From the NCBI GenBank assembly GCA_023665425.1, contig JAMPDX010000006.1, positions 1 through 64,000 of the forward strand: 64,000 nucleotides of DNA, in the 5' to 3' direction. Position numbers and translations under genes: made by a program. Position 1 is the first letter of the stretch, and every line of letters starts with the position of its first letter. Of this stretch, positions 1 through 64,000 are shown in pieces. Source of the stretch: Muribaculaceae bacterium. GTDB taxonomy: Bacteria; Bacteroidota; Bacteroidia; Bacteroidales; Muribaculaceae. The notes beneath the pieces are model-generated. The model did no database searches. It had not been told where the DNA came from and was given only the letters and a program-made list of their open reading frames with translations.

Positions 1-97
1 AAAGCTGAGGCACATCTGCGACCCTGACGTTCACATTTTTTATTAAACAAGCTCTAAGAAAAGCGCCCTGGTTTCAAAAATATATCGATTAACGTGT

Positions 98-195
98 GGT
101 GTGCGGAGCACACCGATTTACAAGTAATCCCGCACATACGCGGCGCAGCCGGGGATGTGCGGGATTACTTGTAAATCGGTGTCTTGAAGGACACC
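98..195. repeat. Intergenic triple-hairpin repeat, copy A
   Basis: First of five related palindromic units in the window. The centre is a perfect 26-bp inverted repeat (112-137 pairing with 155-180) around a 17-nt loop that itself holds a CGGC/GCCG mini-stem. It is flanked by GGTGTGC/GCACACC (98-114) and by GGTGTC/GACACC (178-195). It lies downstream of the leftward aldolase gene, 76 nt from its stop codon. The other copies are at 26758, 39068, 49103 and 56499. It is too large and too GC-rich to be only a terminator, although it could stabilise or end the aldolase mRNA. No reading frame was seen in it. Confidence 0.85.
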
Positions 196-271
196 CTCAC
201 GCTCATATCGGGTAGTTTTTCAACACCCTCGTAGTTATATGCTTGGACCTTTGAGTCCGGCTTTCGAGCTG

Positions 272-1270
272 TTACTCAGCTTTGCCGTCAGAGCCAAGCA
301 CGCTGATGATTTTGTGCTTGTAGAGCTTCTCCATTTCGTCGCGAGCCGGACCGAGGTATTTGCGGGGGTCAAACTCACCGGGCTTCTCAACGAAGACCTT
401 ACGTACGGCGGCTGTCATGGCCAGACGTGAGTCAGAGTCGATGTTGATTTTGCAAACAGCACTCTTGGCAGCCTTGCGGAGCTGCTCCTCGGGAATACCG
501 ATAGCGTCGGGCAGCTTGCCACCATGGGTGTTGATAATGTCTACATACTCTTGGGGTACAGAGCTTGAGCCGTGGAGCACGATGGGGAAGCCGGGGAGTT
601 TCTCCATTACAGCATCCAGCACGTTGAATGCCAAGGGGGGCGGCACGAGCTTACCCTCGGCATTGCGGGTGCACTGCTCGGGTGTAAACTTGTAAGCACC
701 ATGGCTTGTGCCGATTGAGATAGCCAGAGAGTCGCAACCGGTGCGGGTAGCGAAGTCGATTACCTCTTCGGGGTCGGTATATGTGTGGTGGTCTGAGCTA
801 ACCTCATCTTCAACACCGGCGAGCACACCGAGCTCGCCCTCTACAGTTACGTCAAACTGATGAGCATAGTCTACTACCTTCTTGGTCAGAGCTACATTCT
901 CCTCATAGGGGAGGTGAGAGCCGTCGATCATCACTGATGAGAAGCCCATGTCGATGCAGCTCTTGCAGAGCTCAAAGCTGTCACCGTGGTCGAGGTGGAG
1001 CACAATCTGCGGATGCTCCCAGCCGAGCTCCTTGGCATATTGCACGGCACCCTCTGCCATATAGCGGAGCAGTGTCTGATTGGCATAGTTGCGAGCGCCT
1101 TTGCTCACCTGAAGGATAACGGGGCTCTTGGTCTCGGCAGCTGCCTTGATGATAGCCTGGAGCTGCTCCATGTTGTTGAAGTTGAATGCGGGGATAGCAT
1201 ATCCACCTTTGATGGCTTTCTTGAACATCTCGCGGGTGTTCACGAGTCCTAAATCTTTGTAATTTACCAT
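272..1270 (-). CDS. fbaA: Class II fructose-1,6-bisphosphate aldolase
   Basis: 332 aa. Cytosolic Zn-dependent enzyme that cleaves fructose-1,6-bisphosphate to glyceraldehyde-3-phosphate and dihydroxyacetone phosphate in glycolysis and gluconeogenesis. Visible class II signatures are the metal site and base region LHLDHGDSFE (about residues 93-102), VEGELG with the conserved Glu, HTYTDPEE, ISIGTSHGAYK and LHGSSSVP, then the phosphate-binding KINIDSDSRLA near the C-terminus. The frame is open 52 codons further upstream, but that stretch has low-quality composition and begins upstream of the predicted transcription start, so the start at 1270 (MVNYKDLG) is chosen. The gene is monocistronic on what is seen: it has its own promoter at 1388-1419 and a leader of roughly 110 nt. 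Confidence 0.96.
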   Translation of the reverse strand: MVNYKDLGLVNTREMFKKAIKGGYAIPAFNFNNMEQLQAIIKAAAETKSPVILQVSKGARNYANQTLLRYMAEGAVQYAKELGWEHPQIVLHLDHGDSFELCKSCIDMGFSSVMIDGSHLPYEENVALTKKVVDYAHQFDVTVEGELGVLAGVEDEVSSDHHTYTDPEEVIDFATRTGCDSLAISIGTSHGAYKFTPEQCTRNAEGKLVPPPLAFNVLDAVMEKLPGFPIVLHGSSSVPQEYVDIINTHGGKLPDAIGIPEEQLRKAAKSAVCKINIDSDSRLAMTAAVRKVFVEKPGEFDPRKYLGPARDEMEKLYKHKIISVLGSDGKAE

Positions 1271-1387
1271 ATTAACCGTGGGTTTATACTGAATTTTAAC
1301 AATTTGAGCTACACATGTGGAGGGAGTGCCTTCTAACAATCCCTTTTGAAAGTAACGTATCTTCGGGTTGTAAAGTTCTTTCAAGTG

Positions 1388-1419
1388 CAAAATTACACTT
1401 TTTTTTTGAAAAATGCAAA
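1388..1419 (-). promoter_or_regulatory. Bacteroidetes-type promoter of fbaA
   Basis: Reading leftward, the -33 box TTTG (1419-1416) is followed by exactly 20 bp and the -7 box TAATTTTG (1395-1388). This is an exact match to the Bacteroides sigma-ABfr consensus TTTG-N19-21-TAnnTTTG. Its -33 box directly abuts the -33 box of the divergent glycosidase promoter. Confidence 0.8.
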
Positions 1420-1451
1420 TTTGCAAGTATCATCAGTTTTTGTTAATTTTG
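1420..1451 (+). promoter_or_regulatory. Bacteroidetes-type promoter of the glycosidase gene
   Basis: TTTG at 1420-1423, a 20-bp spacer, and TAATTTTG at 1444-1451, an exact consensus match. The expected start of transcription near 1455 leaves a leader of about 28 nt before the ATG at 1483. Confidence 0.8.
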
Positions 1452-1482
1452 TCTGTTCAATTATTCTCTTGACAATATACGT

Positions 1483-3738
1483 ATGACTAAATTAATTATT
1501 GGTTTAATGTGTGCCGCGTGTGCAGTCCCGGTATGCGCTCAGACATACCTCACTACACCCAAATATAGTTGGCATCGCGACTCCGTTACTCAAGCGGAAT
1601 TTAAGGCTACTGCCACTTCTGCAGACCGTATCGTGTCTAACTATAAGGCACAACCCGGATATTTCATGCCCATCGAGGGGGAGTGGAACCGCAAAAATGA
1701 TATTTCCGGTTATCCGCAACTGGTGACTCCTGACAAGCTATACACCGCCGTCTATAATATGGGCCTGGATGAAATGGTGAATGCCGTGGAAGCTGACACT
1801 ACATTGCGTACCGGCAAGGAGTGGGCAGGTGTATGGACGCGCGATGTGAGCTACTCCATACTTTTGTCAATGGCTTATATGCAGCCCCTGGCATCACGTA
1901 TATCATTGGAGAAGAAGGTAGACCGCCAAGGGCGCATCATACAAGACACCGGCAGCGGCGGAGCATGGCCGGTGAGTAGCGACCGCCAAATTTGGACCGT
2001 AGCAGCATGGGAGGTATACAAGGTTACCGGCGACAAGAAATGGCTCAAATACGCCTATGAGGTGGCTAAGAAGTCATTGCTGACAGATGAGCAGACTATC
2101 TATGACCCGGCTACAGGTCTGGTGCGCGGTGAGACATCCTTCATCGATTGGCGTGAGCAGAGTCATCCCAAGTGGATGCAGTGTGCTGACATTTACTCCA
2201 CACTTACTCTGTCTACAGGCATTGTCCATACACGCGCATGGGAGGCTTTGAGCGGCATGGCTGCCGAGTTGGGCCTGAAGAAGCAACAGGCCGAATACAA
2301 GAAGCGCGCAGAGACCATCTCTGCCGCTATTAACAAGTACCTGTGGATGCCGGACAAGGGGTATTATGCCATGTATCTCTATGGCCGCGACAATCAGATA
2401 CTGAACCCGCGCGCCGAGACTCTGGGCGAGAGTTTGGCAATAGTGTGGGGCATTGCTGACAAAGTTCGCGCCGTCTCTATCACAGAGAATAATCCCGTGA
2501 CACCTTTCGGCCCCGGCATATTCTTCCCGCAGATAGCGGATATGCCCCCCTATCACAATAACGCCCTGTGGCCCTGGGTGGACGCATGGTGGACTATCGC
2601 GAATGCCAAGGCCGGCAATGAGCAGGGTGTATTGCATGGCTTCGGTGCTCTTGTTCGCCCGGCAGCCCTTTTCTGCACCAATAAGGAGAATTTTGTGCTC
2701 GACAATGGCGATATTGCCACGGAGCTCAATTCATCGAATATGCTATGGTGCCTTGCCGGCAATTTGGCGCTGACCCACAAGGTGCTCTTCGGCATTAACT
2801 TCGAGGCTGACGGTCTCCACTTCTCACCCTTTGTACCCGAAGTGCTCGGCGATACCCGTTCGCTCAACAATTTCAAGTATCGTGATGCTGTGCTAAATAT
2901 CACTGTCTCCGGCTATGGATCCAAGATAAAATCGTTTAAGGTGAACGGCAAAGAGCAAGCTCCCGTTATCGCGGCTAATAAGGCTAAGGGCATTCTCAAT
3001 ATTGAGATCGTCATGGACTCTGAGCCCATCCCGGCATTGGCTGTCAATACTATAGAAAATGCAAAGAGCCCCATCACGCCGTATGTGCGCATAGATGGCG
3101 ACCAACTCTCATGGCAATCCATCGAATATATCAACCACTATATTGTGTTGCGCAACGGCACCCCGGTGGCAGAGACACGAAGCACTACATATACTGTGAC
3201 TGAACCGGGCGAATATCAGGTGATTGGTGTGTCTGACGATGGGATACAGTCCTTCGCATCAGAGCCGGTGAGCAATCGTGCCGCCGCAGTGTATGAAATT
3301 CCCGGGGAGACCACCAAGGTGCAATCAGCAGAAATACCGGAGGAATATCGCCCCGGCACCGCTGTGAAGGGATACACCGGCAACGGCTTTGTAGAGCTTG
3401 ACAAGAGCTCTGCGCCCGTGGATATCGTGGTCAACATACCTGAGGCCGGCGAGTACTTCCTGACTATGCGTTATGCTAATGGTAATGGCCCGGTAAATAC
3501 AGAGAACCGTTGCGGCATACGCACTGTGAGCGTCGACGGCAATACGGTAGGCATAGTAGTGCTTCCGCAACGTGGCCGCGGCAATTGGGACGACTGGGGT
3601 GTCTCCAACAGTCTGCTGCTCCCACACCTGCTTACAGGCGAGCACACTGTGACGATAGATTATCGCCCGGAGAATGAGAACATGAATATTGACACCAACC
3701 ACTTCTTACTCGATAATATCACATTGACCAAGAAATAA
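1483..3738 (+). CDS. Secreted glycoside hydrolase, six-hairpin (alpha/alpha)6-barrel type, with C-terminal CBM-like domain
   Basis: 751 aa. A signal peptide ends at about residue 19 (VPVCAQ), so the product is periplasmic or surface exposed. Residues about 90-470 look like an (alpha/alpha)6 six-hairpin glycosidase related to MGH1-like, debranching-enzyme or trehalase folds. Visible motifs are WAGVWTRDVSYS, GSGGAWPVSSDRQIW, FIDWREQSHP, NPRAETLGESLA and NNALWPWVDAWW; the WTRD and DWRE acidic residues are plausible catalytic positions. Residues about 550-620 resemble a fibronectin-type module. Residues about 640-751 resemble a CBM6/35-like sandwich (GEYFLTMRYANGNG ... FLLDNITL). The exact GH family and substrate cannot be fixed by eye. 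It is transcribed alone, between its promoter and a strong terminator. Confidence 0.75.
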   Translation: MTKLIIGLMCAACAVPVCAQTYLTTPKYSWHRDSVTQAEFKATATSADRIVSNYKAQPGYFMPIEGEWNRKNDISGYPQLVTPDKLYTAVYNMGLDEMVNAVEADTTLRTGKEWAGVWTRDVSYSILLSMAYMQPLASRISLEKKVDRQGRIIQDTGSGGAWPVSSDRQIWTVAAWEVYKVTGDKKWLKYAYEVAKKSLLTDEQTIYDPATGLVRGETSFIDWREQSHPKWMQCADIYSTLTLSTGIVHTRAWEALSGMAAELGLKKQQAEYKKRAETISAAINKYLWMPDKGYYAMYLYGRDNQILNPRAETLGESLAIVWGIADKVRAVSITENNPVTPFGPGIFFPQIADMPPYHNNALWPWVDAWWTIANAKAGNEQGVLHGFGALVRPAALFCTNKENFVLDNGDIATELNSSNMLWCLAGNLALTHKVLFGINFEADGLHFSPFVPEVLGDTRSLNNFKYRDAVLNITVSGYGSKIKSFKVNGKEQAPVIAANKAKGILNIEIVMDSEPIPALAVNTIENAKSPITPYVRIDGDQLSWQSIEYINHYIVLRNGTPVAETRSTTYTVTEPGEYQVIGVSDDGIQSFASEPVSNRAAAVYEIPGETTKVQSAEIPEEYRPGTAVKGYTGNGFVELDKSSAPVDIVVNIPEAGEYFLTMRYANGNGPVNTENRCGIRTVSVDGNTVGIVVLPQRGRGNWDDWGVSNSLLLPHLLTGEHTVTIDYRPENENMNIDTNHFLLDNITLTKK

Positions 3739-3772
3739 TCACGCCGGCTTTGTAGTCGAGCAAACGTAAATA

Positions 3773-3798
3773 AGGCACCGGAGTCGACTCCGGTGCCT
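3773..3798. terminator. Bidirectional hairpin terminator between convergent genes
   Basis: A perfect 26-bp palindrome, AGGCACCGGAG-TCGA-CTCCGGTGCCT, flanked by weaker ACGTAA/TTACGT pairing. It lies 35 nt after the glycosidase stop and 84 nt after the end of the converging OmpA-family gene. Confidence 0.8.
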
Positions 3799-3881
3799 CT
3801 TACGTAGTACTAAATATTTAGGTAGAAATCTGCGGCGTGCGTGCCACATTCAGATACGCAGTCAGCCGAGACTGCAATCGT

Positions 3882-5045
3882 TTATTTGGTTACTGTAGTA
3901 GTTGTAGTTGCGGGCTCATCGAGAGTACAGATGGCTACTCGGTTCCAGCTCTCTTCCTCAAACATGTGTCCGATACCCTGACCTTCTGCCTGGATGCGGT
4001 CGGCAGCGATACCATACTTGTTGATAAGAGTGTTGCGAACAGACTCTGCACGCTGGTTGGCCAGACGGATGTTGACCTCTAACGGGCCATCCTGGCTTGC
4101 ATAGCCCTTAATGATAACCTTGCTCTTCGGGTGGTTCTTCAGATAAGAAGCTACAGCGGCTACATTAGGCATCTGAGATGCTGTGATGTTGTATCTGCCA
4201 ATCTCAAAGTTCACATAACGTACTGTAGACAACTGGTCAGTGTTCTTTGTTACGACCTCAGGTTTCTTGTTCTGGCAGTCAGCGAGCTGCGCAGCGAGGG
4301 CTGCATTGTTGGCCTCAGAGTCAGCGAGGGCAGCAGCAGCTACACCAAGGTCGGCGCGCAAACCATTGACACGTGCATTAAGTTCATCAATAGTGGCCTG
4401 GTCATACGGTGTAACATATTCAAACTGTCCGCCAAGTGCTACAGATACACCAGCCATAAGGTCGAATGTAGCTCTGTTTACATTATAAGCGGCAGAGGTA
4501 TTAGCCACATCGGCATCAGACATATTCCATGTAATAGACGGCTTCAAAGCTACTGTGACACGGTCTGTGGGGTGGAAGTTGAGGTTCAAACCCACCTTAG
4601 TGGCAAAATAGTTCCAGTCGCTCAGGTCTGACTGATAGTAGTGACCCCAACCGGCACCCAAGATAGCCTCGATGTCAAACTTGCGGCCCTGCTCGGCGCC
4701 CCAAGGTGAGAACAAATTAAAGAGGTTTACGGCACCGTATGCGCCTACGTATTGGCTATCAAACGCGGTGTTTGAGTGGAGACGATGTTTCCATGAGGAG
4801 GTATTAACACCCCAGGTACCCTCGACACCAAGACCAAAGGCCGGTGTGATTTGCTTCTGCAAATGCAGACCTACAATGCCTCGCATATTGCCAAAGAAGG
4901 GACCTGAATTCAGCGGGGTGGTGACACCACCGTCAAGACCAATACTCCAGTTGTCGCCGAATTTGGGCTGGACCATCGCATTCTGCGCGGATGCGGAAAT
5001 CAAGCCACCGACGAGCAGTGTTGCACAGAGTAAAATCTTTTTCAT
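3882..5045 (-). CDS. OmpA-family outer membrane protein (beta-barrel plus peptidoglycan-binding domain)
   Basis: 387 aa. The start at 5045 gives a clear signal peptide (MKKILLCATLLVGG ... SASAQ); an extension to 5120 would put 25 polar residues before it and is rejected. Residues about 25-235 form an eight-strand-type outer membrane barrel of alternating residues. Residues 240-275 are an Ala/Asn-rich heptad linker (LADSEANNAALAAQLADC). The C-terminal about 110 residues are an OmpA/MotB domain that non-covalently anchors the outer membrane to peptidoglycan; visible motifs are FEIGRYNI, VIIKGYASQDGP, NIRLANQRAESV and GIAADRIQAEGQG. The barrel plus OmpA-domain arrangement is common in Bacteroidales. 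No consensus promoter was recognised in the 280 bp upstream. Confidence 0.9.
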   Translation of the reverse strand: MKKILLCATLLVGGLISASAQNAMVQPKFGDNWSIGLDGGVTTPLNSGPFFGNMRGIVGLHLQKQITPAFGLGVEGTWGVNTSSWKHRLHSNTAFDSQYVGAYGAVNLFNLFSPWGAEQGRKFDIEAILGAGWGHYYQSDLSDWNYFATKVGLNLNFHPTDRVTVALKPSITWNMSDADVANTSAAYNVNRATFDLMAGVSVALGGQFEYVTPYDQATIDELNARVNGLRADLGVAAAALADSEANNAALAAQLADCQNKKPEVVTKNTDQLSTVRYVNFEIGRYNITASQMPNVAAVASYLKNHPKSKVIIKGYASQDGPLEVNIRLANQRAESVRNTLINKYGIAADRIQAEGQGIGHMFEEESWNRVAICTLDEPATTTTTVTK

Positions 5046-5290
5046 AATACTACACTTTTTAATTAATTTTTCTATCGTACCTTGATTAAGGCATCCCCTT
5101 CTTGAATGTGTGTCTTTCATAGCTTTTTAAGACTATGTGTGTTTTTCTGTTGGAGATACTTTAATTGCGGTTTTACTATAAAACGAATACTGTTGAATAA
5201 AAGTTTAAGATTTTTACTTTTTTTAAGAGTTGATATCCCCCTCCCTGTGTGATGAGGATTATCGATGCATGATATCATGCCTGGTGAGCG

Positions 5291-5322
5291 TTTGCTGACA
5301 TCATTATTTTTTACTAATTTTG
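5291..5322 (+). promoter_or_regulatory. Promoter of the M16 peptidase operon
   Basis: TTTG at 5291-5294, a 20-bp spacer, and TAATTTTG at 5315-5322. The -7 box ends 10 nt before the ATG at 5333, so the mRNA should be almost leaderless. This argues against the ATG at 5324. Confidence 0.75.
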
Positions 5323-5332
5323 CATGCTGAAT

Positions 5333-6595
5333 ATGGACCACTCCAAGACTGAAATAGAGACTTTAAGCAACGGCCTGAGGGTAGTGTGCTCTCAACGACC
5401 GGGCATTACTTATTGTGGTATTGTAGTTAATGCCGGCACACGCGATGAGCAGACCCTCACTGCCGACGATAATACCCCCTCTCACAAAGATGAAGCCGGA
5501 CTGGCCCACTTTGTGGAGCATACTATATTTAAGGGTACCAACAAGCGGCGCAGCCACCATATTTCATCACGTATGGAGTCTATCGGGGGTGAACTCAACG
5601 CTTATACCACCAAGGAGGAGACAGTGATATACACCACGGCGCCATCAGGGTATACCGAGCGCGCCATAGAGCTGCTTGCAGACCTCATTATCAACAGCAA
5701 TTTTCCCGATCATGAGCTGGAGCGAGAGAAGGAAGTGGTTATCGATGAAATCAACTCTTATCTGGATAATCCCGCCGAGGCTATCTTCGATGAATTCGAA
5801 GATCTGATGTATGCAGGCTCACCTTTGGGCCACAACATATTGGGCACTCCGCAGAGTGTGAAGGGGCTCACCGGTGCCGATTGTCGTGCCTTCATCGAGC
5901 ATAATTACACCCCGGAGAATATGGTGTTGTATTGCGTAGGCGAGATGCCGCCTACCAAGGTGTACCAACTCGCAGAGAAATATTTCGGCTCTCTTGACCG
6001 GCCCTTAACTACGCGCCGAAACCGATTATTATATCCGAAAGAGCACTCGTCCTTCGATGAAATCAGGGATTTTGGACTACATCAGAGCCACACCTTGATG
6101 GGTGCACGGGTATTTGGCCGCATGGACTCTCGACGTCATGCCTTATTGTTCATGAACAATTATTTGGGTGGCCCGGCGATGAATTCGGTGCTTAACCGAG
6201 AGATGCGCGACAAGCGAGGGTATGTGTATACAGTAGAATCGATGATAGCAATGCTTAGCGATTGCGGACTCTTTGAGGTATACTTTGGTTGCGACCCTGA
6301 ACATACCCCCAAGTGCAAACGATTGGTGCTCCGCGAGCTGCAAAAATTGGCCGAGACACCGATGAAACCGCGTGTTTTTGATGCTGCAATACGTCAATAC
6401 CTGGGGCAACTGGAGGTAGCGTCGGCATACGCTGAGAGCCAGGCAATGTCGCTGGGCAAGTCGGTGATGTACTTCGGCAAGGTGCTGACAATAGCTGACA
6501 CTCGCAGCCGGCTCAAAGAGATGACCCCCTCTGACGTGCAACAGATAGCAACCTTGATATGTGATAAAGGACTCAGCTCATTGACGTTGAAATGA
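5333..6595 (+). CDS. M16-family zinc metallopeptidase (pitrilysin / processing-peptidase type)
   Basis: 420 aa. Family members cleave small or unfolded polypeptides and usually dimerise. The inverted zinc motif HFVEH (HxxEH) is present about 60 residues from the start, with the downstream third ligand in the EREKEVVIDEIN region about 75 residues later, so the active site appears intact. The second half is the inactive M16_C domain (GQLEVASAYAESQAMSLG). Its length fits one half-molecule of the two-domain family. An ATG at 5324 is also in frame, but the promoter position favours 5333. The stop codon overlaps the dusB start by 4 nt (ATGA), which indicates translational coupling. Confidence 0.9.
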   Translation: MDHSKTEIETLSNGLRVVCSQRPGITYCGIVVNAGTRDEQTLTADDNTPSHKDEAGLAHFVEHTIFKGTNKRRSHHISSRMESIGGELNAYTTKEETVIYTTAPSGYTERAIELLADLIINSNFPDHELEREKEVVIDEINSYLDNPAEAIFDEFEDLMYAGSPLGHNILGTPQSVKGLTGADCRAFIEHNYTPENMVLYCVGEMPPTKVYQLAEKYFGSLDRPLTTRRNRLLYPKEHSSFDEIRDFGLHQSHTLMGARVFGRMDSRRHALLFMNNYLGGPAMNSVLNREMRDKRGYVYTVESMIAMLSDCGLFEVYFGCDPEHTPKCKRLVLRELQKLAETPMKPRVFDAAIRQYLGQLEVASAYAESQAMSLGKSVMYFGKVLTIADTRSRLKEMTPSDVQQIATLICDKGLSSLTLK

Positions 6596-7575
6596 AAATA
6601 GGAAGTATCGAGCTTGGAGACAAACCGGTGTCTCTCGCACCAATGGAAGATGTGACAGACCCCTCTTTTCGCCTTATATGCAGGGAGATGGGGGCCTCGT
6701 CGGTATATACTGAGTTTGTATCTGCCGAAGCTTTGGTACGCGATATTGCATCCACCACACGCAAGCTGCATATCAATGATGCCGAGCGCCCGGTAGCTAT
6801 TCAAATATACGGCAGGGAACCGGATGCTATGGTGGAGGCTGCCAAGATTGTGGAGGAGGCTCAACCGGATATCCTGGACATAAACTTCGGCTGCCCGGTG
6901 AAGAAGGTAGCCGGCAAAGGTGCCGGAAGCGGTATGCTCCGCGATGTACCAAAGTTGCTCGACATCACTCGTCGAGTAGTAGCCGCCACACAGCTCCCCG
7001 TCACTGTCAAGACCCGCCTCGGGTGGGATTGCGAACATAAGATAATCACGGAGTTAGGCCCACAGCTACAGGATTGCGGCATCCAAGCCCTCACGGTGCA
7101 CGGACGCACTCGCAGCCAGATGTACACCGGGCAGGCTGATTGGACTCTCATAGGAGAGCTCAAGGAGAACCCTGAGTTCCATCTACCCCTTATCGGCAAT
7201 GGCGACATCGCCACCCCGGAGCAGGCTGTCGACCACTTTGAGCGGTATGGTGTAGATGGTATAATGGTAGGTCGTGCGGCAATCGGTGCCCCTTGGATTT
7301 TTAAGGAAATACGCCATTTCATCGATACCGGCGAGAGGATTTCGGTCCCGACAGAGGAGAAAATGGCCATACTCAGGCGTCAGATACATGAGAGTGTGGA
7401 GCGCATTGATGAGTATCGTGGCATCCTACACATCAGGCGGCATTTGGCAGCTACTCCCCTTTTCAAAGGTATTCCCAACTTCCGTGAGACACGCATCAGA
7501 ATGCTACGAGCCGACACTCTCGCCGAGCTCGAGAATATATTAGACGAAATTTCGGAAAAGTTCCTCCATTTGTAA
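6592..7575 (+). CDS. dusB: tRNA-dihydrouridine synthase (DusB type)
   Basis: 327 aa. FMN-dependent enzyme that reduces uridine to dihydrouridine in the tRNA D-loop. Seen: APMEDVTDPSFR at the N-terminus (FMN/TIM-barrel entrance), YTEFVSAEAL, INFGCPVKKV with the catalytic Cys, LTVHGRTRSQMYTG, IGNGDIATPEQA and GIMVGRAAIGAPWIF (phosphate-binding loop). The length is typical of the family. It overlaps the peptidase stop codon by 4 nt, so it is co-transcribed. DusB is the best subtype match from VKKVAGKGAGS, though paralogues cannot be excluded. Confidence 0.93.
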   Translation: MKIGSIELGDKPVSLAPMEDVTDPSFRLICREMGASSVYTEFVSAEALVRDIASTTRKLHINDAERPVAIQIYGREPDAMVEAAKIVEEAQPDILDINFGCPVKKVAGKGAGSGMLRDVPKLLDITRRVVAATQLPVTVKTRLGWDCEHKIITELGPQLQDCGIQALTVHGRTRSQMYTGQADWTLIGELKENPEFHLPLIGNGDIATPEQAVDHFERYGVDGIMVGRAAIGAPWIFKEIRHFIDTGERISVPTEEKMAILRRQIHESVERIDEYRGILHIRRHLAATPLFKGIPNFRETRIRMLRADTLAELENILDEISEKFLHL

Positions 7576-7633
7576 CATAGCTGATAAAACATCTTCATAA
7601 ATACGTTTATAAGACTAAACAACATTTTTTTGC

Positions 7634-8335
7634 ATGAGACGTATTGCCTGGATTTTGATGACAATTTTGGCCGGAGTTTGTTCTCTCGCTGCGCGTGAAT
7701 ATAAAATTAACACCGGAGTATTCAACAAACTCAAAGTACCGGATAATCTTACAGTAATTTATGAGAGTGACCCCGAGCGCAACGGCGTTGCTACCTTTGA
7801 GTGCGCTGACAACATGGCTGATGCTTTTATGTTTGTCAACAACTCCAAGGGACGCCTGACTATTGAAATCTCCCCCGACTTCCTGGAGCAGGAAGTGGAT
7901 CTTCCCGTGATATATGTCTACTCTGAGTTTCTCACTGAAGTTGAGTCTTCATCTGATAAGAAGGTAACAGTCAAGCGGTTGGCACGTTCACCGGAGTTTA
8001 AAGCAATCCTCTTCGGCAATGGCACCCTGGAGCTCCTTGATATGGACCACAACAAGGTGTCTGCATCTTTGATGACCGGCCACGGTCTTATTCGACTCGA
8101 GGGCAAAGCTGCCGATGCCCTGTTTAAGGTGGCCGGCGCCGGTAAGATTGACGGCAGCCGATTGAAGGCCGACAAGGTCTCTTGCCACGTGTTCGGCGGA
8201 GGTGAAATATATTGTGCTCCCATCGATGAAATAAAACTTAAAGGCCTGGGCTCCACTACTGTATACTATACCGGTAACCCTAAGCAAGTCAAGAAGCAAG
8301 GTATCGTAAAACTCGTACATATCACAGACCGCTAA
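7634..8335 (+). CDS. Secreted GIN-domain (DUF2807) protein
   Basis: 233 aa. A signal peptide (MRRIAWILMTILAGVCSLAA) is followed by one domain of regularly spaced short beta strands: YKINTGVFNKLKVPDN, VIYESDP, VEVDLPVIYVYSE, FGGGEIYCAPI and IKLKGLGSTTVYYTGNP. This is the pattern of the Bacteroidetes GIN domain, called an auto-transporter adhesin head in databases. Its biochemical role is unknown. It lies 58 nt after dusB with no terminator between them and 18 nt before the flippase gene, so it is probably in the same transcription unit. Confidence 0.8.
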   Translation: MRRIAWILMTILAGVCSLAAREYKINTGVFNKLKVPDNLTVIYESDPERNGVATFECADNMADAFMFVNNSKGRLTIEISPDFLEQEVDLPVIYVYSEFLTEVESSSDKKVTVKRLARSPEFKAILFGNGTLELLDMDHNKVSASLMTGHGLIRLEGKAADALFKVAGAGKIDGSRLKADKVSCHVFGGGEIYCAPIDEIKLKGLGSTTVYYTGNPKQVKKQGIVKLVHITDR

Positions 8336-8353
8336 CCTATATCACACTGACAT

Positions 8354-9808
8354 TTGGCAGAAGAAACAGACATAAAGGGCAAGACGGCGCGCACGCTGAA
8401 ATGGAACACCATAGACCGCTTCAGCTCGCAAATCCTGTATGCCATAACCGGCATAATTCTTGCCAATGTGCTCCCGAAGGAGGACTTCGGCCTTGTGGGC
8501 GCCATCCTCGTGTTTCAAGCCTTCGCCACAATATTTGTTGATAGCGGCTTCGGCAGCGCGTTGTTGCAGAAAAAAACGCCCGACGATCGCGATTACAGTA
8601 CCGTCTTTTGGTTCAACCTCATTGTAGCTGTCGGCCTGTATCTTATACTGTTTATTGCCGCCCCGGTGCTTGCCGACATTTTTAAAGACGAGCGTATAAT
8701 ACCATTAAGCCGAGTAATGTTTCTCAGCTTTGTAATCAACGGGTTAGGCATAATCCAGACCAACCTGCTGATGAAGGCTATGACTGTGCGTCGCTTGGCA
8801 GTGTCGAATATATGTGCACTGTCTGTGAGTGGGGCTGCCGGTATATGGCTCGCGATAGCCGGTTATGGTGCCTGGTCGCTAGTGTGGCAGACAATTATCT
8901 TGGCCGTGGTACGCACCATATGGCTATGGGTTGCATCGCACTGGAGACCTATGCTATGTTTCAGTATTGAGTCTATTAAAAGCATCTTTAGGGTGGGAAT
9001 GGGAGTATTCTCAACCTCTTTTCTCAACACCGTCTTTCTGAACATCTATCCTTTTATCATCGGCGCCTGGTATAGCCTTGTCGCCTTGGGAGACTATACG
9101 CAGGCAGACAAGTGGAGCAAGATGGGAAGTGCATCTCTCTCGCAGATATTTATGGCCACCTTTGTGCCCCTTCTCTCCCGCTATCAAGACGACAACGAGC
9201 AATATGTGCGCACCATGAAGCAACTCAACCGCCTGAGTGCCTGTCTGGTATTCCCCTTCATGGGAGGGCTCGCCATAATGGCTCCCGCTATCTTTCACAC
9301 CCTATTTGGTACCAAATGGGATAGCGCAATTATTCTTTTTCAAATACTCGTGGTGCGCGGTGCTCTCACTGTGCTGTGCACCCTCTATAACAACTATCTG
9401 CTCTCTTTGGGCTATGCCCGCAGTCTGGTTATAATCGAGGTCGTAAAGGATGTTGCCACCGTCATAGCCATTTTTGCCACCGTTTGGCTACATTCGGTTA
9501 CATGGCTTGTCTTGGGACAATTGATAGCCGGCATATTCACTTGGATTGCTGTGCTTTGGATTACGCGCCGGGCTACCGGCTACAGCTATGGCACACTCAC
9601 AGCCGGCATGACACCATACCTGCTGTTGAGCCTCATCGCTATGGTCGGCGCATGGTTGGCCGCAGGACTATCGCTTTCTCCTATTCTCACCCTATTTGTA
9701 CAAACAGCCGTGGGGCTTATTATATATATCGGTGTGTTGGCCATGCTCAAGGACCCGGTGCTCCGGGAGGCGGCAACCTATCTGAAGCCCGGGCACAAAC
9801 GGGCGTGA
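8354..9808 (+). CDS. Polysaccharide / lipid-linked oligosaccharide flippase (MOP superfamily, Wzx-like)
   Basis: 484 aa integral membrane protein with about 12-14 hydrophobic segments. The N-terminus matches the family pattern TLKWNTIDRFSSQILYAI ... ILANVLPKEDFGLVG, and the middle shows GDYTQADKWSKMGSASL. It should move undecaprenyl- or lipid-linked glycans across the inner membrane. The start appears to be TTG at 8354: the alignable N-terminus begins at once (AEETDIKGKTARTLKWN), and the first in-frame ATG comes more than 100 codons later. It lies within the rightward unit that starts at 5333. Its substrate is not visible, and no other polysaccharide genes are adjacent. Confidence 0.87.
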   Translation: MAEETDIKGKTARTLKWNTIDRFSSQILYAITGIILANVLPKEDFGLVGAILVFQAFATIFVDSGFGSALLQKKTPDDRDYSTVFWFNLIVAVGLYLILFIAAPVLADIFKDERIIPLSRVMFLSFVINGLGIIQTNLLMKAMTVRRLAVSNICALSVSGAAGIWLAIAGYGAWSLVWQTIILAVVRTIWLWVASHWRPMLCFSIESIKSIFRVGMGVFSTSFLNTVFLNIYPFIIGAWYSLVALGDYTQADKWSKMGSASLSQIFMATFVPLLSRYQDDNEQYVRTMKQLNRLSACLVFPFMGGLAIMAPAIFHTLFGTKWDSAIILFQILVVRGALTVLCTLYNNYLLSLGYARSLVIIEVVKDVATVIAIFATVWLHSVTWLVLGQLIAGIFTWIAVLWITRRATGYSYGTLTAGMTPYLLLSLIAMVGAWLAAGLSLSPILTLFVQTAVGLIIYIGVLAMLKDPVLREAATYLKPGHKRA

Positions 9809-9858
9809 TGCGAGATACATATTCAACTCTTTATTAGATATCTTAACAACTAAATAAA

Positions 9859-10884
9859 ATGGCACAATTATCTATGCAAAAACTTGGCAAAGCGCTCTAC
9901 TGGGTGATGTTGCTTATTATGCTCATCCCCTATGAAGCGTTTTCCTCAAATGGCGACCCACTCATCACTCCGGCGGTAGCGCTATTTCTTGGCCTCATCT
10001 TCGCCTTCGTATTTGGCACTCCTTGCCCTAAATTCAACAAGAAACTATCTAAATATCTGCTTCAGGCCTCAGTTGTTGGACTCGGCTTTGGTATGAACCT
10101 CATCAAATCATTGCAGAGTGGCGCTGACGGCATGCTCTTCACCATCATCAGCGTGGCTGTTGTGATGTTTGCCGGTGTAATCTTGGGCAAGACACTTAAA
10201 ATCAACGAAAAGAGCAGCTATCTGATATCTTCCGGCACAGCGATATGCGGAGGTAGTGCAATAGCCGCTGTTGGCCCCGTGCTCAAGGCCAATGAGCATG
10301 AGATGGCCGTCAGCTTGGGAGTCATCTTCATACTCAATGCCATAGCACTGTTTATCTTCCCTCCGCTGGGACATTACTTCGATATGAGCCAGACACAATT
10401 CGGCACATGGGCCGCTATTGCGATACACGACACCTCATCAGTAGTGGGCGCCGGCGATGCCTACGGCCCGGAGGCGTGCGAGATAGCAACCCTCATCAAG
10501 TGCACACGAGCCCTGTGGATTATCCCCTTGGCCTTCTTCACCATGTGGTATTTCGGTCGCAAACAGAGAGCTGCTGCCGCCCCGGGAGAAAAGCGAAAGG
10601 TCAACATTCCCTGGTTTATATTCTACTTTGTCCTGGCCATGATTATCAACACATATACCCCTTCCGTGATTGACGGTGCACCGCTTGAGGTTGTGCAGAA
10701 TATATACTCCATAATCGTAGCATGCGCCAAGAAGGCCCTTGTCCTTGTCCTCTTCGCCATAGGTGCCAGCTTGTCTCTTTCCGTTGTGCGCAAGGTGGGA
10801 GCCAAGCCACTGCTGCTTGCCATCCTGCTGTGGGTCATCATCGGTGTCTCCTCCTTCTTCGTAGTCATGGCCACCATTGACTAA
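9859..10884 (+). CDS. YeiH-family putative sulfate/anion exporter (Cons_hypoth698)
   Basis: 341 aa, about 10 transmembrane segments. Family motifs are seen: LQASVVGLGFGMNL, SSGTAICGGSAIAAVGPV, AIHDTSSVVGAGDAYG, ATLIKCTRALWIIPLA, and a final LVLFAIGASLSLSVVRKVG. Members are predicted inner-membrane transporters, and a role in sulfate or sulfonate export has been proposed; the substrate here is not shown. It is probably the last gene of the rightward unit, and is followed 16 nt later by a perfect 29-bp hairpin. There is no adjacent LysR-type regulator of the kind seen with E. coli yeiH. Confidence 0.88.
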   Translation: MAQLSMQKLGKALYWVMLLIMLIPYEAFSSNGDPLITPAVALFLGLIFAFVFGTPCPKFNKKLSKYLLQASVVGLGFGMNLIKSLQSGADGMLFTIISVAVVMFAGVILGKTLKINEKSSYLISSGTAICGGSAIAAVGPVLKANEHEMAVSLGVIFILNAIALFIFPPLGHYFDMSQTQFGTWAAIAIHDTSSVVGAGDAYGPEACEIATLIKCTRALWIIPLAFFTMWYFGRKQRAAAAPGEKRKVNIPWFIFYFVLAMIINTYTPSVIDGAPLEVVQNIYSIIVACAKKALVLVLFAIGASLSLSVVRKVGAKPLLLAILLWVIIGVSSFFVVMATID

Positions 10885-10900
10885 CCTTTCCTCAACATAA

Positions 10901-10963
10901 CAATAGCAACCATACACAAAAAGTCGCCTTCATCAGGCGACTTTTTGTGTATGGTTGCTATTG
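10901..10963. terminator. Perfect 29-bp bidirectional hairpin terminator
   Basis: The left arm 10901-10929 is an exact reverse complement of 10935-10963, with a 5-nt loop (TCATC). The arms contain an internal A-run/T-run (CAAAAAGTCGCCT / AGGCGACTTTTTG), so a U-tract exists in both directions inside the stem. It separates the rightward yeiH gene from the converging TonB-domain gene (stop at 10967, 3 nt away). Confidence 0.9.
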
Positions 10964-10966
10964 CTC

Positions 10967-11326
10967 TTAGTTGGAGAGACGGAATTTTACGGGGAGTGTA
11001 GCTTCGGAGCTTACGGGAGTACCGGCATCGTCGGTGGCCGGGGTCCAGTTGGGCATATTCTTGACAATGCGAACGGCCTCAGCTTCGAGATCCGGGTCGA
11101 GTGGACGTGCCACTTTGACGTTGCTTATGCTGCCATCTGTGCCGACTACAAACAGCACGGTGACAGTCCCTTCAATACCGTTGTCTCTCGCAAAAGCGGG
11201 ATATACCACGTTGGCGTTCAGATAGTCGCTCAAGGCCTCCTGCCCACCGGGGAAGGTGGCCGGAGTAGCGGCATATACACCGGCAGATACGGCTGCCAAG
11301 GCTATTGTCAGCAATAAGTGTTTCAT
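10967..11326 (-). CDS. Small secreted TonB C-terminal-domain protein
   Basis: 119 aa. A signal peptide (MKHLLLTIALAAVSAGVYA) is followed by a single TonB C-terminal domain: FPGGQEALSDYLNANVVYPAFARDNG, then GTVTVLFVVGTDGSISNVKVARP and PVKFRLSN. Normal TonB has an N-terminal membrane anchor and a proline-rich spacer; both are missing, so this is a stand-alone domain of the kind common in Bacteroidetes. It may bind TonB boxes or peptidoglycan, but no function can be assigned. The start at 11326 is chosen because it creates the signal peptide; 43 upstream codons in the same frame lie inside a repeat element. That element occupies the whole gap back to frr. Confidence 0.85.
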   Translation of the reverse strand: MKHLLLTIALAAVSAGVYAATPATFPGGQEALSDYLNANVVYPAFARDNGIEGTVTVLFVVGTDGSISNVKVARPLDPDLEAEAVRIVKNMPNWTPATDDAGTPVSSEATLPVKFRLSN

Positions 11327-11330
11327 AGCT

Positions 11331-11706
11331 CTTAGACCCCATCTTATAAAATTTTTAAGGCTTAGGGGCGGTTTTGGGCGAAGGATTTTTGCAAGTTGAG
11401 GATGGAGCAATGCGGGGATTGCGACTGACGAGACTTGGCGAAAATCACCGGCCAAAACCGGACCGCTACTAACTTTAAAACATTTTACATGATTCCCGGG
11501 TATTTGTTAAATATTAATTATTTTTTGTTAATAATCTCTTAGGAAGGTTATTTTAGTAATAAAGTTACCTTTTATCTCACATCCTTGGGCTCTTTTTGTC
11601 CTTTGGCTCAGTCACATAGCTCGTTATGCTCCTTCGCCTACAGACCAAAAATAGCTGCAAGGCTGCGACCCCTAAGCCATAAAAATTTTATGGGATGGGG
11701 TCTTAG
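11331..11706. repeat. Inverted-repeat element X1 between frr and the TonB-domain gene
   Basis: The ends are inverted copies of a roughly 38-bp sequence (11331-11368 and 11669-11706; about 4 mismatches). Each end holds a hairpin of the form GACCCC ... CATAAAA/TTTTATG ... GGGGTC. Internal to each end is a further stretch of weaker similarity, containing ATTTTTG, GGAGCA and TGACTGA. One copy of the internal part also aligns with element X2 at 32165-32358 (TTTTGCAAGT, GGAG, TATGCGGG or AATGCGGG, ACTTGGC). The right end contains the frr stop codon. No reading frame of note and no consensus promoter were found inside. Confidence 0.65.
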
Positions 11707-12260
11707 ACCGTGAGAATCTCTTTCTCCTTGGCGGCAAAGAGTTCGTCAATTTTCTTCATGTACTTGTCGTGGAGCTTCTGCACATCATTCTCGGCATCCT
11801 TCTCCACATCCTCGCTCAGGCCCTTCTTGATTTCTTTCTTCAGGCCATCGATAGCCTCACGGCGAGCGTTGCGTACACTCACTTTTGCATTCTCTGCCTC
11901 ACCCTTGCTTTGCTTAACGAGTTGCTTACGGCGGTCCTCAGTAAGAGGGGGGATACAGATGCGTATTACCTCGCCGTTATTTTCGGGAGTGACACCGAGC
12001 TCAGAATTAATAATAGCCTTCTCTATCTCCTTGAACATGGACTTCTCCCAGGGAGTGATAGCGATAGTTCGGGCATCGGGCACACTGACATTGGCCACAT
12101 TGCTGATAGGAGCCTGTGAGCCATAGTAGTCTACTTTGATGCCATCGAGCAGACGGGCACTTGCCTTGCCGGCACGGATATGAGACAGTGTGTCATCCAG
12201 ATATTCGACTGCGAGAGTCATGTTGTCTTCTGCATTCTGCAGGTATTCAGATACTTCCAT
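11703..12260 (-). CDS. frr: Ribosome recycling factor
   Basis: 185 aa, the normal length. It releases 70S ribosomes from mRNA after termination together with EF-G. Seen: an N-terminal helix ([20 protein letters not shown]), the signature [19 protein letters not shown], then [37 protein letters not shown] and [13 protein letters not shown] with the long C-terminal helix. It follows pyrH with a 31-nt gap on the same strand, the usual pyrH-frr pairing in bacteria. Confidence 0.97.
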
Positions 12261-12291
12261 ACTGTAAGGTGTTGGTAGATTATTATTCGTG

Positions 12292-12999
12292 TTAGGGATG
12301 TACGAGTGTGCCGATGGGCTCTCCGTTCATCATTTTTGCCAGGTTGCCCTTCACGTCCATATTAAAGACATAGATAGGCATACCGTTCTCTTTCGCCAAG
12401 GCGGTGGCGGTGACATCCATCACTTTCAGCCCGCGATTGATTACTTCGTCGTATGAAATCTCATCGAAGCGGGTAGCTGTGGGGTCTTTCTCCGGGTCTG
12501 CCGTATAGACACCGTCCACACGTGTGCCTTTGAGCATGACATCTGCCTCGGTCTCAATGGCACGGAGCGCAGAGCCGGTGTCTGTTGTGAAGAAGGGATT
12601 GCCGGTGCCGCATGAAATGATAGCCACTTTGCCCTGCTTCATGGCTTCAATAGCTCTCCACTTGGAGTAATGCTCACCTATGGGGTGCATATCAATCGCT
12701 GTGAGTACGCGGCTGGGCTGCCCGATAGCTTCAAGTGCCGAGCTCAAGGCAAGGGAGTTGATGACTGTGGCCAACATACCCATCTGGTCACCTTTTACAC
12801 GGTCAAAGCCCTTAGCCGCTCCCTGCATGCCGCGGAAGATGTTGCCACCTCCTATAACGATGCTTATCTCCACACCTTGTGAGGCAATCTCCTTAATCTG
12901 CTCGGCGTAGTCATTAAGACGCTGTGGATCAATACCATAGCCCTGCGCGCCCATCAGTGACTCACCTGATAGTTTGAGTAATATGCGTTTAAACTTCAT
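12292..12999 (-). CDS. pyrH: UMP kinase
   Basis: 235 aa, cytosolic homohexamer family, phosphorylates UMP to UDP. Visible: [14 protein letters not shown] (phosphate-binding N-terminus), [42 protein letters not shown] and [19 protein letters not shown]. The start at 12999 is chosen over an upstream ATG at 13044, because the upstream 15 codons overlap the promoter (13022-13053). First gene of a pyrH-frr operon. Confidence 0.97.
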
Positions 13000-13021
13000 A
13001 GTGTACAGTTTTTTCAATTCA

Positions 13022-13053
13022 CAAAAGTACTTCTTTTGAGGCAATTCTGCAAA
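13022..13053 (-). promoter_or_regulatory. Promoter of the pyrH-frr operon
   Basis: Reading leftward: TTTG (13053-13050), a 20-bp spacer, then TACTTTTG (13029-13022). Exact consensus. It sits between the upp stop and the pyrH start and leaves a leader of about 20 nt. Confidence 0.8.
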
Positions 13054-13068
13054 TTTTAAACTAAAGTA

Positions 13069-13728
13069 TTATGATTTTTCGCCAAAAGCAAGGTCGCCGG
13101 CGTCGCCAAGACCGGGGATAATATAAGAGTGGGCATTGATCTCAGGGTCGATAACACCTATCCAGAGTGTCGTCTTATCTGCCGGGAATGTCTTGACGAT
13201 GTAATCTACAGCAGCTTGCGATGCAATCACTGAAGCCACATGGATATGTTTTGGCTCACCTTTACTCAAAAGGGCACGATAACCAAGCTCCATGGATGCA
13301 CCGGTGGCAAGCATGGGGTCTACGAGCATGAGCACTTTGCCATCAATGTTCGGAGATGCCAGATACTCGATGAGCACATCAAATGTGTCGGCATTCTTCT
13401 CGCGATACTTTCTGTAAGCACTCACGAAGGCATTCTCGGCTCTGTCATAGAAGTTGAGAAACCCCTGATGTAACGGCAAGCCGGCGCGCAGGATTGTGCC
13501 TATCACAATATCATCTGCAATGGTCTGGCAGGTGGCAGTGCCAAGTGGAGTTGGGGTCTCTACATCCTTATAGTTAAGGCGTTTTGATATTTCGTATGCC
13601 ATTATCTCACCTATGCGCTCCAGATTGTGGCGGAAACGCATACGGTCTTGCTGTATGCCGGTGTCTCGCAGCTCAAGCATATACCGGCTTACCAGTGATG
13701 GTGTTTGTGCAAAATTTATAATCTCCAT
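13069..13728 (-). CDS. upp: Uracil phosphoribosyltransferase
   Basis: 219 aa. Salvage enzyme converting uracil plus PRPP to UMP. Seen: TGIQQDRMRFRHNLERIG, ILRAGLPLHQGFLNFYDRAE, the PRPP-binding loop MLVDPMLATGASM, IHVASVIASQAAVDY and the C-terminal PGLGDAGDLAFG uracil-binding loop. It lies 19 nt after ribF on the same strand, so it is probably co-transcribed. UMP made here feeds PyrH, which is encoded next. Confidence 0.96.
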   Translation of the reverse strand: MEIINFAQTPSLVSRYMLELRDTGIQQDRMRFRHNLERIGEIMAYEISKRLNYKDVETPTPLGTATCQTIADDIVIGTILRAGLPLHQGFLNFYDRAENAFVSAYRKYREKNADTFDVLIEYLASPNIDGKVLMLVDPMLATGASMELGYRALLSKGEPKHIHVASVIASQAAVDYIVKTFPADKTTLWIGVIDPEINAHSYIIPGLGDAGDLAFGEKS

Positions 13729-13747
13729 ATATTGTCAATGTTTTCTA

Positions 13748-14677
13748 TCAGTTGAGTGTCGCTGTCGTTTTTATAACTTGGGCATCAAGCTCCAATTGCG
13801 CCTTCAGTTGCTCAATAGAGTCAAACTTCTTTTCATCACGCACACGCCCCTTAAAGTGTAAACGCACACGGTGGTCATAAAGGTCGTTATCAAAGTTAAA
13901 AATATGTGTTTCGATACGCAGCTCCGGCTTGCCCGATGCCACCGTGGGGCGATAACCTATATTGGTCATGGATGGCATAAAAATGCCCGTTTCATCGATA
14001 CTGACCATCGATGAATACACTCCTGCCGGGGGGATTAATTGTTCATGATGAAGCGGGCGTATATTAGCTGTGGGATAACCCAATTCTCGCCCCAACGCAT
14101 CTCCGTGGACTACGGTGCCTTCAAACCCATAAGCATAGCCTAACAGGGCGTTGCCGGCATCAATATTCCCGGCCAACAGCTGACGTCTTACGGCTGATGA
14201 GCTCACACCGGGCAGACAGCGAGCTTCTATCACTTTCATTCCCAACTGACGACCTATCTTTTGGTAATAATCAAAGCCATTTTCTCGATCGCTGCCGAAG
14301 TGGTTATCATAACCGACAATGATCGATTTAACCTCCATTTCATCGGATAATTTGCGCAAAAATTCGGCCGATGTCTCCCTGCGGGTCTGCTCTGTGAAGG
14401 ATAGTTTCCTCACCTCTATCCCTTCGCGTTGTATCATGATGCGCCGCTGCTCGAAGTCGCATAATTGAGGAGGCACTTTGTCGGGCCGCACAAGGGTGAG
14501 CGGATGCGGGTCGAGCACCATGGCGAGTGGGCGTAAACCTGCCCGATGGGCTTCCTCCCGCAATTGCCTCAACAAGTATAGATGGCCGCTGTGCACCCCA
14601 TCAAATGTACCCACAGTGGCGATATACCCTTCGGCTATCTCCGCATTGTTGTTTTTATCAATTTCTGCCGATTTCAT
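13748..14677 (-). CDS. ribF: Bifunctional riboflavin kinase / FAD synthetase
   Basis: 309 aa, normal for RibF. The N-terminal adenylyltransferase domain has ATVGTFDGVHSGHLYLL (HxGH-type), GYDNHFGSDRENG and SSSAVRRQL. The C-terminal flavokinase domain has GRELGYPTANI (PTAN, Mg-ATP binding), PPAGVYSSMV, MTNIGYRPTV and ETHIFNFDNDLYDH with the catalytic Glu. It makes FMN and then FAD in the cytosol. It lies 11 nt after the HAD gene and 19 nt before upp, so a three-gene unit is likely. Confidence 0.95.
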   Translation of the reverse strand: MKSAEIDKNNNAEIAEGYIATVGTFDGVHSGHLYLLRQLREEAHRAGLRPLAMVLDPHPLTLVRPDKVPPQLCDFEQRRIMIQREGIEVRKLSFTEQTRRETSAEFLRKLSDEMEVKSIIVGYDNHFGSDRENGFDYYQKIGRQLGMKVIEARCLPGVSSSAVRRQLLAGNIDAGNALLGYAYGFEGTVVHGDALGRELGYPTANIRPLHHEQLIPPAGVYSSMVSIDETGIFMPSMTNIGYRPTVASGKPELRIETHIFNFDNDLYDHRVRLHFKGRVRDEKKFDSIEQLKAQLELDAQVIKTTATLN

Positions 14678-14688
14678 CGATATTTTTA

Positions 14689-15312
14689 TTAAACAAGCTC
14701 TAAGATTTCTGTGAACTCAACTCCCGGGGAGACAAGAGCCGCATCGATACCACACTCGCGCGCTGCCTGACAATTCACCTCAGAGTCATCAAGGAAGAGG
14801 GTATCCTTGCCGTCAAGATGATATCGGCGTTTCAATATCTCAAAAATCTCTGCTTTGGGCTTGCATACTTTTTCTTGAAACGATAATATCTCACCATCGA
14901 AGTAATCGCGGATGGACAAGCCCTCTTGTCGGAACAGCCGGTCTATCACACCATGATACATAATCGGGTTGGTGTTAGAGAGCACATATAGCTTCTTGCC
15001 GGCGGCTCGCAGTTCACGCAATGCCTTAAGGCGAGATACAGGCAAACCAATTATAAATGAGTCTATTGCTCTTGTGAGCTGTTCATCTGTGACCGGCACA
15101 CTCGCCATAGCCCTTATCACATCAAAAAAGCCCCCTGCCGAAAGTGTGCCCTGCTCGAGAGCTAAAAAATCTCCGCTTTGCACATATAAATCAAGTAGTT
15201 TGGCAGCATCTTTCAGGCCGAGCTTCAGCAGGTTATCAACACAGGTATCGCGATTTATATTCAAAACCACGCCACCCAAATCAAACACTATATTACAATA
15301 TTTTGTTAACAT
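14689..15312 (-). CDS. HAD-superfamily hydrolase (HAD-IA, YihX-like)
   Basis: 207 aa. All HAD motifs are visible: motif I VFDLGGVVLNIN with nucleophile Asp (the +2 residue is Gly instead of Asp, as in some HAD-IA members), motif II LYVLSNTNPIMY, motif III lysine in KVCKPKAEIF, and motif IV TLFLDDSEVN. The helical cap is residues about 20-85. Predicted soluble phosphatase acting on a small phosphorylated metabolite; alpha-D-glucose-1-phosphatase-like activity is possible by family only. The stop codon lies in a short sequence shared with positions 37-58. It is probably the first gene of an operon with ribF and upp. A -7-like TAAATTTG is at 15372-15365, but no clear -33 box was found. Confidence 0.88.
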   Translation of the reverse strand: MLTKYCNIVFDLGGVVLNINRDTCVDNLLKLGLKDAAKLLDLYVQSGDFLALEQGTLSAGGFFDVIRAMASVPVTDEQLTRAIDSFIIGLPVSRLKALRELRAAGKKLYVLSNTNPIMYHGVIDRLFRQEGLSIRDYFDGEILSFQEKVCKPKAEIFEILKRRYHLDGKDTLFLDDSEVNCQAARECGIDAALVSPGVEFTEILELV

Positions 15313-15389
15313 ATCAGAACAGTTCGTTTCTTATGAACACCCTCTACTAGAAGTTTTGCAACTGCAAATTTACATAAAAATTCTCGACA

Positions 15390-15421
15390 TTTGTTGATGT
15401 CCTGCTTTTTTTCTATTTTTG
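15390..15421 (+). promoter_or_regulatory. Promoter of pfkA
   Basis: TTTG 15390-15393, a 20-bp spacer, and TATTTTTG 15414-15421. Exact consensus, with a leader of about 33 nt before the ATG at 15459. Confidence 0.8.
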
Positions 15422-15458
15422 TAGTCAGATAGTTTTATTTACCGCAAATATTTGAGAT

Positions 15459-16439
15459 ATGACTAAAATTAAATCTGTGGGCATATTGACATCCGGGGGT
15501 GATGCTCCGGGTATGAATGCCGCCATCCGCGCCGTGACACGTGCGGCAATATTCGCCGGCTTCAAGGTGTTTGGCATTTACCGTGGTTACAAAGGGCTAA
15601 TCACCGATGAAATCGAAGAATTTTCAACTCAGAACGTTTCTAACATTATACAGAGGGGTGGCACCATTCTCAAGACAGCACGCTGCAAGGAGTTTCAGAC
15701 AGAAGAAGGTCGACAGTGCGCATACGATGTGCTCAGGCGCCACGAGATAGATGCTCTTGTGGTCATCGGCGGTGACGGCTCACTCACCGGAGCACGCATC
15801 TTCGGCAATGAGTTCTCTTTCCCCATCGTCGGCCTGCCGGGCACCATCGACAATGATTTGTATGGCACCGACTCCACAATCGGCTATGATACGGCGCTGA
15901 ACACTATCATGGAGTGTGTCGACAAGATCCGCGACACAGCCACCAGCCATGAGCGCCTGTTCTTCATTGAAGTAATGGGACGCGATGCCGGCTTCCTCGC
16001 CCTCAACGGCGCCATAGCCTCCGGAGCAGAGGCTGCAATCATCCCGGAGATATCCACCGAGAACGACCAGCTGGCCGACCTCATACAGTCAGGCTTCCGA
16101 AAAAGCAAGAATTCATCGATAGTTTTAGTAGCCGAAAGCCCCCTTACCGGCGGTGCTATGGGCCTTGCAGAGCGTGTCAAGAATGAGTATCCGCAATATG
16201 ATGTGCGTGTCACCATTCTGGGCCACTTGCAGCGTGGCGGTTCGCCCACGGCCTACGACCGTATCCTGGCCTCACGCATGGGCTCAGCCGCTGTCGATGC
16301 GCTGCTCGACGACCAGCGCAATGTGATGATTGGTGTCAAGAATGACGAAATCGTCTATGTGCCGTTCACCAAAGCAATCAAGAATGACAAGCCCATTAAT
16401 CGCGAGCTTTTAGCCACTTTGCGCCGCCTTTCTATCTAA
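15459..16439 (+). CDS. pfkA: ATP-dependent 6-phosphofructokinase
   Basis: 326 aa, the standard bacterial length. Commits fructose-6-phosphate to glycolysis. Seen: [19 protein letters not shown] (ATP-binding N-terminus), [14 protein letters not shown] (GGDGS marks ATP rather than PPi dependence), [13 protein letters not shown] with catalytic Asp, [14 protein letters not shown] (MGR) and [23 protein letters not shown]. It is transcribed alone from its own promoter and ends at a hairpin shared with the converging gene. Together with fbaA it gives two consecutive glycolytic steps in the window. Confidence 0.97.
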
Positions 16440-16468
16440 AAATATAGGGAGGACTTGCACAAGTAACT

Positions 16469-16510
16469 AAAATGCCCTGAACGCACTAAAACCGGCGTTC
16501 AGGGCATTTT
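16469..16510. terminator. Bidirectional terminator between pfkA and the OMP gene
   Basis: A perfect 16-bp stem, AAAATGCCCTGAACGC (16469-16484) with GCGTTCAGGGCATTTT (16495-16510), 10-nt loop. T-runs follow in both directions (TTTTATTTTTTC on the + side). It lies between two convergent genes. Confidence 0.9.
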
Positions 16511-16529
16511 ATTTTTTCTACCCTACAGA

Positions 16530-17207
16530 TTAGAAATCATATCCCACTGTGAAGGTCCAAGCCTTGTTGCGCCCTCCTCCATTCTTCCACACGGCACAAG
16601 CGCCACTCTCATAGTGGATTCCCAAATAGTAATGCTCCAGTATAGTCACGCCAGAACCCATCTTGAATCCGAGGTCAAACTTCTTGCGATTATCAAAATA
16701 GCCATCCTTGTAGTCGCGCGACACAAGCCCTACCTCTTGTGTGCCTTTGTCAGAGCCTGAAAGTCCAAAATTGAAGTACGGACCGAATTCAATACTCCAT
16801 TTAACATTCTCATTCGGATACATATTGAATATTCCCATAACAGGCACTAAAAAAGAGCGGCTGAGGGTATGGCCATATTCATGCACATTGGGGGCATTAT
16901 CCACACCGATTTGGGGGATAACATAGCTATAGTTATGACTTCTGCTCTGGAAGAAGAAGCCCGGTTGGATACTTAAGGCGTTGTTAAAATTAAGATTAAT
17001 CACGGCGCCGGCATCAAAACCCGTACCCCAAGAGTCGAGGTTGGCACGAGAGATATCCCCTCCACGGGTGGCATTGGCGGTATTGAAGCCTACGCGGACA
17101 CCAACATTGATAAACTTGTCAGCTTCATCAGTATCAATCCACTCCTGTGCGGAAGTGCCCAACGCGGCTGTCAAGCATAGGGCTGTAACAAAATGTTTTA
17201 GTTTCAT
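16530..17207 (-). CDS. Outer membrane beta-barrel protein (PF13568-like porin family)
   Basis: 225 aa. A signal peptide (MKLKHFVTALCLTAALGTSAQ) is followed by a small barrel with alternating hydrophobic/polar strands: NVGVRVGFNTANATRG near the start, ALSIQPGFFFQSRSHNY, KWSIEFGPYFNFGLSG, FDLGFKMGSGVTILEHYYLG and the terminal aromatic WTFTVGYDF typical of Omp85-inserted proteins. The GVRVGFN ... start is characteristic of PF13568-type proteins. No specific substrate can be inferred. The start at 17207 is preferred over 17219 because it opens the signal peptide. It lies 26 nt after queA; that gap contains a leader sequence (AAATTGAGTAGCCAC-ATG) almost identical to the one before the start at 32164. 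Confidence 0.85.
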   Translation of the reverse strand: MKLKHFVTALCLTAALGTSAQEWIDTDEADKFINVGVRVGFNTANATRGGDISRANLDSWGTGFDAGAVINLNFNNALSIQPGFFFQSRSHNYSYVIPQIGVDNAPNVHEYGHTLSRSFLVPVMGIFNMYPNENVKWSIEFGPYFNFGLSGSDKGTQEVGLVSRDYKDGYFDNRKKFDLGFKMGSGVTILEHYYLGIHYESGACAVWKNGGGRNKAWTFTVGYDF

Positions 17208-17233
17208 GTGGCTACTCAATTTAAGAGCTTATG

Positions 17234-18310
17234 TTATTTCTTTGTAGATTTAGGGTCCTCGCGAAGCACGAGCATTGCGTCGCCGTAAGCGCCAAACTTG
17301 TAGCCCTCCTTTACTGCTATCTCGTAAGCTTTCATTATCAGGTCATACCCGCCGAAGGCTGCAACCATCATGAGCATAGTGGAGTATGGCAGGTGGAAAT
17401 TTGATACCATTGAGGTGCAAACGCTGAAGTCATACGGAGGGAAGATGAATTTATTAGTCCACCCCTTAGTGGGCATGATATGGCCATCCATACACACGGA
17501 GGTGGCTATGGCTCGCATCACAGATGTGCCTACGGCGCAAACAGCGCTACCGCGGTCTTTGGCGGCGTTGACTATATCTACCAGCTCGCCCGACACTTCC
17601 ATATCCTCAGAGTCCATACGATGTTTGGTTAGGTCTTCCACATCTATTTCGCGGAAGTTGCCACGGCCGGAGTGCACGGTGCAGTAAGCTCGCTCCACTC
17701 CCTTAATTTCCAAACGCTTAAGTAACTCTCTTGAGAAGTGTAATCCGGCAGCCGGAGCCACAACGGCTCCCTCTTTCTCGGCAAACAGACACTGATAATT
17801 CTCAGCATCAGAGGCCTCCGGCTCTCGCTTGATATAGTCAGGCAGCGGAGTCATACCCATGGAGTAGAGAGTCTTCTTAAACTCATCATGCGGACCATCA
17901 TACAGGAAGCGCAGTGTTCGCCCTCTTGAGGTGGTGTTATCTATCACCTCGGCCACAAGGCTCTCATCATCACCAAAATATAACTTATTGCCGATACGTA
18001 TCTTGCGAGCCGGCTCTACCAGCACATCCCAGAATTTATTTTCGGCATTCAGCTCTCGGAGCAAGAAGACCTCAATGCGGGCACCGGTCTTCTCCTTGTT
18101 GCCATACAAGCGAGCCGGGAACACCTTGGTGTTATTAAACACCATGACATCTCCTTCATTATAATAATTGATAATATCCTTGAATGTATGATGCTCTATC
18201 TCACCGGTCATGGCGTTGACAACCATCAAGCGGCACTCATCGCGATGTTTGGCCGGGTATTGAGCTATCAGATTCTCGGGCAAGTTGAATTTAAATTGTG
18301 AAAGTTTCAT
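17234..18310 (-). CDS. queA: S-adenosylmethionine:tRNA ribosyltransferase-isomerase
   Basis: 358 aa. Transfers and isomerises the ribosyl part of SAM onto preQ1-modified tRNA to make epoxyqueuosine. Seen: [20 protein letters not shown] at the N-terminus, [59 protein letters not shown] and [20 protein letters not shown] near the C-terminus. Length and motifs are complete. It is the last of the ftsX-DUF3098-uppP-truB-queA series, with a 110-nt gap after truB. Confidence 0.96.
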
Positions 18311-18419
18311 ATCAGAATGTTTGGCTATAAATCTCTTATAAATTATATTTGATGTTTCATTCTTAGCAAAGTGTCTAAATCACCTCTATAATTCATGCGA
18401 GATTCAATTCGCCTATGGA

Positions 18420-19163
18420 TCATATTTTGGGGTTTATTATACATTTTGTCGGTATGGGATAATCTTGCGGGAACTCCAATGGACACTCCCATATAAGTTG
18501 CCGGGCATCCTCTATATTCATTGTGCGAGACAGGTCATAGTCTCCTACTCGTGTGCGCCTCAAGGCGGTGAGGTGTGCTCCGCTGTCCAGAGCCTCGCCT
18601 ATGTCGCGTGCCAGTGCACGTATATATGTACCTTTGCTGCACACTATCCGCAGCTTAATGATTGGCAAGTCATATCGCAGAAGCTCTATCTCATCTATTT
18701 GAAGCGGCTTGGCCTTGAGCTCCGGGGCCTCTCCCTGGCGTGCCAAGGAATATGCTCTTTCGCCCCCTATCTTGACGGCTGAAAAGATGGGTGGGACCTG
18801 CATAATCGTCCCTTTGAAATGTTCCAACACATCTAAAACGCGCTCGCGGGTAATATGTTCATACGGATAAAGAGCATCTATCTGTTTCTCAAGGTCATAA
18901 CTTGGAGTTGTAGCCCCCAAGCGTATGGTGGCGATATACTCCTTCCTACCTGCTTGCAGCTCATCGATGCGCTTCGTGGCTTTGCCGATGCATACTATCA
19001 ATACTCCGGTAGCCATAGGGTCGAGGGTACCCGCATGGCCCACCTTGACCTTCTTTAGCCCCAAACGGCGAGATAAAACTCCCCGCAGGCGTTTCACTGC
19101 ATCAAACGAGGTCCAGCCCAGAGGTTTGTCTATGCTTAATATTTCTCCGTCAATAAAATTCAC
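18420..19163 (-). CDS. truB: tRNA pseudouridine-55 synthase
   Basis: 247 aa. Makes pseudouridine 55 in the T-loop of tRNAs. Visible: SIDKPLGWTSFDAVKRLR, VGHAGTLDPMATGVL with the catalytic Asp, IGKATKRIDELQAGRKEY, QVPPIFSAVKIGGERAYSLAR and VCSKGTYIRALARDIGE. The C-terminal PUA-like tail is short, as in Bacteroidetes. It lies 37 nt after uppP and in the same conserved cluster. Confidence 0.96.
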   Translation of the reverse strand: MNFIDGEILSIDKPLGWTSFDAVKRLRGVLSRRLGLKKVKVGHAGTLDPMATGVLIVCIGKATKRIDELQAGRKEYIATIRLGATTPSYDLEKQIDALYPYEHITRERVLDVLEHFKGTIMQVPPIFSAVKIGGERAYSLARQGEAPELKAKPLQIDEIELLRYDLPIIKLRIVCSKGTYIRALARDIGEALDSGAHLTALRRTRVGDYDLSRTMNIEDARQLIWECPLEFPQDYPIPTKCIINPKI

Positions 19164-19200
19164 GTCTCAGTTGCGAAATTGTACAGTTATTCAGCCTTTT

Positions 19201-20040
19201 TTACCACACCAGGCACAAGACACCTACTATGACACAATAGAGGGAGAACCAAATCAGCTTGCCCTTCTTAACCAAGGCTATCATCCATTTGCAGGCGGCA
19301 CAGCCCACGAGGAAGGCGCTCAGGAAGCCTATTATCATGGCTATGGCTCCCACACTTCCTTCGCCTGAATTCTCTGCGGCACCGCTCGCTGTCAGCATTT
19401 TGGCCAAATCAAGCAGAGCCTCGCCCACTATCGGGATAATGACCATGACAAAGGAGAAGGTGGCCACCTGGTCGCGCTTATCGCCCAACAGGATACCGGT
19501 GGCGATAGTTGTACCGGAGCGGCTCAAGCCGGGCAACACGGCCACGGCCTGTCCAATACCTATGATAAAGGCATCCCACCACGATATATTGTGCCCTCGA
19601 TCTGCCGGCACAGGCTTGCCGGTGGTGCGGTCTATACCGCTGAAGTATGCGAAGGCGAGCAACAGGGCGGTGACCAGCAGGCAGCAGCCCACTACCACAA
19701 GGCCCTCGCCAAAGATTTCCTCAACATAATCTTTAAAAAAGACTCCTACTATACCTACCGGTATACAGCTTACAAGGACTTTGCAGACATATTTGAAGTC
19801 GGGTCCACCATCAAAGCGAAAGAACCCGGCCAGTAAGCGCTTGAACATCGGCAACAGTATGACTATAGTCGACAAGACTGTGGCAGCATGCACCATAATA
19901 TCAAACTGAAGAGTCTGGTCTACCGGCAGGTCTACACCGAGTATCTCTCTGAAAATAGCTAAATGTCCGCTGGAGCTTATCGGCAGATACTCCGATGCTC
20001 CTTGCACTATACCTAAAATTAAGGCTGTTAGCCAATCCAT
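19201..20040 (-). CDS. uppP: Undecaprenyl-diphosphatase (BacA/UppP)
   Basis: 279 aa polytopic membrane protein. Dephosphorylates undecaprenyl pyrophosphate, recycling the carrier for peptidoglycan and surface glycans, and gives bacitracin tolerance by family knowledge. Both signature motifs are visible: [20 protein letters not shown] near the N-terminus and [19 protein letters not shown] in the second half, with several hydrophobic segments. It lies 20 nt after the DUF3098 gene in the ftsX cluster. Confidence 0.96.
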
Positions 20041-20060
20041 TTTGGGTTATATTTATTAGG

Positions 20061-20321
20061 TTACTTATTCTTTGGCGTATAAAGGATGGCAAAGGCCATG
20101 GCTACAAACCCAAGAAAGGCAAGAGTGGGGCCTATCACTATGCGGCGCGCTGAGAAGATATCATTATTAAACTGTGCCGTCTCGCCATTGGCAGAACCGG
20201 TCATCAGCAGAAATCCCACTACGATCATTAGCAGTGAGATACTCATATATATGAAATTCTTTTTGACAAAGGGGCGTGCATTCTCGTCTACGCCCTTATT
20301 CTGTACGTTATTATTTTGCAT
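20061..20321 (-). CDS. DUF3098 small membrane protein
   Basis: 86 aa. Short polar N-terminus (MQNNNVQNKGVDENARPFVK), then NFIYMSISLLMIVVGFLLMTG as a first membrane segment, then IVIGPTLAFLGFVAMAFAIL as a second, ending in charged residues. This is the DUF3098 pattern, whose members lie between ftsX and uppP in Bacteroidetes. Position suggests a link to cell-envelope growth or division, but no function is established. It lies 58 nt after ftsX and 20 nt before uppP. Confidence 0.85.
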   Translation of the reverse strand: MQNNNVQNKGVDENARPFVKKNFIYMSISLLMIVVGFLLMTGSANGETAQFNNDIFSARRIVIGPTLAFLGFVAMAFAILYTPKNK

Positions 20322-20379
20322 AAGTTAAGTGTTTGCTGGTGATTTATTCGAAGAGAAATTACTTCTGATCAAGATGTGG

Positions 20380-21261
20380 TTAAGTAAAGAGTTCATCATA
20401 CTCCTTGTGGAGATATCGTGTGGTGGCGATGAAGGCCGACAAGGCACACAGCACACCTCCTATAACCACCAATGCCGCGCATATTATAATTGTCTCAGCA
20501 GTGCTGAGATAATTTCCCAACTCAGGTATCTGTGTCTCTCTCACGAAGCCGATAAAGCCCCCCAGTATGGCAGATGCCAAAATACCGGCTACGATACCGG
20601 CCCCCAAATTACGCATTACGAACGGACGGCATATAAATGAGGGTGTAGCTCCTACGAGCTGCATGGTGTGTATCGTGAAGCGGCGAGAGTAGATAGTCAG
20701 CAGAACGGTGTTATTGATGAGCACAAACGAGATGGCTATCATTGCCACGGCCACTATGGTCAGTATCCACATGGTGCGAGTGAAGAATGAGTCCATGGAA
20801 GTCACCACCTCGTTGTCAGGCATGGCCACCTCGGCAACTCCGGGTACCTTGACAAGCTCCTTCTCAACCTCGGCCGATTTTGCAGTTCCGGTATACTCGC
20901 TCTTGAGCGACAAACTTATCTCGGGGGTAAAAAAGTTGTAACCGGCTATCTCCTCCACATGGTCATCGGTCGTAGCATTCCAGTCTGCCAGAGCTTGCTC
21001 CTTGGTTATCATGGAGATGTTATGCACAAACGGACGCGCCTTGAGCACCTGCATTATAGAGTCTGCCTGCTCATTGCTTATATGGTCGGCCATTATCAAG
21101 CTCACTTGCTGTTGCTCCTTGACCTCGCGTGCGGTGTTACCGGCAGTCAAGCCGAGCATACATATTGCCCCTATCAGCACCAGCAACATCGTCACACTCG
21201 CTATTGTGGTGAAGTGCGCCGCCCAATACGAAATTTTTACTTCTTTGTTTTTTTTACTCAT
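20380..21261 (-). CDS. ftsX: Cell-division permease-like protein FtsX
   Basis: 293 aa. Four transmembrane helices are visible: one after the short cytoplasmic N-terminus (VTMLLVLIGAICMLGLTAG), a periplasmic domain of about residues 50-165, then three C-terminal helices (IVAVAMIAISFVLINNTVLL, GIVAGILASAILGGFIGFV, IICAALVVIGGVLCALSAFI). FtsX with FtsE regulates peptidoglycan hydrolases at the septum; ftsE is not in this window. It has a promoter at 21359-21391 and heads the cluster with DUF3098, uppP, truB and queA. Confidence 0.93.
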   Translation of the reverse strand: MSKKNKEVKISYWAAHFTTIASVTMLLVLIGAICMLGLTAGNTAREVKEQQQVSLIMADHISNEQADSIMQVLKARPFVHNISMITKEQALADWNATTDDHVEEIAGYNFFTPEISLSLKSEYTGTAKSAEVEKELVKVPGVAEVAMPDNEVVTSMDSFFTRTMWILTIVAVAMIAISFVLINNTVLLTIYSRRFTIHTMQLVGATPSFICRPFVMRNLGAGIVAGILASAILGGFIGFVRETQIPELGNYLSTAETIIICAALVVIGGVLCALSAFIATTRYLHKEYDELFT

Positions 21262-21358
21262 CAGCCCGTGGAGATGGAAATCTGCGTAATACTTTGTTAA
21301 TCAACATGATAAGCAACGACGCCACCAATTTATCGACATGCCGTCACTTTCCAAACTG

Positions 21359-21391
21359 CAAAGATAACACTTTCACACCCCCTTTGTCAAC
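21359..21391 (-). promoter_or_regulatory. Promoter of the ftsX cluster
   Basis: Reading leftward: GTTG (21391-21388, a one-base variant of TTTG), a 21-bp spacer, then TATCTTTG (21366-21359). Leader of about 95 nt to the ftsX start. Confidence 0.65.
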
Positions 21392-21426
21392 TTTTTTAGC
21401 AACTTTTTTAGCTGCAATACGAATTT

Positions 21427-22401
21427 TTATTTTGTGCGGAAATGGGGATGATGAGCCATGAGCTCGGCTCGAACCCGTGATCGGTCTACATGTACATACT
21501 TCTCAGTGGTGGCTATCGACTCATGTCCGAGCATTTCCTGAATAGCGCGGAGATTGGCGCCCCCTTCAAGCAGATGGGTGGCAAAGCAGTGACGAAGGGT
21601 GTGTGGGCTCACCTTTTTGTGTATGCCGGCACGCTCGGCGGCCTCCCGGATTATATAAAACACCATCACGCGGGTCAGACGTTTGCCTCGCCGGTTGAGG
21701 AACAAGATATCCTCTTCACCGGGCTGTATCGCACCCATGTTGCGCTCCTTGAGATAATCATTTATTTCGGCTACCGATACCGGGGAGAGGGGGACAAGGC
21801 GCTGCTTGGAGCCTTTGCCCTCCACAAGCATATACTCTTCATCGAGATAAACACGGCTTATCCTTAGCCCAGTCAATTCGCTGACTCGCAGACCACTGCC
21901 ATATAGGGTCTCGAGTATGGCTCGATTACGCTGCCCTTCAGCCTTATCCATATCCACCGCAGATATGAGGGCATTGACCTCCTCGATACTCAAGACATCG
22001 GGCAGGCTATTGTCTACCGTGGGGCTCTCTATGAGCTCGGTGGGGTCATCATCGCGATACCCTTCCATGCGTATGAAATGAAAGAAACTGCGAATAGAGG
22101 ACAATACCCTTGCTTGCGAGCGAGCGGTAATGCCGGTCTCGTGCAGGGCAAACAAAAAGTCTTCGATATGGCACATCTCGGCAGTGGCCGCATCAATATT
22201 GGCTGATGAGAGCCAGTCAAGCAATCGACCTACATCACGCCCGTATGCCTCGAGAGTGTTTGAGCTGAGATTGCGCTCTACCATGATATATGAGTTGTAG
22301 TCTCGCAAGAGTTTGAGCTCGCCGGTGCATCCGCGTGTCTGCTCGCCGGAAGTATTTTCCCCGTCAGCCGGTGGTGGAGATTTCTCTTGCTCGGTAATCA
22401 T
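21427..22401 (-). CDS. xerD: Tyrosine recombinase of the XerD type
   Basis: 324 aa. The N-terminal SAM-like core-binding domain is about residues 30-115 (LLRDYNSYIMVERNLSSNTL). The catalytic domain has the full set: Arg in GLRVSELTGLRI, Lys in VEGKGSKQRLVPL, His-x-x-Arg in SPHTLRHCFATHLL, His in EMLGHESIATTEK and the nucleophile Tyr in EKYVHVD. It resolves chromosome dimers at dif by family knowledge. No integrated element or attachment repeats are adjacent, and the housekeeping context argues for a chromosomal Xer rather than an element integrase. The N-terminus carries about 25 extra polar residues. It overlaps the upstream gene by 4 nt. Confidence 0.92.
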   Translation of the reverse strand: MITEQEKSPPPADGENTSGEQTRGCTGELKLLRDYNSYIMVERNLSSNTLEAYGRDVGRLLDWLSSANIDAATAEMCHIEDFLFALHETGITARSQARVLSSIRSFFHFIRMEGYRDDDPTELIESPTVDNSLPDVLSIEEVNALISAVDMDKAEGQRNRAILETLYGSGLRVSELTGLRISRVYLDEEYMLVEGKGSKQRLVPLSPVSVAEINDYLKERNMGAIQPGEEDILFLNRRGKRLTRVMVFYIIREAAERAGIHKKVSPHTLRHCFATHLLEGGANLRAIQEMLGHESIATTEKYVHVDRSRVRAELMAHHPHFRTK

Positions 22402-22958
22402 ATCATCTTCACATCAATACGGTTGAGAGGCTCGCGGTCATCACTTATAGCCAACACCATGTCGCGGTCTACGAATATCCAGCCACCTTTTATTTGGTCA
22501 CGCACCGCATCAAATACCTGCGGTGCATCCTTAAGGCGGCGAACCACAAGCATATTACCGGAGTTTAGAAGGCCTTCAGGTCTATTGTTAATCAGGTCCA
22601 CAGCTTCGCATATTGTCAAAATGCGCTTGTTCGGCACATATCCGCCCATGCCACGCCCCATCATCGGTCTGAGGTCTGCCATGCGTATGAGCAGCTCCAT
22701 TTGAGGCTCCACACTGCCGGCTAACCGAATCCCTTCCGGCGCCAGACGGGCCACCAATCGGAATATGAGGGCATACTCGCGCTTCAAGCGCTTGGGGAAG
22801 CCTGCCGTCAAACGGCGAAACTTCAGCACCGCGTAATAGTGTCCTTTGCCATATATCACGTCGCGCACCACCCTATAGGCAAAGGGGGAATGTACCCCTA
22901 TACCCAAGCGATGCCGCCGCAACACATACGCGCGACCGAGTGTCTTTGTAAGGCTCAT
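22398..22958 (-). CDS. Conserved hypothetical protein, probable degenerate SAM-methyltransferase relative
   Basis: 186 aa. Begins MSLTKTLGRAYVLRRHRLG and continues GVHSPFAYRVVRDVIYGKGHYYAV; this HSPF-containing start is typical of a Bacteroidetes family annotated as class I SAM-dependent methyltransferases. The expected glycine-rich SAM loop is not recognisable; GIRLAGSVEPQMELLIRMAD is the nearest equivalent, so the domain may be inactive or misnamed. The C-terminus (GGWIFVDRDMVLAISDDREP) resembles the last strands of a Rossmann fold. It overlaps xerD by 4 nt, so the two are translationally coupled. No function is assigned. Confidence 0.65.
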   Translation of the reverse strand: MSLTKTLGRAYVLRRHRLGIGVHSPFAYRVVRDVIYGKGHYYAVLKFRRLTAGFPKRLKREYALIFRLVARLAPEGIRLAGSVEPQMELLIRMADLRPMMGRGMGGYVPNKRILTICEAVDLINNRPEGLLNSGNMLVVRRLKDAPQVFDAVRDQIKGGWIFVDRDMVLAISDDREPLNRIDVKMI

Positions 22959-22997
22959 AACTGTTTGATCTACTTAATGTTTGGTTCTATAATGGTA

Positions 22998-25607
22998 TCA
23001 GGATTTGTTGTCTTCGGTATCTGGAGTGGTTACTTTCTCATCGGGGACTTTTGGCTTTTTCCTCTTGAGATAGCTGAAGAGTCCCCACCCGATTGCTGTA
23101 GCTATCAGCAAATATATGATTATCACCGATATTGTACCTATTGTGTTGGTGACATGGAGGCTCTCGGGGTCGAAAGTGAAGACTATGGTGTGCTTACCGG
23201 CTGGTATCTTCAGCCCTCGCAGGGCATAATTGACACGCGCGATATCTATAGGTTTGCCGTCAATGGTGGCGGTCCAGCCCCATGGGAAATAGACTTCGCT
23301 GAAAACTCCCACACCACCTTTTGCAGAGTTGGCCTCGTATTTCAGCTGATCAGGAGCATAATCGGTCAACTTGATATAGTCACCGTCAGAGCGCTCCGGG
23401 GTATTGCCCAAGGTCTTGGCAAAGCTCTTGTTGGCCACAGCTGCGTCGGCTGTGGCCAAGGTGTCAAGCGCATCCATTTCAGCATCATCACTGTCCACAT
23501 AAGTGATTTTGTCTACAAACCAGGCATTGCCCAAGGCATACGGATTGGGTATGGCCATGGGGAACATATTTCCGTCTGCATCCTGCTGATACTGAATGAC
23601 ATACTTGGTGTTCAGCATATTTATCACCTCAGGATTGCCGGCAGAAATCTGGCGCTTCATCAGGTCGGAATAGCGGGTGAGCTCGGTGGCATGATATCCG
23701 CCCACACTCTTATGGTAATAAGCGGTGTGATTGTTGGCGTTATTGGTAAGGTCGAGGACACGGAAGTTGGGATCCTTATCCTTAAGTATCTGTTGGTCAG
23801 CCTCATTAGGCTCAAAGGTTATCTGCTGTTCCTCAGCGAAATTCTCATAATTGACATAACGCTTGTTCACGGAGTACAGGTCGATCAGGCACACAATGAG
23901 CACGCCACCCACCAACATCCATGCCTTTGTATAGATACGGCGGATATAAGCCCATACCACTGCGGTACCTAAGAGCAGGAAGATTAATGAGCGCATGGCG
24001 TCACCGCTGACAAGGCTTAGGCGCAAATCTTTGACTGTCTGTATGATAGGCATCCAGTCGGGGTCTTGCAGTACACCCTGCTCGCTCAGTCCTTGTGTCT
24101 CTCGCGCTGAGAGACCGGAACCCATAACAGAGGGCATCATCCAGAATATCAGGCATATAAGAGCCAAGATACCGCTCACATACACCATGCGGCGCTCAAG
24201 AGTCTTGCGGTCAATGAGCCCGGCACCCACCACAGGCGCATCGGTGAGTAGCTGCGGCTTACTCTCGGCATCCGAGCATATATCGATGATGCGGCTCAGG
24301 GCCATCATGGCTAACAGAGGGATAGTGAACTCAGCTACTACCAAAATACTTGAGACTGCTCTAAATTTGCCATATCCGGGTAGATAGTCGATGAGCAAGC
24401 GTGTGAGCCACTCTATGTTTCCACCCCATGAGAAAAGGATACTCAACACGGTGACACCGAAAATCCACCACTTCAGCGGGCCTCGGCATATCACCATGGC
24501 AAGGATTGCAAGTGCCAACACGAATGCACCGACATAGACGGGACCGTTGGTTCCCGGCTGGTCACCGAAATATTGAGGGAGACCTATTTCGGGGGGAAGG
24601 TCAGTCTTCTCGGCACCATCTATTGTGGCCACGGAGAGGAAGGGGTCGCCGTATGGATTGGGCTTGATGCTTGCTCCACCTTTGGCATTGGGGATGAGCA
24701 GTGTGAAGGTCTCATCGCCGGCATAGCTCCAGCCGGTGACATATTCAAACTTGACTTGCTCCGGTGTCTTGGGCAACTCGTCGAGGTCGGCATCATCGGT
24801 ATTCTCACCGGCTTTAGGCGATAGATATGTGGCATTGTTACGCACAGTCTCTTTAGAATAAGCCATTGTGTTGTAGAGGCTTGCACTGTCAGCAGCAAGT
24901 GCCAGGACTCCGGCGCCCACCACACACGCTGTGGCTATGAGCCATTGGTGCATCTTCTTCTGCCGGCGCAATATCATGAATGTAGCGCCCATCACGGCTA
25001 TGATTACGAAGCCGAAATAGTATGACATCTGTGGATGGTTGGATATGAGCTGCATCGTGCCAAACAAGGCAGCCAAGGCAGTACCCCACAGATACTTGCC
25101 TCTATAGCACAACCATATACCGGCTATGGTGGGAGGTATATATGTTAAGGTGACAAACTTCCAAATGTGGCCGGCACCAATAATGATAATGAAGTAGGTG
25201 GAGAAGGCCCAAGCGATAGCGCCAAATAGCGAGACATACCATCGCATCTCCATGCACATGCCCATGATGAAGAAGCCTAACATCATGGCAAACAGCAGAT
25301 TTGCAGGAGCGGGCAACCCAAGGCCATAGATTGTGTTCACCCAGTCGAGCAGCGTATTGGCTTCGTATGACGGTGCTATCTGGAAGGTAGGCATACCACC
25401 AAGGATAGAGTTGGTCCATCGGGGAGTGTGTCCGCTGCTTTCAGCATACGCCTTTGCTTCCTGACCATTGGCGAGGCCTTGACGCATATCACTCTGCGCC
25501 AGGGTGCGCCCCTCCACATCGCCGGGATAAAAGAACAACACTGATATTATCGCCATGACCGCCACGGCGATAGCCACAAATAATATTTTCCGCTTGTCCA
25601 TCTTCAT
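22998..25607 (-). CDS. YfhO-family large membrane protein
   Basis: 869 aa. About 12-14 transmembrane helices, starting right at the N-terminus (ILFVAIAVAVMAIISVLFFY). It has a large soluble region about residues 580-800 and one more helix near the end (IGTISVIIIYLLIATAIGWG). Early conserved residues are QSDMRQGLANGQEA and WTNSILGGMPTFQI. The YfhO family is related to C-type glycosyltransferases and is implicated in lipoteichoic acid or lipid glycosylation in Firmicutes; in Bacteroidales it is a universal but uncharacterised envelope protein. ATGs at 25607 and 25601 are both possible. It is 39 nt upstream of the methyltransferase-like gene and could be co-transcribed with it and xerD. Confidence 0.88.
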   Translation of the reverse strand: MKMDKRKILFVAIAVAVMAIISVLFFYPGDVEGRTLAQSDMRQGLANGQEAKAYAESSGHTPRWTNSILGGMPTFQIAPSYEANTLLDWVNTIYGLGLPAPANLLFAMMLGFFIMGMCMEMRWYVSLFGAIAWAFSTYFIIIIGAGHIWKFVTLTYIPPTIAGIWLCYRGKYLWGTALAALFGTMQLISNHPQMSYYFGFVIIAVMGATFMILRRQKKMHQWLIATACVVGAGVLALAADSASLYNTMAYSKETVRNNATYLSPKAGENTDDADLDELPKTPEQVKFEYVTGWSYAGDETFTLLIPNAKGGASIKPNPYGDPFLSVATIDGAEKTDLPPEIGLPQYFGDQPGTNGPVYVGAFVLALAILAMVICRGPLKWWIFGVTVLSILFSWGGNIEWLTRLLIDYLPGYGKFRAVSSILVVAEFTIPLLAMMALSRIIDICSDAESKPQLLTDAPVVGAGLIDRKTLERRMVYVSGILALICLIFWMMPSVMGSGLSARETQGLSEQGVLQDPDWMPIIQTVKDLRLSLVSGDAMRSLIFLLLGTAVVWAYIRRIYTKAWMLVGGVLIVCLIDLYSVNKRYVNYENFAEEQQITFEPNEADQQILKDKDPNFRVLDLTNNANNHTAYYHKSVGGYHATELTRYSDLMKRQISAGNPEVINMLNTKYVIQYQQDADGNMFPMAIPNPYALGNAWFVDKITYVDSDDAEMDALDTLATADAAVANKSFAKTLGNTPERSDGDYIKLTDYAPDQLKYEANSAKGGVGVFSEVYFPWGWTATIDGKPIDIARVNYALRGLKIPAGKHTIVFTFDPESLHVTNTIGTISVIIIYLLIATAIGWGLFSYLKRKKPKVPDEKVTTPDTEDNKS

Positions 25608-25626
25608 ATATCAATAATCACTCCAT

Positions 25627-25698
25627 TTAGAGTGTGTGTAAATCGCTGTCGGTGTTAAATACACTCTAAAGCGGATACACGGGTAGTGCATCCGCTTT
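25627..25698. other. Two hairpins in the Lrp-YfhO gap
   Basis: TTAGAGTGT (25627-25635) pairs with ACACTCTAA (25661-25669), and AAAGCGGAT (25668-25676) pairs with ATCCGCTTT (25690-25698). They overlap by two bases, so they are alternative or stacked. They lie 120-190 nt downstream of the Lrp gene and 20-90 nt upstream of the YfhO start. They may end the Lrp transcript or form a leader structure for YfhO. Confidence 0.4.
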
Positions 25699-25817
25699 GG
25701 TGATAATCTGTACGCCTGTGGGGCGTGAGGTTTCAACAATCTAAACAAGTCTGATTGCTCAGACTTTATCAGACCTTAGTCCGAGGGGGGCCACCTCTTC
25801 TTTTGAAGGGGAGGAGT

Positions 25818-26345
25818 TTACTCTTCTACCTCCTCAACTATGGGGTCTGTTTTGCGACGATGGCGAGTCTTGAGCGGGCCATCAATCTTGACATCTATCT
25901 GGCGGTGGATGCTTTGCTCCAGCGAGATAAGTGTCTCTGTCTCAGTCACACCTTCGATGTGCTGTATATGGTCATTCAGCAGCTCCATGAGGTGCTGATT
26001 GTCGCGAGCATAGACCTTGATGAGCAAGGAATAAGGTCCGGTAGTGAAGTGGCACTCCACTACTTCGCGTATCTTCTCCAGGCGCTTTACTACATCACGA
26101 TACATTGAGCCGCGTGCGAGTTTAACACCCACATAAGTGCAAGTGTTATAACCCAGAGAATGGGGGTTAACGTTGTAGCCCGAACCGGTGATGACACCGA
26201 GCTCTATCAGGCGCTGGATGCGCTGATGGATGGCGGCCCGTGAGACATTACACTCTACGGCGATGTCTTTTGACGGTATGCGGGCATTCTTCATTACAAT
26301 GTTCAGAATGGTTCTGTCTAAATTGTCAATCTTTTCTAATGCCAT
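25818..26345 (-). CDS. Lrp/AsnC-family transcriptional regulator
   Basis: 175 aa from the ATG at 26345 (a further in-frame ATG at 26357 adds 4 residues). The N-terminal helix-turn-helix is IDNLDRTILNIVMKNARIPS then KDIAVECNVSRAAIHQRIQR. The C-terminal RAM/AsnC effector domain is about residues 70-150 (CTYVGVKLARGSMYRDV, CHFTTGPYSLLIKVYARDNQ). It ends in a charged tail rich in Arg and Glu (KTRHRRKTDPIVEEVEE), not usual for the family. Members bind amino acids and form octamers, regulating amino-acid metabolism. Targets cannot be inferred from the neighbours. The predicted leader is about 195 nt. Confidence 0.93.
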   Translation of the reverse strand: MALEKIDNLDRTILNIVMKNARIPSKDIAVECNVSRAAIHQRIQRLIELGVITGSGYNVNPHSLGYNTCTYVGVKLARGSMYRDVVKRLEKIREVVECHFTTGPYSLLIKVYARDNQHLMELLNDHIQHIEGVTETETLISLEQSIHRQIDVKIDGPLKTRHRRKTDPIVEEVEE

Positions 26346-26546
26346 GTTATTTGTCAATGTTAAATAAATAGTCTGTAGTTTGTTATACTAATGTTATTTA
26401 CAATGTCGAGGAAAGCGCTCTGCTTATGTCTGTCCACGAGACAAGACCCTAATTTGACATAATGTAAGACAGGGTCTCCTTCTTGCGACTCAGCCAAAAA
26501 TCGGAGCTAAATGATGTAATTTTGGGTTATACGGTGTAATATGACG

Positions 26547-26578
26547 CAAAATTAATTAAAAAATCCAAAAGAGACAAA
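26547..26578 (-). promoter_or_regulatory. Promoter upstream of the Lrp-family gene
   Basis: Reading leftward: TTTG (26578-26575), a 20-bp spacer, then TAATTTTG (26554-26547). Exact consensus. The transcript would carry a leader of about 195 nt containing an AGACCCT/AGGGTCT stem at 26444-26477. Confidence 0.75.
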
Positions 26579-26757
26579 TCAAGATAACAAAAATCTATTT
26601 TTTAACATTATTTCACATATTTACCCTGCATTTTTAACTTTTCGCAGTGTAATTTTCGGCCTCGCGACCCAAAGTGAGCATTTGCAAGCAAATCTATGCT
26701 TTGTCTATTATTGCAAGTTTCGCAAGTAGTATATGTGCGAGGTCGGGTAGGCAAAAG

Positions 26758-26868
26758 AGTGTCTGCAAGGACACTGATTTATAGTAACCCCGTACACACG
26801 CGGCGTAGCCGTGGGTGTGCGGGGTTGGGTAGGCATACAAAAGGCGTGCGCAGCCCGCCGATTTACTG
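26758..26868. repeat. Intergenic hairpin repeat, copy B
   Basis: Same family as copy A, in inverse orientation. It contains AGTGTC/GACACT (26758-26775), then a core TAACCCCGTACACACG ... GGTGTGCGGGGTT (26785-26826) with an inner CGGC/GCCG stem. An extra right-hand module ends in GCCGATTTACTGC. Most similar to copy D at 49103. It lies 60 nt downstream of the small-lipoprotein gene that ends the FKBP operon. It fills the part of the 570-bp gap not taken by the Lrp leader and promoter. Confidence 0.8.
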
Positions 26869-26930
26869 CTTGTTAAGGATAATTTGCAAAGCCTTATTTT
26901 ATGGTTATATGGCCACGAATAGCGGCTATA

Positions 26931-27113
26931 TTATTGAGGCAGGGTTGTTGTGTCGGCGGGGGCGTCGGGAGTGATGGCGGTCGGATTGGACTCTATCACC
27001 ACCTCGACGGTGTCGCCGACGGGTGTGGCGTCTACGCGGCGTCCTTTGCAACTCATTATGCCGATGGCTAGGAGCCCCAAGGCACCGGCAAGCAATAATC
27101 TGCTCTGTTTCAT
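26931..27113 (-). CDS. Small lipoprotein of unknown function
   Basis: 60 aa. A type II signal (MKQSRLLLAGALGLLAIGIM then SCKG, lipobox-like IMSC) predicts acylation at Cys22. The rest is a short, Pro/Thr/Val-rich, structureless tail (VDATPVGDTVEVVIESNP, PADTTTLPQ). It lies 15 nt after the FKBP lipoprotein on the same strand, so it is the third gene of that operon. No family is recognised. Confidence 0.6.
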   Translation of the reverse strand: MKQSRLLLAGALGLLAIGIMSCKGRRVDATPVGDTVEVVIESNPTAITPDAPADTTTLPQ

Positions 27114-27128
27114 ATCAGAATGTGTGTA

Positions 27129-27695
27129 TTATTGCTGTACACCAAGCAATTCGATTTCGAAATACAGGTCCTCATTGGGGCCGATAGGGCCACCGGGGGT
27201 ACCTTGCTGTCCGTAAGCCAAGTCAGACGGTATGATGAACTCATATTTTGAGCCCACATTCATCAGCTGCACTCCCTCGGTCCAACCTTTGATCACACGG
27301 TTGAGTGGGAATGTCGCAGGCTCACCGCGTTCCACACTGGAGTCGAACACACTACCATCAAGCTTTTTGCCGGTGTAATGCACTGTCACTGTGGCATTAG
27401 GTGAGGCCGGCTTTTCGCCGCTACCCTTCTTTAGCTCTCTATACATCAAACCGCTGGAAGTAGTGGTAAACTCTTTATCGTTATCAGCAAGGTGTTGCTT
27501 GATAAATTGCTTAAAATCCTCAGTGGTTGCTACTCCATATGTTGCAGTGTCAACCGGTTGAGACGGATCCACTACCTCAGCTACCTCAGTTACTTCTTCG
27601 TCGGCTTCTTGAGCCTCAGTCTTTGCCTTGCAAGAATACATAGTCATGCTTGCGAGCAAAGCAAAGCCCGCAAGCATCAAAGTTTTTTTAATCAT
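27129..27695 (-). CDS. FKBP-type peptidyl-prolyl isomerase, lipoprotein
   Basis: 188 aa. A lipoprotein signal (MIKKTLMLAGFALLASMTMY then SC) predicts a periplasm-facing, lipid-anchored protein. An acidic linker rich in Glu/Val follows (EAQEADEEVTEVAEVVDPSQ), then a helical segment and a complete FKBP domain: VTVHYTGKKLDGSVFDSS, GEPATFPLNRVIKGWTEG and YEFIIPSDLAYGQQG. It isomerises X-Pro bonds during envelope protein folding. The start overlaps the previous FKBP stop by 1 nt (TAATG). The C-terminal half is closely similar to its neighbour, indicating a local duplication. Confidence 0.93.
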   Translation of the reverse strand: MIKKTLMLAGFALLASMTMYSCKAKTEAQEADEEVTEVAEVVDPSQPVDTATYGVATTEDFKQFIKQHLADNDKEFTTTSSGLMYRELKKGSGEKPASPNATVTVHYTGKKLDGSVFDSSVERGEPATFPLNRVIKGWTEGVQLMNVGSKYEFIIPSDLAYGQQGTPGGPIGPNEDLYFEIELLGVQQ

Positions 27696-28282
27696 TACTT
27701 ATTGACTTTGATAAGTTCTACTTCAAAGATCAATGTGCTGTGAGGGGGTATAGCGTTAGGCACACCCTGAGCACCGTATGCCAGGTCTGAAGGGATGAAG
27801 AATGTGTACTTGGCACCCTCCTTCATAAGCTGAACACCTTCAGTCCAACCGGGGATTACACGGTTAAGGGGGAATGTTGCGGGCTCACCACGGCTTACTG
27901 ATGAGTCGAATACTGTGCCGTCAAGCAGCTTGCCGGTATAGTGCACTGTCACCTCGCTGTCGGCAGTAGGCTGAGCGCCGGTGCCCTCTTTTTCTACCAC
28001 ATACTGCAGACCTGAGGGGGTTTCTTTAACCTCTGCTTTCTTCTTATTTTCTGTCAGGAACTTCACGCCTTCCTCTTTAGCACGAGCCTCGAGTTCACCT
28101 TGGAGCTTCTCCAGATATTCGTTTATGAGTTTGTGGGCCTCTTCTACCGGCATCTTGGTCTCTTTACGGTCAAAGACAGCCTTTACTGCATCTGCAAATG
28201 ACTCGATGTCAATATCATTGACACCCATACCATGGAGTTGCTGGCCCATGGCCATACCCCATGCATAACTTAATTTGTCCAT
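27695..28282 (-). CDS. FKBP-type peptidyl-prolyl isomerase (FklB/FkpA-like)
   Basis: 195 aa. No signal peptide is seen; it begins MDKLSYAWGMAMGQQLHGMG, the N-terminal dimerisation helices of FkpA/FklB proteins, with a long helix (EEAHKLINEYLEKLQGELEA). The C-terminal FKBP domain has VTVHYTGKLLDGTVFDSS, GEPATFPLNRVIPGWTEGVQ, and FFIPSDLAYGAQG. Probably cytoplasmic. It is first in a three-gene operon with the lipoprotein FKBP and the 60-aa lipoprotein. The pair suggests one duplicate stayed cytosolic while the other gained a lipid anchor. Confidence 0.93.
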   Translation of the reverse strand: MDKLSYAWGMAMGQQLHGMGVNDIDIESFADAVKAVFDRKETKMPVEEAHKLINEYLEKLQGELEARAKEEGVKFLTENKKKAEVKETPSGLQYVVEKEGTGAQPTADSEVTVHYTGKLLDGTVFDSSVSRGEPATFPLNRVIPGWTEGVQLMKEGAKYTFFIPSDLAYGAQGVPNAIPPHSTLIFEVELIKVNK

Positions 28283-28379
28283 ATTTTGATATACATTAAT
28301 AATTGTTTCTGATTAATGAACGCACAATACCCCTTATTTGTTGCATCACACAATGAAATCAGCCGAATTGAGTGTTGAG

Positions 28380-28411
28380 GTTGCAAGTGTCAGATTTTTT
28401 AGTTACTTTTG
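28380..28411 (+). promoter_or_regulatory. Promoter of the receiver/PPDK_N fusion gene
   Basis: GTTG (28380-28383; variant of TTTG), a 20-bp spacer, and TACTTTTG (28404-28411). This places the transcription start near 28415, downstream of the ATG at 28409. That supports initiation at 28436. Confidence 0.7.
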
Positions 28412-28435
28412 CACCTGACTCTAACAACAGGTGTT

Positions 28436-31400
28436 ATGCAAACGATCAACGAACAAGCTATCAGCAAACTATATCTCAAAGACACAGCCTTCCAAAACCT
28501 GATGCAGCGACGCATCTTCAATGTGTTGCTTGTTGCCACTCCTTATGATGCCTTCATGATGGAGGAAGACGGACGTGTAGACGAGCAAGTATATTTTGAG
28601 TATGTCTCGCTAAATCTGTCCTCCCCTCCGCGGTTTACCAAGGCTGCCACCTTTGCTGAGGCACATGAGTTGCTTGACGCCAAACAGTTTGACTTGATTA
28701 TTGCAATGCCCGGTGTCGACATCAGCGAGACATTCAGCGAGGCACGCAAAATCAAGGAGCAATACCCCGAGACCCCGTTTGTAGTGCTCACACCCTTCAG
28801 CAAGGAGGTGAGCCGCCGTCTGCAAAACGAGGACACGAGCTCAGTGGATTATGTCTTCTCCTGGCTTGGCAATGTCGACCTCATCCTTGCCATAATCAAG
28901 CTGTTGGAGGACAAAATGAACGCCCCCAAGGATATCGAGGAGGTGGGTGTGCAGGCCATCCTGCTCGTCGAAGACTCCGTGAGGTTCTACTCTGCCGTGC
29001 TCCCTCACCTGTTCAAATTCCTGCTCTATCAGAGTAAAGAGTTCAGCACCGAGGCACTCAATGAGCATGAACAGATGTTGCGTATGAGAGGGCGTCCGAA
29101 GGTAATCCTTGCCCGCGACTATGAGGAGGCAGTGGAGCTGTATGACCGCTATTCCAACCGTATGCTCGGTATTGTCACTGACGTGAGCTTCAACCGCGAA
29201 GGGGTCAAGGACAAGGAGGCGGGACTGAAATTCTCCCGCTATGTTCGCCAAAAGGATGCCACTATACCCATCATCGTGGAGAGCTCTGAAATTGAGAATA
29301 AGGACAAGGTGGGCGACTTTGCCGGCATCTTTATCGACAAGACCTCCAAGACGTTGCCTCAAGAGCTGCGTCGCGCTGTGCGCAATAACTTTGGCTTCGG
29401 CGACTTTATAGTCAAAGACCCGGCCACCGGCAGCGAGATAATGCGCATACGCAATCTCAAAGACCTGCAGAAAAATATCTACAACATACCGGGGGACTCG
29501 CTATTCTTCCACAGTAGCACCAACGACATCTCCCGCTGGCTGTACTCCCGCGCACTCTTCCCGATAGCCTCAGCCCTTAAAACACTGAGATTTACTGACA
29601 TGAGTCAGGCGCCGGCACTGCGCAAACTCATATTTGAGGTGATAGTAAAGTACCGCCGCATGAAGAACCGCGGTGTGGTGGCTATCTTCAAGAAAGACCG
29701 GTTTGACCGTTACTCCAACTTCGCACGTATAGGCCAAGGGTCTATGGGAGGCAAGGGTCGCGGACTGGCATTCATCGACTCCATCATCAAGCGGCACCCG
29801 GAGTGCGAAAATTTCCACGGGGTGCAAATCACCATACCTCGCACTGTGGTGCTCTGTACAGACATCTTTGATGAGTTCATGGAGACAAACGACCTTTATC
29901 CCTTGGCTTTGAGCAATGCTTCAGACGAGGAAATACTCCGCGCCTTCCTGCAGAGCCGCCTCCCGGAGTCAGTGCGCGATGATCTGAGAGCTCTGTTTGA
30001 CGTCATAGACAAGCCCCTTGCCGTGCGCTCATCCTCTTTGCTTGAAGACTCACATTATCAGCCTTTTGCCGGTGTTTACTCCACCTACATGATACCCCGA
30101 CTGGAAGATGAGTCTGAACGCATGCTCAAGATGCTCACGGATGCTATCAAGGGTGTGTACGCCTCAGTATTCTTCTCAGACTCAAAGGCTTACATGAATG
30201 CCACACGTAACGTGATAGACCAAGAGAAGATGGCTGTCATCATCCAGGAGGTTGCCGGCGAGACACATGACGGCTACTACTATCCGAGCTTTGCCGGTGT
30301 AGGCCGCTCCATCAACTATTATCCGGTAGGCAATGAGGTGCCGGAAGAGGGTGTCGCCGAGGTGGCTGTCGGTCTTGGTAAATATATCGTAGACGGTTCG
30401 AGAGCATTGCGCTTCAGCCCGGCTCACCCCGAGTCGGTGCTCCAGACAAGCACTTTAGACCTGGCCCTGCGCGACACTCAAACTCAGTTCTATGCCCTGC
30501 CGGCCACTGACCCGGGCGACCTGAACTTCTCAGTGAAAGATGACTTCAACATCCAGCGGCTGAATGTGTCAGACGCCGTGGCCTCCGGTGCCATGAAGTA
30601 TATGGTCAGCACATACGACGGCATAGACCACATAATGCGCGACACTGACCAGGGGCGTGGTCGTAAGGTGGTGACATTTGCCAACATACTGAAGCACAAT
30701 GTATTCCCACTTGCTGAATGTGTCAAATTCATGCTCCATGAGGGGCAATATGAGATGGGGCGCCCGGTAGAGATAGAGTTTGCCGGCTGCATCGACCCCG
30801 ATGCCACAGCATCATCAGAGCATAAGGGTACACTCTATTGGCTGCAAATCAGGCCTATAGTTGATAAGAAAGAGATGCTCGATGACTCCATCATGGCCCA
30901 CCCGGACTCCGAGTTGTTGCTTCGCTCCAACTCAGCTTTGGGGCACGGACTCATGGACAATGTGCGGCATGTGGTGTATGTGCGCCCACAGTCGTTTGAC
31001 GCCATGCATAACCCGGAGCTGGCGCGTGAAGTGGAGAAGCTAAACAAGGATTTCATCGCTCGCGACCAAGGGTATATCCTGATAGGTCCGGGGCGTTGGG
31101 GCTCTTCAGATCCCTCGCTGGGTATCCCGGTGAAATGGCCGCAGATAGCCGGTGCACGCCTCATCGTGGAGACGGCTCTCCCCGGCTACAATATTGAGCC
31201 GAGCCAGGGCACACACTTCTTCCAGAACCTTACCAGCTTCGGTGTGGGATATTTCACCATCAGCCCGGCACAGCCCGAGGATTTGTTTGACATAAATTAC
31301 CTGGAAGAGCGCCCGGCGGTGTATGAGAGTGAGCGCCTGCGTGTCGTGGCCTTCGAGACCCCTCTGCCAATAGCTATTAACGGGCGTAAATCGCTCGGCG

Positions 31401-31459
31401 TGGTGCTCAAGGAGGGTATCTCCCCGACATCAGATACAACTGAGCAGGACTATGAATGA
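28436..31459 (+). CDS. Receiver-like / PPDK_N (PEP-pyruvate ATP-grasp) fusion protein
   Basis: 1007 aa. Residues about 30-150 resemble a CheY-type receiver fold lacking the acidic pocket (NVLLVATPYDAF ... FDLIIAMPGVD). Residues about 170-320 form a second receiver-like domain with LLVEDSVRFYSAV, GIVTDVSF and PIIVESSE, so a phosphorylatable Asp is plausible in TDVSF. The C-terminal half is a PPDK_N/PEP-synthase ATP-grasp region: GQGSMGGKGRGLAFID, KPLAVRSSSLLEDS and FAGVYSTYMIPR. The swivelling phosphohistidine domain (GGxTSHAAIVAR) and the PEP/pyruvate barrel of PEP synthase are not seen, so it is unlikely to make PEP alone. ATG at 28436 is supported by the promoter. The stop overlaps the coiled-coil gene by 8 nt. 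Confidence 0.8.
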   Translation: MQTINEQAISKLYLKDTAFQNLMQRRIFNVLLVATPYDAFMMEEDGRVDEQVYFEYVSLNLSSPPRFTKAATFAEAHELLDAKQFDLIIAMPGVDISETFSEARKIKEQYPETPFVVLTPFSKEVSRRLQNEDTSSVDYVFSWLGNVDLILAIIKLLEDKMNAPKDIEEVGVQAILLVEDSVRFYSAVLPHLFKFLLYQSKEFSTEALNEHEQMLRMRGRPKVILARDYEEAVELYDRYSNRMLGIVTDVSFNREGVKDKEAGLKFSRYVRQKDATIPIIVESSEIENKDKVGDFAGIFIDKTSKTLPQELRRAVRNNFGFGDFIVKDPATGSEIMRIRNLKDLQKNIYNIPGDSLFFHSSTNDISRWLYSRALFPIASALKTLRFTDMSQAPALRKLIFEVIVKYRRMKNRGVVAIFKKDRFDRYSNFARIGQGSMGGKGRGLAFIDSIIKRHPECENFHGVQITIPRTVVLCTDIFDEFMETNDLYPLALSNASDEEILRAFLQSRLPESVRDDLRALFDVIDKPLAVRSSSLLEDSHYQPFAGVYSTYMIPRLEDESERMLKMLTDAIKGVYASVFFSDSKAYMNATRNVIDQEKMAVIIQEVAGETHDGYYYPSFAGVGRSINYYPVGNEVPEEGVAEVAVGLGKYIVDGSRALRFSPAHPESVLQTSTLDLALRDTQTQFYALPATDPGDLNFSVKDDFNIQRLNVSDAVASGAMKYMVSTYDGIDHIMRDTDQGRGRKVVTFANILKHNVFPLAECVKFMLHEGQYEMGRPVEIEFAGCIDPDATASSEHKGTLYWLQIRPIVDKKEMLDDSIMAHPDSELLLRSNSALGHGLMDNVRHVVYVRPQSFDAMHNPELAREVEKLNKDFIARDQGYILIGPGRWGSSDPSLGIPVKWPQIAGARLIVETALPGYNIEPSQGTHFFQNLTSFGVGYFTISPAQPEDLFDINYLEERPAVYESERLRVVAFETPLPIAINGRKSLGVVLKEGISPTSDTTEQDYE

Positions 31460-31952
31460 GCAGGAGCTGACACCATGGCAAATATGGCTCCATCCTCGGC
31501 GGGCACACACGCTGATTGAGCAACTGAATGCTGACTTGCAACAGACCTCTGAAGCGCTTGCCAAGAGTCAGCAGGAATGCCACGAGCAGATCGAGGAACT
31601 TAAAAAGACTCGGTCTGCTCTGCAGGCTGAAAACACTGAGCTATCGCTACGCCTCAAGCGCCTCAATGAGGAATATGACGAGCAGGAAGCAGACATCGCG
31701 GAGATTAAATCAATGTTCGATCAGGTGGAAGCCATGAAAGCCCGGTATGACAAACGCATGGAGAAATACAAGGCGAAGATAGCCGACCTGGAGCGCGCTC
31801 TGGCCCGCATGAAGAATGTCGGGGCCAATGACATCATGCCCCTACCCCCGTTGCCCAAGAGAGAAGCACCCAAGACAAAGCCGGCCAAGTTAGCCCCTCC
31901 CCCCAACGACATAGAGCCCGATTCCGATTGGTATCATCCCCTCGACCTTTAG
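31452..31952 (+). CDS. Coiled-coil protein, operon partner of the PPDK_N fusion
   Basis: 166 aa, no signal peptide. A conserved-looking N-terminus (LTPWQIWLHPRRAHTLIEQ) is followed by a long heptad coiled coil, about residues 25-115 (QQECHEQIEELKKTRSALQA, SMFDQVEAMKARYDKRME). A proline-rich tail follows (MPLPPLPKREAPKTKP). It starts 8 nt before the end of the fusion gene, so the two are translationally coupled. The coil suggests a scaffold or dimeric adaptor of the fusion protein; this is an inference from position only. No family name is recognised. Confidence 0.65.
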   Translation: MNEQELTPWQIWLHPRRAHTLIEQLNADLQQTSEALAKSQQECHEQIEELKKTRSALQAENTELSLRLKRLNEEYDEQEADIAEIKSMFDQVEAMKARYDKRMEKYKAKIADLERALARMKNVGANDIMPLPPLPKREAPKTKPAKLAPPPNDIEPDSDWYHPLDL

Positions 31953-31954
31953 AT

Positions 31955-32164
31955 TCATTTAGTAAGATATATTATTAGGAATGTGATCAAGCCGATCAAT
32001 ATTCCGATACCGTAGAGGCTGAGACTGACCTTGAAATAGGTTGGTTTGTCCCATAATATGCTGTCCCCATTGAAATACCTGACTCCCGCTATTGCCAGCA
32101 GCATGAAAGTCGGACCTATCAACACGAATCCAAATAGTAATGTAAATATAAGAAAAGCAGTCAT
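31955..32164 (-). CDS. Small two-helix membrane protein
   Basis: 69 aa. First transmembrane helix FLIFTLLFGFVLIGPTFMLL, a short polar loop (GVRYFNGDSILWDKPTYFK), second helix LSLYGIGILIGLITFLIIYL. Unknown family. It converges on the coiled-coil gene, with only 2 nt between their stop codons. The start codon lies directly against one end of element X2, and the leader just upstream (AAATTGAGTAGACAC) is nearly the same as that of the OMP gene at 17207. Confidence 0.5.
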   Translation of the reverse strand: MTAFLIFTLLFGFVLIGPTFMLLAIAGVRYFNGDSILWDKPTYFKVSLSLYGIGILIGLITFLIIYLTK

Positions 32165-32358
32165 AAGTGTCTACTCAATTTAAATTAAATTTTATGTGGC
32201 TATGCTCATTTATATTTAGAACTCTTTGTTCCGGCTTTTTTTGGCATCTTTTGCCAAGTTTCATAAGTCGTTATGCCCGCATAACTCCTTCTTCGACTTG
32301 CAAAATCTGCTCAAAAATTCGCTCGACATAAAGTTTAATTTAAATTGAGCAGCCACTT
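32165..32358. repeat. Inverted-repeat element X2
   Basis: Arms of about 36 bp at 32165-32200 and 32321-32358 are inverted copies (shared core CTCAATTTAAATTAAA, then TTTATGT). Between them, the segment 32250-32320 is palindromic in part (AAGTCGTTATGCC...GGAGTTATG type pairs; CATAAGTCGTTATG / CATAACTCC). The inside aligns with part of element X1 at 11331. The element occupies the whole gap between the 69-aa and 74-aa membrane-protein genes. No promoter consensus was found inside. Confidence 0.65.
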
Positions 32359-32365
32359 AATTCTT

Positions 32366-32590
32366 TCAGTTTAAATCCCCTAAAATAGAGTACATTAATA
32401 TAGCCGTAAGTATCACACCGAGCAGTAAACCTGAGACGGCAATCCACACATCCCTCACGCCGTGAGGCTTATTCAATATCGAGGATTGATGCCGCCTGGC
32501 ATACAGCCTCAAGCACAGATACACTAAGATATCGATAATAACGGCCCCTATTATTATCCCTATAAGTTCATATAAATTTATTGTCTCCAT
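32366..32590 (-). CDS. Small membrane protein
   Basis: 74 aa. First helix LIGIIIGAVIIDILVYLCL, a basic loop (RLYARRHQSSILNKPHG), then a second helix VWIAVSGLLLGVILTAILMY and a short tail. Topology and size resemble the neighbours at 31955 and 32618, but sequence similarity is not obvious. It lies 27 nt after the 155-aa gene on the same strand. Unknown function. Confidence 0.5.
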   Translation of the reverse strand: METINLYELIGIIIGAVIIDILVYLCLRLYARRHQSSILNKPHGVRDVWIAVSGLLLGVILTAILMYSILGDLN

Positions 32591-32617
32591 AGTCGTAAAT
32601 TTTTAGGCTTGCTCCTG

Positions 32618-33085
32618 TCAGAAAACATACTTAATCATTATAAGAACAAGCAGTGTTATAGCCATTATGATATTAGTCCAAATAAGTACCTTCTGATTGT
32701 ATTGCTTCAAGTATTGGGGGTCAGCGTATTTGCTATCAGCACGTTGTGAGCCCCGGTATCTTGCCACAAACATGAAGAAGCTCCCAATCATCAATTCGAC
32801 TACCAGTATTCTCAACATATTGGCCCATGAAAGCCAAGATACAACGCCCGAAGTGTAAGGCGAGAATCCCGTGGTACCCTCATATGGCACAAAGCCGTAT
32901 ATGAGCGATAATATCACTATGACAGCAGCAAAGCCTATAGCCAAATTCTTGCAAGCCCTGTACAGCCCACTTCTGTTGGCCTCATTACCTCTGCCATCAT
33001 TATACTTGTGCATGATAATGAAGAAGCCGACAACCAGCGCCAAGCAGGCCACTAAAGTCAATATTATGAAAAGCAGTACAGACAT
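32618..33085 (-). CDS. Membrane protein, about four helices
   Basis: 155 aa. Four hydrophobic segments: LLFIILTLVACLALVVGFFI at the N-terminus, NLAIGFAAVIVILSLIYGFV, MLRILVVELMIGSFFMFVAR, and ILWTNIIMAITLLVLIMI at the end. A cytosolic or loop stretch (YRGSQRADSKYADPQYLKQY) precedes the last helix. No family is recognised. It is the first of three small leftward membrane-protein genes; no consensus promoter was found upstream in the AT-rich gap. Confidence 0.55.
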   Translation of the reverse strand: MSVLLFIILTLVACLALVVGFFIIMHKYNDGRGNEANRSGLYRACKNLAIGFAAVIVILSLIYGFVPYEGTTGFSPYTSGVVSWLSWANMLRILVVELMIGSFFMFVARYRGSQRADSKYADPQYLKQYNQKVLIWTNIIMAITLLVLIMIKYVF

Positions 33086-33523
33086 ATTCTAAAGATTTTT
33101 AATGGGTTAAACACTTCTCCATGCGAATATAAAAAATAATCGTTGTGTATTTTTTTGATTTTCAATGGTTTAGTATTATAACAATGAAATACGTTGCCCG
33201 GTTCGCCCTCTATTCATAACTCGCGTTTATGTCTCGCGAGGATGAATACCGGTAACAGGTCAAAAAACCGGCGCGACTGCAAAGTGCTTTTTATAAACAA
33301 CACTATTGAGTCTAAAATGTCGTTTACGAGGAGCATTTTTATTCATTTGAGTTTGTGGGTGCTGAAATAATAAATTTCATAAAAAGGATACTAACCAAAG
33401 TTACGGTAGATATTACCAAAATTGCGGAAATTCTCTGTATGGGGGCACAATATTTCTTGTGATGATGTCTTTCATTTGATTAGATATACTAAAATTGGGG
33501 CAATACGCGTTAATAATGTGACT
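33086..33523. other. AT-rich intergenic region between divergent genes
   Basis: 438 bp between the leftward 155-aa membrane protein gene and the rightward radical SAM gene. A -7-like sequence TAACTTTG (33403-33396) points left, but has no -33 partner at the right distance. No hairpin of note, RNA gene or coding stretch was recognised. An in-frame ATG at 33422 for the radical SAM gene adds 34 residues of non-family sequence and was not used. Confidence 0.5.
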
Positions 33524-34972
33524 ATGAAGATTACTTTTGTTACACCGCCCACGGCATCAGACTCTTACCGACCGGCAGAACGCTCGGCCGGATGTACTCG
33601 TGTCGTGTATCCTATACCCAACATATATGAGCTGACTGTAGCTGCTGTGGTCGAGCAGGCCGGACACGATGTGCGTCTGCAATCATTCACACAGCCCAAG
33701 CGGTCTGTGGCTGATTTCCGCGCATGGCTTGCTACTGATGACTCTGATGTATATGCCATATGGGGGGTAAACCTCTCGATGGAGGATGACCTGCCTGCTA
33801 TAGCCGACATCCTCAACAGTCGGGCTGACAGCAAGGTGCTGATGCTGGGCCCGGCCCCCACATTCTTTCACAAACGCTTCCTGACAGACCCGCGCATCTT
33901 CATAGTCCGTGGTGAGCCGGAAGCTACTGTGTCTGAATGGCTTGTAGCAATCGAGAAGAACGGACAGCCGGACTTTGGCGCTGTCAAAGGGCTGTCTTAT
34001 GTCGCAGGTGACGGCAAGGTGCATCACAACCCGAGTCGTGAGCCATCGCGCGATTTTGATGCCCTACCTTTCCCGGCCCGTCACTTGTTGGGCAATCGGC
34101 AGTTTCATAACCCGAAACTCAAGCTGGGGCCATACACCACGATGCTCACCTCGCGCAATTGCCCTTACCACTGTATCTACTGTGTTCCCAGCTCGCTGAC
34201 CTTTGCTCGTGAGCTTGACTTCCGCGCCGGCAACCACCGCAAGCCGCCTATCTCCTATCGCTCTGCCAAGAGCGTGGAGGCCGAGCTGAAGATTCTCCAT
34301 GAACAGGGTTACAAGGCCATTGGTTTCGTTGATGACAATTTCATCTGGAATGAGGAGCGCACCCTTGCGCTGTGCGAGCCGCTGAAGAAGTATGGCTTCA
34401 AATGGGGGTGTCAGGCACGCGTGGATGCCATAACTGAGCCGATAGCTAAAGCATTGGGCGAGAGTGGCTGCACATACATCGACTTAGGTGTGGAGTCCTT
34501 TGACGATGAGATACTTAAATATATCAAGAAGGGATTTACCGTAGCTGATATACACCGTGCTATCGCCTTGCTGCAAAAGTATAATGTACCGGTAAAGCTC
34601 AATGTACTCATTGGCACTTCTCCGCTCGAAACTCGCGAGACTATACGCCACACGGTGCGCGAGGCCAAGAAGCTTAAGGTTGACCAGGTGATGATAAATA
34701 TTATCTCACCCTTCCCGGGCACGGAGCTATATGAGCTGGCCATCAAAAACGGGTGGATACTTGGCGGGGAATATCGCCCCACGGATGTGCAGCGCGAGTC
34801 AATACTCAACTACCCTCAGCTGTCAGCTCGCGAGATGGAGAAGGCACTCTTCCGCGCCAATCTTTCCTTCTTCAGTTCGCCGCGGTTCATAATCAAGCAG
34901 ATACGCCGCTTCACCTCACCCACCGAGTTTGCTGCTGCCCTCAAGGCACTTAAAGTAAAACTTTTCGGATAA
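33524..34972 (+). CDS. B12-binding-domain radical SAM protein
   Basis: 482 aa. The N-terminal Rossmann-like cobalamin-binding domain is about residues 1-150 (MKITFVTPPTASDSYRPAER, NIYELTVAAVVEQAGHDVRL, KVLMLGPAPTFF). The radical SAM core follows with the 4Fe-4S motif CPYHCIYC (CxxxCxxC), then GFVDDNFIWNEERT, YIDLGVESFDDEILKYIKKG and KLNVLIGTSPLE. Such proteins methylate or rearrange unreactive carbons. The exact B12 ligand DxHxxG is not visible, so cobalamin binding is uncertain. It is followed 13 nt later by a GT2 gene, suggesting action on a glycan or lipid substrate, but this is inference. The start at 33524 opens the domain. Confidence 0.85.
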   Translation: MKITFVTPPTASDSYRPAERSAGCTRVVYPIPNIYELTVAAVVEQAGHDVRLQSFTQPKRSVADFRAWLATDDSDVYAIWGVNLSMEDDLPAIADILNSRADSKVLMLGPAPTFFHKRFLTDPRIFIVRGEPEATVSEWLVAIEKNGQPDFGAVKGLSYVAGDGKVHHNPSREPSRDFDALPFPARHLLGNRQFHNPKLKLGPYTTMLTSRNCPYHCIYCVPSSLTFARELDFRAGNHRKPPISYRSAKSVEAELKILHEQGYKAIGFVDDNFIWNEERTLALCEPLKKYGFKWGCQARVDAITEPIAKALGESGCTYIDLGVESFDDEILKYIKKGFTVADIHRAIALLQKYNVPVKLNVLIGTSPLETRETIRHTVREAKKLKVDQVMINIISPFPGTELYELAIKNGWILGGEYRPTDVQRESILNYPQLSAREMEKALFRANLSFFSSPRFIIKQIRRFTSPTEFAAALKALKVKLFG

Positions 34973-34985
34973 AAGCGCATCCTGT

Positions 34986-35759
34986 ATGGTCTCCATTGTT
35001 ATTATATCATGGAACTCATTAGGGATGCTGAAGAAGTGTCTGAGCTCGCTTGATGGTTACCTCAACAGGCAAGATGTGGAATTAGTGTGGGTGGACAATG
35101 GTTCTACCGACGGGGCTGCAGAGTATGTAAAACACTCATACCCCGGCACTAAGGTGATATTGCTACCCCAAAACATGGGTGTGGCCTATGCTCGCAACCG
35201 GGGAGTGGAAGCAGCCTCCGGCCGATACATTCTTTTTCTCGATGATGACACTGAGGCTACTGTAGAGGCATTAGACATTTTGGTGGAGTATATGGATCTA
35301 CACCCTGAAGTGGGTATTGTAGGCTGCGCATTGCGAGACGCTCAAGGACGGCTGCAAAACTCCTTTAAAGGGTATCCGGGGTTATTGTGCAAAGTAAAGA
35401 ATGTGCTGTCGGCGAAGTTGCACATCACGGCGCTAAAGGAGAAATGCGGACTGAAAAGTGAGCCTAAACTGCCCTCACAGGTTATTTATCCTACATATAT
35501 CATCGGGGCGTGCCAACTGCTACGCCGCGAGGTGTTTGAGAAGGTAGGACTACTTGATGAACATATCTTCTACGGCCCCGAAGATGCCGACTTCTGCATC
35601 CGAGCAGCCCGCAAGGGCTACCTCACCGCCTTCCTGCCGTACATCTCTATCCGTCACCACTATCGCCGCATCACCGCCAAACGCCTCACCACCCCCGCCT
35701 CTAAGGCCCACATCAAAGCCCTACGTTACTTCTGGCGCAAGCACCACCGCTACCTATAA
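34986..35759 (+). CDS. Family 2 glycosyltransferase
   Basis: 257 aa, soluble GT-A fold. Seen: VSIVIISWNSLGMLKKCLSS at the N-terminus, WVDNGSTDGAAEYV (nucleotide site), NMGVAYARNRGVEAASGRYI, FLDDDTEA (DxD-type metal site) and FYGPEDADFCIRAARKGY (acceptor/base region). Rhamnosyltransferase-like GT2 with an inverting mechanism by family. Donor and acceptor cannot be read from sequence. It sits 13 nt after the radical SAM gene, probably co-transcribed, and is followed by a weak hairpin. Confidence 0.87.
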   Translation: MVSIVIISWNSLGMLKKCLSSLDGYLNRQDVELVWVDNGSTDGAAEYVKHSYPGTKVILLPQNMGVAYARNRGVEAASGRYILFLDDDTEATVEALDILVEYMDLHPEVGIVGCALRDAQGRLQNSFKGYPGLLCKVKNVLSAKLHITALKEKCGLKSEPKLPSQVIYPTYIIGACQLLRREVFEKVGLLDEHIFYGPEDADFCIRAARKGYLTAFLPYISIRHHYRRITAKRLTTPASKAHIKALRYFWRKHHRYL

Positions 35760-35796
35760 TGGGTCAGTATCCGTGTTCACTGTAAAATAAAACCAA

Positions 35797-35828
35797 AAAG
35801 CGCCGGGAGCCGCAGCTGCCGACGCTTT
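35797..35828 (+). terminator. Possible terminator after the GT2 gene
   Basis: AAAGCG (35797-35802) pairs with CGCTTT (35823-35828), continued after one mismatch by three more pairs. There is no long T-run after it. It lies 38 nt past the stop codon. Confidence 0.4.
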
Positions 35829-35913
35829 AAGGTTCATGACGCAAAGACTTGTCTTATTACAATCTTTACAACCTGAGAGTCATAATAATGATGACTCCTA
35901 TGCCTTTAGAACA

Positions 35914-35948
35914 TATCAATCGGCATTTGGTTTAATGTCGAATTGATA
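35914..35948. terminator. Hairpin downstream of the CoA-transferase gene
   Basis: TATCAAT (35914-35920) pairs with ATTGATA (35942-35948) and CGGCATT with AATGTCG, with one bulged base and a 6-nt loop. It lies 60 nt past the leftward CoA-transferase stop codon; it is also in the tail of the converging GT2 transcript. Confidence 0.5.
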
Positions 35949-36010
35949 TTTTAACAATCTTTAACATCTTCACTCTGTTCTCCAGCCTCGATAGAGGTTA
36001 TCCGGGAGGG

Positions 36011-37504
36011 TTAGAGATACTTGGCATAGTCTGCCTGGAGCATGTCGCCGGTCTCCTGGAAGGCTTCATGCAGCGCGAAAGCAGCCTTGAGTGTGTGAGG
36101 TGTGTGGCCACCCTTGCTGAGCTTCAGGTAATCCCACATGAGCTCTTTGTACATGGGGTGTACGCAGTTCTCGATGATAGTCTCGGCGCGCTGGATGGGG
36201 TTCTTGCCGCGGAGGTCAGCTACACCCTGCTCGGTGACGAGGATCTTAACGGAGTGCTCTGAGTGGTCGATATGGCTTGCCATGGGCACGATAGCTGAAA
36301 TCTTGCCACCCTTCTGGATTGAGGGGCATGAGAAGATGCTCAGGTAAGCGTTGCGTGAGAAGTCAGCTGAACCACCGATACCGTTCATCATCTTGGTGCC
36401 GCATACGTGAGTAGAGTTGACGTTACCGAAGATGTCTGCTTCCAGGGCAGTATTCATGGCTATGAGGCCGAGTCGGCGTACAATCTCGGGGTGGTTGGAT
36501 ATCTCACCGGGACGCATCAGTATCTTGTCGCGGAAGAAGTCGATGTTGTCCATGAAGTGCATCATGGCGTCGTCTGAGAATGTCAGTGCGCAGGTAGAGG
36601 CAAACTTACATTTACCCTCCTCCATGAGGTGCATCACGGCATCCTGGATAACCTCGGTGTACATCTCAAAGCGGGGTATCTCGGGGTTCTCACCCAGGCC
36701 ATAGAGCACGGCGTTGGCCACATTGCCCACACCACTCTGTATGGGAAGGAACTCTTTGGGCATCTTGCCCTCGCGAAGCTGGCTGGCCAGGAAGTGGCAT
36801 ACATTGTCGCCAATCTTTTGTGTCACCTCATCGGCAGCGGTGAATGCGTGGATGCTCTCTGAAGCGTTTGAGGGCACCACACCGATAATCTTGGCGGGGT
36901 CAATCTTCAGTACTGTTGAGCCGATACGGTCAGAGGGACGATAGATGGGTATCTCTCTGCGGTGAGGAGGATCCAAGGGGATGTAGTTATCGTGGAAGCC
37001 ACGGAAGGAGGTCTTATAGTATGAGCTGTACTCGATGATGACCTTCTTGGCCATCATTGCTACAGTGGGAGTCATACCAAGGCCGGCACCGAGGATTACT
37101 TCACCGTTGGGACTCATCTCAGTAGCCTCGATGATAGCTACATCAATGTCGCCATAGAAGCCATAGCGCAGATCCTGAGAGAGGTGGGAGAGGTGGGCGT
37201 CAACGTATTGTATCTCACCCTTATTTATTGCATTGCGAGAATCTTTATGACCCTGATAGGGGATACGCAGATTTACGGCGTTGGCTCTGGAGAGCTCACC
37301 GTCTACATGGTCATTGGTGCTGGCGCCGGTGTATAGATTAATCTTAAACGGTTCGCCTTTTTCATGGAGCTCCTTGGCACGCTTGGCAAGAGCTACGGTT
37401 ACAACTTTGGGTGTACCCGAGGCTGTGAAGCCGGAGAAACCCACATTGTCGCCATTTTTAATGTAACTGGCAGCCTCTTCGGCTGTAATAAATGGGATAC
37501 TCAT
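36011..37504 (-). CDS. Acetyl-CoA hydrolase/transferase family protein (succinate/propionate CoA-transferase type)
   Basis: 497 aa. Transfers CoA between carboxylic acids (acetate, succinate, propionate), a step in Bacteroidales fermentation to succinate and propionate. Seen: the N-terminal half FSGFTASGTPKVVTVALAKR, EVILGAGLGMTPTVAMMAK; the second half QSGVGNVANAVLYGLG (CoA-binding and active-site region), NSTHVCGTKMMNGIGGS, SKILVTEQGVADLRG-like (KILVTEQGVADLRG) and NPIQRAETIIENCVHP. The specific acid pair cannot be fixed by eye. The start at 37504 fits the family better than the ATG at 37540, and the predicted transcription start lies between them. It is driven by a promoter that overlaps the miaB promoter face to face. 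Confidence 0.9.
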   Translation of the reverse strand: MSIPFITAEEAASYIKNGDNVGFSGFTASGTPKVVTVALAKRAKELHEKGEPFKINLYTGASTNDHVDGELSRANAVNLRIPYQGHKDSRNAINKGEIQYVDAHLSHLSQDLRYGFYGDIDVAIIEATEMSPNGEVILGAGLGMTPTVAMMAKKVIIEYSSYYKTSFRGFHDNYIPLDPPHRREIPIYRPSDRIGSTVLKIDPAKIIGVVPSNASESIHAFTAADEVTQKIGDNVCHFLASQLREGKMPKEFLPIQSGVGNVANAVLYGLGENPEIPRFEMYTEVIQDAVMHLMEEGKCKFASTCALTFSDDAMMHFMDNIDFFRDKILMRPGEISNHPEIVRRLGLIAMNTALEADIFGNVNSTHVCGTKMMNGIGGSADFSRNAYLSIFSCPSIQKGGKISAIVPMASHIDHSEHSVKILVTEQGVADLRGKNPIQRAETIIENCVHPMYKELMWDYLKLSKGGHTPHTLKAAFALHEAFQETGDMLQADYAKYL

Positions 37505-37535
37505 TTGTAACGTTTTAGATTTTATGGTAATTTTG
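37504..37535 (+). promoter_or_regulatory. Promoter of miaB
   Basis: TTTG (37504-37507), a 20-bp spacer, TAATTTTG (37528-37535). Exact consensus. The first base of the -33 box is also the first base of the CoA-transferase start codon on the other strand. Leader of about 30 nt to the ATG at 37571. Confidence 0.8.
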
Positions 37536-37537
37536 CA

Positions 37538-37569
37538 CAAAATTAGTCAATAAATTTTATAATACCAAA
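37538..37569 (-). promoter_or_regulatory. Promoter of the CoA-transferase gene
   Basis: Reading leftward: TTTG (37569-37566), a 20-bp spacer, TAATTTTG (37545-37538). Exact consensus. The two -7 boxes form the palindrome TAATTTTGCACAAAATTA, so this promoter and the miaB one face each other. Confidence 0.8.
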
Positions 37570-37570
37570 T

Positions 37571-38923
37571 ATGAGCGAAAAAAATTGCACAAAAAATAAA
37601 AAAGTGCGCATCGAGACATACGGTTGTCAGATGAATGTGGCTGATTCTGAGGTGATTGCAACCGTTTTGCAATTGGCCGGATATGAGCCCACAGAGGATG
37701 ACTCGCATGCGGATATGGTGATAGTCAATACTTGTTCCATACGCGATAACGCTGAACAAAAGATCTTTTCGAGACTCCAATATTGGAATTCTTTGCGAAA
37801 AAAGCACCCCGGACAGCTCCTTATCGGGGTCTGCGGATGTATGGCCGAGAGGGTTAAAGAGGATTTGATGAAAAAAAATGGGGTGGACTTTGTGGCCGGC
37901 CCGGATGCATACCTCTCGCTGCCGGAGCTGGTGGCCTCTGCAGAGAACGGCCTCAAGGCAATGGATGTGGAGTTGTCGCTGACTCAGACCTACCGAGATG
38001 TGATACCTATGCGCTTGAGCCGTGCCCACATCAGCGGATACATCAGCATAATGCGCGGCTGCAACAATTTCTGCTCTTATTGTATAGTGCCTTACACTCG
38101 CGGCCGTGAACGTTCGCGCGAGCCGCGCAGCATCCTGGCCGAGCTCGACGATCTGCGTTCACGCGGCTTCAAGGAGGTGATTTTGCTCGGCCAAAATGTT
38201 AATTCTTATAAGTATGAGGATGAGGCGAGCGGTGAGGTGACTGACTTCCCCGGACTGTTGGCCCTCGTGGCTGAAGCTGCCCCGGATATGCGCATACGTT
38301 TCACTACATCCCACCCCAAGGATATGACAGACAGTACATTAGAGACTATGGCTGCTCACGACAATATAGCCAAGCATATCCACTTGCCGGTGCAGAGCGG
38401 CTCTAACCGTGTGCTCAAGCTGATGAACCGCAAGTACACCCGCGAGTGGTATATGGACCGAGTGGCAGCCATACGCCGCATACTGCCGGGGTGCGGGCTG
38501 ACGAGCGACCTCTTCACCGGCTTCCATTCAGAGACCGAGGAGGATTTTGAGCAGACACTCTCACTGATGCGCGAAGCGGGATTTGACGCTTCTTTTATGT
38601 TCAAATACTCTGAGAGGCCCGGCACATATGCCTCCAAGCATCTGCCGGACGATATCTCGGAGGAGGTGAAGATTGAGCGTCTTAACCGTATGATTGAGTT
38701 GCAGAATGAGCTCTCGCTGAAGAATAATCGCGCGGATATTGGCAAGGAATTCGAAGTGCTGATTGAGGGCCGCAGCAAGCGCAGCGCTGAGGACCTGTTT
38801 GGACGAACATCTCAAAACAAGGTATGTGTCTTTCCCGCCGCCGGTCATCATCCCGGAGAGTTTGTCCGTGTCCGCGTGCACGACGCCTCCTCTGCCACAC
38901 TCCTGTCCGAGATCATTTCCTAA
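37571..38923 (+). CDS. miaB: tRNA-2-methylthio-N6-isopentenyladenosine synthase
   Basis: 450 aa. Radical SAM methylthiotransferase acting on A37 of tRNAs reading UNN codons. The N-terminal UPF0004 domain carries three cysteines (YGCQMNVADSE, VNTCSIRDNAEQK, GVCGCMAERVKE). The radical SAM core has the motif CNNFCSYCIVPYTRGRERSR, then LLGQNVNSYKY, HLPVQSGSNRVLKLMNRKYT and DLFTGFHSETEEDFEQTL. The TRAM domain closes the protein (GRTSQNKVCVFPAAG ... VRVRVHDASS). The length is typical. MiaB rather than MtaB/RimO is indicated by the RGRERSR and QSGSN motifs. Confidence 0.95.
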   Translation: MSEKNCTKNKKVRIETYGCQMNVADSEVIATVLQLAGYEPTEDDSHADMVIVNTCSIRDNAEQKIFSRLQYWNSLRKKHPGQLLIGVCGCMAERVKEDLMKKNGVDFVAGPDAYLSLPELVASAENGLKAMDVELSLTQTYRDVIPMRLSRAHISGYISIMRGCNNFCSYCIVPYTRGRERSREPRSILAELDDLRSRGFKEVILLGQNVNSYKYEDEASGEVTDFPGLLALVAEAAPDMRIRFTTSHPKDMTDSTLETMAAHDNIAKHIHLPVQSGSNRVLKLMNRKYTREWYMDRVAAIRRILPGCGLTSDLFTGFHSETEEDFEQTLSLMREAGFDASFMFKYSERPGTYASKHLPDDISEEVKIERLNRMIELQNELSLKNNRADIGKEFEVLIEGRSKRSAEDLFGRTSQNKVCVFPAAGHHPGEFVRVRVHDASSATLLSEIIS

Positions 38924-39742
38924 CTCACAGTCGGCAGCTCTGCCTGCTTGCCTCATATCCAAGCCGACGGATAAATAATTTTAAGTTGAGTCCACTCTAA
39001 AAAGTCTAAAATGGCGATTTAGGACTTTGCAACTCCCTGATAATCAACGTGTGTACGGTGTTGCTATAAATTGGTGTCCTTGCGGACACCAATTTGTCTG
39101 CATGTCCCACCCCGCACATCCACGGCTACGCCGCTTATGTGCGGGGCTGCCGGTAAATCGGTGTCCCGGCGTACATCATCCCTTCGTATAATAGTCTCGT
39201 AATGCGTCTGTGTCTACCAATTGACCCTGTCTGCTGACACGATATAAGAAGAGTGGGTATATCCTCTCGGACATGCCCACACTATGTTTTTTCCTGCCGG
39301 GGGTTGTTGCCACCCCCTCCAGGCCGGCGCACGCGCCGGATAAGTTTACCATTATTTAACCAAACATTGTAACACGGCCGTTGTTACGGCCGCAGGCTTT
39401 GCAATGCTCACGCACCCCGCAGCCTTTTCTAACCAAACGAATGTGTCCTTGTTCCCTCACGGGAGTGTTGTAAGGACCATACTATTTTTGTCTCGAAGAT
39501 TCGAGTCAACAATTTTATAATTTTGCATTATGACCAACATTTGTCAGCTATAATATATAGGTCGCTGAAATATGCTATTTCAGCCGTCGGAGTGAGAAAG
39601 TCAGCGCCTTCTCCTGCTATGAAAAAGCATACAAATTTATATTTTTTTTGTGACAAGACCGCATATTTTCTCTAAAAAATTTCAACTATTTTATATGCAA
39701 TTGTCTCTCAATTACTTACAAGGGGTCGAGAATGCCCTATTT
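38924..39742. other. Long intergenic region between convergent genes
   Basis: 819 bp with no credible coding sequence. It holds a hairpin with AAAGTC (39002-39007) paired to GACTTT, 78 nt after miaB, then repeat copy C (39068-39166). It also holds a perfect 9-bp stem GCTGAAATA-TGC-TATTTCAGC (39564-39584) and several -7-like sequences (TATTTTTG 39483-39490, TAATTTTG 39518-39525) without partners at the right spacing. The region between 39190 and 39480 shows nothing recognisable. A 74-residue frame at 39650-39874 overlaps the beta-helix gene and is not supported. Confidence 0.55.
39068..39166. repeat. Intergenic hairpin repeat, copy C
   Basis: Contains a perfect 12-bp stem AAATTGGTGTCC/GGACACCAATTT (39068-39079 with 39084-39095). 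A core ACCCCGCACATCCACGGC ... TTATGTGCGGGGC with inner CGGC/GCCG pairing follows, then TAAATCGGTGTCC. It lies in the gap between two convergent genes, so it is 3' of both miaB and the beta-helix lipoprotein gene. Confidence 0.85.
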
Positions 39743-41146
39743 CTACTCTGTTGGGGCCACATACTGGTATGCACCAAGGGTGGGGGCCCCGTTTTGCAGG
39801 CGGTTTACGCCATCCATGTCATACCGGCATTGCGCTGTGACGTATCCCGAATTACCGGCGCCTATGGCCGGTGAGTCGGGTTTAACCCGATAGTTGAAAT
39901 AGTAGTCGCTGCGCTCGGTGTAGAACAGCGGGTCGCTGTCCCACAAGCAGGAGATGAAGTTGTCATCATCATTGCCGGCTGAGCGGAATAGGGTGTAGCG
40001 GAAGAAAATGTCGGAGCCGGATAGGTCACCTACATTAAGGTCTGAGGTCATGCCATAGACAATACAATTTTTAAATTCGCCAGTGAGTCCGTCAAGTCCA
40101 TCTTCCGTATTCCCATAAAATCCGATGAGGGAGCGGTAGGCCGCCGTAAACAGATAGTAGTTGGAGAATGTGCATTGTGTAAAGTCATACACACCGCCGG
40201 TGAGCTTTACTACATGGTCGGCAGCCTCGGAGAAACAGCATCCCAGAGCCGTCACATTGGCGTGAGAGACATCGAGCACGGAGCCCTGTGAGTTATGGAG
40301 CCAGGAGTTTAGAAGCAGCAGCTTGCTGTTGGATGTGTTGCCGGTTGAGTCTACGCGCAGGCCATGTACAGTGGAGCGCATGTCCACATACTCCATTCTG
40401 TTGTCAAAGCTTTCGGGGGCTATGGTGACACCTTGCCATTGCCCGGCCATGATGTCATAGCCCACGTCGGGCAACACATTGTCGAGTCTGTCACCGCGCA
40501 TAGCAATCATTTTGCCCGGTGCTCCCACTGCATTAAGGCGGCCGCGCACAGTGAGCGAGGCTTTGTCGTGGAAGAGTATCTGCGCGCCGGGGTCAATAGT
40601 CAGAGTGGTCCCTTTTTCCACTATCAGAGAGTCAAACACCACTATAGGGCGTTCGGCGGTGAAGTGTGTGTCGGATGTTATGCGCTCGTTATATAGGCGA
40701 GTCACATTCTGGCCCCATGCCTCCAACACCACACTCTGCTGCACTCCATTGGTAAGGAATTGTATTTTATCGGTGGTGAGCTGGGGCGCGTTTGTCTCCG
40801 ACAGGGGCAATCTGCACTCCACAAAGATGAATATCGAATCATTGGCTCGTATCTCCACGTCAGAGAACGAGGTGCCGCTCACTCCGTCTACATTTATCTG
40901 AAATTTGGAGTTTGCATTGGCCATGGCTATTGATGTTATGTTGATAGCCTTATTGGCTTTGTTATATACTTTCAGACGCGCCGTGGGTGTCCCTACATCC
41001 GTGAATACTGTGTCGAATGTGAGAGTATCGGTGGAGAATGTGAGTATGTCAGAGCTTGACGTGGTGAAGTCGTCGCTGATACAGGAGCCGAGAGAGAGCC
41101 CTATGACAGCGACGATCGCGAGGAATATGGATTGCAGATGTCTCAT
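39743..41146 (-). CDS. Beta-helix lipoprotein of Bacteroidales
   Basis: 467 aa. A lipoprotein signal (MRHLQSIFLAIVAVIGLSLG then SC) predicts an outer-membrane or surface anchor. Residues about 30-150 look like an immunoglobulin-like domain (LTFDTVFTDVGTPTARLKVY). Residues about 155-440 show the short parallel beta-helix repeats of pectate-lyase-like proteins (TLTIDPGAQILFHDKASLTV, GQWQGVTIAPES, NSKLLLLNSWLHNSQGSVLD, CCFSEAADHVVKLTGGVYDF). The C-terminus (VNRLQNGAPTLGAYQYV) is typical of this conserved Bacteroidales family. Substrate and role are unknown. The converging miaB gene lies 820 bp away. Confidence 0.8.
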   Translation of the reverse strand: MRHLQSIFLAIVAVIGLSLGSCISDDFTTSSSDILTFSTDTLTFDTVFTDVGTPTARLKVYNKANKAINITSIAMANANSKFQINVDGVSGTSFSDVEIRANDSIFIFVECRLPLSETNAPQLTTDKIQFLTNGVQQSVVLEAWGQNVTRLYNERITSDTHFTAERPIVVFDSLIVEKGTTLTIDPGAQILFHDKASLTVRGRLNAVGAPGKMIAMRGDRLDNVLPDVGYDIMAGQWQGVTIAPESFDNRMEYVDMRSTVHGLRVDSTGNTSNSKLLLLNSWLHNSQGSVLDVSHANVTALGCCFSEAADHVVKLTGGVYDFTQCTFSNYYLFTAAYRSLIGFYGNTEDGLDGLTGEFKNCIVYGMTSDLNVGDLSGSDIFFRYTLFRSAGNDDDNFISCLWDSDPLFYTERSDYYFNYRVKPDSPAIGAGNSGYVTAQCRYDMDGVNRLQNGAPTLGAYQYVAPTE

Positions 41147-41189
41147 ACCTTATAAACGCCTCAGAGACAAAAGTTATTGCCACAGGGAC

Positions 41190-41678
41190 TCATTTTCCCG
41201 AATTAGTGGCATCGAGCAGCCCCTTGCAGGCATCCTCCAGCAGATCGAGTACGAGTTCAAAGCCGCTTGCTCCCTCATAGTACGGGTCAGGCACAGAGTA
41301 ATAATAAGGGTGCTGATGGCAATAATCTATCATGCGGACTATCTTCTTCTCATCTTCCACAGTGGGAGCGAGTCGGCGCAGGTTCTCATAATTGCTGTCG
41401 TCCATGGCCACTATAATGTCGAAGTCATCGAAGTCTGAGGGATGCACCGGCCGTGAGCGATGTGTGAGGTTATATCCACGGCGTGCGGCATGTATGCGCA
41501 TACGCTTGTCCGGGAGCTCTCCGGCGTGCCCCGCGTATGTGCCTGCAGAGTCGAGGAAATACTTGTCTGTTAGTCCAGCATCGTCTACCATCTGCTGCAT
41601 TACCCCTTGAGCTGCCGGCGAGCGGCAGATGTTGCCGAGACATACAAAAAGAATGCGGGTTTTATCGGTTGCGTTCAT
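41190..41678 (-). CDS. Low molecular weight protein-tyrosine phosphatase
   Basis: 162 aa. The active-site P-loop FVCLGNICRSPAAQGV contains Cys-x5-Arg-Ser, and the general acid is the Asp of VPDPYYEG near residue 130; both are intact. Fold and length fit LMW-PTPs, which dephosphorylate BY-kinases and other tyrosine-phosphorylated proteins often tied to polysaccharide export. It starts 2 nt after lpxB, so it is probably in the same transcription unit, and is followed by the beta-helix gene. Confidence 0.94.
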   Translation of the reverse strand: MNATDKTRILFVCLGNICRSPAAQGVMQQMVDDAGLTDKYFLDSAGTYAGHAGELPDKRMRIHAARRGYNLTHRSRPVHPSDFDDFDIIVAMDDSNYENLRRLAPTVEDEKKIVRMIDYCHQHPYYYSVPDPYYEGASGFELVLDLLEDACKGLLDATNSGK

Positions 41679-41680
41679 AA

Positions 41681-42862
41681 CTATTTTTTACGTCGAGAAG
41701 ATTTATTTGTACAGGGCTCTTCTATGAAGTCGACGCCGAGCGATTGACATATAAGCTTAGCGGCTTCTTCAGTGGCAATGGTTGTGCCGAGGCGTTGGCG
41801 CATATGCCGGTAGCCTCCCAATTGGCGGTCACGTTGTGGCGAGCCGGAGAGTAGCGGGCTCAGATGCAACGCGATATTGTCTACCGTGCACTTGTGTAGC
41901 AGTAATTCGGGCAGCAGTGGGGCGTCGACTATAAGGTTGGGCAGGCTTACATACTTGACCTTCAGCAGCTTCTCCATTATCTTATATGACAACTTGCTGC
42001 CGTTGGCTCGGTAGCAAACCACTTGCGGGGTGCCTAACAGCGCTGTCTCGAGAGTGGCAGTGCCGGATGTCACCAGAGCGGCTCTGGCATACTTCATCAG
42101 GGTATGTGTGCTCCCAAACACAACATTCAGCCCGGGGTATTGGGCCGTCTGCCTGTAAAATTTTGATGATATGGAGGGGGCGCCTCCCACGATGATTTGA
42201 TAGTCCGGGAAGCGCTTGCAGGCCTCTATCATGAAGGGTAGATTGTTCTTCACCTCCCCCTTGCGGCTACCCGGGATGAGGGCTATTATCGGCCTGTCAT
42301 CTTCAATGCCGGCACGCTCAAGGAAGTGCTTGAGGGGAGTGATATGAGCCAGTACGTCATCCATCTCCTGCACCGAGGGGTTGCCCACATATTTCACCTT
42401 AAAGCCGTGGCGCTTATAGAACTCGGTCTCGAAGGGAAGAATGGAGTACATTGCGTTGACATAGCGCTTAATGCTTTTCACTCGCCATTCCTTCCATGCC
42501 CACACTTTTGGGGAGATGAAATAGTGCACCGGTATGTTGAGCCTGTGAGCCTCCTTGGCCAGCTTGAGATTGAAGCTTGGATAGTCCACGAGAATGAGCG
42601 CGTCGGGGCGCCATGAGCTGAGTATCTGCTTGGCTCGTTTTAGATGCCCCATCAGGGTGGGCAGATGACGCAATACCTCGCTGAAGCCCATTACGTTCAT
42701 TTCATCGCAATGGACTTCAGGCTCATGGCCGACCACCTTGCTCATCTGTTCGCCCCCATAAAAGCGACACTCGGCAGCGCTGTCTCGTTTAAGAATACCG
42801 GCCATCAGCCGCGACGCATGAAGGTCGCCGCTGACTTCGCCGGCTATAATCAGATATTTCAC
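41681..42862 (-). CDS. lpxB: Lipid-A-disaccharide synthase
   Basis: 393 aa. Joins UDP-2,3-diacylglucosamine and lipid X to form the lipid A disaccharide. Seen: YLIIAGEVSGDLHASRLMAG at the N-terminus, CRFYGGEQMSKV, MGFSEVLRHLPTLMG, LVDYPSFNLKLAKEA, HYFISPKVWAWKEWRVKSIK, YVGNPSVQEMDDV, IALIPGSRKGEVKNNLPFM and LVTSGTATLETALLGTPQVV. It overlaps the upstream secreted-protein gene by 4 nt (ATGA) and lies 2 nt before the phosphatase gene. Places an outer-membrane lipid A pathway in this organism. Confidence 0.96.
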   Translation of the reverse strand: MKYLIIAGEVSGDLHASRLMAGILKRDSAAECRFYGGEQMSKVVGHEPEVHCDEMNVMGFSEVLRHLPTLMGHLKRAKQILSSWRPDALILVDYPSFNLKLAKEAHRLNIPVHYFISPKVWAWKEWRVKSIKRYVNAMYSILPFETEFYKRHGFKVKYVGNPSVQEMDDVLAHITPLKHFLERAGIEDDRPIIALIPGSRKGEVKNNLPFMIEACKRFPDYQIIVGGAPSISSKFYRQTAQYPGLNVVFGSTHTLMKYARAALVTSGTATLETALLGTPQVVCYRANGSKLSYKIMEKLLKVKYVSLPNLIVDAPLLPELLLHKCTVDNIALHLSPLLSGSPQRDRQLGGYRHMRQRLGTTIATEEAAKLICQSLGVDFIEEPCTNKSSRRKK

Positions 42863-44187
42863 TTCTTAATAGTGGGGTTGGATGCTTTTGTGCGAAATGA
42901 GGTAGCCTTGACCTGGGCGGGTGCTTTTGCCGGGTTTATTATGCTCCAATAGGAGTCGCCGTCGGGATAGAAGTTCAGACGACAGATGGAGCGGTTGCCA
43001 TCTTTGTCTTGAGCTGCGATAAGCATGGTAGTCCACTGCTCCACCACATCCTGATCAAAGGTATATTCGCCCAGAGTGTTGATCTGGTATGAGATATCGG
43101 TAGAGGAGGGTGAGGCGGCAATGTCCCAGAGGGTGTAGCCGGCATTCACTTTGTCGTCAACTTCATTCTCACCACCTACATAAATATATGCGTCGAGCAC
43201 ATTGCTGGGGGTTATCTCAAATTGCACTGTGACATGATTATTCCCTTTGCTCTTGTTGAGGATGTTGATCACCGGGCCTTCATTCTCTGCGGCTTTGACG
43301 GTTGCCACCACAGGCTGAGCGTCGTAAATGTCGCCATTGGCATCCACGCCGCGACAGTATAGCACATACTCGCCGGCATCATAGGCGGGCCAGCGGGCAT
43401 CGTTGAGCAGCTCTTCCACGTCCCAGTTTTGGCCAAACGAGCCGTATAGGTAGTCAAGGCCATAGAGAGCTACAAAGCTTTCCATTGAGGACTTCATGCC
43501 ATAGGCGGTGGTGACATACAATAGCTCTTCGGATGTGCCTGAGAAGTCGAAATCGAGAGTGTCGTCATTCTGACCGAGACATTCCACATTCACCTTGTAG
43601 GGGCTCTGACCGGGGGCGAGAGTAGTGAACTCTATAGTGTCGATGTTGTCCTTGGCCTCTTGTGTCACCGGGTCTATCTCCCATACAGCGAGGTAATATT
43701 TTGTGCCCGGCTGCACACTGAAGCGTGAGGTGTAGTATTCATTGCCTGTGCCATCATCTTCATAGTCCTTCTGGGTATATGTCTGAGTACCCATACCAAC
43801 GTAAGCTCCGGATTGCAGGCACAACTTCATCACATAGTCGAAGGTGTCTTGTGATAGCTCGCTCAGCTCCATATTATAGTAAGAGAGGGCTATTACATTG
43901 GCGGAGTAATAAGACACGATGTTGTGAGCGTAAGCAGTGCCTGCCTCTTGGGTAGAGACGGTGTATGTCACAGTGTTTTTGCCTACATTGTCAACGGTCA
44001 GCCACAGTGGGGAGTCAATGACCTGCTCAGGCAGGTTGAAGGTGATGTATTCCACAGCCTTGGCATCATATTTGCCAATGACACGGTTGTCTTTCACCAA
44101 ATAGAGGTTTTCGGGCTCCTCGGCCTTGATGTTGAAGAGGGGAGTAGCCATAAGAGCGACTAAAGCTAATGCGTATATTTTTTTCAT
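42859..44187 (-). CDS. Secreted protein of unknown function, fibronectin-like
   Basis: 442 aa. A signal peptide (MKKIYALALVALMATPLFNI) precedes the pattern LVKDNRVIGKYDAKAVEYIT, a motif recurring at the N-terminus of many Bacteroidales secreted proteins. The rest is beta rich, with fibronectin-like stretches (LWLTVDNVGKNTVTYTVSTQ, TKYYLAVWEIDPVT, EYVLYCRGVDANGDIYDAQP). No catalytic motif is recognised. It may be a surface or cell-adhesion lipoprotein-like factor. It is 9 nt after the gene at 44197 and overlaps lpxB by 4 nt, so three unrelated genes share an operon. Confidence 0.6.
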   Translation of the reverse strand: MKKIYALALVALMATPLFNIKAEEPENLYLVKDNRVIGKYDAKAVEYITFNLPEQVIDSPLWLTVDNVGKNTVTYTVSTQEAGTAYAHNIVSYYSANVIALSYYNMELSELSQDTFDYVMKLCLQSGAYVGMGTQTYTQKDYEDDGTGNEYYTSRFSVQPGTKYYLAVWEIDPVTQEAKDNIDTIEFTTLAPGQSPYKVNVECLGQNDDTLDFDFSGTSEELLYVTTAYGMKSSMESFVALYGLDYLYGSFGQNWDVEELLNDARWPAYDAGEYVLYCRGVDANGDIYDAQPVVATVKAAENEGPVINILNKSKGNNHVTVQFEITPSNVLDAYIYVGGENEVDDKVNAGYTLWDIAASPSSTDISYQINTLGEYTFDQDVVEQWTTMLIAAQDKDGNRSICRLNFYPDGDSYWSIINPAKAPAQVKATSFRTKASNPTIKK

Positions 44188-44196
44188 GGTTTATGC

Positions 44197-44685
44197 CTAT
44201 TTTTTGATTACTTTTACTGATGTATCAGCGCATGATACAATATATACTCCTGCCGGAGCGGCTGACAAGTCAATGGCGGATACTTCGCCGGCACTGATAG
44301 CGGCAGTGGCTACGATGGCGCCTGACATTGAGGTTACGTTAACTTGTTGAGAGTTTGCAGACTTGACGTTCACAACTCCGTCTGTCACAGTGGGCCATAC
44401 GGCAAAAGTGGCATCCGCAATGACACTCTCCACGCTTGACACGTCTGCGCCGATAAGGATGCGGTCAAGATCAGAGTAGGCTACGGTAGAGGGTGACTCA
44501 ACTGCCGGGCTGCTGATTAACTGCACTCCATCGTTGTTGATGTTGATACGGTTGAGCTGAGTGTAGGCCATCTCGATGCGATTGCCTTGCAGGTCAACTA
44601 CCACAACTCCGGGCTCTGAGGCCATTGCTGATGCAGCCATACCGGCTATGCCGGCCAGACCGATTAGTAATTTTGTTATTCTCAT
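44197..44685 (-). CDS. Small secreted protein with T9SS-type C-terminal tail
   Basis: 162 aa. A signal peptide (MRITKLLIGLAGIAGMAASA) is followed by VVVDLQGNRIEMAYTQLNRI, similar to the start of its neighbour at 42859. Residues about 90-162 look like a Por-secretion/T9SS type A C-terminal domain (TFAVWPTVTDGVVNVKSANS, QVNVTSMSGAIVATAAISAG, PAGVYIVSCADTSVKVIKK). It would be transported by the type IX system, then cleaved. Nothing else is between the signal and the tail except short strand repeats. It is the first gene of the unit with the 442-aa protein and lpxB. Confidence 0.65.
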   Translation of the reverse strand: MRITKLLIGLAGIAGMAASAMASEPGVVVVDLQGNRIEMAYTQLNRININNDGVQLISSPAVESPSTVAYSDLDRILIGADVSSVESVIADATFAVWPTVTDGVVNVKSANSQQVNVTSMSGAIVATAAISAGEVSAIDLSAAPAGVYIVSCADTSVKVIKK

Positions 44686-44710
44686 ATTATTATTGGTTGA
44701 GTTTCGGGTT

Positions 44711-44751
44711 CTTAGGTCCCTAAACCATAAATTTTTTTTGAGATGGGGTCT
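44711..44751. repeat. Hairpin repeat similar to the ends of element X1
   Basis: The piece CCCTAAACCATAAATTTT followed by GAGATGGGGTCT aligns with the roughly 38-bp ends of X1 (11331-11368 and 11669-11706). Only this end is present; no mirror copy was found nearby. It fills the gap between the mutS stop codon and the start of the 162-aa gene. Confidence 0.55.
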
Positions 44752-44767
44752 TTGGGAGAGTAAGCTC

Positions 44768-47389
44768 TTATTTGCCGGTGAGCAGGGACTTCAATGTATG
44801 CAGAGTCTGCAGAGCTTGCATGGGGGTGAGGTTGTCAATGTCCAGACCAAGTATGTTGTCTCTAATTTGGGAGAGCAGGGGGTCGTCGAGCTGGAAGAAT
44901 GACATCTGTATTGCGTCGGCAGATGGCCCGTTAGTAACCTTGGATGTGTCGGCGAGGGTGCCGTTGTTGGCCTTGGCACCGGCCTCCTCCAAGGCGGCTA
45001 AAACCTTGTCAGCACGGTTGACGATAGATTGCGGCAGGCCGGCGAGGCGTGCCACATGGATACCGAAGCTATGGGCTGAACCCCCTTTCTGCAGCTTGCG
45101 TACGAAGATGATTTTGCCATTCTTCTCTTCCACGGCAACATTATAATTGGCAATGCGCGGGTAGCTCTTTTCCATCTCATTGAGCTCATGATAATGGGTG
45201 GCAAAGAGGGTGAGCGGGTGTGCATAGGTGTTCTGGTGGATATGTTCCACGATAGACCATGCAATGGATATGCCGTCGTAGGTGGATGTGCCTCGTCCTA
45301 ACTCATCAAAGAGTATCAGAGAGCGAGGCGACATATTGTTGAGGATGGCGGCAGCCTCATTCATCTCCACCATGAAGGTAGATTCGCCAAGAGAAATATT
45401 GTCGCTTGCCCCCACACGAGTGAAGATTTTGTCTACGATACCGATAGTGGCCGCTTCTGCCGGCACGAAGGAGCCTATCTGCGCCATAAGTGTGATGAGG
45501 GCTGTCTGGCGGAGCAAGGCTGACTTACCGCTCATGTTCGGACCGGTGATCATCATTATCTGCTGCTTGTCGGCATCCAGATGCAGCGAGTTGGCTATAT
45601 AGGGCTCGCCGGGAGGCAGCTGTCTCTCAATCACGGGGTGACGGCCGCGTGTGATGTCTATGCGTATCTCGTTGTCCACTGCAGGGCGGATATATCGATA
45701 GTCTTCGGCTACATGAGTGAAGGCCAACAGGCAATCTAACTCTGCCACGACGGCGGAGTTGACCTGTATGGGACGGATGAAGTCGGCAATATATGACACT
45801 AAGTCGTTGAATATCTGAGTCTCAAGCGATGCAATCTTCTCCTCGGCGCCAAGGATTTTCTGCTCGTACTCCTTGAGCTCGGGGGTGATATATCGCTCAG
45901 CATTGACGAGGGTCTGCTTGCGTATCCAGCTTTCGGGCACTTTGTCCTTGTAGGAATTGCGCACCTCTATATAATAGCCGAATACGTTGTTGAAGTTGAT
46001 TTTCAGACTGTTGATGCCGGTGGCGGCAATCTCGCGGGCCAGCATCTCATTGAGATATTGTTTTCCGGAGGATGCCAAGTTGCGAAGGTCGTCAAGTTCC
46101 TCATTCACCCCTTGGGCTACAAAGTTGCCGCGAGATACGAGCGAGGGGGCATCTTCCACTATTGTGGCAGCGATGCGGTTCACCATATCGTCGCACGTGT
46201 CAATCTTGTTGCCGTAATCGCGCAGCTCGCTGCCGGTGGAGCGGATACACGCGCCCTTCACGGGCACCAGTGCGCGCATAGAGTTCTTGAGTTGCACCAG
46301 CTCGCGCGGGCTGACGCGCCCCACGGCCACTTTGGATATGATGCGCTCAAGGTCGCCTACCGTTTCAAGATGCCCCTGCAGGGTCTCGCGTGTGTCAGGA
46401 TGGCGGAAGAAGTACTCTACAACATTGTGGCGTCGCTCGATAGTGGTAATGTCTCGCAGTGGGAAAAGCACCCACCGGCGCAGCAGGCGTGCTCCCATTG
46501 GGGAGACGGTCTTATCGAGGATATCCACCAGGCTTTTGCCCCCTTCGCCCATAGGTGCTATCAGCTCAAGGTTGCGTATGGTAAAGCGGTCCAAACGCAC
46601 GTAGCGGTCCTCATCGATGCGCGACAGTGAGGTGATGTGGGCTATGTCAGGGTGCTTGGTGATATCCATGTAGTGCAACAGAGCACCGGCTGCGATGATG
46701 GCCTCCGGCATGTCATGCACGCCAAACCCCTTGAGGCTCTTGGTCTGAAAGTGGCGCAGCAGGCGCTCCATGGCAGCATCCATGGTGAAGATCCAGTCAT
46801 CAAGCTCGAAGAAGAAGTGCTTGCCGCGGAAGGTGTCGGCGGCCTTCGCCTTCATGCCGCGCAGGATAAGTATCTCTTTGGGGCGTATACTGTTGAAGAG
46901 CTTGTCGATGTAATCGCTGTTTCCCTCGGCACATAAAAATTCGCCGGTGGAGATGTCAAGAAATGCCACTCCTATTTGTTTGGCACCGAAGTAGAGCCCG
47001 GCCAGAAAGTTGTTTTCGCGTCCGCTAAGTATTGAGTCTGAGATATTTACACCCGGAGTCACCAGCTCAGTGATATCGCGCTTCACCAGCTTTTTGGTTA
47101 GCTTGGGGTCCTCTAACTGTTCACAAATGGCTACACGCTTGCCGGCGCGTATAAGTTTGGGCAGGTAAGTGTCGAGGGCGTGATGAGGGAAGCCGGCAAG
47201 CTCTACATGCGAGGCTTTGCCATTTGCGCGACGCGTTAGAGTGATGCCAAGTATCTCGGAGGCGGTGATGGCATCTTCGCTGAATGTCTCATAAAAGTCT
47301 CCAACACGAAATAGCAGCACGGCATCGGGATGTTTCTTCTTCATCTCGAAATACTGCTTCATTAGAGGAGTCTCAACTACTTTTGCCAT
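44768..47389 (-). CDS. mutS: DNA mismatch repair protein MutS
   Basis: 873 aa, the normal length. Recognises mismatches and starts repair with MutL. Domains in order: mismatch-binding ([27 protein letters not shown] with the Phe-x-Glu), connector, core/clamp (about residues 250-560), and the ABC ATPase with Walker [19 protein letters not shown]/Walker [18 protein letters not shown] and [17 protein letters not shown], then the helix-turn-helix tail [13 protein letters not shown]. All key residues are present. The upstream gap (78 nt) and the downstream X1-like hairpin indicate it may be a single transcript. Confidence 0.97.
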
Positions 47390-47467
47390 TAAGAACTTTT
47401 TTAATATAAATTTGAATGTCAGGGCATTATCTCGTCTTTGGTGGTGCCTGACGAGAGATCGTAAGCC

Positions 47468-48862
47468 TTATCCGGCGTAACGTATTTGGGCTTTGCGTAT
47501 CACACGCCAACGGCCATCCTCAAAGATTGCTGTGCCGCTTGCCTCGTTGATGATAGAGGTGGCACCGCGGTTGTTGAGCAGGTTGTGGCCGGCGCAGGCA
47601 TGGATCAGGAAGTCGCGAGGCATTTCTAAGGCGATATCAAAGACCTCCGGGTTCTCGATAACTGAGAATGAGCCTGACACGCCATCCGTAGTGACCAACT
47701 TGAAGATGGAGCGGCCATCGATAAATTTTGCCGATGCTCCCTTGAATACTCCTTCACTATTGGCCTCGGTGAGGTATATGATGCGAGGCTGCTGGCGGCG
47801 TGTTGCTGCAGGGCGCGGTGCACGGGCCGGCTGGCTCATAGTATTAGGTGAACTTGGATTCACCTGGCTTTTGAGGGCGGCAATCTCTGCTTTCAGTCGT
47901 GCTATTTCGCGGTCGCGGCCATCAGGCTCAGGCTCCTGTTCCGGCTGGAAGTTGGAGTAAGCAGCAAAGGGGGACTCATCTTCCGGGTCATTTAGCACAG
48001 TGCTCATAGGTGCATAGCGGCTTGCTTCCTCGGCAGCGCGGCGAGCGACGTAGCGGTCTGATATGGTGGTTCGGGCGCTATGCTGAGTGTGTGCAGGTCG
48101 CGGGGCTTTTTCGGCAGGCTCGGGGTATTCCTCCTCTTCTTCCTCTTCTTCATCATCACTGACTCTGCGGGAGTGTTGGGCACGCATGGTGCGGTTGCGG
48201 TTTTTCTTCATGATATTGAGCGCATACCCCACGAGTATCACGACGATGACCACAAGCACGCACAGCACAATGATGGCTGCAGTGTTGTCAGACTTCTTTT
48301 TTACCGGCACCGGCGCCGGGGGTGTCACCTCTTGTGTCTCAGCCTCAACTGTTTCGTTAATGTCTGCATCTTCCTGCATATCAACCGGTTGCTCTAATTC
48401 ATCGGTTGAAGCCTCTTCAGCCTGAGCATCTTCTTGAGCCGGCTCCTCGGCTGGCTTGGTTTCCTGCACGGTGACAGCTACATTGCCCAACTTCGATTTG
48501 ATTTGGGAAGATGCGTATGACACTGCAAATTGCTTCTTCTTATTTGCACTATTGGGGAAGTCAACGCTCCAATACTTAACAAACTCATCCTTCCCCCAGT
48601 CTGAGAAGTCGCTTTCGTTGGGGGCAGGTATAGATTTGAGCATGTTGATATTCTCTTTTTCAACTCCGGTGAGCTTGGATTCCAATTCAGTCACCGTTTT
48701 CGGATTGATGTTATCCAGATAGCCGGAACCGTTGTTCAAATTGCGCAGACAATATTTATAGGCAATGGCGCGCCCCTGCTCCATCTGGTCGGGGGTAGCG
48801 GCGTGTGTCACAATGCACGAGAGGGTGACAAGCAAAGAGAATATATGTGGTAAGTATTTCAT
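47468..48862 (-). CDS. Single-pass membrane protein with signal peptide, unknown function
   Basis: 464 aa. A signal peptide (MKYLPHIFSLLVTLSCIVTH then AAT) precedes a helical extracytoplasmic region of about residues 22-135 (PDQMEQGRAIAYKYCLRNLN). A low-complexity stretch of Pro/Glu follows, then a single transmembrane helix near residues 194-216 (NTAAIIVLCVLVVIVVILVG). A cytosolic part follows with a run of eight glutamates, a coiled coil (DREIARLKAEIAALKSQV) and a compact C-terminal domain (GVFKGASAKFIDGRSIFKLV ... GRWRVIRKAQIRYAG). The layout suggests a sensor or anchor that links envelope to cytoplasm. Not matched to a named family. Confidence 0.55.
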   Translation of the reverse strand: MKYLPHIFSLLVTLSCIVTHAATPDQMEQGRAIAYKYCLRNLNNGSGYLDNINPKTVTELESKLTGVEKENINMLKSIPAPNESDFSDWGKDEFVKYWSVDFPNSANKKKQFAVSYASSQIKSKLGNVAVTVQETKPAEEPAQEDAQAEEASTDELEQPVDMQEDADINETVEAETQEVTPPAPVPVKKKSDNTAAIIVLCVLVVIVVILVGYALNIMKKNRNRTMRAQHSRRVSDDEEEEEEEEYPEPAEKAPRPAHTQHSARTTISDRYVARRAAEEASRYAPMSTVLNDPEDESPFAAYSNFQPEQEPEPDGRDREIARLKAEIAALKSQVNPSSPNTMSQPARAPRPAATRRQQPRIIYLTEANSEGVFKGASAKFIDGRSIFKLVTTDGVSGSFSVIENPEVFDIALEMPRDFLIHACAGHNLLNNRGATSIINEASGTAIFEDGRWRVIRKAQIRYAG

Positions 48863-48962
48863 GAACAGTGAGTTGTAAAGATATTAATATTAGGTAACTG
48901 TGTCGTATGATGCGTGATGCCCACTCATAACGAGACGAGCGCATGTTTGGGAACAGTAGCTA

Positions 48963-48994
48963 CAAAGTTACAACAATTTTCGAAACCCCACAAA
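48963..48994 (-). promoter_or_regulatory. Promoter of the single-pass membrane protein gene
   Basis: Reading leftward: TTTG (48994-48991), a 20-bp spacer, TAACTTTG (48970-48963). Exact consensus; leader about 95 nt. Confidence 0.75.
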
Positions 48995-49102
48995 CTAAAT
49001 GGCCGCTAAAATATCAAATAATTAACGATAAAAACATGCGTCGAGTTACAAACTCACCGTGACTGTGACTGCAAGCGCCGCGACTGCTTAGATGTTATGA
49101 AG

Positions 49103-49217
49103 AGGGGTGTCCGCAAGTACTCCGACTTATAGTAACCCCGTATACACGCGGCGATAGCCGTGGGTGTGCGGGGTAGGGTAGTCAAACAAAAAGAGTGCGT
49201 AGTCCGCCGATTTACTG
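49103..49217. repeat. Intergenic hairpin repeat, copy D
   Basis: Closest to copy B. It starts with a decayed GGTGTCC/GTACTCC stem, then a core TAACCCCGTATACACG ... GGTGTGCGGGGTA with inner CGGC/GCCG pairing, and the same right-hand module ending CCGCCGATTTACTG. The first stem is weaker than in copies A, C and E. It is in the 508-bp gap between two leftward genes, 3' of the 98-aa lipoprotein gene. The rest of the gap holds only the promoter at 48963 and the terminator at 49315. Confidence 0.8.
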
Positions 49218-49314
49218 TAAAATTTCTTATTTGTATCTGGCTTTGCAGCACAACGCGGCTACATTTGTCCGATGACCCTCTCCGAAGAGAAGGAGATGTG
49301 GCATATATAAAATG

Positions 49315-49346
49315 AAACCGATGTTTCCAATCGGAAACATCGGTTT
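49315..49346 (-). terminator. Terminator of the heptad-repeat lipoprotein gene
   Basis: A perfect 14-bp stem AAACCGATGTTTCC/GGAAACATCGGTTT with a 4-nt loop, 25 nt past the stop codon at 49371. Followed on the minus strand by TCATTTTATA. Confidence 0.85.
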
Positions 49347-49370
49347 ATGTACTTTGATTTCTCGCTGTAA

Positions 49371-49667
49371 TTACTTAGCGGGCTTAGCGGGCTCAGCGGG
49401 AGTCTCAGCGGGAGTCTCAGCAGCAGCTGCGTCCTTAACCTCAGCAGCAGCGTCCTTAACCTCAGCCTCAGCCTCTTTAACCTCAGCCTCAGCGTCCTTA
49501 ACCTCAGCCTCAGCCTCAGCCTTGTTAGCTGTATCCACAGCCTCGGGAGCAACCTGCTCTGCAGCCTCAGGAGCTGTAGTATCGTTAGTTTCACCGTTGC
49601 CGCTCTTGCCGCAAGATACGAGTGCTACTGTAGCGAGCACTGCGAGAGAAAGAATGATCTTCTTCAT
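49371..49667 (-). CDS. Small heptad-repeat lipoprotein
   Basis: 98 aa. A lipoprotein signal (MKKIILSLAVLATVALVSCG) with a clear lipobox Leu-Val-Ser-Cys. The mature part is nearly all Ala, Glu, Val, Lys and Asp in tandem copies of AEAEVKD/AAAEVKD (about residues 52-83), followed by TPAETPAEPAKPAK. The repeat unit of 7 residues is encoded by a near-perfect 21-nt DNA tandem and is prone to length variation. It would form an amphipathic helix like the Lpp/Braun type, but no terminal Lys-Tyr pattern is clear. Transcribed alone with a promoter at 49721-49751 and a strong terminator. Confidence 0.7.
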   Translation of the reverse strand: MKKIILSLAVLATVALVSCGKSGNGETNDTTAPEAAEQVAPEAVDTANKAEAEAEVKDAEAEVKEAEAEVKDAAAEVKDAAAAETPAETPAEPAKPAK

Positions 49668-49720
49668 TTTTTTCTAAGATTTAAAATAATAAAACAATAA
49701 ATTTGCTATCAAAAACGGTG

Positions 49721-49751
49721 CAAAGTTAATGCCTTTTTTCTTACCCGCAAA
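49721..49751 (-). promoter_or_regulatory. Promoter of the heptad-repeat lipoprotein gene
   Basis: Reading leftward: TTTG (49751-49748), a 19-bp spacer, TAACTTTG (49728-49721). Exact consensus; leader about 50 nt. Confidence 0.75.
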
Positions 49752-49891
49752 TTTTTTCATTAAAAAAATCGAGGCAAGTATGTAAATTTAACATATTAAC
49801 ACTTGAAATGTTAAAATTTAGACTGTATTTTAACACTTCGACCCAATTAGCCATATTTCGAACCGTCAAAATCACTTTATCAGCCGTGCCA

Positions 49892-49923
49892 TGTGGCTAT
49901 CTCGTTTTTTTTATGTATTTTTG
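49892..49923 (+). promoter_or_regulatory. Probable promoter of the Ig-like lipoprotein gene
   Basis: TGTG (49892-49895, one mismatch to TTTG), a 20-bp spacer, TATTTTTG (49916-49923). The -7 box is exact, the -33 box imperfect. Leader about 20 nt to the ATG at 49947. Confidence 0.55.
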
Positions 49924-49946
49924 AACTCCAAAACAGACTTGTAATT

Positions 49947-52115
49947 ATGCACATATATTCTAAAGGCTATGAGCGTGCGCTGCTCGTGGTAGGCACCATT
50001 GCCCTGCTTTTCATTTTATACTCATGTGCCAGTATTGGCAATCCCTCCGGTGGCCCGCGCGATGAGGACCCGCCGCGGCTGATGCGCGCCAACCCGATGC
50101 CTGAGAGCACCGGCTTTACCGGCCGCACATTATATCTTGAGTTTGATGAGTTGGTCAACGTCAAAGATGCCTTTACCAACGTCACTGTCTCCCCGCCACA
50201 GGCATCAGCGCCACGCGTCTCCTCCTCCGGCAATCGTGTGATGGTGGAATGGAGCGACCCCTTATTGCCTGACACCACATATACAGTGGATTTCGGCACC
50301 GCTATTGAGGATAATAATGAGGGTAACCCATTGGGCAACTTCTCTATCTCCTTCTCCACCGGACCGACAATCGACTCCTTGCGTATCTCCGGTATTGTGC
50401 TTGACGCTGCTACTCTTGAGCCGCAGCAGGGCATGCTGGTAGGTGTGCATAGCGCCGCTGCTCCCGACTCGGCATTGAAGACCCTCCGCTTTGAGCGTGC
50501 TACTAAGACTGATGACCGCGGACGCTTCACCCTGCGTGGCTTGAAGGCTCAGCCATACAACCTCTTCGCTCTCGGCGATCTCAATAATGATTATCGTCGC
50601 GACAACCCGGCGGAGTTGTTGGCATTCTATCCGGTGCCGATAACTCCATATTCCGAATCGGGAATTGCTTCCGACACCATATATAATATGTTGACCGGCG
50701 CCGTAGATAGCGTGGTGAGCCGCGAGCGAACTGTTTTCAAGCCCAATAACATACTCCTTTCAGTCTTTGACGAAGGCTATAAACCGCAATATCTTGTTAA
50801 ATATGAACGGCCGGACTCCGCACGCCTTCAATTCATTTTTAATGCTCGCTCTGCAGAATTGCCAATACTCGAGCTTATCGGTAATGGTTACTCCGAAAAA
50901 TGGTCAATCACCGAGTATTCGCAATATAAAGATACCGTAACTTACTGGATAACAGAGCCTGCTATAGCCTCTACCGACACAATGCACCTGGCTCTGTCAT
51001 ATAAACGAACCAATCAGCAGGCACAGTTATATGCCGGAACTGATACACTGATGCTCACAAAGCCCAAGGTGAAAGCACCGGCCAAGCGCAAAATGAACAA
51101 GCAACAGCTGGCTGCGGACTCTATAGCCCGCGAGCAGGCGAAGTGGCTCAAATTATCTGTCATGCCCACAGGCAAAATTGATGTCTTTACATCTATGTAT
51201 ATAGAGTCACCTGAGCCCCTAACTCGGTTTGACGTGGGTATGATGCGACTTGAAGAGAAGGTTGATTCTACATATAAGCCATTGCCAATGCCCGAGTTGA
51301 TACCCGACAAGTATGGCAAAGTGCGCTCTTACAGCTTCAAATATCCATGGGAGTATGGCAAGACCTACCGACTAACTATAGACTCGACGGCTATGACGGG
51401 GGTATCCGGGCGTTTTAATGCTACTCTCGCCCAGGAATTTAATGTCAAGAAGCCGGAGGAATATGCGTCGCTGACGCTGCGCCTGATACCCGACACCGTG
51501 CAGGGATTTGTTGAGGTGCTTACAAGTGGAGACCAACCGGTGCAACGCGCCAGGGTACAGAATGGCATTGTGCGGTTCCCGTATCTTGCACCAACCGATT
51601 ATTATGCCCGATTTGTTGCCCGCCCACTCCCTGAGGTACATGTCTCTGACGTGACCTTTAGCAGCAGCAGCGAATTGCTCGGTGAACTCGATATGCACCC
51701 CAAGGATGTTGAAACCGGAGCGGTATCGGCTGCATCAGATAATCCCTCGGAGATAGTGCTGAGCGAGGATAGTGTGCAGGCGGAGGATGTGGTGGATATC
51801 CTTGAGTTTCACACCGGAAATTATGAGCAGCGCATCCAGCCTGACGACGTGTATTACTACCCTAAAGTACTGTCGCTCAAGCGTCACGACCGTTCTGAAC
51901 AATGGGACTTGAATGCCGTAGCTGTGGACCAGCAGAAGCCCTCCGCTATCAAGAAGAATAAGCCAAAGATAAAGTCTGTGCCGAGCAAGCGCAATAAGAA
52001 GGGTACTACTAACTCTACACAGACTGAGGAAGATGACGAGTACTTTGACGTCAATAATAACCCCTTTGACCCCAATAGCAAACGTCGTCGCAGCCAGACC
52101 GGCGTCTCGTATTAA
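49947..52115 (+). CDS. Large Ig-like-domain lipoprotein (Big_5 type)
   Basis: 722 aa. The start at 49947 opens a lipoprotein signal (ALLVVGTIALLFILYSCASI). The N-terminal domain matches Bacteroidetes Ig-like (Big_5) lipoproteins: GNPSGGPRDEDPPRLMRANP, TLYLEFDELVNVKDAFTNV, PDTTYTVDFGTAIEDNNEGN and LGNFSISFSTG. A carboxypeptidase-regulatory-like repeat follows at about residues 145-230 (GRFTLRGLKAQPYNLFALGD). The C-terminus is Lys/Asn rich (KKNKPKIKSVPSKRNKKGTT). It is conserved in Bacteroidales, with no established function; probably at the cell surface. The predicted start agrees with the promoter. It ends at a bidirectional hairpin facing fabF. Confidence 0.82.
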   Translation: MHIYSKGYERALLVVGTIALLFILYSCASIGNPSGGPRDEDPPRLMRANPMPESTGFTGRTLYLEFDELVNVKDAFTNVTVSPPQASAPRVSSSGNRVMVEWSDPLLPDTTYTVDFGTAIEDNNEGNPLGNFSISFSTGPTIDSLRISGIVLDAATLEPQQGMLVGVHSAAAPDSALKTLRFERATKTDDRGRFTLRGLKAQPYNLFALGDLNNDYRRDNPAELLAFYPVPITPYSESGIASDTIYNMLTGAVDSVVSRERTVFKPNNILLSVFDEGYKPQYLVKYERPDSARLQFIFNARSAELPILELIGNGYSEKWSITEYSQYKDTVTYWITEPAIASTDTMHLALSYKRTNQQAQLYAGTDTLMLTKPKVKAPAKRKMNKQQLAADSIAREQAKWLKLSVMPTGKIDVFTSMYIESPEPLTRFDVGMMRLEEKVDSTYKPLPMPELIPDKYGKVRSYSFKYPWEYGKTYRLTIDSTAMTGVSGRFNATLAQEFNVKKPEEYASLTLRLIPDTVQGFVEVLTSGDQPVQRARVQNGIVRFPYLAPTDYYARFVARPLPEVHVSDVTFSSSSELLGELDMHPKDVETGAVSAASDNPSEIVLSEDSVQAEDVVDILEFHTGNYEQRIQPDDVYYYPKVLSLKRHDRSEQWDLNAVAVDQQKPSAIKKNKPKIKSVPSKRNKKGTTNSTQTEEDDEYFDVNNNPFDPNSKRRRSQTGVSY

Positions 52116-52133
52116 TCCTATTAACAAGATACA

Positions 52134-52171
52134 ATAAAAGCTCAATTGACCATGGTCGATTGAGCTTTTAT
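52134..52171. terminator. Bidirectional terminator between the Ig-like lipoprotein gene and fabF
   Basis: ATAAAAGCTCAATTGAC (52134-52150) pairs with GTCGATTGAGCTTTTAT (52155-52171) with one T-G wobble and a 4-nt loop. A and T runs at each end give a U-tract in both directions. Confidence 0.9.
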
Positions 52172-52245
52172 TTGGTATGATATGGGACGTCGGAAGGGCC
52201 GTGACGGCTATATATGACGTCTCAGAATGGTAGTCGCGATAGATA

Positions 52246-53508
52246 TTATTCTTTGAACTTCTTCATGATGAGGCAGGCATTGTGACCACCGAAGCCAAAT
52301 GTATTGGACAGGGCAGCGTTGACAGTGCGCTTCTGCGGCTCGTTGAAGGTGAAGTTCATGTTATAGTCAACCTCGGGATCATTGTCACCCTCTACGTGGT
52401 TGATTGTCGGGGGGATAATATCATCGGTGATAGCCTTCACGCAGAAGAGAGCTTCGAGGGCTCCTGCAGCACCTAACAGGTGGCCGGTCATAGACTTTGT
52501 GGAGCTGAGGTTCATCTTATAAGCGTGGTCGCCAAATACCTTCTTGATAGCCTTAGCCTCGGAGATGTCACCCACGGGTGTTGATGTGCCGTGCAGGTTG
52601 ATATAGTCGATATCCTCGGGCTTCATGCCGGCATCCTTAAGGGCACCTTCCATCACGAGGCAAGCGCCGAGACCTTCAGGGTGAGTGGCAGTGATGTGGT
52701 AAGCATCAGCGCTCAGGCCACCACCTACTACCTCGGCATATATTTTAGCACCGCGAGCCTTGGCGTGCTCGTATTCTTCAAGCACGAGAGCAGCGGCACC
52801 TTCACCGATTACGAAGCCATCGCGAGAGCCTGAGAAGGGGCGAGATGCTGTGGCAGGGTCATCGTTGCGAGTTGAGAGGGCACGCATAGAGTTGAAGCCG
52901 CCCACGCCTGCGGGATAGATGGCAGCCTCGGCACCACCGGCTACGATAGCATCGGCATATCCAAGACGAATATAATTAAACGCGTCAACCAGTGCATTGT
53001 TAGAAGAAGCGCAAGCTGAGACAGTGCCGAAGTTCGGACCGCGGAACTCATGCTCGATAGAGATGTGGCCGGCCGCAATGTCAGCAATCATCTTCGGGAT
53101 AAAGAATGGGTTATATTTGGGTCCTTTATCTTCGTTCTTGGCATAATATCCGGCCTCTTCTTCAAAGGTATGCAGACCGCCGATACCGGCAGCAAAGATT
53201 ACACCTACGCGGTTTTTGTCTATACCCTCGCCTTCGAGGTTGGCATCAGCTATAGCTTCGTCGGCAGCTACCATGGCATACATGGCATAGAGGTCGAGCT
53301 GGCGAGCCTTTTTACGGTCGAAATGGGCTGCCGGGTCAAAATCTTTTACTTCGCATGCAAACTGAGTCTTGAACAGAGTGGCGTCGAAGTGAGTGATGGG
53401 GCCTGCACCGCTTTTACCTTTCAGAGCGTTCTGCCAGGTCTCCTCGGTGTTGTTGCCTATGGGAGTGAGGGCACCCAGGCCGGTCACTACTACTCTTTTT
53501 AATTCCAT
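52246..53508 (-). CDS. fabF: 3-oxoacyl-ACP synthase II
   Basis: 420 aa. Condensing enzyme that elongates acyl-ACP in fatty-acid synthesis. The Cys-His-His triad is visible: SACASSNNALVDAFNYIRLG (Cys), INLHGTSTPVGDISEAKAI (His) and SSTKSMTGHLLGAAGALEAL (His). The N-terminus is VVVTGLGALTPIGNNTEETW and the C-terminus NTFGFGGHNACLIMKK. It is preceded by acpP on the same strand with a 219-nt gap, the usual acpP-fabF order. Confidence 0.97.
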   Translation of the reverse strand: MELKRVVVTGLGALTPIGNNTEETWQNALKGKSGAGPITHFDATLFKTQFACEVKDFDPAAHFDRKKARQLDLYAMYAMVAADEAIADANLEGEGIDKNRVGVIFAAGIGGLHTFEEEAGYYAKNEDKGPKYNPFFIPKMIADIAAGHISIEHEFRGPNFGTVSACASSNNALVDAFNYIRLGYADAIVAGGAEAAIYPAGVGGFNSMRALSTRNDDPATASRPFSGSRDGFVIGEGAAALVLEEYEHAKARGAKIYAEVVGGGLSADAYHITATHPEGLGACLVMEGALKDAGMKPEDIDYINLHGTSTPVGDISEAKAIKKVFGDHAYKMNLSSTKSMTGHLLGAAGALEALFCVKAITDDIIPPTINHVEGDNDPEVDYNMNFTFNEPQKRTVNAALSNTFGFGGHNACLIMKKFKE

Positions 53509-53727
53509 TATATAGAGTTTGTTAAAATTTTATACGATGGGTCTTGGAGGCAGCAAGTCCGATCAAAGACTCGCTGCTATGGTTTGGCAGCCGCTGCATC
53601 GTAGCAAATTGCTATACCGGAGCATACAGGGCCGGCCTGTGTGGCGACATAATCGCCGGGGATGGATATATGCCGTCAATACAAATGATTTAACATCGGT
53701 GTAAAGGGGCAATCCGCAGAAGTATGA

Positions 53728-53964
53728 TTACTTCTTGTGCTGCTCGATATAAGCGATAGCGTCGCCTACAGTAGTGATCTTGTTAGCCTCCTCTTCGGGG
53801 ATTGTGAGGTCGAATACCTTCTCAAACTCCATGATGAGCTCTACTGTATCGAGTGAGTCGGCACCCAGGTCCTTGCTGAATTCAGCGGTTTCAATTACTT
53901 CGTTCTCGTCAACGCTGAGCTTGTCAACAATGATTTCTTTTACTTTAGATGCTATTTCAGACAT
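53728..53964 (-). CDS. acpP: Acyl carrier protein
   Basis: 78 aa. Carries growing acyl chains on a phosphopantetheine arm. The attachment site [15 protein letters not shown] contains the modified Ser in DSLD; the acidic helices around it ([36 protein letters not shown]) are typical. Transcribed leftward into fabF, so its protein is the substrate carrier for its neighbour. No exact promoter consensus was found upstream; a one-mismatch TTACTTTG lies at 54065-54058. Confidence 0.97.
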
Positions 53965-54213
53965 AATCTAAGAATTAATTTATGATTAATATGAATTTAG
54001 TTGCAATATAAGCACGGGAAAAGGTGCCCGCAAGAGCACATATCCGGTTTCAGAGTGCAAAGTAAACACATTTTTTTTAATTACGGAAATTTTTCCGCTA
54101 TAAAATGGCCATTTCGTGCACATTTTTTTCATTCTTGTGCAAAAAACTCTTTTCTCAACCATGCTTTGCTCCCGGATCCCTTACTGGAAATGGGTTGACA
54201 AGCTAATAAAAAC

Positions 54214-54243
54214 AGAGGCGGAGAGCTGATGCTCTTCGCCTCT
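54214..54243 (-). terminator. Terminator of the tRNA-Pro gene
   Basis: AGAGGCGGAGAGC (54214-54226) pairs with GCTCTTCGCCTCT (54231-54243) with one G-T pair and a 4-nt loop. Read on the minus strand it is followed by GTTTTTATTAG. It begins 4 nt after the tRNA 3' end. Confidence 0.85.
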
Positions 54244-54246
54244 ATG

Positions 54247-54319
54247 TCGGGGTTAGGCGACTCGAACGCCCGACCTCTACGTCCCGAACGTAGCGCGCTA
54301 CCAACTGCGCTAAACCCCG
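54247..54319 (-). tRNA. tRNA-Pro (anticodon CGG)
   Basis: The minus strand folds as a full cloverleaf: acceptor CGGGGTT/AACCCCG, D arm GCGC-AGTTGGTA-GCGC, anticodon stem CTACG/CGTAG around loop TTCGGGA (anticodon CGG, reads CCG), T arm with TTCGAGT loop, discriminator A. No CCA is encoded. It has its own promoter at 54362-54392 and its own terminator. A GCAACAAC/GTTGTTGC stem lies in the short leader (54330-54356). Confidence 0.95.
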
Positions 54320-54361
54320 AGTGGTTGGTGCAACAACAAGCACGAGTCGTTGTTGCGACTG

Positions 54362-54392
54362 CAAAGTTACTTCTTTTTCCTCTTATGACAAA
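54362..54392 (-). promoter_or_regulatory. Promoter of the tRNA-Pro gene
   Basis: Reading leftward: TTTG (54392-54389), a 19-bp spacer, TAACTTTG (54369-54362). Exact consensus, 42 bp before the tRNA 5' end. Confidence 0.75.
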
Positions 54393-54451
54393 ATTTTATA
54401 TTCATTTTTTGAGGAAATAAGGATTTTTTACCCGTGGCCGGCAACATTGCG

Positions 54452-56170
54452 TTAGTCCCCGGTTTGCTTTTCGGCTTGCTTGGAGGCTGCTATGTCATTT
54501 GCGGCGACCACAGCTTTTGAAATATGCGAGCATATATGGTCCGCGCCCACAAGCTTGTCTATGCCGGCCTTGTGTAGCACCTCCCGCACATTCTCTTGTA
54601 CTCCCGAGAGCACTACATCAATACCCTCAGACTGCGATGAATTAATAAGTATCTCCAAGTTATGAACTCCGGTGGCATCGATGAAGGGCACTTTGCGCAT
54701 ACGTATGATGCGCACAAGGGGTTTCTCGTGGCGAGCATTTCGCATCACCTCATCAAACTTTGTGGCTACACCAAAGAAGAAGGGCCCGTCTATCTCATAG
54801 ACACTCACTCCCTTGTCCACATGGAGCACCTCATGAGTGGTGAGGTCAGTGCCTTCGGCGGCATCCAGCTGCTCGCCATAGACTCGCACTGTGGTGTTCT
54901 GCATGACGCGCTTCAGGAAGAGCACTATTGCCAGGAGCATACCCATCTCAATCGCAATTGTGAGGTCGAATATTACTGTGAGCAGGAAGGTGACAAGCAA
55001 GACGGATATGTCGCTCTTGGGGTTGCGGAAGATGCCACGTACGGTGCGCCAGCCTGACATATTATATGCGACCACGATGAGCACCGCGGCAAGTGTGGAC
55101 ATAGGCACAAGGTTGATCAACGGCATGAGGAACAGGAATACCAACAGGAGCACCAATGCATGGACAATGCCTGCAACCGGTGTGCGGCCACCATTGGTGA
55201 TGTTAGTCATGGTGCGGGCGATGGCGCCGGTGACAGGGATACCTCCGAAGAAGGGGACAGCAATATTGGCCATACCCTGTCCGATAAGCTCGGTGTTACA
55301 ACCGGTCTTCCCTCCCGTCACGCCATCGGCAACTGTAGCAGACAACAAGCTCTCGATAGCGCCCAATACGGCAATGGTAAAGGCTGAGGGAAGCAGCAGG
55401 CGAATGCTGTCCATATTGATGCCGGGAGAGTGTGGAGCTGGTATGTCTGTGGGCAAATTGCCAAAGCGGGCACCGATAGTCTCTACGCTTGTGAACAGGC
55501 CGGCATGATTTAAAATCCAAACCCCCAAGGTGGTGATAAAGATTGCGATGAGAGGGCCGGGGAGGCGTTTTGAAATGCGAGGTGTCAATATGATTATCAA
55601 CAGAGCCACAACGCCAACAATGAGTGTGGAGAGGTCGATGGTGTTAAAATGTCGGATATAGACACCCCACTTGCTAATGAAGTCACCGGGCACTTTCTCG
55701 GCTATCGTTAGCCCGAAGAAGTCAGGCATCTGAGTGCTGAAAATTGTCAGCGCGATACCGGCGGTAAAGCCCACGACAATCGGGTATGGAATAAATTTGA
55801 TGACTGTGCCCAGTTTAAACACTCCCATTAGTACCAGCAGTGCGCCCGCCAGGAAGGTGGCAATGGCCAATCCTGTAAGTCCGTAAGTGGCAATAATGTT
55901 ATATACGATGACGATAAATGCGCCTGTGGGGCCACCGATTTGTACTGTGTTTCCGCCTAAAGCCGAGACGAGAAATCCACCAATGATGGCGGTTATGAGA
56001 CCAGCTGTAGGGCTCACGCCGGAAGCAATGGCGAATGCGATAGCTAATGGCAATGCTACGATGCCGACCACGATGCCGGCCACAAGGTCTGCTTTAAACT
56101 TATTCAGCGAATAGTGCTTCAAACATTGAATTGAGGCGGGACTATACTGTAATTTCTTGGTAAACTCCAT
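54452..56170 (-). CDS. SulP-family anion transporter with STAS domain
   Basis: 572 aa. About 12-14 transmembrane segments, starting with FKADLVAGIVVGIVALPLAI and including the SLC26/SulP signature GVSPTAGLITAIIGGFLVSA and FIVIVYNIIATYGLTGLAIA. Motif GGIPVTGAIARTMTNITNGG is the characteristic transport region. The C-terminal cytosolic STAS domain is about residues 440-555, with the conserved loop FIDATGVHNLEIL. Transports sulfate, bicarbonate or another anion; the specificity is not visible. A -7-like TAATTTTG at 56278-56271 lies 100 bp before the start but lacks a clear -33 box. Confidence 0.93.
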   Translation of the reverse strand: MEFTKKLQYSPASIQCLKHYSLNKFKADLVAGIVVGIVALPLAIAFAIASGVSPTAGLITAIIGGFLVSALGGNTVQIGGPTGAFIVIVYNIIATYGLTGLAIATFLAGALLVLMGVFKLGTVIKFIPYPIVVGFTAGIALTIFSTQMPDFFGLTIAEKVPGDFISKWGVYIRHFNTIDLSTLIVGVVALLIIILTPRISKRLPGPLIAIFITTLGVWILNHAGLFTSVETIGARFGNLPTDIPAPHSPGINMDSIRLLLPSAFTIAVLGAIESLLSATVADGVTGGKTGCNTELIGQGMANIAVPFFGGIPVTGAIARTMTNITNGGRTPVAGIVHALVLLLVFLFLMPLINLVPMSTLAAVLIVVAYNMSGWRTVRGIFRNPKSDISVLLVTFLLTVIFDLTIAIEMGMLLAIVLFLKRVMQNTTVRVYGEQLDAAEGTDLTTHEVLHVDKGVSVYEIDGPFFFGVATKFDEVMRNARHEKPLVRIIRMRKVPFIDATGVHNLEILINSSQSEGIDVVLSGVQENVREVLHKAGIDKLVGADHICSHISKAVVAANDIAASKQAEKQTGD

Positions 56171-56384
56171 ATCTGTTCAGAGTAGGGTTAATTCAATTTT
56201 GGGTTGTCGGTTTTACTGTTTAGCTTGTCGTAAAAAATGTGTTAAAAAGCAGTGTTGTAAAACCGGAGTGCAAAATTAACATATTTTTACGAGACGAATT
56301 TACTCGTGAAGTGTTAATTTGCAGATATGTTCAGGTTAAAAATGTTAAACTATGTTAAAACTGCATTGTTTATCCCTAAATTAT

Positions 56385-56415
56385 TTTGGTGTATTGAAAA
56401 ATAGTCGTAATTTTG
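56385..56415 (+). promoter_or_regulatory. Orphan promoter pointing away from any gene
   Basis: TTTG (56385-56388), a 19-bp spacer, TAATTTTG (56408-56415). Exact consensus on the + strand, while the two surrounding genes (SulP and ubiE) both point left. Confidence 0.75.
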
Positions 56416-56419
56416 CAAT

Positions 56420-56493
56420 GTGTTTTTCATAGTATTAAATTAAGATTAAGGTTTCAGCCGGCTACCTTGTGAAAGGGAGCCGGTTATTTTTTC
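56420..56493 (+). ncRNA. Candidate small intergenic RNA
   Basis: About 74 nt from the predicted start of transcription after the promoter at 56385-56415 to an intrinsic terminator. The terminator stem is AGCCGGCT (56456-56463) with AGCCGGTT (56478-56485) (one G-T pair), extended by CTT/AAG inside the loop, and followed by TTATTTTTTCT. The unstructured 5' half is AT-rich (GTGTTTTTCATAGTATTA). No start codon with a convincing reading frame was seen in it. It does not match a small RNA family known to me. It ends a few bases before repeat copy E. Confidence 0.55.
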
Positions 56494-56498
56494 TCCAC

Positions 56499-56571
56499 AG
56501 TAACCCCGCACATCCACGGCTTCGCCGTCTATGTACGGGGTTACTAATAAATTGGTGTCCGGACGGACACC
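56499..56571. repeat. Intergenic hairpin repeat, copy E
   Basis: Compact copy: AGTAACCCCGCACATCC (56499-56515) with matching TATGTACGGGGTTACT (56530-56545), inner CGGC/GCCG hairpin, then GGTGTCC/GGACACC (56554-56560 with 56565-56571). It lies 66 nt after the leftward ubiE gene. Confidence 0.85.
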
Positions 56572-56637
56572 GGACGCAACGCATCTTTTAGTCCTCGTGG
56601 GTTTGTGTTCCACGAGATTGATTTATAAGTGAGTATG

Positions 56638-57402
56638 TTATTTGGTGGCGGTGTAGATGGCACAGACGCCCGGAAGAAGGGTGTGATGCTGAGCGTGGGT
56701 GTAGCCGGATTCAGACATCAGGACGGTCATGCTTCGGCGTTGCGGGCAGGCGGCGATGCTCTCCGGCAGATAGCTGTATGCGCGCCTGTCTTTGCTGACT
56801 ATGCGGCCAACAAACGGGATAAGGGTGCGTGTATAAAATTTATAGCCGAACCGCATGATGATATTTTGTGGCTCACACAACTCAATGACACATAGTGTGC
56901 CACCCGGCTTCAATACACGAAGCATTTCGCTATATCCTGCTTTTAGGTTTTCGAAATTACGCACTCCGTAAGCTATGGTGATGGCATCGAAGGTGTCATC
57001 GGCGAAAGGGAGGTGGAGTGCATCTGCCTGTTTGAAATCAATGCGGCTTTTAATCTCTGTCGGGAGGGCATGCAATTTCTTCTCTGCCACTGCCAGCATA
57101 CCGCGGCTTAAGTCGGCGCCAATGATATGAGCTTGTGGCAGCTCCTTGGCTAAATGAAAAGTGACATCACCGGTGCCGCATGCCAGGTCCAAGACATTTA
57201 TGTCGGCAGTGTTGGAGGCAAGCCGTTTCTTCAGACCCCTAAGTGCCTTGTTGCGCCACAGACGATGCATGCCAAAGGTCATGGCGGTATTCATGAAATC
57301 ATAAGCGGGAGCAATGGAGTCAAACATTTGCTCCACTTGCTCCCCCTTATTGTCTGTTTCGGAATTATATGGCTTGATATTTTCCGGTGTTTCGACTTTC
57401 AT
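56638..57402 (-). CDS. ubiE: Demethylmenaquinone methyltransferase
   Basis: 254 aa. C-methylates demethylmenaquinone in the last step of menaquinone synthesis (also called menG where ubiquinone is absent, as expected in Bacteroidales). Seen: the N-terminal motif GEQVEQMFDSIAPAYDFMN, SAM-binding NVLDLACGTGDVTFHLAKEL, GADLSRGMLAVAEKKL, FDAITIAYGVRNFENLKAGY and LRVLKPGGTLCVIELCEPQN. All are typical. The start at 57402 sits 14 nt after purC on the same strand, so it is co-transcribed with purC. Confidence 0.95.
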   Translation of the reverse strand: MKVETPENIKPYNSETDNKGEQVEQMFDSIAPAYDFMNTAMTFGMHRLWRNKALRGLKKRLASNTADINVLDLACGTGDVTFHLAKELPQAHIIGADLSRGMLAVAEKKLHALPTEIKSRIDFKQADALHLPFADDTFDAITIAYGVRNFENLKAGYSEMLRVLKPGGTLCVIELCEPQNIIMRFGYKFYTRTLIPFVGRIVSKDRRAYSYLPESIAACPQRRSMTVLMSESGYTHAQHHTLLPGVCAIYTATK

Positions 57403-57416
57403 CTATAAGGTAAGCT

Positions 57417-58364
57417 CTAAAGATTTTTCAGGCACTCGGTGACATTACGCTCAATTCGGGCATTGATGTCAGCCTCATCAGCACCCACAAACTTTTCGCC
57501 GGTGATGTGCTCATAGAGTTCTTTGTATCGGTCGCTGACCTCGTGGCAATACTCATCAGTCATTACCGGTACTTGCTCACCCTCGTGGCCCATGAAGCCA
57601 TTAGCGATAAGCCATTGGCGTACGAACTCCTTGGAAAGCTGACGTTGAGACTCCCCGGCAGCAAAACGTTCCTCATAGCCCTCGGCATAGAAGTAGCGTG
57701 AGGAGTCGGGAGTATGGATCTCATCAATAAGGATAACCTCGCCATTGTGCTTGCCAAACTCATATTTGGTGTCAACTAGTATCAGGCCACGAGAAGCAGC
57801 CATCTCAGTGCCACGCTCAAAGATAGCAAGCGCGTATTGCTCCATCTTGTCATAATCCTCTCGGCTTACCAGGCCACGAGAGATGATTTCCTCACGAGAG
57901 ATATTGGCATCATGACCTTCATCCTCTTTGGTAGTGGGGGTAACGATGGGGTGGGGCAGCTTCTGGTTTTCGCGCAAACCGTCGGGCAGCTTCACGCCGC
58001 AAATCTCGCGAGCCCCGGCGGCATATTCACGCCAGGCAGAGCCGGCGAGGTAACCGCGCACTATCATCTCAACCTTGAACGGTTCGCATCGCAGGCCTAC
58101 AGTGACCATGGGGTCCGGGACAGCCACTTTCCAGTTGGGGCATATATCAAGAGTAGCATCGAGAAATTGAGCTGCTATCTGGTTGAGTACCTGGCCCTTG
58201 AAGGGTATACCCTTAGGCAGTATGACATCAAAAGCTGAGATGCGGTCAGTAGCTACCATCACCAGATACTTATCATTGATATTGTACACATCACGCACTT
58301 TGCCGTGATAAAGGCTCTTTTGGCCGTCGAATTTGAAATCCGTGAAAGTTAAGGAATTTGCCAT
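57417..58364 (-). CDS. purC: Phosphoribosylaminoimidazole-succinocarboxamide synthase
   Basis: 315 aa. Joins CAIR and aspartate to SAICAR in purine synthesis. Seen: [79 protein letters not shown] and [20 protein letters not shown]. It is the longer form seen in Bacteroidetes and eukaryotes rather than the short E. coli type. Promoter at 58388-58419; first gene of a unit with ubiE. Confidence 0.96.
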
Positions 58365-58387
58365 AACGATAATTGAATATTACGCTG

Positions 58388-58419
58388 CAAAATTACAAAA
58401 TAAAACGTAATTCTGCAAC
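58388..58419 (-). promoter_or_regulatory. Promoter of purC-ubiE
   Basis: Reading leftward: GTTG (58419-58416; a variant of TTTG), a 20-bp spacer, TAATTTTG (58395-58388). Leader about 17 nt. Confidence 0.7.
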
Positions 58420-58446
58420 TGACAGTTTCAGAGCTGTGTGGTGAGA

Positions 58447-58836
58447 CTATTTCTTGCAGCAATCGGGAGTGGGAGTCTCGCATCCCTGCTCGGCCTTGGC
58501 CCCACCGCAACATGCGCCGGCTGCCTTGGTGCATGCCTCTTCAGTGGTCGGGTCGCAAACTACCGGAGTGGCCTCATAGCCGATTTTATCGAGCGCAGTG
58601 ACGAGCTTCTCGGGGGTAGTCTTGTCAGCATCGTATGTGATGGTTATCTCCTGTGCCTTGAGGTCAGTGCGGATATCTTTGACACCCTTCTCAAATCGGA
58701 GGTTACCCTTGATTTTATTCTCACAATTTTGGCAGCTCATTGGCGGATTGGGAGTGAACACAATAGTCTGCAAATCTTTGGCGCAGAGGCTTGTCACACT
58801 GAGAAGCAAGGCTGCGAGTAGTAATTTAATTTTCAT
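58447..58836 (-). CDS. Secreted heavy-metal-associated (HMA) domain protein
   Basis: 129 aa. A signal peptide (MKIKLLLAALLLSVTSLCA) is followed by one HMA fold (VFTPNPPMSCQNCENKIKG ... TPEKLVTALDKIGYEATPV) with a CxxC metal site in MSCQNC. The tail is unusually cysteine rich (CTKAAGACCGGAKAEQGCET, PDCCKK), giving 7 cysteines after the fold; it may bind additional metal ions. Probably a periplasmic copper or mercury carrier. It lies 44 nt after the TonB receptor on the same strand, and the pair is the most direct clue to the receptor's substrate. Confidence 0.85.
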   Translation of the reverse strand: MKIKLLLAALLLSVTSLCAKDLQTIVFTPNPPMSCQNCENKIKGNLRFEKGVKDIRTDLKAQEITITYDADKTTPEKLVTALDKIGYEATPVVCDPTTEEACTKAAGACCGGAKAEQGCETPTPDCCKK

Positions 58837-58880
58837 GTTGATATAATTTTATTGTACAATTGTCAAAATTTACTTTGTGG

Positions 58881-60923
58881 CTATAACTTGCCGAAATTGA
58901 AGCGGATGCCGGCATAAGCCATGGCGCCGTGTATCGGACCCCACACCATTGTGGGCTCAAATCCGGCGCTCCATGGGTCGGAGGCATTGATGATGGGGTT
59001 CTTCTGGCGGAAGTTAGTAAGATTCTCGCCGCCAATATATACCGAAAAGTGGCGGAACCAGCGGGTGATCTGAGCATTCAGTTGGAAATAAGCCGGGAAA
59101 CGTCGTGGCCAAGAAAGCTCGCCGTCAGTCGTTGTATAGGGAGTGGGCATGCGTCCCGGACCATTGAGTTGGCATGTGACATCAAACTGCCATATATTCA
59201 TGGGGGTGGAATAAGACAGAGTGAGCAGCGCCTTGTATCTGTTGGTGAGAGGCTTCTCGCGGCGAACACCGTCAGCGTATGTGGTCTTGACATCATTAAA
59301 GCGGTAGGCCGCCATTACGTCAAAGCCACTGAAGAATGTGTAGGAGGCGTCTATCTGGAATGTGTGGCTATAGCTCAGACCCGGAGTGGAATACACGGCC
59401 ACTTCATACGGTGTGCTGTCATAGTCCACCACGGTCTGTGAACCAAAACGGGTGTAATAATACTCCACATTAACCTTCACATCCTGTACTCCAACCGGGA
59501 TATTTATGGCTGAGCTGGCGCCGAAGTTCCATGCCTTTTCCTGGTCAAGATTGCCGATGACAAAATTTCTGCCGGAGGCTAACAGGTAGTTGAACTCAGC
59601 CAAGGGATGAGGTGTGCGGTAACCTTGGCCGGCAGACAGACGAAGGCTCAAGATGTGCAAGGGGGCATACTTGATATGAAATCGGGGTGTGAAGAAAGAG
59701 CCAAAGATGCTCGAGTGGTCATAACGCAGACCGGCCATGGCGGTGAGCACATTATCCCATTTGTAGGTGTACTGTGCATACACACCAGGAGTAGTCTCCC
59801 GCTCTTTAAGCTGTTTTGCCGGGGATAATGGATCAGCTCCATGCTCATCACTGTAATGCTGCCCCAGGTAGTCATAATTCACCGAGGCACCGGCAGCCAG
59901 ATTGTGGCGCTCATCAAAGTCATGCTCAAAAAGGAGCTGCCCATACACAGACTTCTCATTTACGTCATACGAGTTGAGCCCGTAGACAGCATCAAGCTTA
60001 TGCATCGATGTATTGGCCATGAGTGCTATATTGGTGTTGTGCTCGCGGTTGAGGACAAACGCATGCTTCATGTAGCCCTCATATCTGTCGGTATTCATAT
60101 CGATGCGAAACCTGTTGGCGCCGTCATGATGACCATGTATCTGGCCTCCGCGAGTATCCTCCTTAAGCAGAGTGAGGCCACCATGAAAGATGTATTTGTC
60201 AGTGAAGAGGTTCCACCTGTTCTGGAAATTATACTGCCGCAGATGAGGCATATCGCTGAAGCCGTCATTGTTGGTGTCATGGTGCCCCCAGCTGTTTTCG
60301 AAGTGTGCCAAAAGCTCAGTGTTCAGCTTATTGGTGATGTGCCAATTGCCGTCGGCGTTTAGCTCCAGCTTGAGGTTTGAGTCGAAGTATGCATTTAGTG
60401 CAACCCCCTCCGGGTCTTGAGGCTTGAGATACTCAATGTCTATCTGACCGGTCATCGCCTCGTAGCCGTTTTTCACTGAAGCGACACCCTTTGACACCTG
60501 AATACTTTTCATCCATGGCCCCGGCACATATCGCAGAGCGTATGGGGATGCGGCGCCACGAAAGGCCGGCATATTTTCGGTGAGCAGCTGCACGTATGTG
60601 CCGGGCAGTCCCAGCAACTTAATTTGCCGAGCGCCGGTGGTGGCATCTGAATAACTGACATCTACCGATGGTGATGTTGTGAAGCTCTCACCCAGATTGC
60701 AGCATGCAGCCTTGAAGAGCTCGGTCTTGCCAAGCAGCTCGCCATTGATGGCACCATGCAGGCGCCTGGATGACCGGCTACCGGAGACAACGACGTCATC
60801 CAGTAGGGTGGAAGTTGAGTCCGGCTCAAACTCCGGCTCCAATGTGGATGTCAGCTCCTGAGCTAATGCGCCCATAGGGGCCAAGGTTGCTATCATGGCA
60901 ATATGTCGAAAGCGTCTCATCAT
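58881..60923 (-). CDS. TonB-dependent outer membrane receptor, probable metal uptake
   Basis: 680 aa. A signal peptide (MMRRFRHIAMIATLAPMGAL) precedes the plug domain (CNLGESFTTSPSVDVSYSDA, TGARQIKLLGLPGTYVQLLT, GPWMKSIQVSKGVASVKNGY) and a roughly 500-residue beta barrel ending with a terminal aromatic strand (GAMAYAGIRFNFGKL). The segment between the signal and the plug is short, without the carboxypeptidase-like domain of SusC proteins. The pattern CCNLGESF ... VDVSYSDA matches the subfamily found next to HMA proteins and thought to take up copper or other metals. The HMA gene follows. The leader of about 240 nt is structured. Confidence 0.88.
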   Translation of the reverse strand: MMRRFRHIAMIATLAPMGALAQELTSTLEPEFEPDSTSTLLDDVVVSGSRSSRRLHGAINGELLGKTELFKAACCNLGESFTTSPSVDVSYSDATTGARQIKLLGLPGTYVQLLTENMPAFRGAASPYALRYVPGPWMKSIQVSKGVASVKNGYEAMTGQIDIEYLKPQDPEGVALNAYFDSNLKLELNADGNWHITNKLNTELLAHFENSWGHHDTNNDGFSDMPHLRQYNFQNRWNLFTDKYIFHGGLTLLKEDTRGGQIHGHHDGANRFRIDMNTDRYEGYMKHAFVLNREHNTNIALMANTSMHKLDAVYGLNSYDVNEKSVYGQLLFEHDFDERHNLAAGASVNYDYLGQHYSDEHGADPLSPAKQLKERETTPGVYAQYTYKWDNVLTAMAGLRYDHSSIFGSFFTPRFHIKYAPLHILSLRLSAGQGYRTPHPLAEFNYLLASGRNFVIGNLDQEKAWNFGASSAINIPVGVQDVKVNVEYYYTRFGSQTVVDYDSTPYEVAVYSTPGLSYSHTFQIDASYTFFSGFDVMAAYRFNDVKTTYADGVRREKPLTNRYKALLTLSYSTPMNIWQFDVTCQLNGPGRMPTPYTTTDGELSWPRRFPAYFQLNAQITRWFRHFSVYIGGENLTNFRQKNPIINASDPWSAGFEPTMVWGPIHGAMAYAGIRFNFGKL

Positions 60924-61344
60924 GTATTATGAACGCACACGGGGCATGAAAAATTGTTTGAAATCCTGACAATTTCAAATGTTTATAGTGGAAATGTGGT
61001 ATGAAAAACAGAGAGTTCGGTGCCTCACGGCTCCAAACCCTCTACTTGCACTCTATTTACGGGGTGAGAGTGCCTACAACACATATAACATTCTATTTCA
61101 CTTGTGCCGGGGAGGGCTGTCATGCTCTCACTCCGGCGGAGCTATCATTCACATAAATCACTCAAAATTACAACAGTCAAAAACATTCAATTTTTTAATC
61201 ATCACTTAAAATTTCACGATGCAGATTATTTGTGGTACCATGACGGGGGGTCAGACCCGTCATGGTTTGGATAGAGTTGGAAGAGTTGTCTCTTATTCGC
61301 CTCTTATGGCAAAGTCCATGCGGAGAGATGATGTGGCTAATAAG
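60924..61344 (-). other. Leader and gap before the TonB receptor
   Basis: 421 bp. Read leftward it has a -7 box TAATTTTG (61170-61163) without a clear -33 box. It then has a leader of about 235 nt containing several hairpins: GCACTCT/AGAGTGC, and GTTTGG/CCGAAC enclosing GCC/GGC. It does not match the cobalamin, TPP, FMN or SAM riboswitch consensus that I can recall. The right end has a perfect 10-bp stem CCATGACGGG/CCCGTCATGG (about 61238-61265), the likely terminator of the gene ending at 61345. Confidence 0.5.
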
Positions 61345-64000
61345 TTAATGTTTCACGATGAGCTTGCGCACTGCAGTGTGACCGGTGGTATCGCTCAGCT
61401 TGACGATGTATGTGCCTGCCGGCATGTTGGCAGTGTCGAGAGTGTTGGTGCCACTCAGGGCCTCCACGCTCATCATAGTTCGACCATCCATAGCAAAGAC
61501 CGTGACATCGTACTCAGCAGCCGCCGCGTTGACCTTAACGTATGAGTCTGCCGGATTGGGGTAGAGCACTACGCCGTCGAGCTCAACATCGGCAATACCA
61601 AGAGGCTTGTTGGTCATGCTTACAGGTATGTTGACCCACTCATGGCGGCCACGTTGAGTAGCGTGAGCTATGAGGCTGAGCTGTTCATCAGCCTTGGCTG
61701 AGCAGCTCACTGTGCTGCCTTCAAGGCTTAGACGCTCATCGTCTGTCTCGATTTCGTATGTCACGGTGCCATCCTCGACATCGAAGCTGAAGAAGGGAGC
61801 GAGCTCAAAGCTGTCTACGGGAGACTCCTCGTCGTTGACTGCGAGAGTTACTGCCTGACCTTGAGCCACCGGGCGAGTAGCACCGAGATTATCGATGCAG
61901 ACGTAAGCCGGAGTGCTCATACCAGATGAGTTGCTCTTGGTAGAGGTCATGTTCCATTCTACAGCCATCACCTTACCGAGGCCGGAGAGGTCGACCCATT
62001 GCCATGTGTCAAGATACCAACGGTCTTTCTCGTTGTCGGCGCTATAGTCAGCCAGCGGTATTTCGAGTTCGCTTGTTGAGCCGTCGGCGGCAGTACCCTT
62101 GAGTTGGAGCATGATGTTGTCTCCCTCGCCAAAAGCACCCTCGCTCATACCGTCGCCGTTGAGGATTGCATCTACAACCCAGGCATTGTTGGTGATGTAC
62201 ATACCGGGTATCACTTGTCCCTCCTTGCTATTGCTCAGGGTAATGACAGTGCTGCCCATGTAGGGTGAGATGAATACCACACCGTAGTTGTCACTATTGT
62301 CAACGCCATGTCCTACGGCAGAGTTCCATTGGTCAGTGACATAAGTTGAGAAGGATGTGGATGTATGGTTGGAGTATCCGAAGAATGCCCAGCTGTCCCA
62401 GTCTGCCATATACAGATTGTTGAACTCGAATGAGCCGGAGAAGAACGAGCCCGTCATGTAGTCCTCATCATCCACATCGCCACACCAGTGAGAGTCTTCG
62501 GGCAGATAGAGGTCGTCGAAGGTAGCGATGGCCATATCGCCGAGCACACGCACCGCGGTCTTGGCTGTAGCTTCGGCACCACGAGCATCGGTCACCTTCA
62601 CTGTGTATGTGTTGCTGACTGTGGGGGTGTAGGTATATGTCGCTGATGTTGCCACAACATTGTGAGCGGCATCCATCCAATCATATGAGTAGGGAGCTAC
62701 ACCGCCGTCAATGGCTACTGTCAGTGAATATTCTTCATTGGCATTCACCGCTTGAGACTCATTGCGGTCTATGTCGATAAGCATCTGCAGGGGAAGGGCA
62801 CCGACATTGTCGATGTAGACATCTCCTTCGCACTCAAGTGTGATATAGGTGAACTTACCCATATTCTTCAAGTCGATGTATCGCCATGTCTCTGATGCCT
62901 CGATGTCAGCAGACTCAAGCTCGGTGAGTTCATCATCCATAGTGGTGAGAGTCACCACATCATTGTTGCGCATGAACAAGCCCTCGAGACCAAGGTTTGC
63001 GGCATTGGTGAGCTGAATTACGGCATATTCATCATCCATAACGGCAGCCTTTGCGTTGGGAGCCGGGGCTACACCATCAGTGATATCCTCGATGCTGAAG
63101 CCGGTAAAGGACATTGTGCCGTCGAGAACACGAGTCTCTTCAATGACAGCCTCTTCGAAGGTTGCCACACGGGTGGGCTCATAGCTGGTGGTGAACTCGT
63201 CAGTAGCAATCACTTCAGAGTCGATGTCGCGAAGTGAAGTGAGCACGGCATATACGCGATATGTGGTGTTGGGTGTCAGTCCTTTCAGAGTCATCGTAGT
63301 CTCAACCCCTTTGCGGAGCTCAACTATGAGGTCTTCATTCTTGACATCTTCCGCCGAGGGTGTCTCATGCTCTGTGTCATAGACGGCATATGCCATAGTG
63401 CCGGTCAGGGCACTCATCACAGAGTAGTCTGCTTGGTCGTGAGCTATGTTCTTGACCACCGGATAACCGTCGGCCATTGAGGGAGCCACTGTAGACTCGG
63501 CATATTCGTAAGCACCTATGGTGGGAATTGCTGCGCGCTCGGCACCATACAGGTCGGTGGTGATATAGTCAACAGGCATACCCCCTACGAGATGCCCTGT
63601 ATTTGCCGGCTCAAGGAATTCTGTTGAAAGGAATTCTGTAGACTCATTGTAGGAGTCTGTCATGGGAGCCCATGTGCAGATCTCTTCGAAAGACTTGGAA
63701 CCCTCAGTATAGCCCTCGGGAAGCTCGGGGCCGCTTGTTGAGGTGCCACCGATATAACCGAAGTTATCGCCGGCAGAATAGCCCACATTGTGAGATATCA
63801 CGGCCTTCTGAGTGTAGACTAATCGCTGTGAGTAAATCACGTTGCCGGGAGTCTCCATCTGCAGGATGTTGTTCATGATGCGGGTGCCGTCAATGTCGCC
63901 GGCGATGTAGATACCGGTGACACGCTCACCCTCAGTATTGGCAGCAGCCATGCGGATAGTGTTGTTGATGACATCCACATTGGGTATGCCGTTGTTGAAG
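61345..64000 (-). CDS. Large secreted surface protein with T9SS C-terminal tail (partial, cut by the window edge)
   Basis: About 885 residues are visible; the frame runs past the right edge, so the N-terminus and signal peptide are missing. The visible N-terminal part has a beta-helix-like stretch (VINNTIRMAAANTEGERVTG, YIAGDIDGTRIMNNILQMET, KAVISHNVGYSAG). A fibronectin-type domain follows (MTLKGLTPNTTYRVYAVLTS). Then come an Ig/PKD-like domain (GGVAPYSYDWMDAAHNVVAT, YTYTPTVSNTYTVKVTDARG), two carbohydrate-binding-like repeats with a DUF4465-type pattern (GSFFSGSFEFNNLYMADWDS), and a C-terminal T9SS type A tail (VVLYPNPADSYVKVNAAAAE ... GTYIVKLSDTTGHTAVRKLI). Probably an adhesin or glycan-binding surface protein. 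Confidence 0.8.
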   Translation of the reverse strand, partial: FNNGIPNVDVINNTIRMAAANTEGERVTGIYIAGDIDGTRIMNNILQMETPGNVIYSQRLVYTQKAVISHNVGYSAGDNFGYIGGTSTSGPELPEGYTEGSKSFEEICTWAPMTDSYNESTEFLSTEFLEPANTGHLVGGMPVDYITTDLYGAERAAIPTIGAYEYAESTVAPSMADGYPVVKNIAHDQADYSVMSALTGTMAYAVYDTEHETPSAEDVKNEDLIVELRKGVETTMTLKGLTPNTTYRVYAVLTSLRDIDSEVIATDEFTTSYEPTRVATFEEAVIEETRVLDGTMSFTGFSIEDITDGVAPAPNAKAAVMDDEYAVIQLTNAANLGLEGLFMRNNDVVTLTTMDDELTELESADIEASETWRYIDLKNMGKFTYITLECEGDVYIDNVGALPLQMLIDIDRNESQAVNANEEYSLTVAIDGGVAPYSYDWMDAAHNVVATSATYTYTPTVSNTYTVKVTDARGAEATAKTAVRVLGDMAIATFDDLYLPEDSHWCGDVDDEDYMTGSFFSGSFEFNNLYMADWDSWAFFGYSNHTSTSFSTYVTDQWNSAVGHGVDNSDNYGVVFISPYMGSTVITLSNSKEGQVIPGMYITNNAWVVDAILNGDGMSEGAFGEGDNIMLQLKGTAADGSTSELEIPLADYSADNEKDRWYLDTWQWVDLSGLGKVMAVEWNMTSTKSNSSGMSTPAYVCIDNLGATRPVAQGQAVTLAVNDEESPVDSFELAPFFSFDVEDGTVTYEIETDDERLSLEGSTVSCSAKADEQLSLIAHATQRGRHEWVNIPVSMTNKPLGIADVELDGVVLYPNPADSYVKVNAAAAEYDVTVFAMDGRTMMSVEALSGTNTLDTANMPAGTYIVKLSDTTGHTAVRKLIVKH

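Follow-up and report, generated by a model that had tools for sequence, protein, structure and literature searches.

A dispersed three-hairpin repeat in a Muribaculaceae genome and its probable partner, a class 1 Y1 transposase

The repeats described here, from a Muribaculaceae bacterium, resemble several known systems at once. In the REP/BIME systems of E. coli, Pseudomonas and Stenotrophomonas, which are served by class 2 TnpA-REP proteins (RAYTs), opposed palindromes are dispersed between genes, carry a 5' tetranucleotide tag, show a bias for gene 3' ends and accompany a Y1 gene of low copy number that lies between repeats of its own kind, an arrangement called a REPtron; our repeats resemble them in these respects, with GTAA or GTAG in the place of the tag. 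IS200/IS605 elements, including IS608 and ISDra2, supply the closest solved relatives of the protein discussed below and likewise have hairpins near their ends. MITEs such as RUP and NEMIS (PMC3733652) are matched by a part of our family in length (about 191-199 bp), in terminal inverted repeats (AATTCAAGTTTCGCAAGTA) and in duplication-like flanks.

The fourth counterpart is a class of proteins. As described by Quentin et al. (2018; PMC6006769), TnpAY1 subclass 1.2 is recognised by the HuH motif DH[IV]H, the signature Y---Q--HH and low copy number; its W motif is WQ, typical terminal IS200 structures are generally lacking, and Table 1 enters "no" for REPs. The protein found here has the same two motifs, about 150 residues, low copy number and a host in the Bacteroidota. 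In searches of the open-licence PMC literature, none of the titles and abstracts listed describes REPs for subclass 1.2 or the present unit. We consider it quite probable that this unit is a REP-type, three-hairpin family which the only Y1 transposase detected in the genome cuts and mobilises in single-stranded form.

Architecture, covariation and dispersal of the repeat

The unit has three hairpins in the order H1-GATTTA-nn-GTAA-H2-linker-H3-GATTTAC, derived from an alignment of 28 of the 40 listed copies in this genome from which near-duplicates and hairpin-deficient forms, such as copies A and E below, were set aside. In this alignment, H1 (GGTGTCC..GGACACC) is followed by GATTTA or GACTTA, a few bases and GTAA; H2 is CCCCGTACAC.CGCGGC..GCCGTG.GTGTGCGGGG; the linker from H2 to H3 is A-rich in its 3' part; and H3 is either H1-like or GGCGTGCG..CCGCC with one mismatch, with the 3' tail GATTTACTG. 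REP/BIME elements have a conserved GT[AG]G at the corresponding 5' foot; here the tag before H2 is GTAA in 25 of the 28. Among 69 aligned matches from relatives it is GTAA in 29 and GTAG in 23, together 52, while GAT stands 3' of H1 in 49 and 3' of H3 in 53. Judged by the position of the tag in the sequence, H2 is opposed to H1 and H3, and palindromes combined in opposite orientation and gathered in tandem arrays are what characterises REP/BIME elements.

The window, that is, the whole stretch of 64,000 nucleotides that was analysed, holds five copies. All five had been located by the initial annotation, which also described their central stem, inner CGGC/GCCG hairpin and GGTGTCC-type side hairpin; these are present, and each copy folds more stably than any of its 200 shuffles (z -3.1 to -12.3, copy E being folded as 56480-56580). 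The copies fall into sub-types. Copy A (98..195) is an inverted dimer, matched by covariance model R1 on both strands, in which H1 (98-114), GATTTA (115-120), GTAA (124-127) and H2 (126-166) are followed by an inverted TAAATC and a hairpin (172-195); its 35-bp arms are 94% complementary, its stem change relative to the other copies is compensated, and it lies near the contig end beside a single gene. Copy B (26757..26868, + strand) is a full three-hairpin unit, with H1 at 26758-26775, GATTTA at 26776-26781, GTAA at 26784-26787, H2 at 26786-26826, H3 at 26843-26859 and GATTTACTG at 26860-26868. It has the top model score in the genome (130.5 bits) and was itself among the sequences on which the model was trained. 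The left terminal inverted repeat of its longer, MITE-like unit, AAGTTTCGCAAGTA, lies at 26715..26728 (+), and the right end is not clear. Copy C (39064..39178, - strand) is a three-hairpin unit between convergent genes at 37571-38923 (+) and 39743-41146 (-). Copy D (49105..49217, +) is a three-hairpin unit of the same sub-type as B, the two being 89% alike over the 3' 63 bp and sharing the variant third hairpin GGCGTGCG..CCGCC. Copy E (56447..56572, -) has H1 and H2, which correspond to the 56499-56571 first annotated, and is without the third hairpin, an unrelated one occupying its position.

Other structures lie in the same window. Positions 38987-39047 are a piece of another repeat of about 115 bp with terminal repeats GAGTCCACTCTAAAAAGT, also present in nine further stretches of the genome, several of which directly adjoin an end of the MITE-like unit. 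Inverted repeats at 11330-11707 (39 bp, 90% complementary, spacing 300 bp) and at 32164-32359 (34 bp, 91% complementary, spacing 128 bp) are possibly other MITE-like units. A perfect 29-bp hairpin at 10901-10963, with convergent genes on either side, resembles an ordinary two-way terminator, and a 14-pair hairpin at 49315-49346, close to copy D, is terminator-like on both strands. Tandem repeats of 21 bp at 49400-49525 fall within a predicted small gene.

Compensatory change has preserved the stems, as the five copies had suggested. Within the genome, eight pairs have changed on both sides (32 cells), a result reached by none of 500 shuffles, and structures slid along the alignment give at most four pairs and eight cells; the number of pair types is not above that of the shuffles (163/500). 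Because these copies are related to each other, the cross-genus alignment is the stronger test. There, in 69 matches from 31 loci, 22 of the 24 predicted pairs have at least one compensated double change, with the alignment fitted to the model and its counts thus leaning towards the model structure; a structure predicted anew from the same alignment has the same three stems. Counted over all 24 pairs, with the inner pair that accounts for five A-C cells kept in, there are 59 G-T and 10 A-C cells, or 23 and 10 (p 0.035) without one recurrent G-T pair. This excess makes it more likely that the strand as written is the one that folds.

A search of the 2.17 Mb draft genome (97.6% complete) with R1 gave 142 rows at E<=0.1 and 112 at E<=1e-5. 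The latter reduce to 89 places without overlap and, when a spacing above 400 bp is required, to 78 sites, which include one on each side of the Y1 gene. The initial estimate of hundreds of copies was therefore too high; a family of fewer than ten copies and stems without covariation, two of the outcomes named as refuting the initial interpretation, are both excluded. The looser motif GGACRCCGAYTTA (hairpin and tag, at most one mismatch) has 123 matches compared with 7 for its reversed control, and in nucleotide searches of the whole genome (E<=1, both strands counted) copy A gives 52 matches and copy B gives 63. Integron attC sites were considered as well, but the copies are scattered among ordinary genes. 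On contigs C33, C4, C2 and C13 copies lie no more than 250 bp from an end, and 154 bp separate the array on C20 from the end of that contig; such repeats may be among the reasons why draft genomes of this kind break into contigs.

The Y1 transposase gene and its relatives

On a contig other than that of the window, a 155-aa open reading frame (L091, C20:8316-8783) contains the only match to PF01797 (Y1_Tnp) in the draft genome at E<=0.001 (C20:8328-8666). Tandem hairpin arrays with periods of 244, 81 and 83/171 bp flank the gene on both sides. They comprise 16 R1 matches at E<=1e-5 within 2.4 kb, the largest array in the genome, and hold both orientations, the units next to the gene being inverted (8161-8274, +; 8778-8890, -). 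A Y1 gene with its cognate repeats on either side and further copies dispersed elsewhere, as is the case here, constitutes a REPtron. Because the only Y1 gene found lies within a cluster of the unit, the enzyme likely spreads or maintains it.

A linked Y1 transposase of the TnpA-REP type had been anticipated; the gene is indeed there, within arrays, but its protein is closer to the IS200 members of the family and is not a typical TnpA-REP. It passes the NCBIfam cut-off for IS200/IS605 (60.2 bits, cut-off 55) and stays below that for REP_Tyr_transpos (NF047646; 24.3 of 80 bits). Its motifs are MPDHIH (HuH) and YIMHQKEHH, which reads Y---Q--HH. Its sequence relatives of solved structure are IS200-type, including ISDra2 and IS608, and its predicted structure (pLDDT 87.7) has the Y1 fold, nearest to the TnpA of ISDra2 and IS608, with the TnpA-REP 4er8 at rank 30. 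A canonical class 2 RAYT was dropped in view of Y---Q--HH in place of Y---NP and of the 24.3 of 80 bits. The HuH histidines, the tyrosine, the glutamine and HH are invariant in all 18 aligned sequences, a selection from 30 fetched loci that leaves out, among others, three with N instead of D in the HuH motif (L113, L118, L120) and two Y1 sequences with a stop (L096, L097). The genomes of these last two (G128, G142) each have a Y1 match with one in-frame stop and a second, stop-free match.

By motif, length and taxon, the protein appears to belong to subclass 1.2. It has DH[IV]H and Y---Q--HH, it is encoded by one gene in the genome, and the WQ motif is half present (W, then A). The absence of REPs given for the subclass does not hold here, where flank repeats are shared and in several genomes dispersed; we read the "no" of Table 1 as a limit of the table and not as excluding the protein from the subclass.

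The covariance-model search proposed at the outset reached beyond the source genome. At E<=1e-4, R1 finds the unit in 25 of 196 family genomes and in 9 of 30 genera, per-genome counts being "at least" values since at most 19 candidates were scored in each; a Y1 match at E<=1e-5 occurs in 93 of 198 family genomes, including the source genome. When the two surveys are pooled as one sample, the unit is present in 12 of 14 genomes with a close Y1 (E<=1e-37, source genome included) versus 13 of 182 others (Fisher 9e-11, kinship ignored), and in 20 of 93 with any Y1 match versus 5 of 105 without (p 5e-4, kinship ignored). The five unit-bearing genomes without a Y1 match, out of 25, are G034, G054, G090, G160 and G161, and drafts may miss the gene; two of the 14 with a close Y1 (G103, G132) have no unit. 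Within the source genus, the unit occurs in 1 of 15 other sampled genomes, G086, whose Y1 is distant (E 4.6e-16), and G113, G150 and G167 have a Y1 match and no unit. All but one of the 30 fetched family loci encode Y---Q--HH (L106, L110 and L114 among them), the stop of L096 falling within this motif, and 28 have at least one 14-mer common to both flanks, a count made without a control.

Flank repeats recur more widely. A scan of named genomes for Y1 relatives yielded 577 loci, and the results that follow concern the best 80, nine of which are the same places as loci of the family survey. Nearly all are from Bacteroidota, Chryseobacterium and Epilithonimonas among them; three records bear the label Clostridia, Lachnospiraceae or simply "bacterium". 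Y---Q--HH lies in the matched stretch of 75 of these 80, and 67 have a 13-mer common to both flanks (400 and 460 bp), inverted in 62 and direct in 29. The controls give 2 of 61 for sequence some 1.5 kb further off and, when partners are swapped, 8 of 80 on average; some of the shared repeats could be no more than terminal inverted repeats. Hairpins average 2.47 near the gene and 1.00 far away in the 60 long-flank loci among the 80. R1 itself has 40 matches in 19 of the 80 loci, 38 of them no more than 300 bp from the Y1 gene, against the 12% that sequence length alone predicts. The nearest upstream unit is on the + strand in 16 cases and on the - strand in 1, the nearest downstream unit on the - strand in 13 and on the + strand in 1, and 12 loci have units on both sides. 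Thus, where the unit is recognised, the usual order is [unit >] tnpA [< unit], with L242 as the exception. Since R1 matches occur in just 19 of the best 80 loci, the three-hairpin form is not general.

Other forms are dispersed to differing degrees. The unit of G153 has 29 places in its own genome (10 beside Y1, 6 about 45 kb off, and 13 more than 50 kb off or on another contig), with six weak places in G000, eight in G007 and none in nine other genomes searched. The repeat of G135 is mostly local, with six of seven matches on the Y1 contig and none in 11 other genomes. The flank repeat of Chryseobacterium ZHDP1 matches three Chryseobacterium genomes at 13, 19 and 16 places and has no match in a Muribaculaceae isolate; in ZHDP1, 9 of 13 places are more than 50 kb from the Y1 gene. 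In two Chryseobacterium loci (L308, L274), the inverted flank repeats resemble two-hairpin modules, GAACCC GAA GGGTTC plus CCATAGGT..ACCTACGG, whose dispersed copies are often paired about 67 bp apart.

The MITE-like layer and the gene context

The initial suggestion of a likeness to REP/BIME elements or to MITEs is borne out on both counts. Copies of the B/D type sit in a longer unit of about 191 bp that ends in AATTCAAGTTTCGCAAGTA and its inverse. We examined 71 copies from 69 of the 78 sites, two of which contribute two copies each; this set was picked by hand from the R1 census and omits both arrays beside the Y1 gene as well as C20:3676, C4:2, C2:203, C13:229, C5:1430, C4:14333 and C8:4200. 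Terminal repeats are found at both ends in 24 copies, on the left only in 12, on the right only in 11 and at neither end in 24, with about 4% expected per side, and 22 of the 24 two-ended copies are 188-191 bp long. In the 23 of these 24 that are measurable, duplication-like flanks average 5.0 nt compared with 2.7 with shuffled partners (0/200), and nine reach 6 nt or more where 2.0 are expected; exact duplications of 7-12 nt flank seven of the 23, the longest being 12 bp at C34:23921, and four have none. Terminal inverted repeats with target duplication, the mark of a MITE, thus belong to part of the family, and the rest does not need them.

Because 47 of the 71 copies have at least one such end, much of the copy number may be due to MITE spread. 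These regularities of ends, length and flanks are what could be expected if a DDE-type transposase moved a MITE through its terminal inverted repeats, with the hairpins as passive cargo. We consider this unlikely as an account of the family, since cross-genus covariation is unexpected for passive cargo, and spread by a MITE alone was dropped in view of the 24 copies with neither end and the absence of the terminal repeat from the edges and the inside of the Y1-gene arrays. Both ends are also present in just 2 of 69 units of relatives, so that, together with the end-free arrays, the MITE layer is mostly a feature of this genome. Inspection by eye of 79 terminal-repeat matches (27 in the reversed control) revealed no inverted pair about 0.8-2 kb apart that could mark an autonomous partner. 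At copy C, the flanks in relatives are far apart or on different contigs and give no clean empty site; G086 has a possible remnant hairpin near the right flank of that site.

A second alternative is that the unit is a structured RNA at mRNA 3' ends (a terminator, stabiliser or processing site) selected for its effect on expression. It was first reported that copies lie only downstream of genes. In the window, all five copies are indeed found on the 3' side of predicted genes; three of them, B, D and E, are at the same time 5' of the next codirectional gene, and the claim fails for the genome as a whole. With genes predicted by a custom codon-usage caller, 65 of the 71 copies could be classified, six being at edges: 27 lie in convergent, 32 in codirectional and 6 in divergent gaps, so that 3' placement is a bias and not a rule. 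None of the 65 is inside a gene; short imperfect palindromes in many intergenic copies, here at 78 separated sites, are typical of REP/BIME elements. Copy-free gaps of at least 100 bp in the same DNA (n=40) are convergent in 8, codirectional in 20 and divergent in 12 cases, divergent gaps being rarer with copies (6/65 versus 12/40, p 0.008), and the gene ends that face copies are 86 3' and 44 5', so that the two are not equally common.

This bias, and the fact that the stems covary and contain G-T pairs, would suit an RNA function. However, in codirectional gaps the unit has the orientation of the genes in 21 cases and the opposite one in 11, and copies are no closer to the 3' end of the upstream gene (18/32). 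The central hairpin H2 has no 3' T tract, for which reason an intrinsic terminator was dropped as the main role; a terminator scan of copies B-E did not report H2, and weak terminator-like matches, in the side hairpins of B and E and the inner H2 stem of A (minus strand), come at about the shuffle rate. Apart from a tRNA, no Rfam family scored above its gathering threshold in the 64-kb window, and the idea of a known Rfam RNA was dropped; furthermore, Y1 genes have units both upstream and downstream, in inverted orientation. The 3'-end bias is what insertions tolerated away from promoters would be expected to give, and a comparable bias is reported for REPs generally in PMC3733652. It offers little support for a directed RNA role, which we regard as improbable. 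The least credible account, in which inert palindromes multiplied by local tandem duplication or recombination and the Y1 gene lies among them by chance, could point to arrays without a Y1 gene at C11:525840-526428 and C11:287023-287630, but it is contradicted by the position of the one Y1 gene in the largest array, by the recurrence of this arrangement in other genera and by the frequent presence of the unit in genomes that have a close Y1 gene.

A probable REP system served by a class 1 protein

We therefore return to a REP-type family served by its own Y1 transposase. We observed directly that the unit covaries and is dispersed, that the Y1 gene sits within the largest array, and that inverted units closely flank Y1 genes in other genomes. 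By analogy, protein and repeats may work like a TnpA-REP with its REPs. As class 2 TnpA-REP does with GTAG, the Y1 protein would recognise H2 by the GTAR tag that lies at the 5' foot of this hairpin, and H1 and H3 would be opposed REPs with the foot TAAATC on the other strand. If the cross-pairing rule reported for GTAG in PMC8266576 applies, a GTAA tag would go with a different cleavage dinucleotide. We infer that the protein binds, cleaves and mobilises the units, and that new copies would arise on single-stranded DNA, for example on the lagging strand. Part of the copies in the source genome appear to have spread as cargo of the MITE-like unit of about 191 bp.

These results bear on a broader question of how REP systems have evolved. 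It seems to us an evenly balanced proposition that such systems arose twice, once with the class 2 RAYTs and once in a class 1, IS200-side lineage of Bacteroidota, in which a low-copy enzyme maintains covarying multi-hairpin DNA throughout the genome, and that in the present genome a MITE hijacked this DNA as cargo. Subclass 1.2 Y1 proteins, which have been described without a DNA partner, gain a candidate substrate in the GTAR-tagged H2 with its opposed H1 and H3. The known range of REPtrons would likewise grow to include class 1 proteins as well as Bacteroidota from the gut and the environment.

Comparison with the known systems defines what is distinctive here. Whereas IS200/IS605 elements have hairpins near their ends, our gene is present in a single copy with inverted multi-hairpin units on both sides and many dispersed, end-like units; and unlike described MITEs, the MITE-like unit carries a REP trimer and has no autonomous partner that we could see. 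In contrast to subclass 1.2 as characterised in PMC6006769, most of the genes of this kind that we examined have repeats in common between their two flanks, and several genomes contain such repeats at dispersed places as well. The repeats are of the REP kind in their copy number, their palindromes and their REPtron, yet they do not belong to the class 2 RAYT family: by its motif (Y---Q--HH where RAYTs have Y---NP) the protein falls into class 1, and the unit, in contrast to class 2 REPs, is a trimer that is conserved, has GTAA or GTAG ahead of H2 and has GATTTA-like sequences 3' of H1 and H3. What is new is thus a REP system with a class 1, not a class 2, Y1 protein.
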